Shown here: in pieces, positions 1 to 64,000 of the stretch
How positions within the stretch are numbered: the first letter of the stretch is position 1
How the letters are laid out: each line of letters starts with the position of its first letter
Source: Heliocidaris erythrogramma
Lineage: Eukaryota; Echinodermata; Echinoidea; Camarodonta; Echinometridae
Assembly: GCA_025617745.1 (NCBI GenBank)
Contig: CM046872.1
Span: 992,001 to 1,056,000 of the forward strand
Length of the DNA stretch: 64,000 nt
Direction: 5' to 3'
Translations under genes and position numbers: made by a program
Notes under the pieces: model-generated
The model's input: the letters and a program-made list of their open reading frames with translations, nothing else
Told to the model about the DNA's origin: nothing
The model's database searches: none

Positions 1-362
1 CTGACAGAAAATTGTAATTGATACACCTATACATCGTGATTTGCTAATGCTTTTTAACAATTCACTGAATTTACGTCAGCAATTTGAGTCCATTACTAAC
101 TATCATGTAGATGTACAAATTAGTTTATATTAGAATCTATAATGCATTTCAGCATCTAGGCAAGTCTCGGGCTTTTATGTTAAAGGTAAGGTAAAGGTAG
201 ATTTTAACAATAATTTGTGAGTTTTCTCATTCGTTGTTGTTGTTGTTGTTTTTTTTTTTTTTTACTAAGTTCGGACTCTCAGAGTCGAAGTGTTCCCTTA
301 GACTAAAATAATTGCTCTTATGATGGACTTATATTCGAAAAATGGCAAGATTTTTTTTAAAC
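1..362. other. Non-coding flank, no gene seen
   Basis: AT-rich DNA with stops in all frames. The only structure is a (GTT)n block running into a T-run near 232-263. Confidence 0.5.
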
Positions 363-552
363 AGAAACACACACACATACACCCCACCCACCGTATGTCG
401 GTAATCGAATATGCCATGTACCATTTATCACATGTAAATAAAAGAACAATGTAGATAAAATGCCTTGCTGAAGGACATAGGTGTCGAGCAGGGGGTAAAA
501 CCCACGACCCTCGCTTTTCAAGACTTGTCTAAACCACTCGGCCACGACACTT
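363..552 (-). mobile_element. tRNA-Ser-like SINE
   Basis: Read on the minus strand, the element starts with a pol III A-box (TGGCCGAGTGG, about 534-544). A decayed B-box (GGGTTTTACCCC, about 492-503) follows at tRNA-like spacing. Next come a short body containing TCCTTCAGCAAGGCATTTT and an (AC)n tail at 363-384. The head resembles tRNA-Ser (GGCCGAGTGGTT). The body is shared with the plus-strand SINE at 25787-25962, which supports a real family. The B-box has lost the TTCGA core, so this copy is probably inactive. Confidence 0.75.
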
Positions 553-1582
553 CCACTGATAGCATAAATTTTGCAAGAAAAGGCTGAAACGTTTGGACCA
601 AACTTTCATAGACACACACACCTATTTCTATTTGCAGTGCATGACATTTTCAACAAGACTGAATCAAATCATCATTTACATGATTCCGAAACATCACAAT
701 ATAAACATCGATTCTTATAAATGATATTATCAACCTTTCCTGATAACCTCGAGGCAGCTTCTTTCATAATTAAATCGCTTTACCAGAACTCAACTTTATT
801 TAATCGTATTCATGAAATATGCAGACTATTTTATATGCATGACTCGTCTATATATCTATCTATGAATCCACATTGTTCCTCTCTTGTATACATCTCGTGT
901 TTTTTACAATAAGTTTTATGTACACAAAACATGACCTATTTTCAGTGTATACGGATTAGTGTCTCTCTATCAGACTACCCTGCTCATCCGCTCCCCCATC
1001 TTTATATTTCTCTGGTTCTTGTTACATATTCTTCTCGATCCCTATTTCTGTATATATCATAATTTCGCATCATACAGTCCAGTATCAGTGAATACGTTTA
1101 TCAATCTATATCCCTATCTATCTCAGGATAATGCTTTTGTACCGCTTCGGGTAGATTGGGGGTGCATTTGAACATTTATTTCTTCATATGCACTCTCGAT
1201 ACCCCTCATGCTCTCTTCCTCATGTTCTTATCTACATCCAATCCATCTCATGGCCATAACTCATGCTGTGCCATCCACCCTTCCCTCTGCCATATATATT
1301 TGCCCATCTGATCAAGATGATATTTCATCCCACCTCGTTCGCTAATCCCTTGCCCGCACTACCTTCATAAGATCGATACCCAGGCCATGCCCGGAGCATG
1401 AGCAGTATAAGATTATATATTGAGCAAGAGACTATAAAAGGAATCGACTGTGGCCCGTCGGAAGAAAAACTTTTGATTAAATTACGCTGTCTGGGTTCAT
1501 GGGCGCGTTCCAACCATAGTTCCATTTTGAGGAATACCCGGAGAAGTAGTAAGCAACTCGACAGCAAAGAGCTACGAGCAAA
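553..1582. other. Non-coding stretch, nothing recognised
   Basis: Only short random ORFs with no recognisable protein. No repeat copy was recognised elsewhere in the window. Confidence 0.45.
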
Positions 1583-2232
1583 AATGCTGATATTACAAAA
1601 TGCATGTAGTTGAGGGACATATAAGCTTGTACTTATTTTTCTGGGAAGAGGGTGAGTTAGAGGGTACGCTATTTTGTATTAAGAACATAATTCATATCTT
1701 CAGCTTTCATTATTCTCTATTGACGAACCGTAATACAGGAAGCAATAAAGGACATTTCAAAATGTCGACATGTTGGCCTACTTGGAGTGTCATTCCGAAA
1801 TTATGATATTGCAAAGTGCATGCGAATAAAGCTAACATAAGCATGTACTATTTTTTTTCCGAAGGAAGGGGGTATTAGATAGGCAGTAAGCTTGTTATAC
1901 TAACACATATCTTCAGTTTTTATTGTTCTCTTTTGACGAACTATAATACACCATGCCATTGATGTGATTTCAATAAATGGATAAGAAGATCTGCATCTGG
2001 TTTTTTTTTTGTTTTTTTTTTGTTGTTGAAAATATTGTCAACCGGTACTCGTTAATTTTATTCATTGATTGGGTATATATTTCAAAAAGTGACCCGGACG
2101 TTACTCTACTTCTATTGGCGATGGCCGTGGTAGAATATAACATATTATGTGATGCATGCAAATAACATAAGCACATCTTTTTCAGAGGGAGGTGGATTTG
2201 CGCCTGTTAGATAGTATTCCTACAAAAAAAAG
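1583..2232 (+). repeat. Three diverged tandem units
   Basis: Three related units begin near 1583, 1801 and 2138. Each has a start like TGATATTACAAAATGCATG, then ATAAGC.TGTACT, a T-rich stretch, a GAAGG-GGG purine block and a TTAGATAG-like block. Units 1 and 2 also share a downstream block containing ATATCTTCAG and TTGACGAAC. Spacing is about 218 and 337 bp because a T-rich insert enlarges unit 2. Identity is clearly below perfect, so this is an old tandem repeat. Confidence 0.6.
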
Positions 2233-4660
2233 GAATGCTATTTATATATAATGCACATTAGATCATTTTATACGGATTGAATCATTTATTATTTCACCAG
2301 AAATTTCTACGTAAGACGAACTTGATCCATATCATCCACAGAAGCTTCTAACAATCGTAAAAATCAAGAATGAGAATACGCGTAATTTAAAGAAAACAAT
2401 AAAATAACAAGCTTTAATTGAAAATAAAAGAAAAACAGGAAAAGTGATGGGGGTATGTTGCAGAAAACACTGTCAGCGTGAATTTTGACAAGCTAGGAAA
2501 CGTGGGTGTTACCGCCAAATGATTGTGTTCAATGTAATTCACCACACATATAATTGATAAAGGGTCTTGGAATCATGAATACATATGTATTTGCTTATTT
2601 TAAAAGACTTCCATGCAGAATCGAAAATGAATAATCAGTATTTGAATTCGAACTTCTTAACGGTGCATTCGTAGAAGAAGAAAAATAAAATTTCTTCTAG
2701 CTTCGATCCCGTCTCCGTGTATACAGGTTAGCTCGTCTTGGAAACCCAAATTCCCAGCCGTATATCATAGCAAGCTAATAACGTATGTAAAGAGACGAGC
2801 CTGAAAGGGAACACCTCCCACCGATCTCATACCAGCCCCTCGAGATATCATTGATCGAATTATTTCAATTGTGTTATCACCGATTGCGTATTGATTGTAT
2901 GCATGTTCCACATTGGCTTCCTAGCACCCCCCCCCCCCCCATCCCTTTGAGTACGTCTTTGAGTATGCGAAGTGATGTGGGCCAATCACTGTTTGCCAGT
3001 GCCCTATTTCCAAGAAACTTTGACCAATTTTAGAGATTAAAACAAAAAAATAACTTAGTTCTAACATGGTACAATATCTAAAGCATTATTGCATAATTCT
3101 CAGTCCGAGACAATGAGAGAAACATTCTATTATTTGCCTCAGGCGCCATACTCCCTTGGTACACCAGTGGATCTATTATTTATATTAATGATCATTATCT
3201 CTTCTTCATTTCACTCTTCTTTTGGGATTCAATCAATACCAAGCATAATTTGTTTTCCTCAAGAAAGTCATTTTACTCATTGCAAGAATCGGTATCTCAA
3301 CCACGCAGTAGCTAGAGCGTTGAGAAATTCGTTCTGTAAAACCATGATCATGATGGTTATTATAATTATGCTAATTTGTAAAAGGTTTATTTTACAGCAT
3401 TAGTACCTGATGACCTGTTTATTGTTATTATTAGAGCAATCAAACTCTTCTGTGCTATGGACGGCCAATCCTGCTCAAGAATCCGAGTGTTGGACGATAT
3501 GCGTGGACTCGGAAACTACGGCTACGGTTTTCTTGATTTCTTTCTGAATCAGAGATAGGTGTTCTTATTGTGGAGTTTCTTCCATGGGAATATGTTTTAT
3601 GATCAATTTACGAATGAACTGAGCACTTTAATTTCATTTGACGATTGGAAGATTGTTTGTGACATTTGTTTTCTCAAAATAGTCTCACCGAAGGGGTTAA
3701 ATTCAAGCTGACATTTTTTTTTCCTTCTCTGGTGGGGAACTTGTTGGCAAATTTGATCCGACCAATGAACCCATCGATTTTAATTGCACTACTGACGCCC
3801 CTTAGATATCAACTCGAAATATTTCGAAATGAGTTGGGTGAGAAGAGGGGTGGGAGGGGGGGGGGGAGGGGTAGAGGAAATGGAATATGTGACAAGTATG
3901 TAATTGGATGTCACTCAATGCCCGAGTCGTTACAAATGTGTTCAACTGTTTGCTCAGAGGCTTCAGGTATCACTTAACGAGACGCCCTCCCCACCACATG
4001 AACCTGGACTGCAAACGTCCTAATCAAAGCACAAATATGCTCGAACTGCAGATGCAGCGCAGTGGTGTAGCTACTGGGGGAACGAGCCCCTCCTCCCCTT
4101 CAATCATGGGAATGAAAATAAAAGGAGAGAAATTAAGAGAGAGAAAGAGAAACAAAGGGGATACGAGGAAACGTGATTAATAATGTCAACAAAACTTTAT
4201 ACTACCAATTCTCACTACCCCTCTTTCTTATGGCTTGTTTCCTGACATTTCATTGATTCAGTAAGACACCCCCATGAGGCCAGTGCCCTCCTAATGTCTG
4301 CACCCATTTTACCCCACTGAACGTTGTCACAATAATTCTCACTTATGTATGTACATGATGTAAGCTGGCAGCGTAAGTGCACTTAACCTATCTCAATATC
4401 TTTATAATCAAGTGATGTTGGGAGAGACGGTGGGTCTGAAGAATCGATAAGACCCAATTATTAGTATGTCTTCGCCACTGTCAAACCAACTTTCTGGAAT
4501 TAGGCATAAAAAAATATTTGACTTAGTCCTTTACATTTTCACAATTAAAACGAAAACAGAACCAAAAAAAGCGGGAAATCAACAGTGAATACTAATTAAA
4601 TTATATTACCGAGGAGGGATCCAACATCTCGTGGTTAAATAGGTGTTCACTATTTTGTGA
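2233..4660. other. Non-coding stretch with C-, G- and purine tracts
   Basis: No coding exon recognised. Landmarks are a C-run near 2927-2940, a G-rich tract near 3847-3868 and a purine-rich GAGAAA segment near 4120-4160. The phrase GTGGTGTAGCTACTGGGGG near 4062 resembles low-complexity dispersed motifs near 38.6 and 51.4 kb. Confidence 0.4.
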
Positions 4661-5060
4661 GACCTTGTTTAATTTATGCCATATATGCAATAAAACAAGA
4701 TGCACCGAATAGACCACAATCTTAATTAAGCTTATAGACACTACAATAATTATATTATATTGGATGGCTCTAAATGGGATACCAGAGAATATTGGCCATA
4801 ACGAGTGGAATATTTCTGGTATTACATGAAATAAAGCCATCCAATATAATTATTATTATCTATACCCTACAGGAAAATGATTTAGAACTTAGTAAAATCA
4901 TTTTAACCAACCACATTCAGTTAATAGAGCCCCTCATCATACTTCATTGTGATTACACAAGTTTAACTTAAAGATCACATTACAAGAAAATTCCATCAAA
5001 GTAAATATTGGCTTAATACTTTTTATTGCATATATAGCATAAATTAAACAAGGTTATCCA
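4661..5060. repeat. Nested imperfect palindrome (foldback)
   Basis: An outer inverted pair lies at about 4661-4700 and 5021-5060 (TTTTATTGCATATAT.GCATAAATTAAACAAGG in two orientations). An inner inverted pair lies at about 4743-4790 and 4806-4855 (TATTGGATGGCT plus ATACCAGA and AATATT). The inner loop is only a few bases, so the inner part could fold into a long hairpin. The arms differ in length on the right side, which suggests an old foldback element with later insertions. Confidence 0.6.
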
Positions 5061-5851
5061 AATTCAACGCTTGGAAACATTTGAAATAATGATTATTATC
5101 TATTATAAAACGGTAAAATACAGCCCCCGATATAGCAGCTGAAGAGCTCCTCGAACGCTGCTGAGATGTGTGACGACACACCAGGGGCAAGTCCTGTGTA
5201 AGCAGGCGATGTCCCATAACATCTTACACATTTTTCAGTGCCTGTTTTGTCATCTCCTCTTCACTTATTTCTCTCACTTGACTAGCGTCAGTCTTAATGT
5301 TAGTCTTTTGCCTCACTCTTAACTTCGTGTATGGTATTATTTTGATGAAAAATGCAGCGTTAAAAAAATAAAGGAATCAGTCACTTGTAAACAAAATAAG
5401 ACGCCATTGTATTTTCAACTGCTTGCACCGGGGCATGTTCGGCGTTTCAAGAGGGAACGAATACCATCCATGCTATTATTCGGAGGGCTTTTCAATTTGA
5501 AAATGGGGTTTATTTCATTGATCATTGACCCTTCTACTGTGTATTTACAATCAAACGGTTTTAGTTATCAGAATCAGTTTCACTTTCCCTTTTAGAATGG
5601 TGTGAAATAAGGTCATGTTAAATATACCAAACTCTTTATAATTTGATAAATAATTGCATTGCAATTACGTTCATTCATTATAGGACGTCGTCTGCTTAAG
5701 CAGGATCGATCCCTAGTGTGACGACATCAAAACATCGCTATATTTCTGGCGAATCCTCGGATATTCCAGATGCTTAGAAGAGCTTTTATTTATGTTGTTT
5801 TTATAATCATCAGATACGCAGTTGACATAAAACTTATACGATTGCCATCTG
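5061..5851. other. Non-coding stretch, nothing recognised
   Basis: No exon or repeat recognised. Small ORFs here have no recognisable protein character. Confidence 0.4.
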
Positions 5852-5853
5852 TA

Positions 5854-7057
5854 CACACAGAGAAATTTTTACAAAAATTATGTAAAAAGTTATGTTAAAT
5901 AGGAACCATAACTTTTTTGTAAAATTTACATAACAAAATGTTTTACAAAAATTATGTAAAAAATTATGTTAGATAGCAACTCCATAACCTTTTTGTAAAA
6001 TTTACTTAACAAAATGTTTTACCAAAATTATGTAAATTGTTTTGTTAAATAGGAACTTGTGTAAATTTTAGCTAACAAAATATTCGACGATAAATACGTA
6101 AAATGTCATGTTAAATATAGATACTTAAAATTCATGTTTAAATTTTACCTAACAAACAATTCCACACATGTATTAATTATGTGGTTGGGCAAATTCAGTT
6201 GCCCAATTGTTTCCTTTTTCCTCCAACCTAGGTTAAAAAAAATTAAACCTGCTTGTTATGTCTTTTTGGGTCTTAACTTATCATTCCTAACATATCCTTA
6301 TTTAAGCCTATCCTATTCTATATCTTAACCTATCATATGCTAGTCCTATCCTATCTAGTTGGTACAGTCTAGTGCAAGCTTTTATATACCCCTTATAATT
6401 TTTTTATGCATTTGGTGACAGTTAGTAAAATCGGGCCACCCGAAACCATACGCTACTAAAAATTCATGAATATTCATATAAGTGTTTTCCCCAATATTTG
6501 GGGAAAAGTACGAAAATGCATATTTTACAAAACCATTTGCAAAACATTTTACTTAATGACGACAAATTACATTGTGCATGTTAAATAAACTTAACGAAAT
6601 GGGCAATATTGCAAAATCTTTATGAAGAAATATCTTACAGCGTTATTTTGCAAGATTTGTTCAGTCAGTTTTACATAACTGTGTATCAAAATCATGTTAA
6701 TGTCAACTGACATTCGTAAAATGTATTTTATACACTATAGTTTACAAAACATTTCACTTAATGATGACTTATAACATCTGCATGATAATATTCCCTTTAA
6801 AAATACTTGTACTTAACACATTTTACATAATAGGAATTTCTTTTGCAAAATGAATTTTATTTAAATAGTGCTAAGTAAATGCTACATAAAATTTCACATT
6901 TTACATGACACATAATATGCGAAATGTAATTCATTATAAATATTTAGTAAAATACTACATAAAAACATTCATTTCAGACAATTTTACATATATTAAGTAA
7001 AAATTTTACAAAAGGAAGTTTACATAATGAAATATTAAGTAAATATTTCTCTGTGTG
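5854..7057. mobile_element. 1.2-kb AT-rich TIR element, TA duplication
   Basis: Terminal inverted repeats CACACAGAGAAAT.TTTAC occur at 5854-5872 and, inverted, at 7039-7057, with 18 of 19 positions matching. Both ends are flanked by TA (5852-5853 and 7058-7059), the duplication expected of Tc1/mariner-type insertion. The left 270 bp contain four or so subrepeats of about 66-76 bp built on TTATGTTAAATAGGAAC and TTTACATAACAAAATG. The right third carries further scattered TTTACATAA motifs in both orientations. No transposase is present, so this is a large non-autonomous element. Confidence 0.8.
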
Positions 7058-7059
7058 TA

Positions 7060-8072
7060 AGCTTCCCAGTTTCTAGTGATACATTAATTGCCATATTTGT
7101 GATTTTCTTGTAATGTGATCTTTAACCTCTTTATTTGCGCGCACGCAAACAGACCAGACAAAATACGGCATAATATTGCACGGCAAGTTTAGCACTGTAG
7201 CCTATGGGGAATTCAGCGTTCCGTGCAATATGCTCTCGTATTGCACGCACAAATCAAGCGGACAAAAATATGCGTTTTTAATGCGCCGCTAAAATTCCAT
7301 ACATAGGTAATAATCAATACATCACATATTCCTCAAATCATTACCTTGCGTATACGATTTGCGTGGGCGCGCGAGTGAATGTGTGTTTGTGTATGAGCAT
7401 ACATATATATATACATGTATATTGAAATGTAAGCCCCCAAAGAAAAAACCTTAATAGTGGAAAATGTAGACGTATACATACTGTAGACCTCTGTGTTTCT
7501 TACTTGAATCAACTAATGTTTGAGACCACTGTTTAACAGCAAATAACCTCTACAGAGTGGTGGCCACAAATGTAACTTTGGCTCTATTCATTTGAGGGGT
7601 GTTTCTGCCAAGTTTCCGGTAAGAAATTTCATTACTCCTCATATTTTCCGAACGATGAGTACTTTAATTTCTTCTGCTTGAACTTAAATGAAGATTATGG
7701 CACACGCCATATCACCATTAACGGATTAATGGATTTTATTTCAGTATCAAATGGGAATATTTCAGAGACTTTAGGGATTACGCGCGCAATTGAATTTGTG
7801 ACGGTGGAAATTACAAGGCATATTAACGTGTCACTTCTATAATGGCCATCACGATTTTAACCTAGTACATGTATTGTGTGCAAAACAGTTTATGAATGCC
7901 ATTGCTCTCAGTCCGGATATTGACAGGTAGAAAAGACAAAAACATTTCAAATGGGTTTGATTTCATCCAGTTTTGAGAAGATTCTGAGCTACCACAACGT
8001 CACATACGATATGATATCATTCGTAAGGTGGTAGAAATTTCGTTGTAATTATAATTTGAAATTGATAAAGCC
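7060..8072. other. Non-coding stretch with one stem
   Basis: An 11-bp inverted pair, ATATTGCACGG and CCGTGCAATAT, near 7172-7242 encloses about 48 bp. Near-direct motifs GCGCACGCAAACAGACCAGA and GCACGCACAAATCAAGCGGA lie around it. No coding exon was seen. Confidence 0.35.
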
Positions 8073-8287
8073 TTAGCCAACACTTGTGTGTGTGTGTGTG
8101 TGTAATTGGGTTTTTACAGACGTGTATCAATCAGATATGATTATTTACGTCTGGGACCGACCTTTAACGTCACCATCCGAAAGACGTGACTCAGTCTCGA
8201 ACCTGGGTCCGCTGAATCAGTTTATAACTTCCACTGGTAGCTGGATTACAGGCGCACGCCACAACGCCCAGTTTTTAGCCAACACTT
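8073..8287 (-). mobile_element. SINE with 7SL-like head and 13-bp target duplication
   Basis: A complete short element at 8086-8274 is bounded by perfect 13-bp direct repeats TTAGCCAACACTT (8073-8085 and 8275-8287). Read on the minus strand, the 5' end (8270 to about 8236) is GGCGTTGTGGCGTGCGCCTG followed by TAATCCAGCTACC. This closely matches the known start of 7SL (SRP) RNA as used by Alu. A B-box-like CCCAGGTTCGAGACTGAG follows. The 3' body (8200 down to about 8105) is shared with the SINE at 43562-43755, and the tail is (AC)n. Retroposition is directly supported by the duplication and tail; the 7SL origin of the head is an inference from similarity. Confidence 0.8.
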
Positions 8288-9520
8288 AAAATAAGATAGA
8301 AGTAGAAAAGGGGTCATAGCATTACTAGGATGTTTTGGTGACCATTTTTAAAATCTAGGACACGACTGCACATGTCAGAGAAGTCTTTGCGGATGTCGTG
8401 TCTAGTTGATCCACCAACCAGTCACAAGGACAAGACTGTCGCTCACGGTGTGATACCTCTCAGTCCCAAACGGACTCCGATTCCAGCCCGACTGATTCTT
8501 GCCCATTCTGGAGAATGTAATTTTTCGTTCGCTCCGTTGTCCTTCTGTGTAGGTCTCATTAGTGAGACTGGGGCATATCGTTATAGGTGGTGATCTGTTA
8601 GAAAGTGGAACAACTCATCAAAGACAACGTATTCTGTTACACCAGCCCGTGACCGAGAATTCTTAATTCGAATAGCCTGATCACTAATCCCCTGAAATAC
8701 ATGTATATCTCGCTCTTAAAACTACAGAAAACTCCTCAATTCTACTCGCGAAAATAGGGGCTTTTATTGGTTTACGTTTCCCTTTTCAGCAACAGAGTTG
8801 GATGTAGTTTGTTCGTCTGTTTCTTTGTTTGTTTGTTCGTTTTCTTTCTTATCTATAATAAAAAAAAGTGTCACGTGTTCACGTATTATGATGGGGGAAT
8901 ACGGTGTGGGTTAAATTGTAAACCTGATAAGAAAAATTTGTTGTTGCTTTTGTTTGTTGTTTATTCTTTTGATTTCGAGAAAATGTTCAAGTTTTATTGA
9001 GTGACAAACTTGTGAATACATGTACATTCATCTTGAACTACATGAAAATGCACTGTACAATTATTCAATTCAATGTGAGTATACGTTCCAACGTAAGTAT
9101 GCATAGGTAGTTTATTGACAGAAACGTTGCGGTTCAATTGAGGAAAGTCGTGTTTTGATAGAGTCATAATTTTCTGGGTTTGAATTCTTATTTAAAAGAA
9201 AACTACTGAGGAAATTAATCATTAGCACGATCTACGTTTTAGATATTCAATTTGTTGAATTTGCATTCCAATTGTATTTGTGAAACTGTTTTTTTGTGAA
9301 ATAGCAGCCCACACGTATCGTTTAACAAACCTTGAAGCTATAATTGTGTAATATATTAAGAACATGGCAATTGACTCTACCATGGATAATGCCCATGCAC
9401 AGATTGGCTAAGCTCTTGATATAAGCTTGAAGCGCTTCGTCAATAGTGGTCAAAGATTTTTTTTTCTTTAATTGATGAATGGCAAAATACTCAACGTTCT
9501 GAGGCTGCCACGGCTGCTGC
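8288..9520. other. Non-coding stretch, nothing recognised
   Basis: T-rich segments near 8800-8960. A 16-bp palindrome, GTCTCATTAGTGAGAC, lies at about 8552-8567. No exon recognised. Confidence 0.35.
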
Positions 9521-9527
9521 AATTTTT

Positions 9528-9638
9528 TTGTCTCTCTGTCTCTTTATCTCTTACTCTGTCTCTATTTTCTCTTCGTCTCTTTCTCTATCTCTCGCTCTTT
9601 CTCTTTCTCTGTCTCTATAGCATGTCAGCTCTTGTCTC

Positions 9639-9682
<44 letters not shown>
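9528..9682 (+). repeat. (CT)n-rich tract followed by (CA)n
   Basis: Polypyrimidine CT-rich DNA from about 9528 is followed by (CA)n at about 9643-9682. Open frames crossing it are low-complexity translations, not genes. Confidence 0.85.
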
Positions 9683-9684
<2 letters not shown>

Positions 9685-9878
9685 ACGTTTACATGGCTTT
9701 ACTTCCGAGGACAACTATTGTTCCTCTATTGTTACTCGTCCTCGGACAGTCGACGGAATAAGGCATAAATTCATTGTTCGACGTTCGAGGACTATTGTCC
9801 GGCTTCCGAGGACCATTGTTGTCATGATTTTTTTTTTGTTCTCTGTCCGAAAATGTCCTCGGACATAATGCTAAACAA

Positions 9879-9880
<2 letters not shown>
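9683..9880 (+). repeat. ~200-bp microsatellite-embedded repeat, copy 1
   Basis: The unit begins ACGTTTACATGGCTTTACTT and ends CGGACATAATGCTAAAC. It contains at least five GTCCTCGG/CCGAGGAC octamer-type motifs in both orientations, so it is quasi-palindromic. (CA)n lies directly on both sides. Two further copies in the opposite orientation lie at 54424-54814. Copies are nearly identical, so spread was recent. It carries no coding capacity, and I cannot assign a superfamily. Confidence 0.75.

Positions 9881-9931
<51 letters not shown>
9881..9931 (+). repeat. (CA)n microsatellite
   Basis: About 25 CA units directly abutting the right end of the 200-bp repeat. Confidence 0.95.
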
Positions 9932-9935
<4 letters not shown>

Positions 9936-9965
9936 CCTGGAGCAGAGCCAATGAGCAATGATACC

Positions 9966-10522
9966 TTTAAAAAGAGAGTCTACCCTGATTACAAGTTGGC
10001 TTTAAAAGAAGCAGACAAATTAAAGACACAGATCAGTGAAGGTTTGAGCAAATCTGATAAGATATAAGAAAATTATGAACTTTTAAAGTTGTAATTAATC
10101 AAACACAAATTGGCAACTCCGTGAAGTATCTTGCAAGCTCCTCTCCCATTTGCCCTTTACCCTAAAAATCATTCATATCCATTTTCTCTAAAGAAAATAT
10201 TAAAAAATACATGCACCTTATGTATAAGTATTGTTCGTATCTATTTACACAAAGTCTGTATGAAACAAATCTATTCCTTCATCATAAAAAAAGAAAATGA
10301 AAATTTCTGAAATATTGTACTGAGTAAATGGGGGAGGAGCTCACAAGATACGTTACGGAGTTGCCAATTTGTGTTGGATTGATTGCAAATTGCAAAAATT
10401 CATAACTTTCTTATCGGATTTGTACTAAATTTTACTAATCTATTTCTCTCATGATTTTTCTGCTTTTTACTCACAATGATTCAAATCAACTAACTACCAG
10501 GGTGGGCTTTCCCCTTCATTAA
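9966..10522. mobile_element. Foldback element with ~180-bp imperfect inverted arms
   Basis: The left arm (about 9966-10150) and right arm (about 10325-10522) are inverted copies. The best segment is CACAAATTGGCAACTCCGTG, followed by a GTATCTTG..AGCTCCTC.CCC block. The outer ends, TTTAAAAAGAGAGTCTACCC and the inverted GGGTGGGCTTTCCCCTTCATTAA, also correspond. No transposase is present. The TTTAA/TTAA-like ends resemble those of the element at 59310-60210, but a clean target duplication is not visible. Confidence 0.65.
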
Positions 10523-10687
10523 TCAAGATCTACTAAGTTCATTATCCTGATTACCCTTTGCTTCCTCTTAAAAAAACAATAATCATTGTTTTCCAGAGAT
10601 ATAGACTTGAAAGACAATTTCTGTTGTATATTTCTAGATCCTGCTGAAAAGCAAAACTATGAAAAGCACAGAAGGCATGAGGACAAG

Positions 10688-10765
10688 GGACTTCACAGAC
10701 TTGTAGCATCAGAGCTTTATTTTCTCCTCATATTTCAAATATAAGCGCATTTCGAGAGCATGTTT
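10688..10765 (+). repeat. Dispersed repeat fragment (ATATTT.AAATAT family)
   Basis: It contains GGGACTTCACAGAC, then CATATTTCAAATATAAGCGC and ATTTCGAGAGCATG. This is the same motif order as the repeats at 22672-23066, 35825-35935 and 58195-58310. Confidence 0.45.
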
Positions 10766-12870
10766 TTTTATCGGACGTTTCTACTATATGATATATGCTT
10801 TCGAATGGCAACAATCTCAAAACAAGGGGGGGGGGACTCGTCATTTTTACCTGTACCCGCCCTCAACCTTCTATTTAATGGTGTGCAAGGATATTTGTGT
10901 AATACAGAAAAAAACATCTTCCGCTCATTATTGATTTGTGCACAATTTTAATTACTGCAAAGAAAAACAAAATGTGAGTTAGAAAAATATGGGTCATGAC
11001 CATATAAATAAAAATTTCTCGAACATCGGAAAGCAAATACTACGATTTTTTTATTTACGAAATTTTGTTTAGCAAGCGTAGGAATGGATTGACAGCTTCA
11101 GTGGGTCCTTGAATGGAATATTATCACGCTGAATATGCGATAATGAGCTCTACCCTAAAGCCCTTTATTTCCTCGGGGCCTTTTTATTTTTTTTTTTATT
11201 CCCAGTGTAAAGCTTTCAAGAAAACAACCGCGATTCCCCCTTAACCTTCGCCTTGTGCTATTATTGATTTTTGCCACGATGCGTGGGAGATGTCCAACTC
11301 TACCTTCGGTATTATGTCACCGTTTCTCCTCATGTTATCCGATTTAACTCGTAGACATCTATTTAGCAGTTTACACTTCACATCACCCACAGCTAGAATC
11401 TCAAAATGGTATTAATTGTGATCATTCTTAAAATACTCCCCGTTTTTCTTTTTCATCCTTAGGTGACTGACGTCACTGCCCTATTGTTTACTACGAAAGC
11501 TATGACAACCTCCTTGAGCAGATTCCACAGACTGCTAGCGAATTGTTTGTTTCATTAAAAAGATTGCGTCGGAGGAGATTCGATTTCTATACTACGGACA
11601 ACAAGCTATAAACATGATGAAAACCAAGACATACCTCTTTAAATGTAATCGATATTATGAAGAGAGAGAGAGAGGGGGGGGGGGGGGCGGTGGAGGAGGG
11701 AGATAGAATGACAGAAGGACAGAACGAGAGAGAAGGGAGAAAATAGTACAAATGTAGAGTCTGGTCTTATTGTACTCCTTTATCATGTTTATTGATTGAT
11801 AAAAGGTGAAATTATGGATCGAAACATGTTCTATTTTGTTATGATGATTTACAAATTATGTTCCCCCATTATGGGTAAAAGGAGAGGGGGTCAAGTTCAA
11901 GAGCTACGCCATTCTGATCTCAATAAGCTATTGCCAACTGGAACCGGGTGGTCCCTGTATTAGACATATGGGAATGAGAAAATTCAGTACTCAACTGGGT
12001 AAATTCCTTTACTGTACACGCCACGGTCCTTAACATAAGCGATAAGAAAACTGAGCAATTCGAATGAGCCTTGAGAAGCACATTCGTGAATACGAACAGA
12101 GTCGGCCAGACTTGTTAGCTTTGGCTGGTAAACCAAGACGAAGGACTTGATAACAAGGCGTATCCACTCTCCAAGCCCTTCACAGCTTTTAGTCTCAAAC
12201 CAACTCGTCAACGACGGGAGAGCGACATCGAACTCTAGCCCCTCAAATTAGTCACGATTACATGCACCGACTCGTTTTCACACAACTGCTATCGGTGTTA
12301 CCACTCCATTTCTTACCCCCCCCCCCCCTCCTCTCTCTCTCTCTCCTTCTCCACCTCTATCTTACTCTCTTTCACTCTTCGCATTTCATCTGCGTTTCTT
12401 TTTGGTGAAAATTCCCCCTTCCCCTCTTTATCCTTCTTGCCCCATATATATGTTTTACTGTATCTCACTCATGACTATTACACTCCCTTTTGTGTGCCAT
12501 CGGAGATGCTTTTCTCGTCTGCTCCTCTCATATCAAGGAGGAGGCAGTGTCTCCTTGCGCATTTTATCAGTTTTTGTCCTCACCTATAAACGACGATCAA
12601 CCCTATTTCCATTCAGCGGGCCAAGGGAGATAAATGCCGTCAGTTTTAATGTTTGAAAAAGGAGTGTAAATACTTCCTTTATAGTTTAACATACTAACTT
12701 ACATATTGTCATATAATACACATGAATCTGTCTTTTAAATCTGTATATATGCTCGTCTCTTACTTCAAGTATATTTTATAAAGTTTTGTTTCTATCTTCG
12801 TTCCCTCTCCCCCTATATATCTCATCATGCAGATCTTTCAGCACAATGCTTCCTCTGATTTTCCTATATC
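10766..12870. other. Non-coding stretch with purine/pyrimidine tracts
   Basis: No exon recognised. A (GA)n plus G-run lies at about 11661-11690, and a C-run plus (CT)n at about 12318-12346. Several T-runs occur near 11184-11200. Confidence 0.4.
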
Positions 12871-13110
12871 TGTATGTGTCAAAGTATACACGCTCCATTA
12901 TTCCTCTCTCTCTATCCCCCCGTCTTTTCTTTTAAGCTCTCATCACTCTCTTTTTCCTCATCTCCCTCTTACCTCATCACTGTCTTCCCCAACCTCTCCC
13001 TGACCCCCCCCCCCTCTCTCCCTCTCTTTCTATTTTTTCTTCTCTCCCTCTCTAACAATCCATTTTCCTTTCCGCCTTTCTCCCTCCCTCCTACTCCCAC
13101 ATCTACCTGT
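12871..13110 (+). repeat. Polypyrimidine tract
   Basis: Almost pure C/T over about 200 bp, including a C-run near 13004-13013. The open frame through it is compositionally biased (Ser, Leu, Phe, Pro) and is not a gene. Confidence 0.8.
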
Positions 13111-14440
13111 TATAATGGCAATGATTATACGAGGCACTGAGGATCGAGGTCAATTAGAAAAGGCATACCTCTGCGAGACGAGACCCTATCTTCCCGCCTT
13201 GGTCAATGTCAGATTGGAAATACAGAGTGCAGGGAAGATATTAAGAGGCAATAATTGCCCACGGTTTGCATCTTTAGCTGAAGAATGTGGATCGGACGGA
13301 TAAAGGGGGGGGGGGGTCACAAAAGGGATCACAGGACTCGTTATTAACCATTCCTGAAGGCGATTTCAACCACACATACTCTTATGCAATTGTATTTATT
13401 TCTACTTCACTGTAGAAAGCGTTTGGTTTTTGTTTCTTCATAAAATTAAATGAAACCATGCATTGTGAATTTAACACCATAACAAAACTATTCTATTTGA
13501 GTAACGTTTGAGAGAAAAATATAACTAATATAAAAGCCTTTGTTATTGATAAAAAAGTTCATATATAGTGATAACGGCGATTTCATCACCCATCCCCTTT
13601 CCAATCCAAAAGATGATCACTAGGAAGGAAAAAAAAATTGTTGTCCTTAAACAAATGAACGGTCGCCTTTCAAAAATGTCTCCTCTTGTACGTTTGTATA
13701 TACGTCTATAAAGGCACATCCCTCTATTTAGAGAAACACATTATGATACGAAGGACTTTGTACAAGGTAATAATAAACAAAAATCACAGAAAACTCATTT
13801 CCACCTTTATGCGTTTCATGCACTTTGTGCTCATGGTGATAGTCGGTTATCGTGAAAAAGCGTATTCATTTCGCATTGCGTATGTATTTACCTCCTTTCA
13901 TTCTCTATGTATATGGGATGCACAAGAACGCAATTAAATTAAAATTTATGTAATAAAAACAGTGGACATACCAATGAGGAAAATAATTAAAGGTCGGCCT
14001 ACCTTTAGGAGCCCAAAATATTAAAGCAACATGTAGGAGGATAAATATCACCAGCTTACAGAGTTTTACTTCGGCACGATTTAGTCGACATCTTATATCA
14101 TCCCCACCTTTCAATTTGCATTTTCAATGAGATCGGAGGTAGGTACCTAATACGCCCATTTCTAGGGAAGATTTGCGGCTGCGTATTCAATCTTTGGGAC
14201 GAGAGGAGACGCAAGCGATCTTTAAGATTAATCAAAGTGTAGAGTGTACCGATTATTGGAACATAATTCCTTCTCTGCCTCGCTGCCGACTGTTTAAATT
14301 ATCCTCTTTTTTTCTATACTTTGCATTACTGATTTGACATTACCTCCTCTCATTCCATGAACTCTTACTCCATGTCTTTCTAACTTTACCCAAATACGTA
14401 ACCCACGTCCAAAAAATGTAGGTTTCCTGCACACTCTTTA
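13111..14440. other. Non-coding stretch, nothing recognised
   Basis: A G-run lies near 13306-13316. Short ORFs are not protein-like. Confidence 0.4.
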
Positions 14441-14475
<35 letters not shown>

Positions 14476-14690
14476 CCCCTCCGTCTCTCCATTCAGCTTC
14501 TTACTGGATTATACACTTAATTGTCAAACCCACTCCACCCCAAATTTTCGCCACGCTCACAACTCGCTCAAGCACCCACCTTCTATCTCTCTCTTATACA
14601 TGGTTTACATCCCCTATTACACCCTCTTTAGCACGCACACGACCGCCCCTCCCTCTCTCTCTCTCTCTGTCTCTCTGTCTCTCTGTCTCA
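14441..14690 (+). repeat. (CT)n-rich region
   Basis: (CT)n at about 14441-14472 and again near 14655-14689, separated by C-rich unique sequence. Confidence 0.8.
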
Positions 14691-15508
14691 TCCGTTAAGC
14701 ACACATCCCACTATCCTCCACATTTCTCGATCTCATATTGAACTGCCATGCTATATCTAAGGAAGAAGTTCATCAGTTTGAAATCAAATCCATTATGTAT
14801 TATCCTTGTAAACCCTTCTTATTGTAAAGTAATTAAAATACTTATCAAACTAGACAGTCTGATCACCGTAAAGTTTGTCTTTATCTATTTCTTCCTTTTG
14901 CGTGTTTCAAGAACATTTAGATTTTTTATTGTTGCATAATTTGTTCATGCCGATCGATCCCATCTTTTTCTTCTTCTTTTTAAAAAGTATGTTTCCTATT
15001 CTTCTTTTCATTTCTTCTGTTAATTCTTTGTCCTCTCCCTTCCATCGCGTAGAGATACATAATGGTTTTGAAAGTATAGAATCAGCACGTTGGAGGTACG
15101 GAAATGAACAAAACATACTATAATAACCTATGCCAAAAGGTCACAGCGCAGTTAAAAGCATTCATACAAATTGTAAACCAAGGTTGGAAAAAAAAACCCC
15201 GGCGTGCCTCCCTTTTCCCCTGAGCAAGAAGACAAAGAATGCCAATTGCTAAAGCAAAATTATAAACCATTATTGTGACCTTCTCAGAAATGACGGGGTT
15301 TTGTTTCGGAGCAATCATGGCTCAACATTTTTTTTCTCCGATAAAATGTTCAAGATGGGAAAATATGCATTGTACTCTTTAAGATAAAAGCTTCCTTTTC
15401 TTTATAGATCGTGATAGAAACGCGACAATCACAGGCTATGCACGGTCTATCATGAATAAAAACTATTTGTATATATAAGTCATGCTTAGAAATGCTTGTA
15501 GTGTCTTC
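14691..15508. other. Non-coding stretch, nothing recognised
   Basis: No exon, RNA gene or repeat recognised. Confidence 0.35.
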
Positions 15509-15650
15509 CTGGGGAGCGTTTCATCAAGCGTTTTGTCAGCGATTTTTACGGAGAACTGTTATAAGCTACTGAAATCCTTGCATCTGATTGGCTGAGGGCA
15601 AATTTTTCAGTAAAAATCACTGACAAAGCGCTTGATGAAACGCTCCCCAG
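15509..15650. mobile_element. 142-bp MITE with ~40-bp terminal inverted repeats
   Basis: The ends CTGGGGAGCGTTTCATCAAG and its inverse pair over about 41 bp with only two mismatches. They leave a loop of about 60 bp, so the element can fold into a near-complete hairpin. No coding capacity. A target duplication is not clear (flanks TTC and AAG), so the superfamily is left open. Confidence 0.85.
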
Positions 15651-16189
15651 AAGAAAGAATAAAAGCACTCTTCATTAATCACACTAACAGTTGGCCATGT
15701 CGCTTTAATTGATATTAAAGGTCAAACTGCTTTCAATTTAAATTCTCCTTTTGGTACTACACGTTTCCCCCCCCCCCCCAGAAATGTATCTTCTTCTTAA
15801 AAAGAAGGCATTACAATGTCTGTTTCCATACATAAGATGTGCCTATAACATATCTTTTGTCTCATTATGTACAGATGGACAAACGATCAAAATCATTTTT
15901 AAATACTGAAGAGAGAGAGAGAGAGAGGGAGATAGCGCATTAAGGTCATCTGATTTTCTTTCTTTAGAAATATTCTGTAAGCATTACATTGTGACATGGT
16001 GATATATTCTATAACTGTATACATTCTTTTCAGGCTGAAATAACCAATTTCTTTAAAACCCGTAGAGCTGACGTAAATCTCTGCAGACAGTGTCCAATAC
16101 TCGAATGCCGCTAACCTATGAAGTAATAGCAAATGTCACAATAATACTGTTATCATCAGTATACCTGGTATACAATAAGTGAGGGCAAA
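15651..16189. other. Non-coding stretch, nothing recognised
   Basis: C-run at about 15769-15779 and (GA)n at about 15910-15928. No exon seen. Confidence 0.35.
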
Positions 16190-16310
16190 TATATCGACAC
16201 TCCTCTATTACCAAAAATAACGTTTTGTGCCTATTGTCTGAACCCTGACATTCCAGACGACAGAGAATGGTTTCGCTTAACGTGTCACTACGTGTTGTGG
16301 CAATGTAAAA
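16190..16310. repeat. Dispersed repeat fragment (CTATTGTC..AACCCTG)
   Basis: It contains GCCTATTGTCTGAACCCTGA and CGTGTCACTACGTGTTGTGG. Both motifs recur in the 21.1-21.6 kb inverted pair, and the first recurs at 48.3 kb. Confidence 0.45.
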
Positions 16311-18240
16311 TGTTATGCACACAAAGTGTCTTTTAAGGGAACGTTATCTCTAAAATGTTTAACAGGTCAGAGGATTTAAAACTGAACCAGCAATTGTCTT
16401 AATTCTACATTCTAAAGAAACTACAAAAATCTTGCCATGATTACTACGATATGTATACCGATTCTCCAACATGTGGAGCAATAGTAACGAACCATAACTT
16501 TAGGCAAGTGGAATAGCGATATTGGTGCTGACTATGGGATATCTTGTAAAAGTAGTTTGACATTACAAACTCTTAGAATATAAGTCTGATAAAAGCATGA
16601 AATTTTGAGAACAACTTATCAAATCAAAGAAACTAAAATAAAATATTGGTGAAATATATACGGTTTTTACCATAAACTCCCTGTTTAATCTAAAAAAAAT
16701 TAAAAGTGTATGGATGACATTTTATACAAATATTACATTCTTCGAAATTTAATAAAGACGAACCGACATCGTCAACATTTCCCCTAGTTGTGTTATATTT
16801 CACCGAGCTAGCAAGTCGAGGCTGAAATATATTGGCACAAGGGGAATTTTTAATTTGGAGGTGAATATGAATGGAACGACGATATTCGCGCAATAGTGAT
16901 ATAAAATGGAGTGTATTTGCTATCTCAAGCCTTGCTTCCTCTTGACTTATCTATCTCGAATACATTCAGGTTACCTTTCGTTTCAAATGTGCATTGTTAT
17001 AAAAGCAAACAATGAGTACACACAGGGGAAGACGGAAATGCGCTCGGCACCGTACAAAATATCGAAGTAATACCGAAGGTTATGACGTCAAAAACGTGCA
17101 CTATAACAAAACTATTGCTCGTCATGTGATCACATTTCAGCCAATAGAATGTGCGCTTACAAATGCCCCATTTTATATAACCATCTATTGTGTGTTTGTC
17201 TGTGTATCAATCATAATGGATATTTACAACCAAGATAAAAGAGAATTTTCCTCTTTGTCTATACACGTCATTATTCTGATCACATCTCGGGAAAGAACGT
17301 TTTGAGAAACTTAAATAAACGAACAGTTATACAGTGCACATGATATCCTTAACCAACAATGTGAAAATCCTTCGAAAAACTTTTTCTGGCAATATATTAT
17401 AGGACACGGTTTTTGACTCAAAAGAATGCTAGATTCAAGAGCTTCCCAAGACGTTTACCTTTTAAATGCACTATGGTAACTAAATGTAGGTGCAATTCTA
17501 ATATACTACTTCAGCACTTGGGGATTACCAAGCACCATTAGCCTCGGCAATATTACGCACCGGCGTCCATCGCAATTTAAGTTGAAATGTGGACATTCTC
17601 CTCGTGGGATTGCGTCGTTACAGAAAAGGAACGAAATTTGCGGTCGTAGAGTAATTCTGGTAATGTGTACGTTTAGTATTTAAGAAATGTCAAGAATGTG
17701 TATTAAATGTAGTCATTATCGTTAAATAGACATTTCTATCTGTCAAGGATGAAGATGAGTAATACCCTTGGGTCGACGAACCAGTGATAGAGTTGTCGAG
17801 AATTTTGTTAATGTTTTATGCATGATAACTTTTATTTAGTTGTTTATTTTCGATTTCGGTTTCTTTAAAAAGTATTGTCGGGAAGTTTATAAGAGCGTTT
17901 AAGAGCGTTCAAAATTTTGTCAATTCCTGAAACGATTATGACACTATTTCAAAATTTACTGCCAATAATTGTTTATAACTATTTTCTTTTTTCCGTCTCT
18001 GTCTCTTTTATTTTCCTACCCCTTTCTCCTCTCTTATTCCCCTTACTCATATTCAACAGTATCCACCAAGTTTCGGTTCTCTTTTTATTAGGTCACTTTG
18101 TCACTTTTTTCCTGGTCTTGTTTCCATTAGAGGGTATGCACATTGAGAGCGAAGAACCTTGCATTCAGGGCTGTAGCACATTTTGTATATGTTATCACAA
18201 TAAGTGAGTCTTACAATTTCATGGTTGAACGATTCGTGTA
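16311..18240. other. Non-coding stretch
   Basis: No exon recognised. The promoter-like cluster at 17083-17180 is listed separately. Confidence 0.35.
17083..17180 (+). promoter_or_regulatory. Possible promoter: CRE, CCAAT, TATA
   Basis: A perfect CRE (TGACGTCA, 17083-17090), a CCAAT (17151-17155) and a TATATAA (17174-17180) occur in order on the plus strand. CCAAT lies closer to TATA than is usual, and no coding exon follows. In AT-rich DNA a TATA by chance is common, so this is weak. Confidence 0.2.
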
Positions 18241-18241
18241 G

Positions 18242-18242
<1 letters not shown>

Positions 18243-18275
<33 letters not shown>

Positions 18276-18411
18276 TGGGTTATCAATCCAGCAGTTAAAG
18301 TGCTCAATGCAGGAGCAGAGCATTAATATAGTATAACTAATTCGGTCTTCGCTACCGCCGGTTTGACCTTCAGACAGTTGAAACCGACGGTAGCGAAGAC
18401 CGAATTAGTTA

Positions 18412-18447
<36 letters not shown>

Positions 18448-18575
18448 CTAAAGGGTAAATTAGCTGGACACACAACAATGCGGTTTATTCCGTCGTAATA
18501 GCGCCACCTACATTAGCGGGACAGTTGAGCATAGAAATGAGACGAAAACTGTATATATATATATATATATATACT
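18243..18575. repeat. Three (AT)n tracts around a long hairpin
   Basis: (AT)n tracts lie at about 18244-18272, 18413-18445 and 18552-18572. Between the first two is an inverted repeat with 39-nt arms (18326-18364 and 18381-18419). The arms differ at one position and are separated by a 16-nt loop. The stem contains TTCGGTCTTCGCTACCG. It could be a foldback MITE inserted at TA, but the surrounding AT repeats hide any duplication. Confidence 0.8.
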
Positions 18576-19691
18576 TCGTTCGTCTGATTCACAATTTTCT
18601 CACAAAATCTGCGCCAGTCTTAGTAGCATTCCTTTAATTTCAAATTTCCTACCACCAACCCCTTTAACGCTTTCCCAACGTATCTCTTCCTTCATTGTTT
18701 CTGACAGTGGAATTCATGTTCAGGAATAGTTCACATACCATGATTATATTTATCGATCTGTGACCCCACTCGTAACACAGTTTTCGTAACCAATCCAAAA
18801 TGAAATAAGCAAACATGATCTGTCCCTCTTTGAGAGAAAATACTGCCAGAAAAGAGAGATAGACGATAGGCAAAGTTTTCTTTCTCTAATGGCTGATTAT
18901 GAGTGTATTGAGCGTATACATTCTGGTAATGCAGCCTCCAGTAAGAAAGCATTTTAGCGAATTTGACTCTCTGGCATTACCCCAAGCCCCCTTTCCCGCA
19001 AATGCGGTGATCAGGTAAATCACGAGATATTGGCCCTGTCCACATGCAGAAGGTCGTCTTGAGAGTACGGTGATAAATACAGGGACATGCCGGATGACAC
19101 AAAAATAAAGAAAATAAAGAAATAAAAAGACGACTCTACCACTCTTTAATGCCCCCATCCATTTTGTAATGTGGAAGGGGAATTTATGTCCCAGATTATT
19201 ACCGAGGTATTATATTAGGCCGCGGTATCATGGCATGTAACATTTGTTTTTCCTGGAGGCCCTTGTTCTGAATTGGAAAGCCGACAAGTATATTTTGCAG
19301 TGATTTCTGTTATGAGAGAACAAAGCATGGATATAACTAAAACAAAATAGTTACTTTCTTTCGGTGGACCGTTGAAAGAAAATCCTACTCAACAACACCG
19401 AGAGATGCGTCTTTTTACAACTAACACACACCGGTGTTTACAAAATTTACAGACTGCTGCGGATGGGTCAGGCTGATCCAAGTCACATGTATAGAGAGCT
19501 GTGGGATGCCCTGAACTTTGGATTTAACTCTAGACATTATTGACCTTAACATATATTATATCAGATATCATGTATGGAGCATACATTAATCCACCGACTA
19601 CTCAATTCTCTTATTCTCATATGCTTGATATAGGATCCACCGGCACCCGTATAGGCATTGTGTTAATGTTATCTGAAGCGATACTACTCCA
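18576..19691. other. Non-coding stretch, nothing recognised
   Basis: No exon or repeat recognised. Confidence 0.35.
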
Positions 19692-19693
19692 TA

Positions 19694-20355
19694 TGTGACC
19701 CGACGCCTCAAAACCTACAATAAGTCGCCAAAATTATTTTTTTTGTTTTATACATTTTCTGAAAGTAGAGATTCTCAGCTTTCTAATGGTATATCACTTG
19801 CCTAGTTTACTCAATGATAACAACTTTAAATATCACATTTAGAATCAGTATGTAACCAGCAATCAATAACTCCTATTCAGAGAAAATGGCCATTTAAGTT
19901 CAGAACAAAAGAGTGCTAAACCTTCGCTCTCTGTGTGCGCCCAAGTAAAACTGGGTATTCAAATGGCCATAGCAACCAGTATGAAGGGATTATCAGATTA
20001 GGCTGAATTTTGGCATACTGCTCCAGGAGGACCTATTCATTACTCACTCCAAAAATCAATTTAATACCTTTAGAGGTAAAGTAGTAATTTGGCATTGAAT
20101 GAAAGTATTACGAAAGCTCTCCAAACATTCATTACCTCGACAGGTGAAAAAAAGGAGTCATTTTAAAATGCCCATAAAACATATTTCTAAGTCGAATTAC
20201 GACTCACAAACTTGAGACATGATAGAATGATAATGAAACTACCCATTTCTATCAAAATCAGAAAATCGACTGATCCAAGCAAATTTACTATTTTGGGCTG
20301 TTTGCTACGTTGTGGTCCGTGCGACTTATTGTAGGTTTTGAGGCGGCGGGTCGCA
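19694..20355. mobile_element. 662-bp TIR element (TGTGACCC family), copy 1
   Basis: Ends TGTGACCCGACGCCTCAAAA.. and, inverted, TGCGACCCGCCGCCTCAAAA.. pair for about 36 bp. Both continue into CCTACAATAAGTCGC. TA flanks both ends (19692-19693 and 20356-20357). A second element of almost the same length (39918-40578) and a right-end remnant (to 26979) have related ends. No transposase is visible, so this is a non-autonomous DNA transposon, plausibly mariner-like from the TA. Confidence 0.85.
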
Positions 20356-20357
20356 TA

Positions 20358-21114
20358 TAGTCAACAGGTTTTTATCATAGTTTCCTTTACGTTAGTTGTC
20401 ATGACTTCACGTTACAAATTAAAAACAGTACATGTAGTAATGGTTCGCAAAAAGCTTAACATGCTTAAGGCTAAATAGCAATTTCAGAATTTTATATCCT
20501 ACATGTGGGGTACAAGGATCACTATGCCAATAGCTCATCATCACAGACCGATCCGAAGTGGCATTTACTCTCTGAGAAATCATTTCAGATGTAGCATGAA
20601 TAATTGATTAAGGCCTTGAGGAATAAATATGACACTATCCTGAGCTAATACGGATTACGATTCTCGTTTTAATGGCAGATGAGAAGACTGATATGATGAA
20701 GACCAACCTGTACACTCTGTCACTCGTTGAAGGCCTTCTGAAATCAACCAATGATCTCAAGTCTGCTTATAATCTGTTAGTGAATGAGTTAAAATTTGAA
20801 GTGGTATCCACGTTATTATATCGTGTATTCATCACAAATTGTGCAAAGCTTGTTTTTGCTTCTCTCTCTCTCTCTCCCTTTCTCTCTCTTCCTCTGTTCC
20901 TTACAACTTTCTCTCACATACCCCCCCCCCCCCTCCTCACATATTGAACACCCAAAACATCTATATTCCAATCTCCGTCTGGGATTTGTATTGATATTTC
21001 GTAATGTGTTTTTATGGTGGAAATAAATGATAGATTAATTGACTTCGAAAAGATTTGTTTTAATGTCAGATTGCAGGCCTATGTTTTCTCGAAGTACACT
21101 GAAGGAATTGATAC
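20358..21114. other. Non-coding stretch with a weak exon candidate
   Basis: It includes the candidate at 20672-20815 (separate entry) and a CT/C tract at about 20861-20936. Confidence 0.3.
20672..20815 (+). CDS. Weak candidate coding segment, unrecognised
   Basis: From the ATG at 20672 about 45 codons read as a mixed, protein-like sequence beginning MADEKTDMMKTNLYTLSLVE. They include a heptad-like LLKSTNDLKSAYNLLVNELK stretch that could form a helix or coiled coil. The same frame then runs into a CT-rich microsatellite, so the real coding part, if any, must stop or splice before about 20820. I see no strong donor there; GTGGTA near 20803 is poor. No family recognised. It may be an isolated first exon or chance. 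Confidence 0.18.
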
Positions 21115-21560
21115 ATGTACTTGTCAGTCTGCGAATGGTTGGACGGCCAGGACCATTTTCGACTTTCTGCTATCACAAAAAATAGCAGGTATAACCGCTA
21201 TTGGCAAAACCCTGCCGACAGGCCCTGGGCATGGGGTGCATACACATATGTATTCATGTGTTGTGGCAACGGGGAAGCTTACATGTCATCAAACAAAAGG
21301 CTACGTCATCCCAATAAGTGTCACATTGCTGGTTCATTTACATACCCTCTGATCTACAAAACGTAAAGGTAATCGAGCTAGAACATTCGCTAAAATATGT
21401 TTTATGGTAAGTTTCCCTATTGCCATATAACACGTAGTGACACGTTGTGAGAATGCATCCCTTATCGGCCAATGGCGCAAGAACGCTATTTTGGGGCGAT
21501 AGCGCAAAGCCAAAATGGTCCTGACTGTCGGAAGACGTCACAGATGAGATAAAGAAGTCT
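21115..21560. repeat. Inverted pair of a ~165-bp dispersed repeat
   Basis: The segment at about 21145-21305 and the segment at about 21400-21560 are inverted copies at moderate identity. Shared words in the left orientation are CAGGACCATTTT, GTGTTGTGGCAACGGGGAA and CTTAC, with counterparts in the right arm. Related fragments lie at 16190-16310 and 48260-48345. It is probably a foldback or TIR element of about 420-450 bp. Edges are not defined, and no target duplication is seen. Confidence 0.55.
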
Positions 21561-21977
21561 TTAATCACAAAGGCATGCTCTATATAATCATTAAAAAAAT
21601 TAAAGAATAAACTGAAATGCACCCAACCTGATTTTCAGAGAGGAAAGTATTAATGGTTCAGTCCGATTTGACCTTCTAAATCCTGCGCAGGTGTTCTGTA
21701 AAGCAGTTGTGGCGGATTTGGATAAGCTTCAGGCGATGCCAGGGCATGATTTCAACTACAATATCTACAATAATTTGATCTATTGTCTAATATATTGCTA
21801 AAAGCTACAAACTTATTCAAATGTCATCCCTTTAAACCTTAAATTTCAACACACTGAAAAGGGCATATACGTGGGCGATGGCATTCCCGATTTGCCCACC
21901 GTCTTAACGGCCGGATCTACAGGATGAGGAATGTCAGGGCTTGATATCGTAATTCAATGGTTAAAGTTCTTTGAGAA
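21561..21977. other. Non-coding stretch, nothing recognised
   Basis: No exon or repeat recognised. Confidence 0.35.
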
Positions 21978-22424
21978 TAGTTATGTTTACACGTAGTTAG
22001 CATCGATGCTTTGTAAGTCTCGAAACTATTTCCATTGCGTTCATACAGGCCATGATCGACTTGCTTCTATCACCCACTCGTGACTATTCATCCCTCACTC
22101 GCTGCCAAAACAATAATTACTGCGCCACACACGGTGACCCGATTATAATTGGTATTGAAGTTTGTGCACAGGGGTCATATCATTCGAAGTTGTGAGTGAA
22201 GATAGCAGCGAGTGAAGCAGCGATTGCGTTCACATTACAAATTGTTGTCACTATTCTGCCAAACTCGCTGCCAGAATAGTTTCGAAACCTAGCTCCAACT
22301 CGCTTCTATCTCGTGACTATCTTCGTTCGGACAGCGTTTGGTCTTAAAACTATCTGGTCATGACCAAAATAGCATCGAAACCTAGATGGCATCGATGCTA
22401 TCGCCCTACGTGTGAACGTACCTA
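21978..22424. mobile_element. 447-bp TIR element (TTCACACGTAG ends)
   Basis: The left end TAGTTATGTTTACACGTAGT and the inverted right end TAGGTACGTTCACACGTAGG correspond. Both lead into a shared AGCATCGATGC and further similarity (GTTTCGA.. CTATTT). A lone related phrase, GTTCACACGTAGTTAAGG, is at about 25033-25050. No coding capacity and no confident target duplication. The ends are reminiscent of hAT-type MITEs, but this is inference. Confidence 0.55.
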
Positions 22425-22671
22425 ATGTGATTCAACTATTTTCGACAATATCCCGAGCGCAAAAGAAAGAAAAAAGTTGTTTTCTAGTTTAAAGATTAAG
22501 TAGGGTCGGCCTATACTTGCATTGCAATTGCATTGTGAAAGAAAATGTCTATAAATTATATTTAAAAAGGTAACATACGTAGAAAATGGAATATTTAGTT
22601 ATCATAAGGTTTTGGAAAACCCAAATAAGAAAGGACCTTTTTTAAAAATCACACAAGGTTCAAATAACTGC

Positions 22672-23066
22672 ACACAGATATGTGTTTGTAGGACTACACA
22701 CACATCAAAAGTTGGTCCATTTCTAGTTATATTTGAAATACGAAGGCATTTCGAGAGCAATACTTGCCATGTGACGTCACAATGACATTCTTGCACATAG
22801 AGATACAAAGAATAGGAAAAGCTTTTTTTTTCTCTCTTTTAGGGGAACTAAGACTTCTCTTTAAAGGGAAGCTTGAGTTCTGGGAAAAGTAAAAAAGAAT
22901 CATTCGTGAGCTTTCTCATTCTTTGTATGTTAGTTTGGAAGATTATCATAGTGGATATGTCCCCTGAAAAGGATTTCTCTTCAAATGCCCTCATATTTAG
23001 TTCAAAATATGACAAGAAACAGCAGAAATGTTCAGGCCGAACATTTGTGTGTAGTCCCATATACAC
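22672..23066. mobile_element. ~395-bp foldback of the ATATTT.AAATAT repeat family
   Basis: Left arm (about 22672-22815) and right arm (about 22905-23066) are inverted copies. Shared words are GGACTACACACA, TATTTGAAATACGAAGGCAT (with variants) and the inner ACAAAGAATA/CATTCTTTGT pair. Single arms of the same repeat occur at 10688-10765, 35825-35935 and 58195-58310. The element is non-coding. Confidence 0.65.
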
Positions 23067-23395
23067 ATAATGTGTTCAGTGCACGTGACTCTCAGCAGGA
23101 TTGAGTCAATTTCTTATTGTTTTGGTAATTCCAAAACCTTACAGCATACACCAATGCTTATTTGCTATATACATTAACATTTCCCAATTGCTTTGAGACA
23201 ATTTCTTTCACAATTCCATCTCATGTCCAGAACTAAAACTTTTCTTTAAACAAGATTCTTGGGAGTCCTCATAGAAATTCTCCTCTATAATCGTTTAGTT
23301 TAGAACTGTAATTGCACATCAAATCAGGTAGGCGTGGATCCTAATCTAGCATGGTGGTGTGGATAAATTAATGAACCACGTGATCATGGTAATTT
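23067..23395. other. Non-coding stretch, nothing recognised
   Basis: No exon or repeat recognised. Confidence 0.3.
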
Positions 23396-23480
23396 TTTTT
23401 ATTTGATTTCATTTGATTTGATTTATTGGTTTCTATCATCATCTCTTTTAACATACGTTTCATGCTCATGAATGTGACTT
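23396..23480 (-). mobile_element. Possible LINE 3' end with (CAAAT)n-like tail
   Basis: The plus strand reads TTATTTGATTTCATTTGATT then TGATTTATTGG. On the minus strand this is an AATCAAAT-type 3' tail of the kind terminating CR1/L2-like LINEs. No RT sequence lies upstream on that strand, so this would be a strongly 5'-truncated copy. Confidence 0.3.
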
Positions 23481-24069
23481 GAATACACCTTTTCCATACA
23501 ATATACACATAGAAATGTAAGATTAAATTACAAACAATACATGATTAAAATTATATAGAGGAAGGCTGCAGCTTAAGCATGAACCTTGATGTGCTTGAAG
23601 CTCTCAGCCACTACGAAATAAAAGGAATCTGGTGCATGAGTTGTAGAGAAGGCTTCGAGAAAAGGCGGAAAGAATGTTGGTTTCGAAGTACAATGATAAT
23701 CACAATGATAAATTGCATTGTGATGATTTAGGCTTTCGATTTGAACTGACAAACGACAGATGTGTGACGATCGCTGCCTCGTTATAAAACGAATTACGGA
23801 AATAAGTAAACACAAATGGTGAATTTATTTAGATGAATAAGGCCGACTCAGTGGCCGACGCCAGACACCTCATGCTTCGTTAGAAAACGCCGTGTTTATA
23901 GAATTATGGAATTCGATTACTGACGTCGTATTTTAGATACCATTTTGGATTAGCACTGCAAAATCACTTGTTAGTGTACTTTGTACTGTACTATACAAAA
24001 GCCTTTGGACTGCTGTATATGACAAAATATTCTTCTTTTTCCCTTTTATTGGGCATTTTATGCATGATT
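23481..24069. other. Non-coding stretch, nothing recognised
   Basis: No exon recognised. Confidence 0.3.
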
Positions 24070-24360
24070 ACCCAGTCTAGTTTTAATGTACTGTATTCAT
24101 GATTTATCTTTTGCCAGGAACCATCGCTTCTACAAGCTTTGCTTCTAAGCGGGTCTCTGTTTTCATTCTCATTTTCATAAATTAATCTAAAGTAGACTTC
24201 ATTGCTGCTACTTTTTTTTTCTTACAATTCAAACTTTAATGCACTTTGTTTAGCTTGTAATGATCGAAAATGTTTCTGCACTAAGTTCTGCACAATACTT
24301 ATTGTTATATACTTTGAAAAATGAAAATAAAATCTAAATCTAAAAAATAAATTTAAAAAA
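24070..24360 (+). mobile_element. Possible LINE 3' UTR with AATCTAAATCTA tail
   Basis: The sequence ends TTGAAAAATGAAAATAAAAT followed by CTAAATCTAAAAAATAAATT, a simple tandem tail typical of non-LTR retrotransposon 3' ends. It lacks coding sequence, so assignment rests only on the tail pattern. Confidence 0.3.
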
Positions 24361-25786
24361 AATGTTCTTGAATGTGAGTAAGTGTTATTCTTGGTACCCA
24401 GTTCCATTACGTCAGTCTATGACGTTTAAGTGGCACACCCGTGCATGTCCAGGTACAGACTGAGCGTCAATACCATCATGACCATGGTAGTAAACGCCAA
24501 TCTTCCAATAAATTCGAAATCCTGCTCTCGGCCATCTTACCCCTGCGTCAAGGAGTTGCGTCTGCACAAAGGTATTGAATCTGGAAATGTCCTATACATT
24601 TAAATGCCACTTTGTCCACGATTGCGCCATGTAAATGCCGCCCCATGTGCAGCCGGAATTATCGATGAATCATTTATCAGCAGAGAGACCAAAGAAATAA
24701 ATAATGTTCTCTTAACAGGGAACAATTAGTCATTTTTGTGAAAGGTTAACGATTCCGTTCCATAACACGCATGCAATTCATATATTCGTCAATCTTCAAA
24801 GAACATGAGTGCATACATAAACGCGCAAACAAAAGGCCCATTATTTCTTCAAACTGTCCATATTCTGTGTAGAAACTGGGATTTAATTTATGGCCAGTCA
24901 TTTCATATGCGTCCTGAGAAATAAAGCGTTTGGCAACTTCTATACCGGGGCCACAAATCATGTCCAAGAATATTAATGTTCTAATTAATGGATTGAAAAG
25001 AACCATTTCTTTTGTCCTGAACTAGAAACGAGTTCACACGTAGTTAAGGTCGACACTTAAATCCAAATAGAAAAATCAAACGAAAATTTGATATCCCAAA
25101 TTTGACTCTTGGAAGTTAACTTAGAACCATCCTTTACAATCCTAGTGGCACAGAATGGATCAAGGTGCTATCTCAGTGTTGGAGTCGGAGTTGCGATTGG
25201 GGTAGTAGACAATGTGGGGTCCTCTAAATACCTATCCAAAAGCGTAATTTTAAGCAAATCCAATACTCGTTTTGTTTTCCTTTTGTTTTGTTTGCCTATT
25301 TGCTGTAGGAAAATATTCAAAATTATGACCCGATAAGCCCTCTCCCTCTTTCAAAATGTTGTCTTTTATCAAGCTCGGGTATTAAATACTGCGGGTACCG
25401 TTTTCTGAGACCGGTTTTCTTCTTAAAAAAAAAAGGTTAGATGAGTTGAGATTTTACTACTTTAAATGCATCATCATACCAGTGAAGTTGTTAGCTCCAC
25501 AGAGGTTTCATATATACCCAGGGAGTTCACTTAGCAGAAATATCTTAGAATTAAACAAAGATGATTCTGAATGATGCGATCACATAATATTGGTAAAAAA
25601 AAAAAATCTTTGAATCTTTGAAAACCGCAAAAGACAGCGGTTGTTTCATATTGAACGTTTTCATCGTTTATTCGTTTGGTAGGGGGTAACTTCTTATCTT
25701 TTCCCCAATTTCACAAGAGGCAGAAAGCAGGGGAGGGGGGAGTGGAGATTTATAATCACGCGTTACACCTTCATAATTCATAAGAA
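24361..25786. other. Non-coding stretch, nothing recognised
   Basis: Only a short phrase near 25033 resembles the end of the 21978-22424 element. No exon recognised. Confidence 0.35.
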
Positions 25787-25962
25787 ATATAGCCGAGTGG
25801 TTAAAACACTCGACTGGAAATGCGAGGATCGTGAGTTCGATCCCCGGTACGGCACTTATGCTCTTGGGCATCCTCAGCAAGGCATTTTTGTGCTCTTTTA
25901 ACATACATTAAATTAAATAGATGATATTTGGCATATCAATACTTGTGTGTGTGTGTGTATAT
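25787..25962 (+). mobile_element. tRNA-Ser-like SINE
   Basis: A-box TAGCCGAGTGG (25790-25800) and B-box GAGTTCGATCCCC (25833-25845) sit at tRNA spacing. The acceptor-like end CGGTACGGCAC and the body GGGCATCCTCAGCAAGGCAT follow, then (GT)n near 25944-25959. The head pairs poorly as a full cloverleaf, so it is a SINE and not a tRNA gene. It has the same head type and body as the minus-strand copy at 363-552. Both pol III boxes are intact here. Confidence 0.8.
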
Positions 25963-26689
25963 GTTTTTCTTTAAAAAAATATAATAATTCAGAATGAACA
26001 CCCCGAAGCTTTTAGACAGGATATACGTTTCAGCTTGGTCGGTTCATTTCCTTGTCGTTCAGAATAGGAAGGACCCTATGCCTTTGGCATTAGGTGAGAC
26101 TAATCACACCATAAAATGAAGTCAAGTTGAAATACAGATCTCCCGTTTTTCATCTAACGAATGAAACATATTAGTCTCACACCATAATCCGATTATAATT
26201 TCAATTATTTTCTACCAGGCAGCTGTGAATGCCGACAAGCTATTAAGGTAAAATACATATGAACGTTAAGTTCACTTTACGCTAGCAATTATTGTTCACA
26301 GGTGAAAAACCAGTAATACAGACACAGAATAAATGGCGGTCCAGTCTTATAGTAATAAATTCCTAAAATGTTAATTAAGAAAAAAAATGGCTATCAAATT
26401 TTAAACATGTTGAATTTCGTTTTTTGTTGTATTTTTTTCAAATAGAGGTTTTGGGGGTCTAGATTGATACGTTGACCAATTGATTGCATGCAGAAGTATT
26501 GTCTGATATAACATTCTTATTATCTTTTGGGGGATATAAACATCGAAAGATTTGGGATTATAGGCTGACATGTCCCACCGACATATTAAGTGCATTATAG
26601 GCCCTACATACTCTTCATACTTATTTTCTCTTTCAAAGCATTGCGAATCCAACTCTCGGTTTGTTTGTTTGTTTGTATTTTTTTTCTTA
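25963..26689. other. Non-coding stretch with a small stem
   Basis: GTGAGACTAAT at about 26093 and ATTAGTCTCAC at about 26169 form an 11-bp inverted pair. No exon recognised. Confidence 0.3.
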
Positions 26690-26979
26690 CAGGTAATTAT
26701 TTACCGAAGAATTTTCTCACATGGTTTTATTAAATGGAAATGTTAAATTTGAGTGCTTCAATAGAGTGCTTCAACAGACTGCAAACTTTAAACCCTTATT
26801 TCTCAGAAGTAACATTCTGAGGGACTGTGCATTCTACTCTTTGTACAGTGAGTTAGGAACATCCAATGCTAATGAGTTATATATCAGTTTAAAGCTGAAA
26901 ATCTCCTCTTTCAGAATCAGACCGTAACTAAAAATTCATATCTGGCGACTTTTGGGTGGTTTTGTGGTGCCTGGTCACA
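26690..26979. mobile_element. Truncated TGTGACCC-family element, right end only
   Basis: The right terminus GGTGGTTTTGTGGTGCCTGG then TCACA ends at 26979 and is followed by TA. It matches the inverted end of the elements at 19694-20355 and 39918-40578. The matching left end was not found, so the left limit here is a guess. Confidence 0.5.
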
Positions 26980-27311
26980 TACTTTTTTAAAAGAAGAAGA
27001 AAAAGATGGAATCGATCGGCATGAACAAATTATGCAAAAATAATTATGAAAATTTTATGGCAGTCAGGCTCGTAGTCACGGTCCACTCGCTTTGATACAA
27101 AGATTTCGTAACGAGTTGTATTTTTCAGTGAACGCGTCTTTCAGCAGGTTGAAGTTAGTTTAATAGTTAGTTTTTGTTATATGCTGCTCGAAAACACTCA
27201 TCTACACAGTGATAAACAATTTATAGTAGATTTAAGGAAATTTCCTTCGAAACACAATGCCTTTACGGGAACCTAATACCATGCTTAAAAAATAATGTAA
27301 ATGGTACTTAC
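26980..27311 (-). other. Start of GPCR intron
   Basis: Directly 3' of the receptor exon on the minus strand. It opens with GTAAGTACC (first intron base 27311), a strong animal splice donor. The acceptor and the next exon were not found. Confidence 0.6.
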
Positions 27312-27943
27312 GCCACGTCGTAAGATCCGTATGGTTGTCCATCGGGAGGCCATATGATGTAACAGTGTACTCTTTCAGTTCCGTCTATATAAATGAACTT
27401 ATACTGTCCTGCAAAGAAGAACCTAGGGCTTGTCCAGGCTGCTGCCACGATCCAGATAGATATGACCGAGCCGATAATGACCCGTTTAGGTAGCCGAGGT
27501 AGGAGAGGATGGACTATGGCACGGAAGCGGTCAACGGTGACGGCCATCAGGGACAGAATACTTGCGACTGCTGACAGATTCGCCACAAACTTGGCGATCT
27601 TGCAGCCGACAAGTCCGAACGGCCAGTTCTCCGTTACAATGTAGGTAAACATAGTCGGCATGTCAATAGTGGCGATCATAGTGTCCGCAACGGCAAGGTT
27701 TAAAAGGAAATAGTTCGTCACCGTTCTCATTCGTGGGTTCGTTAGAACGATCCAGATGACTATAATATTACCGGCACCGGCAACGACCATGATGGCGGTG
27801 GCAAGGATACTCCAGCAGATGACGGATTCAACACTGACAGTGTGAGCTGCGCTGAAGTTGAAATTGTAAACCCCTATGAAGCCCCATGGTGTTTCGGCGG
27901 GGGCTTCACTTGTCAAATTTTGGATGCTTAACTCACTTTCCAT
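27312..27943 (-). CDS. Rhodopsin-family GPCR, tachykinin/luqin-receptor-like, exon with TM1-TM4 (partial)
   Basis: This exon encodes 210 codons plus two bases of the N-terminal half of a class A neuropeptide receptor. The extracellular N-terminus has two N-glycosylation sequons (N9-L-T, N29-F-S). TM1 is about 41-65 with G58-N59. TM2 is about 76-98 within RMRTVTNYFLLNLAVAD (D87 is the conserved TM2 Asp). TM3 is about 112-137, preceded by C114 and followed by D138-R139-F140, a DRF variant of DRY. TM4 is about 154-174 with W164. C194 is the likely disulphide partner of C114, in HCYIIWPPDG, which resembles the tachykinin-receptor second extracellular loop. The start is supported by an in-frame TGA 8 codons upstream and a good context (G at -3, G at +4). 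The exon ends in phase 2 before GTAAGT. TM5-TM7 are not found in the window. A luqin/RYamide or other related peptide receptor is possible. Confidence 0.93.
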
Positions 27944-28683
27944 CGCGACTGGTAGATCTCTACTTCACTGATGTCGGGAAATGATCCAGTGACTATGCTT
28001 CTGAACAACATATGCTGCAACGATCGGTGCTCCAAAATCACGTGTTAATATCCTCCAATATTTAAGAGTTCTTTATCTACTTGAATTCATTTTAGAAAAT
28101 TGTTTTAAAGCATATCGCTTGTGATCAAATATATTTCATCACCAGCAATAGTTAAATACAGAGAAAGATTTTTATTTTGTCAATATGATGAACTGTGTCT
28201 TGTAAAATAAGGATGATTGACGTACAAATAGCAATACCTTTAAATTAAAGTAACATCTGTACAAATGCGAAGAATAGTATCAAGTTTTAGAGTTACCTCG
28301 AAAATAATCATAAAACAATAATAAAAGAGATAGAAGTGTTATATTGCGAAAGTTTAACAGAAAGAAAGAAAGGAAATCATCAGCGAGATCGAAATAATTC
28401 AACAACGTGGTACCCAAACTTGCTGACGTTTTGTTGGTCAGCTCCGCTGGTCGATGTTTTCACATCAGCAGGAGATTTCCAAATTCACCCATCGGCGTGT
28501 TAAATTATTCAAAGCTGACACCTAATACCAAATACTGCTCCAAAACATTCTGGAACAAAACCTAAGCTCCAAAAGCATTACAAAGTATATATTGGATTCC
28601 GTATCTATTTCTTTTCCTCCACATGACATAATACGGCCGGCGAAGTAGCCTTGAACTGAGCGGTGGCTTTAACATCTATTCTC
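27944..28683 (-). other. 5' flank of the receptor exon
   Basis: It is immediately upstream of the receptor start and may hold 5' UTR, an upstream intron or promoter. No clear TATA/CCAAT arrangement or acceptor was identified. Confidence 0.3.
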
Positions 28684-29040
28684 CTTGCTATCCCAGTATA
28701 CGACCTGGTTTAGAAGAGTCCACGGGGTGGCGATGCATGCAGTTCTAGCTGCTGCGAGGAGTAAACCAGAACTTAGAGGTTTCTATTGGAGCTGTCGTCT
28801 GCGCAGAGCAATGCGTGTGGTTCCCGCTCTTTCCTCTCAATCTAGTGTGGCAGAGTTGTTTAAGTTCAAGATTCAGTCCCTGCCTTTCTCTCGCACTCTC
28901 CGACGCTCTCTCATCCGCTCTCTGCTCCAGGCCCGTCAAGAAAGAAGTGCTCAGATCATTCACTGCGCATCCAAGTCAGATATTATTCGTTTTTCTCCGG
29001 GTGATTAGAGAGTGCAGTAAATCTGAAGCGCTGGATTAAA
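28684..29040. other. GC-richer island upstream of the receptor
   Basis: Markedly GC-richer than its surroundings, with open frames on both strands (about 107 codons on plus, 72 on minus). None has a recognisable domain. It includes a palindromic TCTGCGCAGA core near 28798-28807. It is a plausible 5' UTR exon or promoter of the receptor, but no motif proves it. Confidence 0.3.
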
Positions 29041-29294
29041 AAACAGCAGAGTGGCTTGTTCTTTTTAAATATATTCCTCTCTCTCTCTCTCTCCTTATCA
29101 CTCTATAGATTTTGTTTTCTGCAGCTTGTTATGGTAGACGTTGCGGATGCTCGGGCAGCTGAAAAGACAAAACAGGAGAGGATAAAAGCCTCATTAATTC
29201 ATTTTAGATATCATTAAATGACTGAAGAATATAAGAGATGCGAAATCAATACTGCTTAGCGTTGAATGCGACTCTTAATATAAATATATATATG
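29041..29294. other. Non-coding, (CT)n tract
   Basis: (CT)n at about 29077-29094. Nothing else seen. Confidence 0.3.
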
Positions 29295-29342
29295 AAGGAG
29301 GATAATAAAAGCTACGACCGTCTCATAGTGATTTTTTTTCTT
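29295..29342 (+). repeat. Fragment of the repeat also at 52.7 kb
   Basis: GAAGGAGGATAATAAAAGCT then ACGACCGTCTCATAGTGA corresponds to AAAGGAGGACAATAACAGCT and ACGACCGCCTCATAGTGA at about 52729-52767. It is probably the 3' part of a Penelope-like terminal repeat (see the 52.69-kb entry). Confidence 0.5.
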
Positions 29343-30500
29343 CTGCTGCAAGACATTTATTGCATAACTCAATGTCTGTTAATATTTCACCCTACCACTG
29401 ATTAAATTTGCAGGTAATTCAGGCGCACAGTTAGGATGCATCACCTTCCCTTTTCTTTTGTAAATTGCTCCTGTTAGGAGAGCGCTTTTAGCACATAGGT
29501 GAACTGCGGTCATGATATCTTTCATTCAACCCTTTCCTCTGCTTCTCCGTTGCTACGTCAGGGCAATTAAGAGAATGAATGAAGCGTGGTCATGTGGTTT
29601 GTTTGGACTAACGTGAGTTAGTGTTGGAAAGAAGGTGTGCGAAAACGAGTGGGGGAGACGCCATTATAGTCGTTATTGAAGAAAGTCCTGTTATGTCACC
29701 CTTTGGGAGGGAGTCCCACTGCCAGTGGAGGGAAGACGTTTGGCTTGCCGTGTTAGAGCGAGTGTATTTTCCCCTATTTTGGTTTTGCCAATTTTTCTGC
29801 TGTTTTGGAGCGGATTGGGCAGATAGTTGGTGGTGGATAAGATCCTTCTGGGAGGCAGGCAACGGGTCCTTCAATATCCAGAAATAACTGTAAGCCTTGA
29901 CCTAAAAGCTGATTGTTAATTTTCTTTAAAACTAGACTTATTACCATATTTTATGCTTGCATATTGTAAAGTAAATTTCCAAAATTTAGGATATCATAAA
30001 TTCTTGTATATTCTTTTTCAAAATAAAGAATGTATTATTTTTGGATTCGTGTCATTTGAAAAGCAAGACGCATTTCTTGTACTACAGTGTATTTGTGATA
30101 TTTCTTATCACTGTGAAAATGCCCTCTTTCGGCAAAAAAGGAAAGACGGTCATTTTGTAATTCTGCCATTTTGGTCGTTGCATTTGGCAGGTAGCCATGT
30201 TGAATTTCGATGCAAGGTGTTTGTTTTGTTTTTTCCCCTCCGCATGTTATTTATTGATATCACGATATTGTGACGAATTATTGTGATGGTATATCACTTC
30301 ATTATTATTATTATATATTGTTGCTCTTTAGTAAATAATGAGCTACTGGTACTAGGAATGTTGGTAACTATGGTTAAATCAACATCGTCATATCATATTG
30401 TTAGAAAAGTGACTAAATATTTAAAACAATAAAGACACTTGTTGAAATGTTTAGGTTATTAATACTTTGATGTTTTTGATGTTTTGTTTACTATATTACA
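29343..30500. other. Non-coding stretch with a GC-richer island
   Basis: A segment at about 29590-29887 is open for 88 codons on both strands but has no recognisable protein. The rest is AT-rich, with (ATT)n near 30300. Confidence 0.3.
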
Positions 30501-30743
30501 GCCGTTCAGGGTGGCTTTCAACCACACATCGAGTGAGTCGACTTTCGACTGCATTTCTTCACTGGTCGTGGATGGTGTGTTTCTCAATATGTCATCAGGA
30601 GCCTCGATCGGACTTAGTCTTCGATTTCAGCCACGCCTTTGACAACTCTGTGCAAGCGCCATGGACACTTGTCGTCTCATCAGTTCAAACGCTTGTTTCG
30701 GGTAACTTCACGATGAACCGACAATGGTCTGTTAGAATAATCT
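30501..30743 (+). CDS. Weak candidate exon, unrecognised
   Basis: A good acceptor (TACTATATTACAG, ending about 30500) is followed by about 240 bp of higher-GC sequence. A donor-like CT|GTATGT follows near 30743. One frame stays open throughout; another reads a protein-like stretch for about 48 codons before a stop. A further donor-like GTGAGT lies only 31 bp in. No family recognised, so it may be a non-coding RNA exon or chance. Confidence 0.2.
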
Positions 30744-31555
30744 GTATGTATGTTTAAATTTAACCAGGTATACACTGTTTACTCTGTTATGAAGTAATTC
30801 AACCCTCATTAAACAATTAGTCGGATTTCTACTGTAATTGTATACTTTATTTGTTCATGTCTTTCATGAGAATTTAGAGCGCAAGTTTCAGACAATTTGT
30901 TTACTTGCTGAATTAAAACTCAGACCTTGGAAATTTAACGATTTATCTGAATGAATCTTTATTTGTGTATCGCCACGTAAGCTATATCTCTTTCAGTGCC
31001 GATGGCACGTATATGTGACAGATAGACTTTTCATTTTCATTCACCAATTGCTCGACCACAGGAAAGGTATATGGTAGTCAATATATATCAAATTTGAAGC
31101 ATAAATCAAGCATTCTAAATATATGACTATAATTATATGCTACCATAGAAAAATTTCTGAGAAAATTGCAGATTTTTAAAAAGATTCTATTTCAACATTG
31201 AAGAATGGTAAACAAAATAATGGACAAAAAAGAAACTCAAATGTAATTTTCAATAATTTTTATGCATAAAGTTGGGTAAAGTAATAACGTTTGGTATCAA
31301 AAGAAATGGTAATAAATTTTTGTACACAATATTTTGCGAAATAACAGATGGTTAATGAAGTGCAGACATTTGAAAAGTAGCCATTGATCACATTTGGGTA
31401 AAATTTTGAAGAGAGCTAAGTCCCTTGGTACAGTAAGAGATATACTACAATGTTGTGACAGTGATCATTTCTCTCACTATACCTTGCACTAAACAACTAT
31501 GAGTAACCACAAGCGTTGTGTTCGAGGAACATTTCTCACAATATATATGTGTAAA
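30744..31555. other. Non-coding stretch, nothing recognised
   Basis: AT-rich. No exon or repeat recognised. Confidence 0.35.
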
Positions 31556-31770
31556 AGGCCAAGATTTAGGACGTAGCTGAATATACCTCGGCATTTATTC
31601 ACGCCAAGCTTTCGGCATTATCGCCTTCTTTGAGAATTGTACGACGAAAAAGCAACGGAAATGGAACAAAATAATAGTATTGCTACATGCGTAAATGAAA
31701 AGTAACTGTCATCAGAAATGTATTGCTTGGCCTGAATAAAATCCATGGTATATTCAGTTAGGTCTTGGCC
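31556..31770 (-). repeat. Inverted pair with a Penelope-terminal-like motif
   Basis: On the minus strand AAGAAGGCGATAATGCCGAA then AGCTTGGCGTGAATAAA (about 31600-31638) has the stem-plus-GAAA form seen in Penelope-like element terminal repeats. The CTGANGA part of a hammerhead core is degenerate. The flanks GGTATATTCAG..TAGGTC..TTGGCC occur inverted at about 31556-31592 and 31747-31770. Terminal repeats in inverted arrangement are known for Penelope-like elements. No RT is present. Confidence 0.4.
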
Positions 31771-33237
31771 TGTTTCATTCATTTAATTTATTCAACCAAG
31801 GCGGCCCGTCATGTGGCGTTTTAGGCAAATTATTACACTTATATAAATACATAATATTTATAGAATTCATATAATCTATTTCCTGAGGGGTGGTAATTGT
31901 CCGGGGCGTAGATGTCCGGGAGTAGTTCTCCTGGGGGTAGTTGTCCGAGAATCCTCCATACATCCTTTCCAATAATTCGAACATAGTCAGTGTCACATCC
32001 GGGAGGGGGAGGGCAAGGGGGGGGGGGGGGGAGTGGGGAAGAGCGGGCACGTGCCTGGGGGTCAAATCCAAAGTTGCGTATCTTTAATAAGTAGACATCA
32101 AGTATAACAAAAAGAATGTAAACACTAACTTAATGAGGCTAAATAATTCCGAAATTTTCAATCAGTTAAGTTTTATTACATCTTTAGGTGCACCGGCAAC
32201 ACCAGCACTTTACCTTTTATAGCTGCCGGGTTAGGGTTTGTTCCCATAACAAGTAATTATGAGGGAAACTGAGAAAATGAAGGGGAGAGCAAGATGAGTG
32301 CATGAACACGTTTGCGTAAAAAAAATAAAAAGGGTCCAAAGTTGGCCTTTAACATCAGGCAAGACGCACGTTCAAGGTCGATAGGTGCTGGTGTGATTAC
32401 AGCATTAATGCAAACTGCGCCCATGCCCGAGCACCTGTTTCGATTAGTGGTGTAATTTACTTCTCATGCGATCCAGCCAGGGAATTATCTCAAGAGCTCC
32501 GTGGTAACTCCTTGATCCATCCAGCAGTATACACATACGCATTCATAGACTCTCTCTCTCTCTCTCTCTCACACACATATATTTCTGCATTTCTTTGACA
32601 TTCGTTTTTGAATTTTTGAATTCTCTCTTTTCTTATCATCAGTTATTTATGACTATTATTTATATTTCCAAGGGGGAAACAAAGAAATACCGTCAAGAAC
32701 GCACCATGGTGTGTTGTAAGATTGCAGTTTTGATCCTCTCGGCAATGCAGCCTGCTCATAAAACTGGTATTATAGTATTGATTCCCTGTGGGAATCATAC
32801 GAGGAAGGAAAACGAGAGTTTCATGATCGTTTTAATGAAAGATTGGTGGATCCGATGCGAATTTTTTTCATCAAAGAGCAATTTAGAACGTCCGTCGTGC
32901 CCGCTCTAACCTTGGCCAGGTAATACGTGGAATCGATACGCAATGCTACAAGTTTCGTTCTCTTTAATAAACAGACGATGAATTATGGAAAAACGCAATT
33001 TCTTTTCCAACCATATACTATGCACATCAACAAGTGAACTCAGATGTACAATTAACCACGTATTATCAGCGGCTAAGATCGGAAGGGGAATGGTTTTGTT
33101 AAGACATAAAAATGTATTTTATCTCATTCGAAATGTTATTATACTATACAAGTGATGCCAAATGTTCCGCTATAGGAGTATAGCATGTTTCCTTTCCTTA
33201 ATTTTCAGCGCATGTTCCATTTGTTCCCCTCCCCCCC

Positions 33238-33268
<31 letters not shown>

Positions 33269-33984
33269 CATTCAAGGTCAACGCCTCAAAAAGGCGTCTA
33301 TTGATTGTTATGAAATCCACATTGAGAAGAGTGAGATATAATTTCCATACACATTAATGATTTATTTGGAATAAAAAAAAAGAAGTAGGAAAAAACATCG
33401 GGAATCAAATCCTATAATAAACAAATTGCTGTCATAAGGTAGTCGAAAATCTTAATTGCAAAGCAAAGTCATGCGATTATTCGAATCTAAAGAGAACATT
33501 TTCCACTGCCAAATTCCCTTTATTAGTATAATACACGATTGGCTGATCGTGCAACCCAAACTGACAAAGGGCGTGTGGGGGAATACCAGGGGGAAAGAAG
33601 GGATGAGAAAAACTAAATAAAAACAACGCCAAGAAAAAAATGATGTTCTGAAAAGAAATTGCAGTTTTGAAAAATGCAAAAAAAAAAAAATTGCCTTTCA
33701 TTTCGATTGCAGAAATAGAAATACGCCGTAAAAATGTATTTCATCTGCAGACCTAGAAATATTTACCAAATATTTTGTGTAGGGCGCATGTCGAACTGCG
33801 CGAATCCGGTGTCACTGTCATTCGCGTTTTCTCGCGCTCGTTGTGTGCGCTGCCCAGCACCATTTTCAACCACTGTCGTTTGATTATGAAGTATTCATTT
33901 CATTATGGTTATGGCAGTCTTGACCAATCAGAGGCCTCAAACTTGATATGTTTGATATAAATTATACAGGTACGTAGAGTAGTC
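31771..33984. other. Non-coding stretch with homopolymer tracts
   Basis: G-run at about 32018-32031, (CT)n/(CA)n at about 32551-32577, 20-base C-run at 33231-33250 followed by (CT)n, and A-run near 33678-33690. No exon recognised. Confidence 0.4.
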
Positions 33985-33995
33985 AGTGGGCTAGT

Positions 33996-35034
33996 AGCCT
34001 CTTGTCGAGGCCCTGGCGCTGTTGAAATCCTTGGCGATATGGAGGCCGAGGCGCTTGCGCCGAGGGCCTCTTGACACCCGACCTGAATTATATATTCATG
34101 AGGCACGATTTCCTACTGAATTATGCATGAAAAACGTGAATAGTTAGATAACCGCGACGATCGCCCAGCAAATTGGCCAATGAAATCTCAAGGATTTCTT
34201 ACTTCAGTTCTGGACTAGTCTATTTTTTTTTGGGGGGGGGGGGATTACGTAAATCTCTTGCTCAAAATACATTCACAGACAAGCACATTATGAAGAATTC
34301 GATCTCTAGCTTACAAACCATGGTAATTTTAAATAAGACAAATGTACATATTTCTCAAGAGATCATCATATATTTACAAATAATGAAGAATGGGCAATAA
34401 AAGTCACCGTTCAACAATAGATGCATCTCTATCAATTCTGATGTAACCAAGGAGTTACCAGCAACTTCACTGCCCGGCAAGGCCCCGGGGGATCCGCCTG
34501 GCCCTAGCTCGCTAGCAGCAGTCTCACTCTCCATCCCTGGCCCACGGAGGTAATCAGCACAGAGCGGTAGCGCGTGAAAAATAACACTTTTTCCATAGCC
34601 AGTAGGCAGATTCACAAAAACATCTTGTCCTTTAAGTGCAGATTTGAATGCATCAACTTGCAAATCTTTGAATCTGTCAATCTTCAACATTCTAGCGGCA
34701 TATTCTAAGCTCCTACAAATATCCTCATCACTCGTCGTGGAAGAAACGTTGAACGCCATTTTGGCCTGCGATTAATTAATATGTAAGCTAGCGTGCAGTC
34801 GAGTCATGAATATTTAACATTACGCCATGGTAGCTCGCGCTTATTGGATGATTTTCACCGACCAAAATTTGGTCGGGATATTCGTCAAAACAATGAAATA
34901 CAAAAGAAATTCAGATCAGGTGTCAAAAGGCCCTCGGCGCAAGCGCCTCGGTCTTTCTGGCGAGCGAAGCGAGCCAGAACTTTGCCTCCATATCGCCAAG
35001 GATTTCAACAGCGCCAGGGCCTCGACAAGAGGCT
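33996..35034 (-). mobile_element. 1,039-bp long-TIR element carrying a RecQ-like fragment, 11-bp target duplication
   Basis: The terminal inverted repeats are 93 bp (33996-34088) and 125 bp (34910-35034). The outer 51 bp, starting AGCCTCTTGTCGAGGCCCTG, are identical. The right arm then has 33 extra bases, a small hairpin (TTCTGGC..GCCAGAA), and the inner about 41 bp match with three differences. Flanking direct repeats AGTGGGCTWGT (33985-33995 and 35035-35045) differ at one base and abut the ends exactly. Long TIRs plus a 9-11 bp duplication are characteristic of Mutator-like elements. The interior holds a helicase fragment but no transposase, giving a Pack-MULE-like layout. It is inserted in the SINE that continues at 35035. 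Confidence 0.85.
34355..34759 (-). pseudogene. RecQ-like DEAD/DEAH helicase, N-terminal fragment
   Basis: The frame encodes 134 residues. It starts MAFNVSSTTSDEDICRSLEY, then RFKDLQVDAFKSALKGQDVF (Q-motif-like, about 33-52), then the Walker A motif LPTGYGKS (about 55-62), followed by VIFHALPLCADYLR. After about residue 75 the similarity ends in a Gly/Pro/Glu-rich segment and an AT-rich tail. DEAH, motif III and the second RecA domain are therefore absent. RecQ helicases unwind DNA 3'-5' using ATP; this fragment could not. It lies wholly inside the long-TIR element, which suggests capture or a deleted autonomous element. A donor-like GGTAACTCC after about 34465 could mean that only an exon was taken. 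Confidence 0.75.
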
Positions 35035-35334
35035 AGTGGGCTTGTGGATATATCACCGGAATGTGCATCACATGGTTCGCGGTTCGCGGTTCGAGTCCCG
35101 CCGCGGCACTAATGTCCTTTGGTAAGACATAAATCTGCATTTGCCACTCTCAACCCAGGTGAAGTGAAAGGGTACCGGTAGGAAAAGATTCCTCGAATGC
35201 TTCAGTGCCTTATCATGGCAGCTTGGCTAAAGCCGGTGTAATAATACGATACTTTGTAAAGCGCAGTAGAAGTATATTGTGTATAGTAGCTGCGCTAAAT
35301 AAATGGACAATATCCTTATTGTATATTATTAAAT
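35035..35334 (+). mobile_element. tRNA-headed SINE with (ATT)n-type end, interrupted
   Basis: The B-box GGTTCGAGTCCCG (35088-35100) is preceded by a triplicated GGTTCGC. The body TAATGTCCTTTGGTAAGACA follows, then AAGCGCAGTAGAAGTATATT and GCGCTAAATAAATGGAC, running into TTATTGTATATTATTA. The head begins left of the insertion (about 33970-33995, GTAGTCAGTGGGCTAGT) and resumes at 35035. The SINE is thus split by the 1,039-bp element. It is a different body family from the SINEs at 0.4 and 25.8 kb. Confidence 0.75.
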
Positions 35335-36094
35335 ATACAGTGAATAATTAAAGATATTTTTAAAACTAACTGATACCATTTTCAACGAGGAGAAGAAAAT
35401 ACTTGCCCAATGTGATGGGCCAACAATGACGAAGAAGCTGCGCAGACTCAAAATTGCATATAAAGGTAGCGCACGTGGATGTGTTAGACGAATGACATTT
35501 AATTTTTCTGAAAGGAAGATGTCTCAAAGCCACGCTCTATATCACCAAAGAGCTAAAGTTGCAAATGTCTCATTACGCGCGTGCACCGTGCATGTAACAC
35601 AATTACTCAAACAGAGGCTTAGAAAAGACTCGATGTGAAATACCGCAGGAAAAGCAGTATTAATACTGGTGTGGCTACCCTGGGTAAATAATTAGAAAAA
35701 AGAAAGACCTTATGTGTGTATATCATATAGCATAATATATTCAAAAAGCTTTAAAAAGAAGGTGTGGTTATGGTAAAGGCCTTTTAAAATTCCTGTAATA
35801 ATAATAATTTTGGTAGCAATGTAACATGGATAGGGTTGCTCTCATATTTCAAATATGACTTGATTAGTAATAGTTCAGAATTTTGGACCAAAGGTTGATG
35901 CTATTCATGTCTGTATAGTCCCACATACCCATATGTAAGCAGTGCTTTTGAAAAGTTTGATGGTTTATTTTACCTGACTGCTAAGAAAGCATGCTTGTGG
36001 GTAAGCAAACAGGGGACCGACGGCTTTAAGTCCTATCCGAGAAACCTTTTACCGTATGTGATTTCCAGCGAAATGAAATCAATATTCTTTTTCA
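35335..36094. other. Non-coding stretch
   Basis: Apart from the repeat fragment at 35825-35935, nothing recognised. Small ORFs are not protein-like. Confidence 0.3.
35825..35935 (-). repeat. Dispersed repeat fragment (ATATTT.AAATAT family)
   Basis: On the minus strand: GGGTATGTGGGACTATACAG, CCTTTGGTCCA and GTCATATTTGAAATATGAGA. These are in the same order as in the foldback at 22672-23066 (GGACTACACAC, GTTGGTCCA, TATTTGAAATACGA). Confidence 0.5.
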
Positions 36095-36800
36095 TCATTT
36101 TGACGATTCCAGCACCCGAAATTCATACATTGAAATCAAATTTTCCAAAACATTTATAGACAGTTTCTTACAATACAATGTCATGGCCATAACAAAACTT
36201 TATTTCGAAAGAGAATAAACAACTGGCATGAGCTGCGGTTATGACACGATCTCCAGATAATTCAAAAAGAGCTTAGACAAGATAAGGAACACCTTAGTAC
36301 GTGTGAAAACCGCGTGTGTAACACAAGCGCGGGAGTATTTAAACAACGGCTTATAGGCAAGAGGTGGAACACCTACACCTGATCGCTGTTCAGTTTGTGT
36401 AAGTTTCGACACTGGATAGCATGGATTAAACAAGAAGACAGCTATAATGAAATATAATATGGTATCCTGACTATGGCCTAATGAAGACAGACGTTTATAA
36501 GTGCTTGGCAATTGACACCCTTCGACATTGGATACATACATAGATTGGATAACCTCTGGAACGTGTTAAATGGCGTTGAGTGCAAAGAGGTGCGTGCATG
36601 TAGAAGGGGAAGGCTTTGGCGACTCTATACATTTTCCGGGGTTAATGTAAACTGTATTACAGGAAGAGTTGTAAGATTCATAAAGGAAATGTTAAAGGTT
36701 ATTACTGAAAAAATTAGAAACGAGAGAAAAGAGATTGTAAGTCGAAAAGATAAAAGTGAAATGCCATCAAAGAATAGGAGATTATTTACACCATAGACCT
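36095..36800. repeat. 706-bp tandem duplication, unit 1
   Basis: The unit begins TCATTTTGACGATTCCAGCA and ends TTTACACCATAGACCT. The adjacent unit 2 shows no difference on inspection. It contains open frames of 100 codons (minus, 36239-36541) and 94 codons (plus, 36512-36796). Neither is recognised, and they overlap head-to-head. The minus frame has a hydrophobic ILYFIIAVFLF stretch. Whether either is coding is unclear. Confidence 0.95.
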
Positions 36801-37506
36801 TCATTTTGACGATTCCAGCACCCGAAATTCATACATTGAAATCAAATTTTCCAAAACATTTATAGACAGTTTCTTACAATACAATGTCATGGCCATAACA
36901 AAACTTTATTTCGAAAGAGAATAAACAACTGGCATGAGCTGCGGTTATGACACGATCTCCAGATAATTCAAAAAGAGCTTAGACAAGATAAGGAACACCT
37001 TAGTACGTGTGAAAACCGCGTGTGTAACACAAGCGCGGGAGTATTTAAACAACGGCTTATAGGCAAGAGGTGGAACACCTACACCTGATCGCTGTTCAGT
37101 TTGTGTAAGTTTCGACACTGGATAGCATGGATTAAACAAGAAGACAGCTATAATGAAATATAATATGGTATCCTGACTATGGCCTAATGAAGACAGACGT
37201 TTATAAGTGCTTGGCAATTGACACCCTTCGACATTGGATACATACATAGATTGGATAACCTCTGGAACGTGTTAAATGGCGTTGAGTGCAAAGAGGTGCG
37301 TGCATGTAGAAGGGGAAGGCTTTGGCGACTCTATACATTTTCCGGGGTTAATGTAAACTGTATTACAGGAAGAGTTGTAAGATTCATAAAGGAAATGTTA
37401 AAGGTTATTACTGAAAAAATTAGAAACGAGAGAAAAGAGATTGTAAGTCGAAAAGATAAAAGTGAAATGCCATCAAAGAATAGGAGATTATTTACACCAT
37501 AGACCT
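36801..37506. repeat. 706-bp tandem duplication, unit 2
   Basis: A copy of unit 1 in the same orientation, directly abutting it. Frames at 36945-37247 (minus) and 37218-37502 (plus) are identical in translation to those of unit 1. The right junction is AGACCTTC|TAAG, so only 1-3 bp of homology is seen at the breakpoint. The duplication is very recent, or an assembly artefact. Confidence 0.95.
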
Positions 37507-37576
37507 TCTAAGAAAAAGAATGTTATTGATAAGACTATATGCAGTGGGGCTGTCATGCTTTAAGGAGTGTGTGCGT

Positions 37577-37607
<31 letters not shown>

Positions 37608-39665
37608 GGTCAGACGACAGAGAAATTTGTTGGTGATTTCTTTTCTGCCGAAAAGTTATATGAGTTATTACTGATTGCAGATCTTGCACATTACGAGCAA
37701 CACGTATTTTTATAATTTTTATTTATAGTAAAATTACGCCATGTGATTTTCGCATCAAGAGACGTGCAAAAATTGTTTTAACTATAACTATAACTTTGCC
37801 TAATACACAATAACATTTATAGATCTAGGGGACTATTTACTATAACAATTAGTTCTAGTTATTCACCATTAGTGGACTATATGTAACCTCGTGCAGGTCT
37901 ATATTCCATCTCGGCCTGCGGCCTCGGTGAAACAAAACTGCACTCGGGATAGTTTAGTATTTGTCGTGCACATAATCCAGTATAGTGCATGAAAGACCAT
38001 GCACTATTTATATAATATATAATGATGTATTATGAGGGAATAGGCAAAATTAATGGGGGGTTTTCCGGCCCCCTACGTGCGTCATAACATTTTTTCCTGA
38101 TGTGATAAGAAGTGGTGATTAAAAACAACATGACTCTATATTTAATCTGATTCGATAGATAAAAGAACATGGTTATAGGAATTTTTTAAAAATCGGCGGA
38201 ATATCAAATAAAGGTATTTTTAATAGATTTTTCTACATACTATGATGTATTTCTCTTTTTTTTTATAAAAAAAAATATTAATATAAAGTGCCTCATCGTA
38301 CAAGAATCAGGGCCTTCTGGTTTTATGTGTTGTTTTTTCGAATCAAGTAAAAACATTTTTTTAATAGATATAAAGCAACAATTTCTGAAAGAAAAACCAT
38401 GTTACTACTCACATTAATTAGTTATGCTTGATATTTTTTTTTTAATCAAGAAGGTATGATGATAGATTTTGAATTTCAATGTTTTCATAACTTTTTTTTT
38501 AATCCGAGGAAAATGCCAATTGTTGAATGTCGTTTTCAATTACTTTAGTTGATCAGTAATTCAAAACCCTTTTTTCACTGAACTTATGACGAAATTTGGC
38601 TGTGCATAGGCATAGACGTAGCGATGGGGGGGGGGGGGATATTAGGGAGCCATGTCCCCATATTCATCTCACATAATACCTTATTAACCCCTACCCCAGG
38701 GTTTTAGAGCTCCCCCCCCCCCCTCCCCCTGTTAAAAAGGTATGGCTACGTGAGTGTCAGTAATTGTCTTCTTAAGTTGAAAAGGATATCGAACTACATA
38801 TTGGTCTTTTTCCATCAGCCTGACACCTAGTAATTAATATCGATAACTTGAGGCGTCAACTATGAAGGAAGGATTGCGAAACATATGTTATTGCTGAAAT
38901 GCGAGGTGGGGGGGGGGGGGGCGTCGCTGGGTGGGGATGCCCATCCGTCTTTACTTAATTTTCAATGAGGTCTGCTAAGATAAATAAAACTAATACTTCT
39001 GCTTCTTTTAAATGTCTTCCTTCCAGAAGTGTATGTTCATTCCCTGATACTTTGGATAACAAACATTACGGCGCCCCCTCACTTTCTCCCCTTCTCTAGC
39101 ACTTATGCGATGATGATTTGAAGAAAAAAAAATACCCAAAAAACTTTAACAAACACAAAACTTGTAACTGATAAAATGGAATCAACATTATGGTCGAAAC
39201 CATAAGGTCCTAAATGAACATGATATCTAATTAATATTTGTAAATTTCACGACACAGTTACTCGCTCTCAATGTATTATTTCATGTAAAACACTAAGTTT
39301 TCTTTCTTTTACACCATAGAAAGCTGAAAGAATCAGAGAGGGTATATATTTCATTGCCAATAGAAATGGCGTGAGGAATGAAAACCTTTGAAAGTTACCC
39401 GACATCTTTTCAACACCCGCTAGCTAGCAAGGACATAATATCCTTGATATCGAGAAAGCAATGAGCATACAGAGAGAGAGGGGGACTTATAATGGGGAAG
39501 TGACAGAGAGAGAGAGAGAGAGATGGAATAAAATAGAATGACGAATGCAATATTTGTATCAGCATAATTATCAGAATATGGAAAAGAGACGTTATAGAAG
39601 GAAAATTACACTTTGGACGACAGAGCGAAATCGAGAGAGAAAGTTTTGGCAATAATCGATTAGGT
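37507..39665. other. Non-coding stretch with G/C runs
   Basis: (GT)n plus a 19-base G-run at about 37568-37609, G-run at about 38626-38638, C-run near 38713-38723, G-run at about 38906-38921, and (GA)n near 39503-39522. Phrases of the form GGCATAGACGTAGCGATGGG near 38608 recur in variants at 4.06 and 51.4 kb. No exon recognised. Confidence 0.4.
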
Positions 39666-39668
39666 CTA

Positions 39669-39872
39669 CACTGTAAAAAAAAAAACTGTCTGTAATTTTA
39701 CAGAAAATCCGGTGTCAGCAGAGTCGCCATAACTTCTGATGTAAAAATACAGATTAGTTGTAACTTTTTCCTATGACATTGATGTACAAATAACATCAGA
39801 TTAGCTGTTATGAGTAAATACAGAACTAATCTGTATTTTCCCCCTGTAAAAATACAGATATTTTTTACAGTG
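39669..39872. mobile_element. 204-bp MITE (CACTGTAAAAAA ends, TA duplication)
   Basis: Ends CACTGTAAAAAA and its inverse are flanked by TA on both sides (39667-39668 and 39873-39874). The interior has TGTAAAAATACAGAT words in both orientations. No coding capacity. Ends and TA duplication fit a mariner-like MITE. Confidence 0.8.
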
Positions 39873-39917
39873 TATAGTTTGATATCCAGTGAAGACTGTC
39901 TGCTTGAAAAGACTAAA

Positions 39918-40578
39918 TGTGACCCTCCACCACAAAACAACCAATAAGTCGGAAATTTGGGTTTTTAATATTTCAACACAGTTTGAAAGCTTAGATTCTA
40001 AGCTTTAAAATGATATATAACTTGTCTTGTATGGACTAAGCAAACCCTTGTAAATTACAATAAGAATGTCAACATGTCAGACAGGCTAATGACCAAAACA
40101 ATAGAGAAAACAGGCTGTAAAGAAGAGCGACTATTTAAGAGCGCCTAATCTGCGTCCTATTGTTTGTTGCGCAAGAGGTTGAGTCAAAACTCCCTAGCAT
40201 ACACTGTGAAGTACTAACTGGATTGGGTTGAAACTTTCCATACTTTCAGAAAAGATATATTTCTATGTTTCTTTAGATTTTGAATATCAGACAATGCACA
40301 GTTTTTAAGCTATACCAGAAAGGCGATGTGAAGTACAATCCCAGCAAGTTGACACACAGAGTTTGAATGTCCAGGAAAACATGGTCATTTTGAATAAGAG
40401 TAAAAACACATTTCGACAAGGTATTTTAACCTGAAATTTTGTCACATGGTAGATTAATAAATGAACAGAAAATACAAAAAAGTTAAAATCAAAATTTCCA
40501 CCCCAAACCACCTTTTTCAGCTGTTTACTCTAAAACTCCCATTGCGACTTATTGGTCGTTTTGTGGTGGAGGGTCACA
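39918..40578. mobile_element. 661-bp TIR element (TGTGACCC family), copy 2
   Basis: Ends TGTGACCCTCCACCACAAAA and the exact inverse, leading into CAACCAATAAGTCG on the left and CGACTTATTGGTCG on the right. TIRs are about 34 bp. Length and end design match copy 1 at 19694-20355 (662 bp), although interior identity is low. The flanks are AAA rather than TA, so the duplication is uncertain here. Confidence 0.8.
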
Positions 40579-40903
40579 AATGCTTAACACTAGGCTACAC
40601 TGTCGGAGGAGAACTAGGAGTTTCATTATTTCCCACGATTTGTTGCCGTTATGTACAAGTATTTAACAAAATTACATTGATCAATTGTTGTTTTCTGATA
40701 ATTCATTACAATAACAAAACAAAAATACATTGATTGATATTTTATAGCGAGAGCAAAATCGTTGTTCTGAAGGACTGTTTAAGAATGTTTATTATTTTGT
40801 ATGTGTGTGCAAACGCAGTCTGGTTTATTATTCTGAGGGTTAAATCTTGTTTGTCTATTCAGCTAAATTGAGGATTTAAAAAATGAAGACCAAACTAGAA
40901 TTT
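40579..40903. other. Non-coding stretch, nothing recognised
   Basis: AT-rich. No exon seen. Confidence 0.3.
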
Positions 40904-42757
40904 AATTCGTCATGAGGACGAATTAGGTGGTCTGTCTTTCAATTTGTACGATCATGATTGTAATCAGGATGATCATAATAATGGGGAAATACTAAACTGA
41001 AAGGATGTCAAGAATGCAATGAATGGAGATGCTTCTTGAGGAGAGGAATGTAGCAAAATGTGTAACGGTCATTGTAAAATGATTATGGTGATGATGATAA
41101 TGGTGACTATGATGATTATAGTGATAATTTCAGATAATTGACTAAGCCAATTTTGAGAAATTGTGATATCAAACAGGACTATTTGATATTGCAGGATACT
41201 TGGGAGATAAACCCCGTAGCTCTAATACACGATAGGGAATCAAAATTTCCATAGGGTTGTACACAAACTACTGCACACTACTTTCTAATAGACATAACAT
41301 GCAAAATAAGGCATTTTATTACATGGTTTGTGATTCTTTATGTTATAATAGTCGAAGAGGATGGTAAAATGACAGGCAAAAAGAAGCAAAAAAAAAAAAA
41401 AAAAAAAAAATCGGCCCCGGGGATCGAACCAGGTACCTTGACCATGGTAGTCATGTGCTTTACCGATAGACCAGAATATTTCCCATAGAGATAACACGTA
41501 AACGAAAACGGGATTCTCAAATCACATTTTGTACTGAAAAATTGGGCATGATCCCGACATCTGATCAAAAATTGGAGACCACACTTGTAAAAGCTTATAG
41601 TCTCAGCTACAACATATTAAAATCTGGAAGGAAATAGACCAAAAATAACTGAGATACTGCTCAGAGAACGATGTCATGTAGATTCATGATTCGAAAAAAA
41701 ATCATCTTCCATAGACATAACACGCAAATAGGGAAAAATCTGACATGTCGTCTTTAATTGAAGATTTTAGTGTGATGACGTCATCAAAATGAAAAATGGT
41801 GGTGACTGATCTTGTAGAGAATTGTCTCAGCTATAACATATCAAAATTTGGAAGAAAATTGATCACCTATTACTGAAATATTAACAAATGAATACAAAAA
41901 TGATGACGTCATTTTTTCAAAATCATTTTTTTTGAGTTCATATGCAAATATGATGACGTTAGAACATGCGATCGGCAAAAATTCTGCATGAATTCCAATC
42001 TACAACTCACAGGCTTTCATAATATGTACAGAAATTTGGGGTTTTCCTCGCGTTCTGACGAGCTATGGCGGATTCTAGATAGGCATGTTTTTACCACTTT
42101 TTACATTAGAATGCCCATTGACGTGCGCACGAATTTGAAAGTTTGACGCGCGCGTACGACATTATGGAAGGTCGAGATTGACTGTAAATAGTTGGAAATT
42201 GTCAAGAATAGTGTCAGGAAGACAAAATATGCGAACAACGGCGTTTTTACGTTCTCTACGCGCTGTGTGCGCGCATAACGCGCGCACGGACGCGCACGGA
42301 CAGAAAAATTCAAAATGCTTAAAATGTCCTGGACAATACTCTAATTTGATTAAAAAGTGATTTTAAGCATTTCTAAATTTTGACGCGCGCGTACGTGCGC
42401 GTCATGATGCGCGCGCGCATTTTGATGACATTTTATGTTGACCCTTGACCTGAAGTTCATGTGTGTCAATTATGGTTCATTTTGGATGACTCGTTATGAA
42501 GATATGATTGATAATGTGATTTCACAAAATGGCGCCTGGATGACGTCACGATGACCTGATGACCTTGATAATGATAGGGGCACTTGATCTGCTATGGCCT
42601 GATAATTGACGAAAATCTGAAGAAAATTGATCGAGTTGATTTTGAGAATTCACGGTCACAAGAAATAAGTTGAAAATAAAGAATAAATAATAATAATAAA
42701 TAATAAAGAAAATTCTGACGAAATTAAGAGGTGATCTGTCGATACCGACAGACCACC
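40904..42757. mobile_element. ~1.85-kb internally repetitive element, GGTGGTCTGTC ends
   Basis: The left edge has a hairpin (ATTCGTCATGAGGACGAAT) followed by AGGTGGTCTGTC. The right edge has GGTGATCTGTCGATACCGAC then AGACCACC, itself a hairpin presenting the same GGTGGTCTGTC inverted. (AATAAT)n lies just inside. The interior repeats a block of about 200-230 bp starting CATAGACATAACACGCAAA near 41287, 41485 and 41711. Copies of CTCAGCTAYAACATAT occur in the last two. CG-alternating words follow at 42120-42420. No protein recognised. The class (DNA element or 3' part of a retroelement) is undecided. Confidence 0.5.
41408..41478 (-). other. tRNA-like pol III head inside the repetitive element
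   Basis: On the minus strand TGGTCTATCGG (A-box type) and CCTGGTTCGATCCCCGG (B-box in its T-arm) are spaced like a tRNA. A run of about 20 T follows (41388-41410 on plus as A). The anticodon-arm-like TGAC-TACCATG-GTCA would present CCA. The acceptor stem does not pair, so it is a tRNA-derived relic and not a tRNA gene. Confidence 0.5.
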
Positions 42758-43561
42758 AAAAAAATACTTTTCATATAAAACCACGAGATACCTTGCTCCC
42801 CTCTTGACCCACACGATTAAACGGTCCTTGAGACCCTTCCACGGTCCCCGTGCATGCCATGCAGCGCGATGGGCTCACTACCTCGTGTGTTTGTCTTTCA
42901 CTCGGGTTACTCTAACCATAACAATCGGCATCGATTGGAGAAACACGCCGATATATATCTTCATCCCCGCGCCTCCTCTGCCCCCCATGACCCACTCCAA
43001 CGATCCGCCGTGACCGCTTTCTCAACGCGACGCTGGGGCATAGGGATCAATGGAATTTCAGTAGTAGTTTATTTACAGGTGGCATTGGGGCACGTGCCCC
43101 TGTAGAATGACGAAAAATTAGAACATAACCAAATAGAGAGAAAGAGAAGTAAAACGGAAAATTATAGGGATTGTGGATGTCGGCGAAGGAAAAATATATG
43201 CTGTCTTGCATTTCATCCACCAAGTATAAACCAGTGTCGTCCTTATGACACCCGTCCGTTCCCCATTAATGGCTGGACTATAATGTTACGCCACTTGGAT
43301 TAATTATGCCATTATAGGTTGTGACATCAGCATAATGGGGAGGGAGGGGGCAGGAGAGTGGATCCAATGTCAGGAATGGGTAGGGAGGGGTATACAATTC
43401 TTGTTGATTATCGCAGTGAATTGCTCAAACTGTTGCAACCTTTCACCTTTATATAATCATTATAATTGCCAGTGGGAAAACGATTTTTTTTTCAACATTC
43501 GTGTGTGGGTTAAATAGGATGAAAAGAGTGAATTTTCCATCAGTAAAGGTTAAAAGTACGC
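42758..43561. other. Non-coding stretch
   Basis: A 14-bp perfect palindrome GGGGCACGTGCCCC lies at 43087-43100. G/A-rich DNA lies near 43340-43390. No exon recognised. Confidence 0.35.
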
Positions 43562-43699
43562 GTTTGTGTGTGATTGGAGTTTTACAGATGTGCATCTTTC
43601 AGATATATTATGTTGGTATATGGGAACGGACCTTCAGCGTCGCCATGCCTCGTCATGCGAGAGACGCTTCTCAGTTTCGAACCGGAGTCCGGTGACGAA

Positions 43700-43730
<31 letters not shown>

Positions 43731-43755
43731 AACCACTAGACCAACCTACATAATC
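43562..43755 (-). mobile_element. SINE with tRNA-like head sharing its tail with the 8-kb SINE
   Basis: On the minus strand the head is TGGTCTAGTGGTTA (43730-43743, tRNA-Glu/Asp-like A-box). A 30-base C-run (G on plus, 43700-43729) sits where the anticodon arm would be. The B-box CCGGTTCGAAACTGAG follows (about 43671-43686). The body GGCGACGCTGAAGGTCCGTT and TATCTGAAAGATGCACATCT then GTAAAACTCCAATCACACAC matches the minus-strand body at 8086-8200. The homopolymer is probably a later expansion, or a sequencing artefact. Confidence 0.75.
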
Positions 43756-44030
43756 TCCTCGTCAACTACATTGTTAACTTGAATTATCTTAGTATTTATA
43801 AATATCTCTCGGAGTACACACATAAATATTTCTAGTTTGCTTTAATGCAAGTACGTTGAAATGAATAATAGCCATGCCGTGTGTTTCGTGATGATGTAAG
43901 AGAATCGACCACCGGGTTGAGGATATTCCCCATGAATAAGAAGCATGCTTGTGGACCTTTCAAGAGTCGCATCTTAGCCTTTCATTTACCTTGAATGCAA
44001 ATTGTCACAATGGCAGGCGTGCCATACGTG
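43756..44030. other. Non-coding stretch
   Basis: Nothing recognised. Confidence 0.3.
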
Positions 44031-44373
44031 TAAATTGGATGAATGAATGATTTGAATTAATGATTTTATTACCAAAGAAATCACAATAACATCTTGGTAA
44101 AGGGAGCCAACAAATAGCATATGCTAATTGAGGTTAGCCCCGTAAAGTTGATTACATAAATCAATAGTCAGCAAATTAATTAACATGTACATCTCATAAA
44201 TCTTTTTTAAATAACACATATACATTATTTACGAACAATACGAATAGTAAAAACAGTACAACAACAACAACAACAAATAATAACGAATATCAAGTGAGCT
44301 TAAAATAAATAAAATGAATAATAATGACCTTCATGAACATTCTAAAATTGATTTTCAAGTTGGTATTCTCCAA

Positions 44374-44898
44374 TTAAGTATTGTTGTAATTCTGCGACTG
44401 GTTATATTTCTTAAATTTTGTTGGCAAATTATTCCATATAACAGGTCCTGAATATGAAATTGATTGTTTCCCCAGATTGGTATTACTGATTGAAAAATTC
44501 AAATTAGATTTATCATTGTTTCTTGTATGATAACAGTGTTCTAGTACTGACAAATAATCAGATAAAATATGAGGCAGACTTTTATATATTATATCATGCA
44601 TAAAAATAACAAGTACATAGCGATATTCTTTGAAAACATCTAACACTTTAAGATCATAAAATAAAGGTGCAGAGTGATATCTCGAACCTTTGAAAGCAAT
44701 TATGCTAAAATTATATAACATGACCATAATTTTTCTTGACACGAGGTGTCTTAATCTTTTACGGTATATTCCAATCGTTTTACTTAGTAAATTGCATACA
44801 TTATCAATGTGTTTCTTCCATGTCAAATTTTCGTCTATACGAATTCCAAGGAACGATGGTGACTCAACTGACTCTAAAATGGTTTTATTAATGAGCAA
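44374..44898 (-). pseudogene. LINE RT C-terminal region fragment
   Basis: The frame reads FLGIRIDENLTWKKHIDNVC, the RT thumb-side motif, then ...RKIMVMLYNFSIIAF followed directly by KGSRYHSAPLFYDLKVLDVF. In relatives (compare the intact stretch at 56377-57009, PHITYGIEVWGG and following) about 40 residues lie between these blocks. This copy therefore has an in-frame deletion. It ends GPVIWNNLPTKFKKY, the usual C-terminal motif. Confidence 0.8.
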
Positions 44899-45013
44899 AT
44901 GACCTGAAATTGAGAAATGTCTTCGTCGATTTGTTTAAATAACATGTAATTAGTTTTTTTTTCGTATTTATGGTAAGTTTGTTTGAGTTGCGCCAATGTG
45001 TAACAGCTTTCAG

Positions 45014-45680
45014 CTAACGGTTAACTTCTGATAAATCAATATTACGTTCATCATGCTTAAATGTATGAAATAGATTAGAATCATCTGCAAATAAGCGAAA
45101 ATTGAAATAATTTGATGAATTCGGTAGGTTTTCAGATTGTTGTCTGTTTGTTAAATAATTCTTAAACCACTCTAACACTATTCCCCGAATTCCGTAATGC
45201 TCCAGGGTTTTTTTTTTAAGAATAGAGTGATTAATTGTATCGAAGACCTTAGCAAAATCGATATATACTGCTACTGGCAAGGTCCCTTCATCAGTAGATT
45301 GAGTAATTTGATTGATCAAATTTATAAGCGAGAGTTTTGTACTATATCCATGTCTAAATCCACACCGATAATTATATAATATTTCTTATTTCTCTAAGAA
45401 TTTCACCACTCGAATATTTACAAGCTTTTCAAACAATTTATCCACAACTGGTAAAACTCTAGCTACATTTAATTTATCCGGGAAGATGCCCGCTGTGAAT
45501 AATATGTTTAGTATATGCGTGAGTGGTTGGCAAACATAATTCTGTGCATATACTAATAGACGAACTGATAAATCATCATATCCACTGGCCTTAGACTGAT
45601 CAAGATTACTTATCACATTTTTTACTTCATAACTTGTTACCGGAAGAAAAAAGAATGATTACCTAAATACCTATTATAAT
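45014..45680 (-). pseudogene. LINE reverse transcriptase core fragments
   Basis: Upstream: VKNVISNLDQSKASGYDDLS ... AGIFPDKLNVARVLPVVDKL. The KKGD..NYRPIS segment normally between VLPV and KLFEKLV is missing. After a stop comes INQITQSTDEGTLPVAVYID then FAKVFDTINHSILKKK, ...EWFKNYLTNRQQ. It jumps straight to LPNSSNYFNFRLFADDSNLF, skipping the CGVPQGS..GPLLF region. The catalytic FADD is kept near 45079-45093. Two clean losses inside otherwise readable frames are unusual for random decay. Confidence 0.8.
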
Positions 45681-45700
45681 CAACGTCTGTATATTCTATT

Positions 45701-46118
45701 TTACTTGCCAAGTTTTTCCCAATATTTGAGAAAAAAAATCGTTGAAAACATTTGCAATATCTTCTGATGAAGAAACCTCAATTGATCAATCAGTTGATCA
45801 ATCAGATTTGTTTTTAATGAGTTTGTGAATTTTATCATTAGTTTTTCCATAACTTTTTTTAAATTCAGGAGTTCATTAATGTGCTCCCATTTAAAAAAAA
45901 AAATAATGTCGTTCTGCTTTGCCATTCTGAGAAATGTAGTTAAGACGTTTCTATATCTTTTATACTTTCCTGGAACCTCGTCATTATATTTAGACTTAAT
46001 TACTTGAGAAAAAAGTTCGTGCTTTCTTAATATTGAGCGCCTAATAGCACGTGTAATCCAAGGTTTATCTCTTTTCTTTAATTTAATATTGTTGGTTTCG
46101 ATAGGTGCATGTTTGTCA
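45701..46118 (-). pseudogene. LINE endonuclease-RT linker fragment
   Basis: It reads VDKHAPIETNNIKLKKRDKP then WITRAIRRSILRKHELFSQV, the conserved KPWIT..I...I linker before RT in CR1-like LINEs. It is in frame to about 45710. Its upstream neighbour is the nested insertion. Confidence 0.75.
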
Positions 46119-46551
46119 ACTGCACCACATCCTCTACGAAAAGGAGGCCCCACACGGGCTGCGGTCAAGGAAGCTCCTCCGCACATTCCTTGCAAATCTG
46201 GAAGAAGCAGAACCTCTAACGTTAGAAATACCAGAGCGGCTCCAGCCTTACTTTGATGCCTGGACATCTCACCCCAGGTTGCAATCTACCAAGAAAGCCC
46301 TGGGTACAACTGAGCAGATTGCAGTCTGGTTTTGGCCGATATGCAGCAACCATGAAAAGATGGGGAATCACAGACTCTGACCTCTGCCCATGTGAACAAC
46401 TACAAACCCATGTACATGTTATCAATGAGTGTCCTGTGATGAGACCCCCATGCCCAATCACAGAGGTAGACAACCCAGACCTGATCACCTACCTCAGTAA
46501 CTGCCAATTTTGACTGATGTGGATGACATACGAGAGAAGAGAAGAAGACAT
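46119..46551 (+). mobile_element. Nested LINE 3' fragment of a different family
   Basis: A plus-strand insertion of about 430 bp splits the host LINE. Its frame (to 46513) reads LSRLQSGFGRYAATMKRWGI and DSDLCPCEQLQTHVHVINEC then PVMRPPCPI. This is the C-x-C..T..H....CP zinc-knuckle-like C-terminus found in several non-LTR families, and it ends LITYLSNCQF-stop. A GAGAAGAGAAGAAG-type tail follows. The host reading frame (..NIFQQFSY / VDKHAPI..) resumes on each side, so the insertion came after the host copy. Flanks CATGTTTGTCAACTGC and CATATGAAAACTGC hint at a degenerate duplication. Confidence 0.75.
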
Positions 46552-46963
46552 ATGAAAACTGCTGAAAGATATTGTAAGCTTCATTTGGGTTAGAGCATCT
46601 GAGCACATCCAGCAATTCCTTATTAATTACATCATTACAGAAAGAATCCAATGAAAAATTGCGAAAGTTTCTGCATGTCACTTTCTTCATAGCCTTTTTT
46701 ATACACTTAAAATTCTCAAAAACAGCGTACAACGGAAAATGATCAGAAACATCAACCTCAATACATCCCGCCCGAATAGGATAGGAGGAAATATTACAGT
46801 AAAAGTGGCCAATTAGAGATGAACTTGTGTTGGTAATCTTTGTCGGATTTGTAATTAGTTGACGTAAACCAAAACTTTCTGCCATGCGTAAAAATTCCGG
46901 GCTATTACAATTAGGGACAATTACAATTAGGGACAAATCAACGAAATTATTTCCACTGAGCAC
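46552..46963 (-). pseudogene. LINE endonuclease C-terminal fragment
   Basis: It reads EFLRMAESFGLRQLITNPTK, TSSSLIGHFYCNI and EVDVSDHFPLYAVF. The SDH motif is the C-terminal catalytic signature of AP-type endonucleases of LINEs (D and H kept). A 15-17 bp tandem duplication (ACAATTAGGGACAATT, near 46908-46938) disrupts the GDFN region just upstream. Confidence 0.8.
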
Positions 46964-48259
46964 AAAAGCATGGTATAATGACTCACCTCCGCTCTTAATT
47001 TGATATCTGATATTCTCTCAATCACCGGTCTGTACTAATTTCACACTGGAAAATACAGTGGCACAGGCATGTTATTTTAGTGGCAAATACAGAGTCAAAA
47101 CTGTGTTCATATCGAAGTGGTCAGTAGCGGATGTCATCAACAAATTCATCACGATGAATACATGTATATCAAAATGAGTCGTGCAGTAGATCCAAAAGAA
47201 AGAAAAGCGTTTACCAAATCTTAATCTAAATAAAAATAAAAATCAAGATTTCGGATGTGTTACATGTTTTCTCAGTGTCTTGTTTCAAAGCGTCCCTTCC
47301 AAGAGGCAAAGATGATGTAAATGAAATGGGATGGATACGGCGAGGAGAAGATTATAGATCGTCCACGCGCCATGATAAAACCCCGGAAGCATGAACTCTT
47401 TTAAAGAACAGGTTCAATTTACAATTGTAATAATACAGCTTGAAGAGTATTATAAGGAATCTTGTTACAATCTGTACACCTCTTCCTGAGTATTGGTTCT
47501 TTCCTCTTCATGTATGTCGATTATGAATGATTGCTGTCAGCAGATGGGGTGTGGTTACATTTCCAGACTGGAAATAAACATTTTTATTGCCCTGTAGAAA
47601 TGTAAAAGTTCTGTATGTGGAGAAAATTTTGAAGTCAACCATTTCTTCATATTGAAATAATCTCCCGTAAATTAACATCGACAATTTATAACTTCAAGAA
47701 ACTCATAAGAAGCTATTTTAATAATCACAGTCATAATGCTGTCTTTTCTTTTTTATCTGTACATAAGGGTAAGACATGGAATATGATTATATAACATTTA
47801 TTTTTTGTCCTCGTTTTTTAAGGATAAGGGGCAACTGCCCTAATGTTCATCACTTCTCTCGGAATACCCCCCCCCCCCCTCCCCATAACATGCTTGTGCT
47901 TTATTTGAGAAATCTTCGAGATATCAACAGGTGGGATGCTGCAAATCTTATAATAACACAAACTAATAGTAATGAATGGTATTTTCTATGATTTTGATAT
48001 TAAAACGATTCATTTTAGAGCTGAAAACATTCACGAACAGCTCGAAGGGATTTATGAGGGAGCGATTTCAATGAATATTTTCCTAATGGACTAATTAGAA
48101 TTTCGAAGCCTACACACATGGTGTTGCCATGTGATTATCATTCTTTTTCCTCCCCCCCCCCCCCCCCCCCCCCCCCAGTGCTACTTACATTCTATAATAC
48201 ATTTCTACAAAACTGTTATATTATTTTTGTATATTATACACCCTGACAATTGTACGTCA
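46964..48259. other. Non-coding stretch with C-runs
   Basis: C-run at about 47868-47880 and a 25-base C-run at 48152-48176. No exon recognised. Confidence 0.4.
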
Positions 48260-48345
48260 TATATGTAGGAACAATATGGGCATTCCCCAATTGTCGAAAA
48301 GATTACTTTGTCGCTATTGTCCGAACCCTGCCCGAAAGGGGCGCC
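48260..48345. repeat. Dispersed repeat fragment (CTATTGTC..AACCCTG)
   Basis: GTCGCTATTGTCCGAACCCT then GCCCGAAAGGGGCGC. Related to 16.2 kb (GCCTATTGTCTGAACCCTGA) and the 21.2-kb arm (CGCTATTGGCAAAACCCTG). Confidence 0.45.
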
Positions 48346-48857
48346 TACTCACCATTATAAAGCCATGTGTTTTAATGTGATAATTTCATGTATTGTGAAT
48401 GTATGGCAAGAGGAAGGAAATAAAATATCATTTAAACAAAAGGTGTTTTGACAAGAGGGAATTGAATGTGATCAACTACATTTTTTTAATATTTATTATT
48501 ATTATTTATTTTTTTACTGCACGTAGTCGCTGTCGTATTTGACAGGTAACATGGATACGAGCATTCAAGATAGACCTACGATGTAAGATTGCTGGGAAAT
48601 ATCTATGGATATTTTTCTCTGAAATGAAATACCGACAAAACGCTATTTCTACGATTATGGATAGTTGCTGATTGGGATACGAAACGCAACATAAGTTCTT
48701 ACACCAAATTTGGGCAGTGACACGTGTTTTTGATTTAACTTGATCGGACTAAGTTGGTGGATTTTCGTGTAAAAAATAATCTCGATTTTGACTGTTTGAA
48801 GCAAAGTGACAAAAAGAAAACACAAGTAATTATATGAATGTGACAAAGCCATTAAAA
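48346..48857. other. Non-coding stretch, nothing recognised
   Basis: AT-rich. No exon seen. Confidence 0.3.
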
Positions 48858-49078
48858 TGAAGAGTTTCTTCGCAAAAACCGATAAGTCCATTTTTGTCAA
48901 ATTGAGATATTTGCAATTAAAGATCAAGAAATATAAAGAGAATAATAAGATTTTTTTTGTGCTACTTTTGAGCAATATATCATTTGAAATGTATTAATTT
49001 GTACTATATGACAGTGGTCTTACTTTAAAATTTTCAAAAAAGGACTAAAAATATCGGTTTTTGCGAACAAACTCTTCA
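48858..49078. mobile_element. 221-bp MITE (TGAAGAGTTT ends)
   Basis: The left end TGAAGAGTTTCTTCGCAAAA then ACCGATA, and the inverted right end TGAAGAGTTTGTTCGCAAAA then ACCGATA, differ at one base over 27 bp. No coding capacity. No confident target duplication in the AAAATGAA-like flanks. Confidence 0.85.
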
Positions 49079-51318
49079 AATGAAAATAAGATCCCACATT
49101 GAATAGTATACATGCAGATAACTATCTATGACAAAATGATTTTTTTTTTCTTGTCAGACAACTTAAAGGGAAATACAACTTTAATGGCAAGTTGTTCCGA
49201 AAGAAAGAGGAAAAATCAGAGAAGCAGATCTGTGAAGTTTGAACGAAATGGGAGGACCAAAAAAAATTATGAATTTTGGAAAGATGTAATTACTACACAT
49301 ATCGAGTTTAAAATTGGCCCTACCGGTAATGTAACTGCGATGTAGTGGCGGACAACTCCACCATATGATCCAACACACAAAATGACTCAAATTCATTATT
49401 TCCTTCAAAATGCATTACTTAATAGTATGGCTGTCTTTCTTGAGGACCTATGACAATATGCTGTCTACAAAAAAATTGGAGTACTACTTATGATATTTTA
49501 TTATACGACAAACGGGAGAGTTGATAGTCAATGTATCACAATCGACTCACAGAACTGCCAATTTGAGATTCGCATAGATTTAGTGAAATCATTTTACAAA
49601 CATTCATATCTTTCTGAATTCCTTGTCCAATTCTTTCAAACTTTTACCTTCCTGTTTTTCTCATGTTTTAGCTTTCACACAAACCTATTATCAACGTTGG
49701 ATTGTCCTTGAATGCTAGTTTTTCATAACTTGTATGGTTGATATTAGTTTCAAATACGTTTGATTGATGTCTTTACGTCATCACGTTTGAATATTTAAAC
49801 CTGGCCATTTCATTTTAAAAATTAGACGGAGGGATTTTTTAAAATCCCTATAACTCTTTAGTACCGCCTTTGAGTTTTGCCAAACTACTTGAATTCATTT
49901 GAAATGAAAAAAATGAAAGACCCTGTCGTATTAAAGACACAGTCTTTGAAACTTTGTTGTCATATCTCCTCTTGTTTTTTTGAAAACCTTTTAGAAACAA
50001 AAGAGATGTAACGCCTGATCGCGCTATGTACGCCTGACATTATGCATGAGCCTTGAAACCACTTGAACCTTACGTTATCTGTAACGCCCACTGGTCTTCT
50101 TTTTCTAAAAGTGCTCGAAGAGGTTTTTACATTAGCGGTATCATATTTTCTTCCTCAAGATATTCTTGACAGGTAAAAGAGACGAAATAAATTCCTGCCA
50201 GACTGTTGGATGAAGAAACAATCTAACCACGATAGTCTTACTTTGTAACATAATAATTGCTTGTTCTGTATTTAGCCACCAACGCTTCATTTAATTTTCA
50301 CTTTTTTCTTTCCTTTTCATCTTTCAGTCTATGCTGAGTGAACCATTCGTTTACGACAAACTATTAATATTATCTTTGAGAGCGACACCACCATTAAATA
50401 AAATAGGGGATGTAGAAATAAAAGAAGAAATAGGAGGGCGTTGCTTGGTATTGACGTCAGACAGTTAATGCTACAAACATTAAATAATAGAATTAGAATA
50501 TAATTATGTTCTATCATGTTTTTGTTGGTGATTAAGGCATCCGTTCATGTTAGATTTAATGTCTGATATTTACGTCATATTTTGAAATATCCGTTACGTA
50601 CCTATCTATGATTTTCTGAAAGAAAACACTATTTTACAATAATGCAAGTAAAATTAATAAATAAATAAATAAAATGCAGAGAGATGCACGAACTGAACAT
50701 TAAAACAATGAATAATTGTGAAGGCGTGATGGGATAAAGACCCAAATCATTAGAATTGAGGGAAACGGTGAATGTTAGATAAAAAATAGGGCTCTGAATT
50801 TTAAAAAGGAGAGATAAAGGCTAGGGTATTACACATAACAAGGTAATATTTTTTCCGTATATGAAAAACAAAAATGTTGTTAATTACACCTACCTATTTC
50901 ATAAACAGAATATTTTCTTTTGCCCCAGGCATGAGCCTTCGCTGATCCTAAGCTTTCGAGTACTCCAAATGCCAAACACCAAAATTTGTCGAATGTGACA
51001 TTCCTGCTCAAAAAACAAAACAAAAAAAACCCCGACATTACCAAGTACTTAAAGTGAAACAATCACCTACTAATAATTTTAGTACAGTTAAAACGTATAA
51101 AATTAACCCCAAGTACGTTACCTGGCCTTCTCTGTGTTCACAGTTAACAACCACTCGGTTCCCCTGAGCAATGTGTTAGAAGTACGGAGAAAATAAAGGA
51201 AACAGAAAAACTCTTTTATTTAGCATGTTTAGAGAGTGTTTATTGCAATATATATTTATAGAATTTCTATTTCAAGCTCATGCTTTTTACATGTATATCG
51301 ACATTGAACACCTAACAT
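49079..51318. other. Non-coding stretch, nothing recognised
   Basis: A short palindrome GGGATTTTTTAAAATCCC lies near 49832-49849. No exon or repeat family seen. Confidence 0.35.
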
Positions 51319-51563
51319 TTTGTGTGAGTGTGTGAGTGTGTGTTTGTGTGTGTGCGTGTGCTGTGTGTGGCTGAGGGTGAGGGGGGGGGGGGGGTGTGTG
51401 TGTGTGTGTGTGGGTTGGTACCCTTTAATGCTAGGCAGGGGCGTAGATAGCTTGGGGGATGGGGGGGGGGGGGGGTATGCATCCCCCAACTTTTAAGGTG
51501 GGGGGGGGGGGAATGAGGGGATGGTGTGTACAAACATCCCCCATGTTTCAGCCCCCCCCCCCC

Positions 51564-51596
<33 letters not shown>
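51319..51596. repeat. Cluster of (GT)n, G-, C- and A-runs
   Basis: (GT)n from 51319, G-runs near 51380-51394, 51461-51475 and 51501-51512, a C-run near 51551-51564, then an A-run of about 30. Frames crossing it are low complexity. It contains GGGGCGTAGATAGC, a variant of the motif near 4.06 and 38.6 kb. Confidence 0.85.
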
Positions 51597-51597
<1 letters not shown>

Positions 51598-52269
51598 GGA
51601 AAATATATATTTCTATGTTGTAGTTAAATATAATTTGCTATATTATATTTATTAATATTATCCAAGTTTATATATTCTTTATTTCAATATAGGTATCAGT
51701 TATTTATGTATAATACTGTAGATTTATATGAATTTATTAATATTTATCTACAATTCTGTCGTTGCTTCTGATATTTCCCGATATATAGTTTTACACTAAT
51801 AGAAAGTGAAAGCCATTTACTTCAAATTATGCAACATGGGTGTTGATCTGGGAGGGATATGGGGGTATAATGATAAAAAAAAAAAAATTCCCTAATATAT
51901 TTTGTGGTGATTTCTTTTTCAAAGCCATAATGCAGAACAATTATTTAGCTTAAAAGTACATGTAATTATTCTCGATTTAGAGGGTTCAGTCGGTAACTTT
52001 CCTTTATAATGCAATTTGTCACACTCATGTTAATAGTAATACTAACAATTTTCAAAATTAAACTGAAAAATATGGTCACTGGAATCGAATGTGGTGGGGA
52101 AAGAGGGAATACATCGTCCCTAATATTTATCGAGGATGATAACCTGTGTCATCATGACCCAACTATACATAGAAGAATGATAAAATGACAATCATAACAT
52201 GTAGCCTTGGTCAGAAGCACCGCTCCGGGGGTTGCATGTGGGCACAGTGCCCCTACTTTCCCTTTAACT
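51597..52269. other. AT-rich non-coding stretch
   Basis: Nothing recognised. Confidence 0.35.
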
Positions 52270-52680
52270 TCTGATAAGTATCCCCATTTTTCTTTCGAAT
52301 AAGTTCCCGTTCCATATTCTTATAAGTGCCCATTTTGATAATACGCCTCATCCTTCACCTTACCTTTGATAACTGTTCCTATTTCAACCGGAGCATTTAT
52401 CCCTTTTAATCCTTTTTATCCCTTTTAATGTCACACTTCGGTCTTTTTTATTTGTAATACATAGGTACTGATTTAATTTGTCTACTTAATAAGAAAATTT
52501 TCCGTTCTTATACATGTCCCTTTTCAGGTGTGATTAGTTCCTCTTTTCACCTTTAATAACTGCCTTTTCTACCTTTTCTACACATTCATTTATTTTTCTA
52601 ATAAGTGTCCTTTATCCCCATGATAAGTACCACGTTTTCCTTTTCCCCATAAAGTACCACGTACCATTTGTGTGCAGTCA
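52270..52680 (+). repeat. Diverged short tandem repeat array
   Basis: Irregular units of about 25-40 bp. Each has a core like AATAAGTGCCC or GATAAGTACC followed by a T/C-rich arm such as CATTTTCCTTTT. At least eight cores are readable between 52275 and 52670. It directly precedes the Penelope-like end. Confidence 0.5.
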
Positions 52681-52690
52681 TTTTATGCAG

Positions 52691-52790
52691 TCCTGATGAA
52701 GATTTTTTGATCGAAAGCTAAACAAATAAAGGAGGACAATAACAGCTACGACCGCCTCATAGTGACATTTCTTTCAATATATATATAGTA
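52691..52790 (+). repeat. Penelope-like terminal fragment with hammerhead-like core
   Basis: CTGATGA (52693-52699), a 3-bp GAT..ATC stem and GAAA (52713-52716) reproduce the strands flanking stem II of hammerhead ribozymes. Such ribozymes are known in Penelope-like element terminal repeats. Stems I and III are not convincing, so activity is unlikely. The following AAAGGAGGACAATAACAGCT and ACGACCGCCTCATAGTGA recur at 29295-29342. Confidence 0.4.
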
Positions 52791-54423
52791 CTTTAGGAAA
52801 ATCATACCCCCCCCACTTGTCCCTCGGGTAGTCATTTTGATCATTTCTTTTTGGGAGGGGTGGGATGGGATTTGGGAGGGGAAGGTTCCGGGGAAGGATA
52901 GTCTTCGGGCATATGTGTCATAGAAGTCAATCATATCAAACTTATAAATTCTATAATTCTCAATATGTTTGGAACCTTAATGCATGGCATGTGTATTGAA
53001 ACACAATAAATCTTAATGATTAAGCATGAAAAATAATGGAAATCTGCGAGTAAAGGATATTTTTAGTGAAATCACATTATTCTCGAAAAGTTACCTGTTC
53101 ACGCAGGCTGCACCTTCTATCCTGTTTCGGATACGATCTGTCGCATCGTAAAAATGCATCTAGGAATTGGCATCAAATCCCAATTTATCAGCTACCTTCT
53201 AGGAAATCTCTCACATAAAATTGTTATACAAGCGGAGAAGTTATATCCCAATAAAAAACGCATTCGCGGGTATGAACAAGCTATATCGCTCTCCTATAAT
53301 ATGTAGTGAAAATCTACAAACTATATTTCTTTCTTCCTTTCTAATTTTGTAGACACAATGACCTTATTTGTTTTACTTATGACAAAGTCTTATTTGTTTT
53401 ACTTATGACAAATCTATTCACAGAGTGTGGTATATAAATGGTTTTTTTTTTGTTCCAATGGTTAAAAAGAAAATCTTCACATCTTCGTCGCCCCCCCCCC
53501 CCTCCCAGTTAAAACTAGATTGATATTTTCGGTTTATATTCACATTCTTTTATCGGTCCGCGTGTGTCACCGTTGTGGAATGACCTAAACATTAATCCCT
53601 CTATCATTAGAGCGAATTTCGTCTTACAAATAGTGGCTATCTTGTCAAAACATTGTCGCGTCTCTCAAAGCATCTTCAATGACATGCATGCATATATTGA
53701 TACTGCCCTCCTTCTCTCTGGCCTTAACAGATAAAAGGACGTTCTGGAAGGTGGACTCGCTGCATTAGTACATGCATCTAGGTTTCTGATATCTAATTTT
53801 TACCACTTCAAATGCATTCGATGCTGCTTCCTTCCCCCTCATACTCCAAGAGGGGAAAAGAGCACAAGGAAGGATGCTAATTTGAAAAACGATTTCGTGT
53901 CAGACAGGTAGGAGCCTTGTTTACTAAAACGAAAGAACAGCAAAGATGATTTTCTTTGATTTGCGCTAACGTATCGTCCGGCTGACTGATTAGAAGGGCA
54001 TCCTTATACGACGTCATTGCCGTGATGAAGAGGTCGGGATACTTTTATTCCATTTGTGGTGTGATCGATGGGAGCAATGGGATAGTTTTTGAAGAGATGT
54101 GACGTAGATCCTTGGCAGGTATATGATAGAGGGTAAAATTCTTCCCCTAAAGTGAGACCTCCATCCAGTCCCGTCGTAGTTGAGATGAAGTTTTGTGAAA
54201 TTGATTATTTCGCATGAGTGTGTGTAGCAACTATGTGCATGTGTGTGTACTAACAGAGGTATACTTGTGTGACTAAATGGACAGTCAAACACAATAGATG
54301 CCTTTATTCCGTCAGGCTTGTGTGGCTTTTTTTGATGCTTGTGTGGCTATTTGAACAATAGAGAGAACAAAGGGAAAGACACACAAGTATATCTGTGTGA
54401 GTAGGTGTGTCTGTCTGTGGGTC
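52791..54423. other. Non-coding stretch
   Basis: A two-copy 25-bp tandem, CTTATTTGTTTTACTTATGA.., lies at about 53363-53411. A C-run is at about 53491-53502. No exon recognised. Confidence 0.4.
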
Positions 54424-54807
54424 TGTTTAGCAGTATGTCCGAGGACATTTTCAGACAGAGAACAACAAAAAAATCATGACAAGAATGGTCCTCGGAAGCC
54501 GGACAATAGTCCTCGAACGTCGAACAATGAATTTGTGCTTTATTCCGTCGACTGTCCGAGGACGAGGAACAATAGAGGAACAATACCTGTCCTCGGAAGT
54601 AAAGCCATGTAGAGCTGCGTTCGTTTAGCATTATGTCCGAGGACATTTTCGGACAGAGAACAAAAAAAAATCATGACAACAATGGTCCTCGGAAGCCGGA
54701 CAATAGTCCTCGAACGTCGAACAATGAATTTGTGCCTTATTCCGTCGACTGTCCGAGGACGAGGGACAATAGAGGAACAATTCCTGTCCTCGGAAGTAAA
54801 GCCATGT

Positions 54808-54814
<7 letters not shown>
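54424..54814 (-). repeat. ~200-bp microsatellite-embedded repeat, tandem dimer
   Basis: Two units, 198 bp apart (GTTTAGCAGTATGTCCGAGG near 54425 and GTTTAGCATTATGTCCGAGG near 54623), sit head-to-tail with only a few bases between. Both match the single unit at 9683-9880 in reverse orientation, with a few differences. (GT)n follows at about 54813-54838. The same CCGAGGAC/GTCCTCGG palindromic words are present. Confidence 0.8.
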
Positions 54815-54838
<24 letters not shown>

Positions 54839-54930
54839 CGTAGGAATATGTATGGGTATGTATGGGTGGATATGGATGTGTCAGGAAGTGTGTGTTCAAG
54901 TAATGTGACATGACGTTAGTCAAACTCATT

Positions 54931-55113
54931 GGCCCGAATTCACAAAGGAGGCTTAAACCATGGGTAAGGTTTAAACCTCCGTAAGCGTACTAAAATAAGC
55001 GTAAATAAGCGCACATTGCCCATGCGCGCGCTCAAAGAAAATATGTTATTGGATCGGATTCCGCGCGCACGTACGCTTACAAACCCAGGAGGGTTTTTTT
55101 GTGAATTCGGGCC
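54931..55113. mobile_element. 183-bp MITE (GGCCCGAATTCACAAA ends, ATT duplication)
   Basis: Ends GGCCCGAATTCACAAA and the exact inverse are flanked by ATT on both sides (54928-54930 and 55114-55116). The interior holds further inverted words (AAACC.., GCGCGC). A 3-bp duplication fits PIF/Harbinger-type insertion; this is inference. Confidence 0.85.
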
Positions 55114-55132
55114 ATTATAAACATGTCCAGTA

Positions 55133-55336
55133 CACTCTAAAAACTGAAGTGTGAAATCGCCATTGAAAGGGGCCGAGGAGAGACCACTTTTTTCGAAATG
55201 GTACATTAAAAGTTTTTATATACCTAATGCAACACTATAAAGGCTGAATCCAGCAGTTAAAAAGCGGCCATTTTGGAAAAAAAGGTAATTCCTCAGCCCT
55301 TTTAAATGGTGATATAACGCTTTAGTTTTTAGAGTG
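55133..55336. mobile_element. 204-bp MITE (CACTCTAAAAACT ends, TA duplication)
   Basis: Left end CACTCTAAAAACTGAAGTGT and inverted right end CACTCTAAAAACTAAAGCGT. Similarity continues inward (CCATT.AAA.GGGC.GAGGA). TA flanks both ends (55131-55132 and 55337-55338). It lies 20 bp from the previous MITE. Confidence 0.8.
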
Positions 55337-55975
55337 TAAAATCGCTATCATATGACATAATTATGTACATATTTTGAGAAATAAATTATTAGGGATGATA
55401 CATTCAATTAAATATTAAATTGTTTACATATCTCAATATAGCTTTTAATGTACAGTTTCATGCTGATACCTGACATTTAGAATTACTTAATCAAATATAA
55501 ATTTAAGGCACTTTGAAGGATGAAGAGTCAGATGGCTGGAACCCCCCACCAAAAAAAAAAAAGTGGATAACGGGGTATTAATGGTTCTATGCATATACAT
55601 GTACGTATACTACCAAAGTAAAAGGAAGTATTTTCTAGGTGTCTTTTTTTTTTTTTAGAAAGCTGTAAAGGGATGGAGAACGATCGACGTAACATCCTAC
55701 CCCCTCCCCGAAATAACTCAAATTCATGTTTGCAAGTTGTTACGTGTTGCTCACTGGCTAATTTGTATTATCCAAAAACGCTTTTGTTTCTTGATTAGTT
55801 TATAAACTCCGACGTCCTTCCTACAAGGTCCTTGCATAAAAATGTGACAACAAGGACGATAGCTAAACAGAGAAAATAGTCTAAAATGAACAATGGATAA
55901 ATAAACTGGACATATCAATGAAAGCTTAAATAAAGTCGAGTTCTGGTCATACAGCAACTGGGAAAGGTTGATCAT
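55337..55975. other. Non-coding stretch, nothing recognised
   Basis: A-run near 55550-55562 and T-run near 55645-55658. No exon. Confidence 0.3.
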
Positions 55976-56376
55976 GTGAATGAATGAATGAATGAATTTT
56001 ATTATCCAATGCAATAATCATCATTGTACATGTTCACAGTGATATCTCGTTACACAAGAGTGCAAAGATAATAGGAACCAGAAAATAGCATGAATGCTAG
56101 TCGAGTCTGGTCCCTTGTATTTAGACAGTTACAAAGAATATTTCCTATATAATGTGTTACATTCTGTTCAGTAATATATTACTGTTGGCAGTTATCAGTT
56201 ATTATAATACTTGCTTTAAAATATTATTAAATGAACAATCTGTAATATAATGAATCTACTGATGATAATATGTAGCACATGTATATCATCAAAAGTGTAT
56301 ACATACAACACAAACTAAAAAGTATTTACATTAATGAGATAAATACAGTGTATTTTAAGAATAATATCAAAGTACA

Positions 56377-57009
56377 TTAATTTTTTAGCAGATATTGGAC
56401 AAGAGCTTTACGAAAACTTGACCTTGATGACTTTTTCCTAATTGTGACTGGAATGTCATTCCAAAAAATTGTACCTAAGTAAGATAAACACTCTTTTTCT
56501 AGGCTCTTCTTAACTTTTGGTATACAGAGATTCTCATCTTCTTTTTTCCTTGTACTATATCCGTGTTGAATTAGTGAGCAATATTGTGACAATGAATGGG
56601 GCAAATTCCCATTAATTAAGTCATACATAAAACTACATATAGATAATCTATGCAGTTGATAAACATCAAGTATCTTAAGATCCCTAAATAATGGTCTTGA
56701 TCTTGTCATGTACGTACTGAATGTTATAGCACGTATTGCCATTTTTTGAATTAATAATATAGAATTATGGTCAACCTTCCTAGCTCCACCCCATACTTCG
56801 ATACCATATGTAATATGAGGCTGTATGAATGTCTTATATAACATAATCAAAATATTTTTAGGCAGGAAGTTTCGCAGTCGGTATAGGATACCAACTTTTT
56901 TGCGTATACACAATTTGAGTTTGTCAATATGAGTTTTCCACGTTAAAAGTTTATCGATGTCTACTCCAATAAATGTTGTAACATCTACTTCACACAAATA
57001 TGTATCCAT
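56377..57009 (-). pseudogene. LINE RT C-terminal domain, well preserved
   Basis: 210 residues: FIGVDIDKLLTWKTHIDKLK, MLYKTFIQPHITYGIEVWGG, SILLIQKMAIRAI, SRPLFRDLKILDVYQLHRLS, and the end motif TIFWNDIPVTIRKKSS...LLKN-stop. This is the typical C-terminal region of the family at full length. It is separated from the RT palm segment by a stop at 57010-57012. Confidence 0.85.
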
Positions 57010-57012
57010 GAT

Positions 57013-57505
57013 CTAAATTCTTCCTTGCACATTAATTGCCTGTCCTCGCCCTCTAATTAGCATGTAATTTGTCTTTAACAAATTTATACTGACTTTATTA
57101 ACATTACACCAATCTAGGACGTTCTTTAATTCTATTGTTATTTCTCTCAAGTCTATCTCGTACTTTCTGACTGGGAATGTATGAAATAGATAGGGATCAT
57201 CTGCAAACAATCTAAAAGTAAAGTAGTCGCTTGAGTTTGGTAAGTCGTTAATATACAAAAGAAAAAGAGTTGGTCCCAAAACAGGCCTGAGGTACACCGC
57301 AAGATATTGGTTTGTAATCGGAGAAACCCCCATTACAAATTACATATTGAAATCTATTTTCTAAATAATCTTGAAACCACTGAAGTGGCACACCTTGCAC
57401 CCCATAATGTTTTAGTTTCTTAAACAGTATGCTATGATTTATGGTATCAAATGCCTTTTTAAAATCAATAAAAATTCTACATGAGAATTGTTTTATGCTG
57501 TGAGG
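57013..57505 (-). pseudogene. LINE RT palm segment, frameshifted
   Basis: Upstream (57505 to about 57300): FIDFKKAFDTINHSILFKKL, HYGVQGVPLQWFQDYLENRF and ..SDYKPISCGVPQ. A frameshift within the PQG.LGP motif near 57270-57295 follows. The next frame continues GPTLFLLYINDLPNSSDYFT and FRLFADDPYLFHTF. The FADD catalytic motif is intact (about 57195-57209). Confidence 0.8.
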
Positions 57506-57509
57506 TTTC

Positions 57510-58117
57510 GGTCCCTTGTATTTAGACAGTTACAAAGAATATTTCCTATATAATGTGTTACATTCTGTTCAGTAATATATTACTGTTGGCAGTTATCAGT
57601 TATTATAATACTTGCTTTAAAATATTATTAAATGAACAATCTGTAATATAATGAATCTACTGATGATAATATGTAGCACATGTATATCATCAAAAGTGTA
57701 TACATACAACACAAACTAAAAAGTATTTACATTAATGAGATAAATACAGTGTATTTTAAGAATAATATCAAAGTACATTAATTTTTTAGCAGATATTGGA
57801 CAAGAGCTTTACGAAAACTTGACCTTGATGACTTTTTCCTAATTGTGACTGGAAGGTCATTCCAAAAAATTGTACCTAAGTAAGATAAACACTCTTTTTC
57901 TACCGCAAGTTATTGGTTTGTAATCGGAGAAAACCCCATTACAAATTACATATTGAAATCTATTTTCTAAATAATCTTGAAACCACTGAAGAGGCACACC
58001 TTGCACCCCATAATGTTTTAGTTTCTTAAACAGTATGCTATGATTTATGGTATCAAATGCCTTTTTAAAATCAATAAAAATTCTACATGAGAATTGTTTT
58101 ATGCTGTGAGGTTTCGG
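57510..58117 (-). mobile_element. Tandem, internally deleted copy of the adjacent LINE
   Basis: This segment repeats 56109-57511 in direct orientation, but 795 bp are missing, joining TCTTTTTCT to ACCGCAAG near 57901. Identity outside the gap is about 99 percent by eye. Both copies end at GTGAGGTTTCGG. The lost part covers the RT FADD region and most of the C-terminal domain. Beyond 58117 the sequence is not LINE-like, so the minus frame running to 58246 is a chimera. Confidence 0.85.
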
Positions 58118-58194
58118 AATCATCAAAGGATAAGAAATTAAATCAACGTCGCTGAAAAGCACATTTACTGCACACATAAATGGGTATATGCGAC

Positions 58195-58310
58195 TGCGCA
58201 CACAAGTGGCATGTTCAGCCCAAACATTGCAGCTATTTCTCGTCATATTTCGAATATGAGGGCATTTGAAGAACTGTCCTATGCAGGGAGCATTTCTGAC
58301 ATGACAAGAA
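58195..58310 (+). repeat. Dispersed repeat (ATATTTCGAATAT family)
   Basis: GTTCAGCCCAAACATTGCAG, CATATTTCGAATATGAGGGC and ATTTGAAGAACTG match the right arm of the 22672-23066 foldback read on the minus strand (TTCGGCCTGAACATT, ATATGAGGGCATTTGAAGAG). Confidence 0.55.
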
Positions 58311-59102
58311 CAAGAAAGCTAACAAACTATTTTTTTATACGCAACCTTCCTCTTTTTAATGAAAGCTAAAACAGAAATAAATGAGAAGCTATCATGCCAA
58401 CATTGGTTATGGCAATGACTCTATCTTCCAACAACAAACGTCTGAAGGTTTCACAGATAACGAAAACATGAAAGAAACTGAAGAAAGACAGGGGAAAGGA
58501 TTAATTGCGTTTCACTTAGCGGCATATCTGCTTCCGTCAAACAATTGAGAGATCTTGCTGTATGCTCTTGCTTTTCAAACGTCCTTGCCCGTATATTTTT
58601 TTTTGTTTGATATCACATGATGTTTCGACTTAAAAGCAGACCAATCTGGATGTGTGAGGGGTGGCAGTGGTGGTGGCGGTTGGGGGGGGGGGGGGGTGGC
58701 ATGTTTTTTCATTACCGAAATAATGAGAATCAGAGCAAGCGGTAAAGGGGTTGCGGTGGCGTATTACGGTGGGGGCGTGCCCTTTATACAGATCGAAAAG
58801 CGAAATATGAAAACAAAACCAAGAATAATGGAGAGAAAAGGAGAGAAAAAAATGAAAAGTAGAAGATAACGTAAGGAGAAGCACCTCTTTCACACTCTCA
58901 ATTTCTATACGAATTTCTTTCCTCCTTTTCTTTTTCCCCCGAAAGTCATGCAACGAGTAAGACACCCCCCCCCCCCCCCCCCTGCCCTCGAACTCCATGA
59001 CACAAGTGCCCACCTTAAAAGCTGGACAAGTACACGCGCTACGCCACTGGGGGATGTTTCATCTCATTATGAAATTTGGTTTACCCTATCACTTTCTTTG
59101 AT

Positions 59103-59140
<38 letters not shown>

Positions 59141-59305
59141 ATTATTAGGAGTGGGGGGTCACCTCTCCTTCCCATCTAGCTACACCTTTCACCCGAAGGC
59201 ATCTTCCTCCCTGGCTTTACATCTAGTACAATCTAGTACAGGAGAAGAGCGGAAAACTTTGTCATTCTACACCGGATATCAACCGGGTACACGCTCAGGA
59301 AATCT
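58311..59305. other. Non-coding stretch with G-, C- and CT-runs
   Basis: G-run at about 58682-58696, C-run at about 58966-58982 and (CT)n at about 59106-59140. The tandem word ATCTAGTACA occurs twice near 59221-59242. No exon recognised. Confidence 0.4.
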
Positions 59306-59309
59306 TTAA

Positions 59310-60210
59310 AGGAGAATTAAGCCCTGGTTACAAATTTACTTATATTGGAAGGTGTAATATATTCCTACTTATTGGCCTAAATCATTTTCTTATAAGATAT
59401 CAGAAAAGGGTATAAATAAAGATATTCCAACACCCGGTATCGTCTCCTACTCGTTTACATGGGGGCTGCCATTTTCTTGCTGATTTGGAGTTGTACATGA
59501 ACCATTGAGAAATGTTCCAGTCAGGAAGATATTTTGAATCCAAATCCTAAATTGATTTTCTTCATTACCTAAAATCCCATATGTGACGGAAAATATAAAG
59601 TGGGTGTTTACATGTATTATAAAAATTGAATCTTTATAATGATACTTTTAAATTGTCTGGTTTTGCTTAACAAAAATCTATTTTCTTGGGTTTGCCAAAC
59701 AGAGCAGAACATAATATATACAGCATGCATTCTGACTTTTCAAGTCCATTATCCGAAAGCAGGTGAATGCATAGTTTGCGCTATAGATGCTCAGGGAAGA
59801 AGCATCCATAAAATTTGAATTAATTTGCTCCGTCCCATACGTCCAGTATCGAGAAATTAGATTTCTATTAAGCGAATATCGATTTTCAACAGAAATATAT
59901 AAGGAAATCTTCAGTTTAAAAATAAATTGACATATCTATTCTATATTTTTAATCTCAAATGGGTTTTTAATTTTGAAAAAGGCAATTGAGCATTTGGATT
60001 AAGAAAATTTTCTTGTACACATAAACAAAATGGCAGCCCCCATGTGCTGCTAGCAGACGATACATATTGCTAGCAGATGGTAAATTTTGATCAGAAAAAT
60101 CTGATTCATATCGATCTCGTATATTTTGACGCGAAGCCATATAGTCTAACAAGTAGGAATAAATAACACCTTTGAACACTATCGTCTTTATTTTTGAGCG
60201 TAATTCTCCT
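59310..60210. mobile_element. 901-bp TIR element flanked by TTAA
   Basis: Ends AGGAGAATTA and the inverse are flanked by TTAA (59306-59309 and 60211-60214). Further inverted similarity extends inward about 180 bp, including TATTCCTACTT and CATGGGGGCTGCCATTTT on both arms. No transposase. A TTAA duplication is used by piggyBac, Kolobok and some other families; the termini do not identify which. Confidence 0.75.
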
Positions 60211-60214
60211 TTAA

Positions 60215-60514
60215 CGTAGGTCCTAAGTCTGATAAGTTGAAGGCCTTTCATTCGCTTTCACAATGCTTCTATCACAGTTTCAGCATATATCATTCACTTT
60301 TTGAAATATGTCTGCGCTCCCTCTTTTTAAGATTGCATCGTTTTGTTTTTTCTATACGTAATTTATTATTGTAATATCAACATAATATTGAGATTTGATA
60401 CTGTTGATGATGTTTCATTCTTTCCTATTTTCAGTTTCTGTCTTTCTGTAGCATTTATTTTGTCAATCCCCCAGTTCTGTTTTTTTTTTCTTTTTAGCCT
60501 GTCCGCTCTGTTAA
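60215..60514. other. Non-coding stretch
   Basis: T-rich. Nothing recognised. Confidence 0.3.
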
Positions 60515-60520
60515 CCCCTT

Positions 60521-60551
<31 letters not shown>

Positions 60552-60775
60552 CCCTCTTTGGCTCAGTTCCCTGTTTCCTATAAATCCCCCTCTCTCTCTC
60601 CCTCTCTCTCATGCATCTCATTCTCCTGCTGCATTTCCTTACACTTCCACATCTCCTTAAATTGCACAATGCTCTCTATATATCTCCCTCCCCATCTCTC
60701 TCTCTCTCTCACTCTCTCTCTCTCTCTCTCGTTATATCTCCCTCAGTCGCTACTGTCTGTTTCCACCTGTCTGTC
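60515..60775 (+). repeat. Polypyrimidine (CT)n region
   Basis: (CT)n at about 60522-60545, 60590-60610 and 60694-60730 in C/T-rich DNA. Overlapping open frames here are compositional. Confidence 0.85.
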
Positions 60776-61720
60776 TGCAGTCTGCAACCCATCCACTCAA
60801 TTTTATTTCTCAATAATTTCGCTGCACATCGCTTTCTACATTTATTGTGTTCTCCCCTATTCCACTTAAGCCCCCTGTCAGGCAGACCTATACGTTTGCT
60901 GCTAGCTAGAAAGGCATTAGCTCATATAATTCACGCAGAGTTAACGTCCTCCTTGCTCTCAACAAACGACAAGTGGGGCAACTATATCTATGGGTAACAA
61001 TCGGGAAAATCCCTACCTTAAAGCTGAGCTGTCATTTCCAGTAATGATTTATAATGTTACCGGATGTGGCACGTATTGTGCCCAAGGTCACTTCGATAAA
61101 ATACTCTCTATAATTCCATCTTTTTTTAAATATAAAACAAACTATATTTTGCTGTTTCCTTTCAACCCTCAAGAAAATTTGTCGATGCTTGAAATCGGCA
61201 TACTTTGATTTCATATTAAGAGCAATCAATCTCTTTTGTCCAATACGGTACCCGTCACATTTGGTGACTGCATCAAGCTGATACCCCTCCTACATCTTGG
61301 ATCATACAAAATGTCAAGAAGAATGAATATTTGACGTCAATTTATGTTAACAATTCCAAAAATACTTGGCAATGTATGGGACATAGCATGGACATGCCGC
61401 GCCCTTATCTTTTACTGGCAATGCGCTAACGGGTACAAAGGCAATAATGCATCCAATATTTGAAACAAAAAATCATTTCTGATACTCCAATTAAAGCAAG
61501 GATTTGGGTCCCATTGTTTGGAAACTGAACAAAATGAACATTTACGAGCAGAATTTAAGGACATGAGTGAACTTTCTTGTCTTTCCAGGGATTATTTAAA
61601 TATGTTCTTCTTCACGAAAAGGGGGAATTGTGCTCAGTGAACAGCGATGAAGAAATTTAATTCGCCACATGTAAGATGTATGTTTTATATTATATGTATT
61701 GTATATTATGGGGGAAATAC
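60776..61720. other. Non-coding stretch, nothing recognised
   Basis: No exon or repeat recognised. Confidence 0.35.
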
Positions 61721-61726
61721 ATAAAT

Positions 61727-61810
61727 GCAAGCAACCTAGAGGTAAAGTGGTGAAAAGAACACGCTCTGCTGCTCGGGAATGTATCTGGTTTCAACCCTAT
61801 GCTCATATCA
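61727..61810 (+). repeat. Possible degenerate tRNA-like SINE head
   Basis: ACCTAGAGGTAAAGTGGTGA resembles an A-box region and CTGGTTTCAACCC a B-box, at tRNA-like spacing with a GCTCTGCTGCTCGGG middle. No body or tail could be matched to the other SINEs. Confidence 0.35.
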
Positions 61811-63121
61811 GTTCGAGGGTATCCTGGCAACAAAAATGAGGGGACACATCTGTACATTATAGCTTCAACATCAAGTGACATTCTGGGGCGACCTTTTTAA
61901 CTACAGGCGCATACTTGCATTGTCAATTACATCCTTCTTCTGACTATCTCATACCCATGGTACCTATCGCTTGAAAGAAGAGAGTCACTTTAGACTCAAG
62001 TGGGCAGCTTGTAAAGTCTTGCCGTCTTGACGTAGTTACTATAACCCGACTTATTTTAGCTTTGTTTTTCATCGACCTATATGTCTTACCTGCTTTCGAT
62101 CGATATAATTTTTTATACCTTTACTCAATGATTTATTTTGTTTGTGTTGTGAAAGGGAACATAAAGTAAAGTCGTTTGGACGAAAAGGACCTTTTACTAT
62201 TTGAGTTTCTTTACGGTAATTAGATAAACAGAGAGAGAGAGAAAAAAAAAACCAAGAATAAGAAAAATCACATCTATGTAATCTTCTTCAGATTTTAGCC
62301 TTTGTCGATTCTCACGAAGCGCGTCAAGGAGGAAGTCATTAGCTGCGTCACCCCCACCCCTCCCCACCCCAAATCAGAAGAAGAAAGCCTGACCATATTG
62401 ATACCTGGTGATTGTTGCTACACCATTTATTTATGGCCCTTATAATAAAGATGTATTTCTACCGCTACTTTCCCCGCTTCATTTTTCCTCAATGGTGGTA
62501 GTCAAAGTATTTCATATTTTCATATCTATTTATTTAATTGGATATCAATGGCTTGCCAACATCTCTTGAAGCCAGCAAACACCGTCAACCCCCCCCCCCC
62601 CCCTTCCAATTAACCCCCACCGCGTGTAGGAACATTAAAAAAAAAGAAATAAGTCTACTGAATTTCTGGATACACCACAGATGTGACCCAGTTCGTTGAC
62701 GCTAGTTTTATCCATGTGATGTGGAGAGCCTTGAAAATAATGTCAAGCACTTTGTCATTCGACTTTCTTGTATATTTCTGCGCCGTAACAAAAGTCCCGG
62801 AGCCTGTCCCGAAAGTATGACCCCACTAAACCCATAAAATATTTGAACCCTAAGTCACTGTTAAATATGTTTTCATCTAATCGTAGCCTTTAGTAGGACA
62901 GAAAAAAGGATTTTCAAGTCGGGATTTCATCCGATCTAGCCCATGCACCAAACTTTGTCAAATTGAAATAATCTGACTGTATATACATTAGTCGTGTTAG
63001 TACTTACGAAACACGAAAAACTGTCAACATACCGAAGGGAAGGGATCGTCATCACTCGTATCATGCTGCAAAAATCTATTTAAATACAAATGTCTAAATC
63101 ATTTTCACTCACTCCCCCCCC

Positions 63122-63155
<34 letters not shown>

Positions 63156-64000
63156 TCTTCTTCTCTTTCGGTATATATATATATATTTTCTCTTCCTTCT
63201 TTTTCTCTTTACATTGTCTAAACTCCGTCTTCCTTGAATCGAAAAACAACGAATCGATTCCCTTCATATCTGCCAAATTTTGCTGGGGCGCCATAGATCA
63301 AACCTCTGAATTTTCGGACAACCTGGTTTCACTGACCCTGAAAGCATTGCATGTTTGCTATGGTATTTGATCATTTTCAGATTTTATCGGAAGCATTTCC
63401 ATGTTTGCGCCCCCTCATATCGATTCATAAAGTATTGGAATGTTTCTAACGTTTATTGAAATTCTTTATGACCGTCAAAGGGTTTCCTCTAATTTTGGAA
63501 TTTCTTTAAAACATCCCAACTTGTTATGATGATAGCTATGGTTCTTTTCTTGACCTTCTGTCATTTACCAGAGTTATTGATGCCCTTGTCAAAATCTGTC
63601 ACTGCTTTTATTTCTGTTCATTTTACATTAATACAATCGTTTGTATACATTTACATAATGGATATACAACAGTTAAATAGAATCAATTTTTAAGCAAAGA
63701 AGTGTAAAAATATCCCCAAAATTTCATACAATACATGTCTAATGGAATCAAAATTAGATTGTACTATATTAAGCTATAGGTCGTAATTGTCAATCGTATT
63801 GGGATATTATGAAACTTAAGTTGTTAACATCAACATGATCAATGATGTTATGACAATCATTGTTTATTTATTGATATATCATCATATTTATTTCTTTAAC
63901 ATAGACTTGACATTTAAACTTTTATTAGTATTATATGTTTATTCTTAAAATCATCACACAGTCATACATATTATAATGGTGACTCTATTGTTTTGTACAA
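61811..64000. other. Non-coding stretch with C/CT tracts
   Basis: C-run at about 62589-62603, C-run then (CT)n at about 63114-63155, and a short (AT)n near 63172-63186. The end is AT-rich. No exon recognised. Confidence 0.4.

Follow-up and report, generated by a model that had tools for sequence, protein, structure and literature searches.

A young SINE family that appears to have exchanged a tRNA-type 5' half for the 5' domain of its host's 7SL RNA

Introduction

Alu, B1 and FLAM, the SINE1 elements of Euarchontoglires, carry the 5' domain of 7SL RNA, with its A box and UGU motif, at their 5' ends, and excerpts of PMC7245038 describe them as retaining 7SL nt 1-63, 76-83 and 267-299 and as ending in poly-A. 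The tree-shrew Tu SINEs and the bushbaby GarnAlu elements, which belong to this lineage, appear in the same excerpts as chimeras of 7SL-derived and tRNA-derived SINEs. Passages from three papers (PMC8466645, PMC9599045, PMC10886601; 2021, 2022 and 2024) give the hagfish as the sole independent origin of a 7SL-derived SINE outside the mammalian lineage. Part of PMC7245038 presents this element, SINE1-1_EBu of Eptatretus burgeri, as a young family with 2363 full-length insertions reported, in which a 7SL head of independent origin has been joined to a tRNA-headed SINE that was already present in that genome; it retains the 5' 96 bp and a 3' piece of 7SL and has a tail of the RTE type. For invertebrates, a schistosome paper (PMC2770079) mentions both 7SL and SINEs and derives its SINE from a tRNA, the main text of a bivalve transposon survey (PMC10294476) contains no occurrence of 7SL, and among the listed titles and abstract openings of open-licence papers there is no invertebrate SINE1.

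Here we describe a 189-bp element from the genome of Heliocidaris erythrogramma. It lies in a 64-kb window (the whole stretch of DNA that was analysed, C20:992001-1056000), and the host genome searched comprises 1,064,227,859 bases in 26 contigs. In keeping with an invertebrate host, this genome has i-type lysozyme (Destabilase) domains, with 8 matches that exceed the cut-off; a molluscan haemocyanin domain gave no match, and neither did its control. Like Alu, B1 and FLAM, the element has the 7SL 5' domain, an A box and the UGU motif at its 5' end, but its 7SL similarity ends at nt 44, so that 7SL 76-83 and 267-299 are missing. A tRNA-type B box follows instead, and the copies shown whole end in AC repeats, sometimes short, rather than in poly-A. 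The Tu SINEs and GarnAlu are likened to it by description only; in the present element 7SL has replaced a tRNA-type 5' half. The closest parallel is SINE1-1_EBu, since here too a young family unites a 7SL head of apparently independent origin with an older SINE of its own genome that had a tRNA-type head. Compared by description, however, the present element retains 7SL nt 1-44 with no 3' piece, and it has a tRNA-type B box and a tail for which no LINE match was found in the window. Judged from its sequence, the element qualifies as a 7SL-headed SINE, lacks some features of the mammalian lineage and has its B box from a source other than 7SL.

Results

Layout of the insert

A preliminary description of this DNA had noted a complete 189-bp insert with a perfect 13-bp target duplication, and this holds. 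Identical copies of TTAGCCAACACTT (13 of 13 positions) lie at 8073-8085, on the 3' side of the element, and at 8275-8287, on its 5' side, and enclose 189 bp that read on the minus strand (8086-8274); in a scan of the 64-kb window this was the sole exact 13-mer pair at a spacing of 202. Element positions (el) are counted down the minus strand from el 1 (8274) to el 189 (8086). The 7SL-like letters start at el 3 with ACTGGGCG, and the two A in front of them may be either flank or element.

The first segment (8227-8272, minus strand) corresponds to 7SL nt 1-44 with 2 inserted nucleotides i.e. to the 7SL 5' domain, including H2, H3, H4, the UGU motif and two loops. Within it, the A-box-like GGCGTTGTGG (8259-8268, minus strand) occupies the position of the 7SL A box, and the same letters recur in all host 7SL genes but L093, L094 and L095 (15 of 18). 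The segment that follows (8183-8226, minus strand) has no 7SL similarity and, from its alignment to four loci with tRNA-type heads (L118, L130, L131 and L137), appears to derive from the head of a tRNA-type SINE. It contains the tRNA-type B box GGTTCGAGACT (8193-8203, minus strand), with one mismatch to the B-box consensus GGTTCGANNCC. Next comes a core (8153-8182, minus strand) that is common to 7SL-headed and tRNA-type-headed members. This core, TTTCGGATGGTGACGTTAAAGGTCGGTCCC, presumably resembles the Meta domain of the MetaSINE superfamily, which is defined by a common 66-bp Meta core and is said to go back to Nishihara et al. in 2016. The 3' tail (8104-8152, minus strand) has a stem-loop, CAGACGT...ACGTCTG, and may be the end that a LINE recognises, the candidate 3' end sequence being ATAATCATATCTGATTGATACACGTCTGTAAAAACCCAATTACAC. 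Together with its neighbouring bases the stem-loop has a predicted fold of -13.9 kcal/mol, against only -0.9 for the tail of an old copy at 43559-43743. The element closes with an (AC)n microsatellite (8086-8103, minus strand), whose length differs between copies, and TTTT is absent from the 189 bp. The gap between A box and B box is 55 nt in the 7SL-headed SINE, wider than the 30-40 nt that excerpts of PMC9599045 and PMC8466645 give for SINEs, and this counts against the explanation that we prefer below.

The 5' end and the host 7SL genes

The Rfam model Metazoa_SRP matched el 3-48 with 34.0 bits (E 6e-8, 97 bases searched) and gave 34.3 bits (E 3.3e-5) when all 64 kb were searched. Neither score attains the gathering threshold of 70 set for the family, since the match is confined to model positions 1-44 out of 299. 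None of 2000 shuffles scored as high as el 1-55 did against a human 7SL sequence, and in a simple scan of the window for 7SL-like places the element scored 51 and the runner-up 21. The earlier observation that the minus-strand start reads like the start of the 7SL Alu domain is thus borne out, both by the model match at 8227-8272 and by the shuffle controls.

The host genome has 18 full 7SL genes that exceed the Rfam cut-off, with scores of 248 to 278 bits (12 on C16, 5 on C4 and 1 on C1). As an aside on these genes (L078-L095), the 12 on C16 form two clusters with a spacing of mostly ~2 kb, and their upstream sequence is very similar in most cases. The SINE starts at 7SL nt 1, and its first 36 nt (from ACTG) are found exactly in 10 of the 18 genes. 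Compared with one of the genes, L079, it agrees at 36 of 36 nt and then, over the whole of 7SL 1-44, at 43 of 44, with the 2 extra nt falling within the H4 loop. Aligned to host 7SL, el 1-48 scored 39 over 43 of 46 columns, which none of 3000 shuffles reached. A SINE body follows 7SL nt 44 i.e. the S domain is deleted and the element is not a plain 7SL retrocopy. The same region scored 5 to 7 against the tRNA-type-headed siblings described below, a score at shuffle level in the one case shuffled, so that of the sources to be compared the host's own 7SL proved by far the nearest to the head. No tRNA or 5S match to the head was listed in the Rfam scans, by which alone 5S was covered. An Alu-domain fold of the head had also been put forward as a check; the SINE retains all 13 listed H2, H3 and H4 stem pairs as well as the UGU motif, but two further H3 pairs are not formed in it, one of which is also missing in human 7SL. 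Across aligned copies, 453 of 463 stem cells are paired in subfamily A and 238 of 247 in subfamily B. By these alignments, el 3-48 represent the 5' domain of 7SL RNA and come from the host itself.

The head agrees with human 7SL in 28 of 34 columns, as it might if the element were human or other primate Alu contamination. However, the host 7SL genes are closer and have the same non-human forms ACTGGGCGTTG and TAATCCAG, and copies of the SINE are present on 16 contigs; contamination is therefore hardly conceivable and we regard it as ruled out. Outside the host, a pattern of the head had seven viral matches, of which five were examined and none of these five continues like the head, and two further viral patterns gave no matches. 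In a collection of genome contigs the head pattern gave first 0 and then 12 matches, all in one common context; we judged these unrelated and presume that they represent one bacterial gene family.

Copy number and age

The preliminary description had asked whether other copies carry this head, and they do: a 33-nt head pattern, with two mismatches allowed, is found at 3932 places across the 1.06-Gb genome (1921 forward, 2011 reverse; a reversed-pattern control gave 0), a count that may include the 7SL genes. At the same stringency a 34-mer of the tail is found at 4725 places and the core at 5307, each with a control of 0. Searching with the whole element gave 407 first-look candidates, of which 40 were scored. 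Without exception these proved full-length, at 99-100%, and they are spread over 16 of the 26 contigs. Identity over 188 nt was seen in 23 of them, including the window copy and 6 that lie at regular intervals in a single stretch of C4. The chimeric structure is uniform as well as multicopy, the junction being retained within 2 of 15 columns in 55 of 57 aligned near-full rows (the 57 rows represent 47 distinct sequences, with array units and duplicates included, and come largely from contig C1).

These numbers bear on the possibility that the element is a single chance chimera, made by template switching between 7SL RNA and a SINE RNA, and not a member of a family. Chimeric retrocopies are known from parts of the literature, and a 24-nt head pattern matches only one place in the window. 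However, with 3932 head places in the genome and 23 identical full copies among the 40 scored, a one-off event is ruled out by copy number, and we consider it very improbable indeed.

The median difference from the subfamily's own consensus is 1.2% for subfamily A (37 rows) and 2.0% for subfamily B (20 rows), figures that lean young because a row was chosen either for having an exact head or tail or for ranking among the best matches of the body. Over core plus tail, nine tRNA-type-headed siblings depart from their majority sequence at a median of 5 of 69 positions (range 1 to 27), compared with a median of 1 of 80 for the 7SL-headed rows, both being small picked samples. Taken at face value, these divergences indicate that the family is young.

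Origin of the second half

We compared both halves of the element with host 7SL and with L118, a locus with a tRNA-type head. The score of 39 between el 1-48 and host 7SL stands against 7 for L118 (reached by 2367 of 3000 shuffles), whereas el 49-105 scored 31 against L118 (0 of 3000) and 8 against host 7SL (2609 of 3000) i.e. similarity to 7SL stops past nt 44. In the alignment of L118 to el 49-103, 45 of 57 columns agree, which none of 3000 shuffles equalled, and the match begins at el 49, the first nucleotide past the 7SL piece.

An old relative of the same kind lies in the window itself (43559-43743, minus strand; nhmmer E 2.6e-13 over element nt 59-184). Its tRNA-type head consists of the A box TGGTCTAGTGG, followed by 30 consecutive C, and a B box, and core and tail come next; el 51-95 matches this copy and el 1-55 does not. 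The run reads as 30 G at window positions 43700-43729 (C on the SINE strand) and is inside the tRNA-type head of this copy. A gapped pattern of A box plus B box found the old window copy and two places on C8 in the genome.

Further siblings were seen among 20 loci with an exact core but no listed exact head or tail: 12 have the 7SL head and 3 (L130, L131 and L137) a tRNA-type front, and the remaining 5 are either truncated or preceded by different sequence. The three with tRNA-type fronts match the 7SL-headed SINE from el 52-56 on (36/43, 32/39 and 35/43 columns, respectively) and through core plus tail (74/80, 77/78 and 72/78); for el 1-46 the alignment scores with these loci are 6 to 7. The B-box region of the siblings is found by pattern at 337 places in the genome, to be set beside the 3932 of the 7SL head only as a rough comparison, the patterns being different. 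Eight of the loci with this pattern were fetched, L130 and L131 again among them; none has the 7SL head, two have an A box of full consensus, and in three (L145-L147) part of the core or tail is lost or changed. ARAGORN called no tRNA in the window, the element, four forms of the old copy or three siblings. Given this, and with a full A box in only two of eight siblings, the older head is assigned a tRNA origin by its box motifs.

The head therefore cannot be assigned to either source as a whole. A tRNA origin of all of it, as in a SINE2 with a tRNA-derived 5' end holding both A and B boxes, is ruled out because ARAGORN found nothing and because 7SL accounts for the 5' half, which leaves the B-box half alone as tRNA-type. 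A 7SL origin of both boxes is ruled out likewise, since el 49-105 matches the older tRNA-type head and not 7SL; the A box is that of 7SL and the B box that of the older head. What had been proposed as a 7SL-derived SINE family is accordingly 7SL-derived in its front (7SL nt 1-44), and multicopy as supposed, but from the B box onward it comes from a tRNA-type-headed SINE. The mosaic, together with surviving siblings that have the same B box, core and tail, shows that host 7SL nt 1-44 took the place of the 5' half, including the A box, of a tRNA-type-headed SINE, and that the product then multiplied.

Mode of spread

Target site duplications of at least 8 nt flank 10 of 51 distinct copies (the old copy and truncated copies included), compared with 227 of 10014 flank pairs that had been mismatched as a control. 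In four of the ten (L022, L033, L042 and L047) the repeat is due to a microsatellite or a tandem arrangement, so that six remain, with duplications of 8 to 17 nt. This scarcity of clear duplications, the existence of head-to-tail arrays with a spacing of 177-282 nt and the six identical copies ~3.15 kb apart on C4 would fit a spread mainly as DNA, through tandem and segmental duplication, and not through retroposition. We consider this improbable, however, because the 40 full-length copies are dispersed over their 16 contigs, single copies have differing flanks, the six duplications just mentioned remain, the AC tail varies in length from copy to copy, and 5'-truncated copies exist.

Several loci have unusual arrangements. 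Satellite-like head-to-tail arrays were seen at L024, L033-L037, L039 and L042, one of them with five units exactly 181 nt apart. The copies at L030, L053 and L057 are interrupted by other sequence, and those at L053 and L057 are broken at the same core position, after which both continue with GTAGAAC.

A partner LINE was not found in the window or among 20 loci with an exact tail but no listed exact head; of these loci 16 are still 7SL-headed and 4 are 5'-truncated or tail-only. The window does contain broken LINE fragments, at 44374-47017 and 56377-58318 (minus strand), with weak reverse-transcriptase matches and ending in AATAAAAT followed by CATT repeats. We rejected them as the partner because both end in such repeats.

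Other sequences in the window

Four further features of the window were noted. At 18323-18422 there is a near-perfect long inverted repeat, with arms of ~38 bp around ~24 nt, which matches a plant microRNA model below cut-off on both strands and looks like a small palindromic transposon. Another inverted repeat with a long stem, at 15505-15654 (minus strand), matches Rfam MIR2606 below cut-off and is probably a MITE. A 197-bp unit is tandemly duplicated at 54425-54808, the two units being 96% alike, and related translated sequence is found at 9503-9868. Finally, GTCGTGGCCGAGTGGTTTAGAC at ~500-565 (minus strand) looks by eye like the front half of a tRNA and is perhaps part of another SINE.

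Discussion

Taken as a whole, the explanation that we favour, and hold to be very probable, is that of a young SINE family which exchanged its 5' half for host 7SL nt 1-44 and came to combine a hybrid RNA polymerase III promoter, docking through SRP9/14 and insertion by a LINE. RNA polymerase III probably transcribes the element from a hybrid internal promoter, with the A box of 7SL and the B box of the older head. By analogy with Alu, the 5' end of the RNA would fold as the 5' domain does in 7SL and be bound by SRP9/14, and in this way the SINE RNA would reach ribosomes that are making LINE reverse transcriptase; the LINE would then recognise the 3' tail and insert the copy. The 5' domain alone suffices for SRP9/14 binding. 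Excerpts of PMC8137916 identify UGU as the conserved SRP9/14 site, and passages in PMC7245038 and PMC12062377 state that Alu depends on SRP9/14.

The 7SL piece might instead serve solely as a promoter, supplying the A box and a 5' start for RNA polymerase III, with SRP9/14 binding playing no part. The swapped half does carry the A box, and A box and UGU domain are inseparable by sequence alone. In addition, subfamily B is multicopy despite one base change in a loop that we take to be the one making the loop-loop contact. However, the 7SL piece extends beyond the A box (nt 14) to the last base of H2 at nt 44, the boundary of the 5' domain, and it keeps the 13 listed stem pairs, so that we consider a purely promoter role the weaker reading, though one with appreciable probability.

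If docking through SRP9/14 does operate, the family would represent a natural head swap in which a 44-nt SRP9/14-binding domain turned a modest tRNA-type-headed SINE into a family that is younger and about ten-fold larger. It would also mean that ribosome docking of the Alu/L1 type can serve an invertebrate LINE, and that nothing of 7SL beyond the 5' domain is needed for it. We put this forward tentatively, as a possibility that falls a little short of even.

7SL-headed SINEs have so far been described from a few mammal groups and the hagfish, and here there are thousands of copies in an invertebrate. A separate birth with surviving tRNA-type-headed siblings would isolate what the 7SL piece adds, since only 44 nt were retained and these stop where the 5' domain does. 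The question of why Alu-type heads succeed may thereby become testable outside mammals, and perhaps outside L1.
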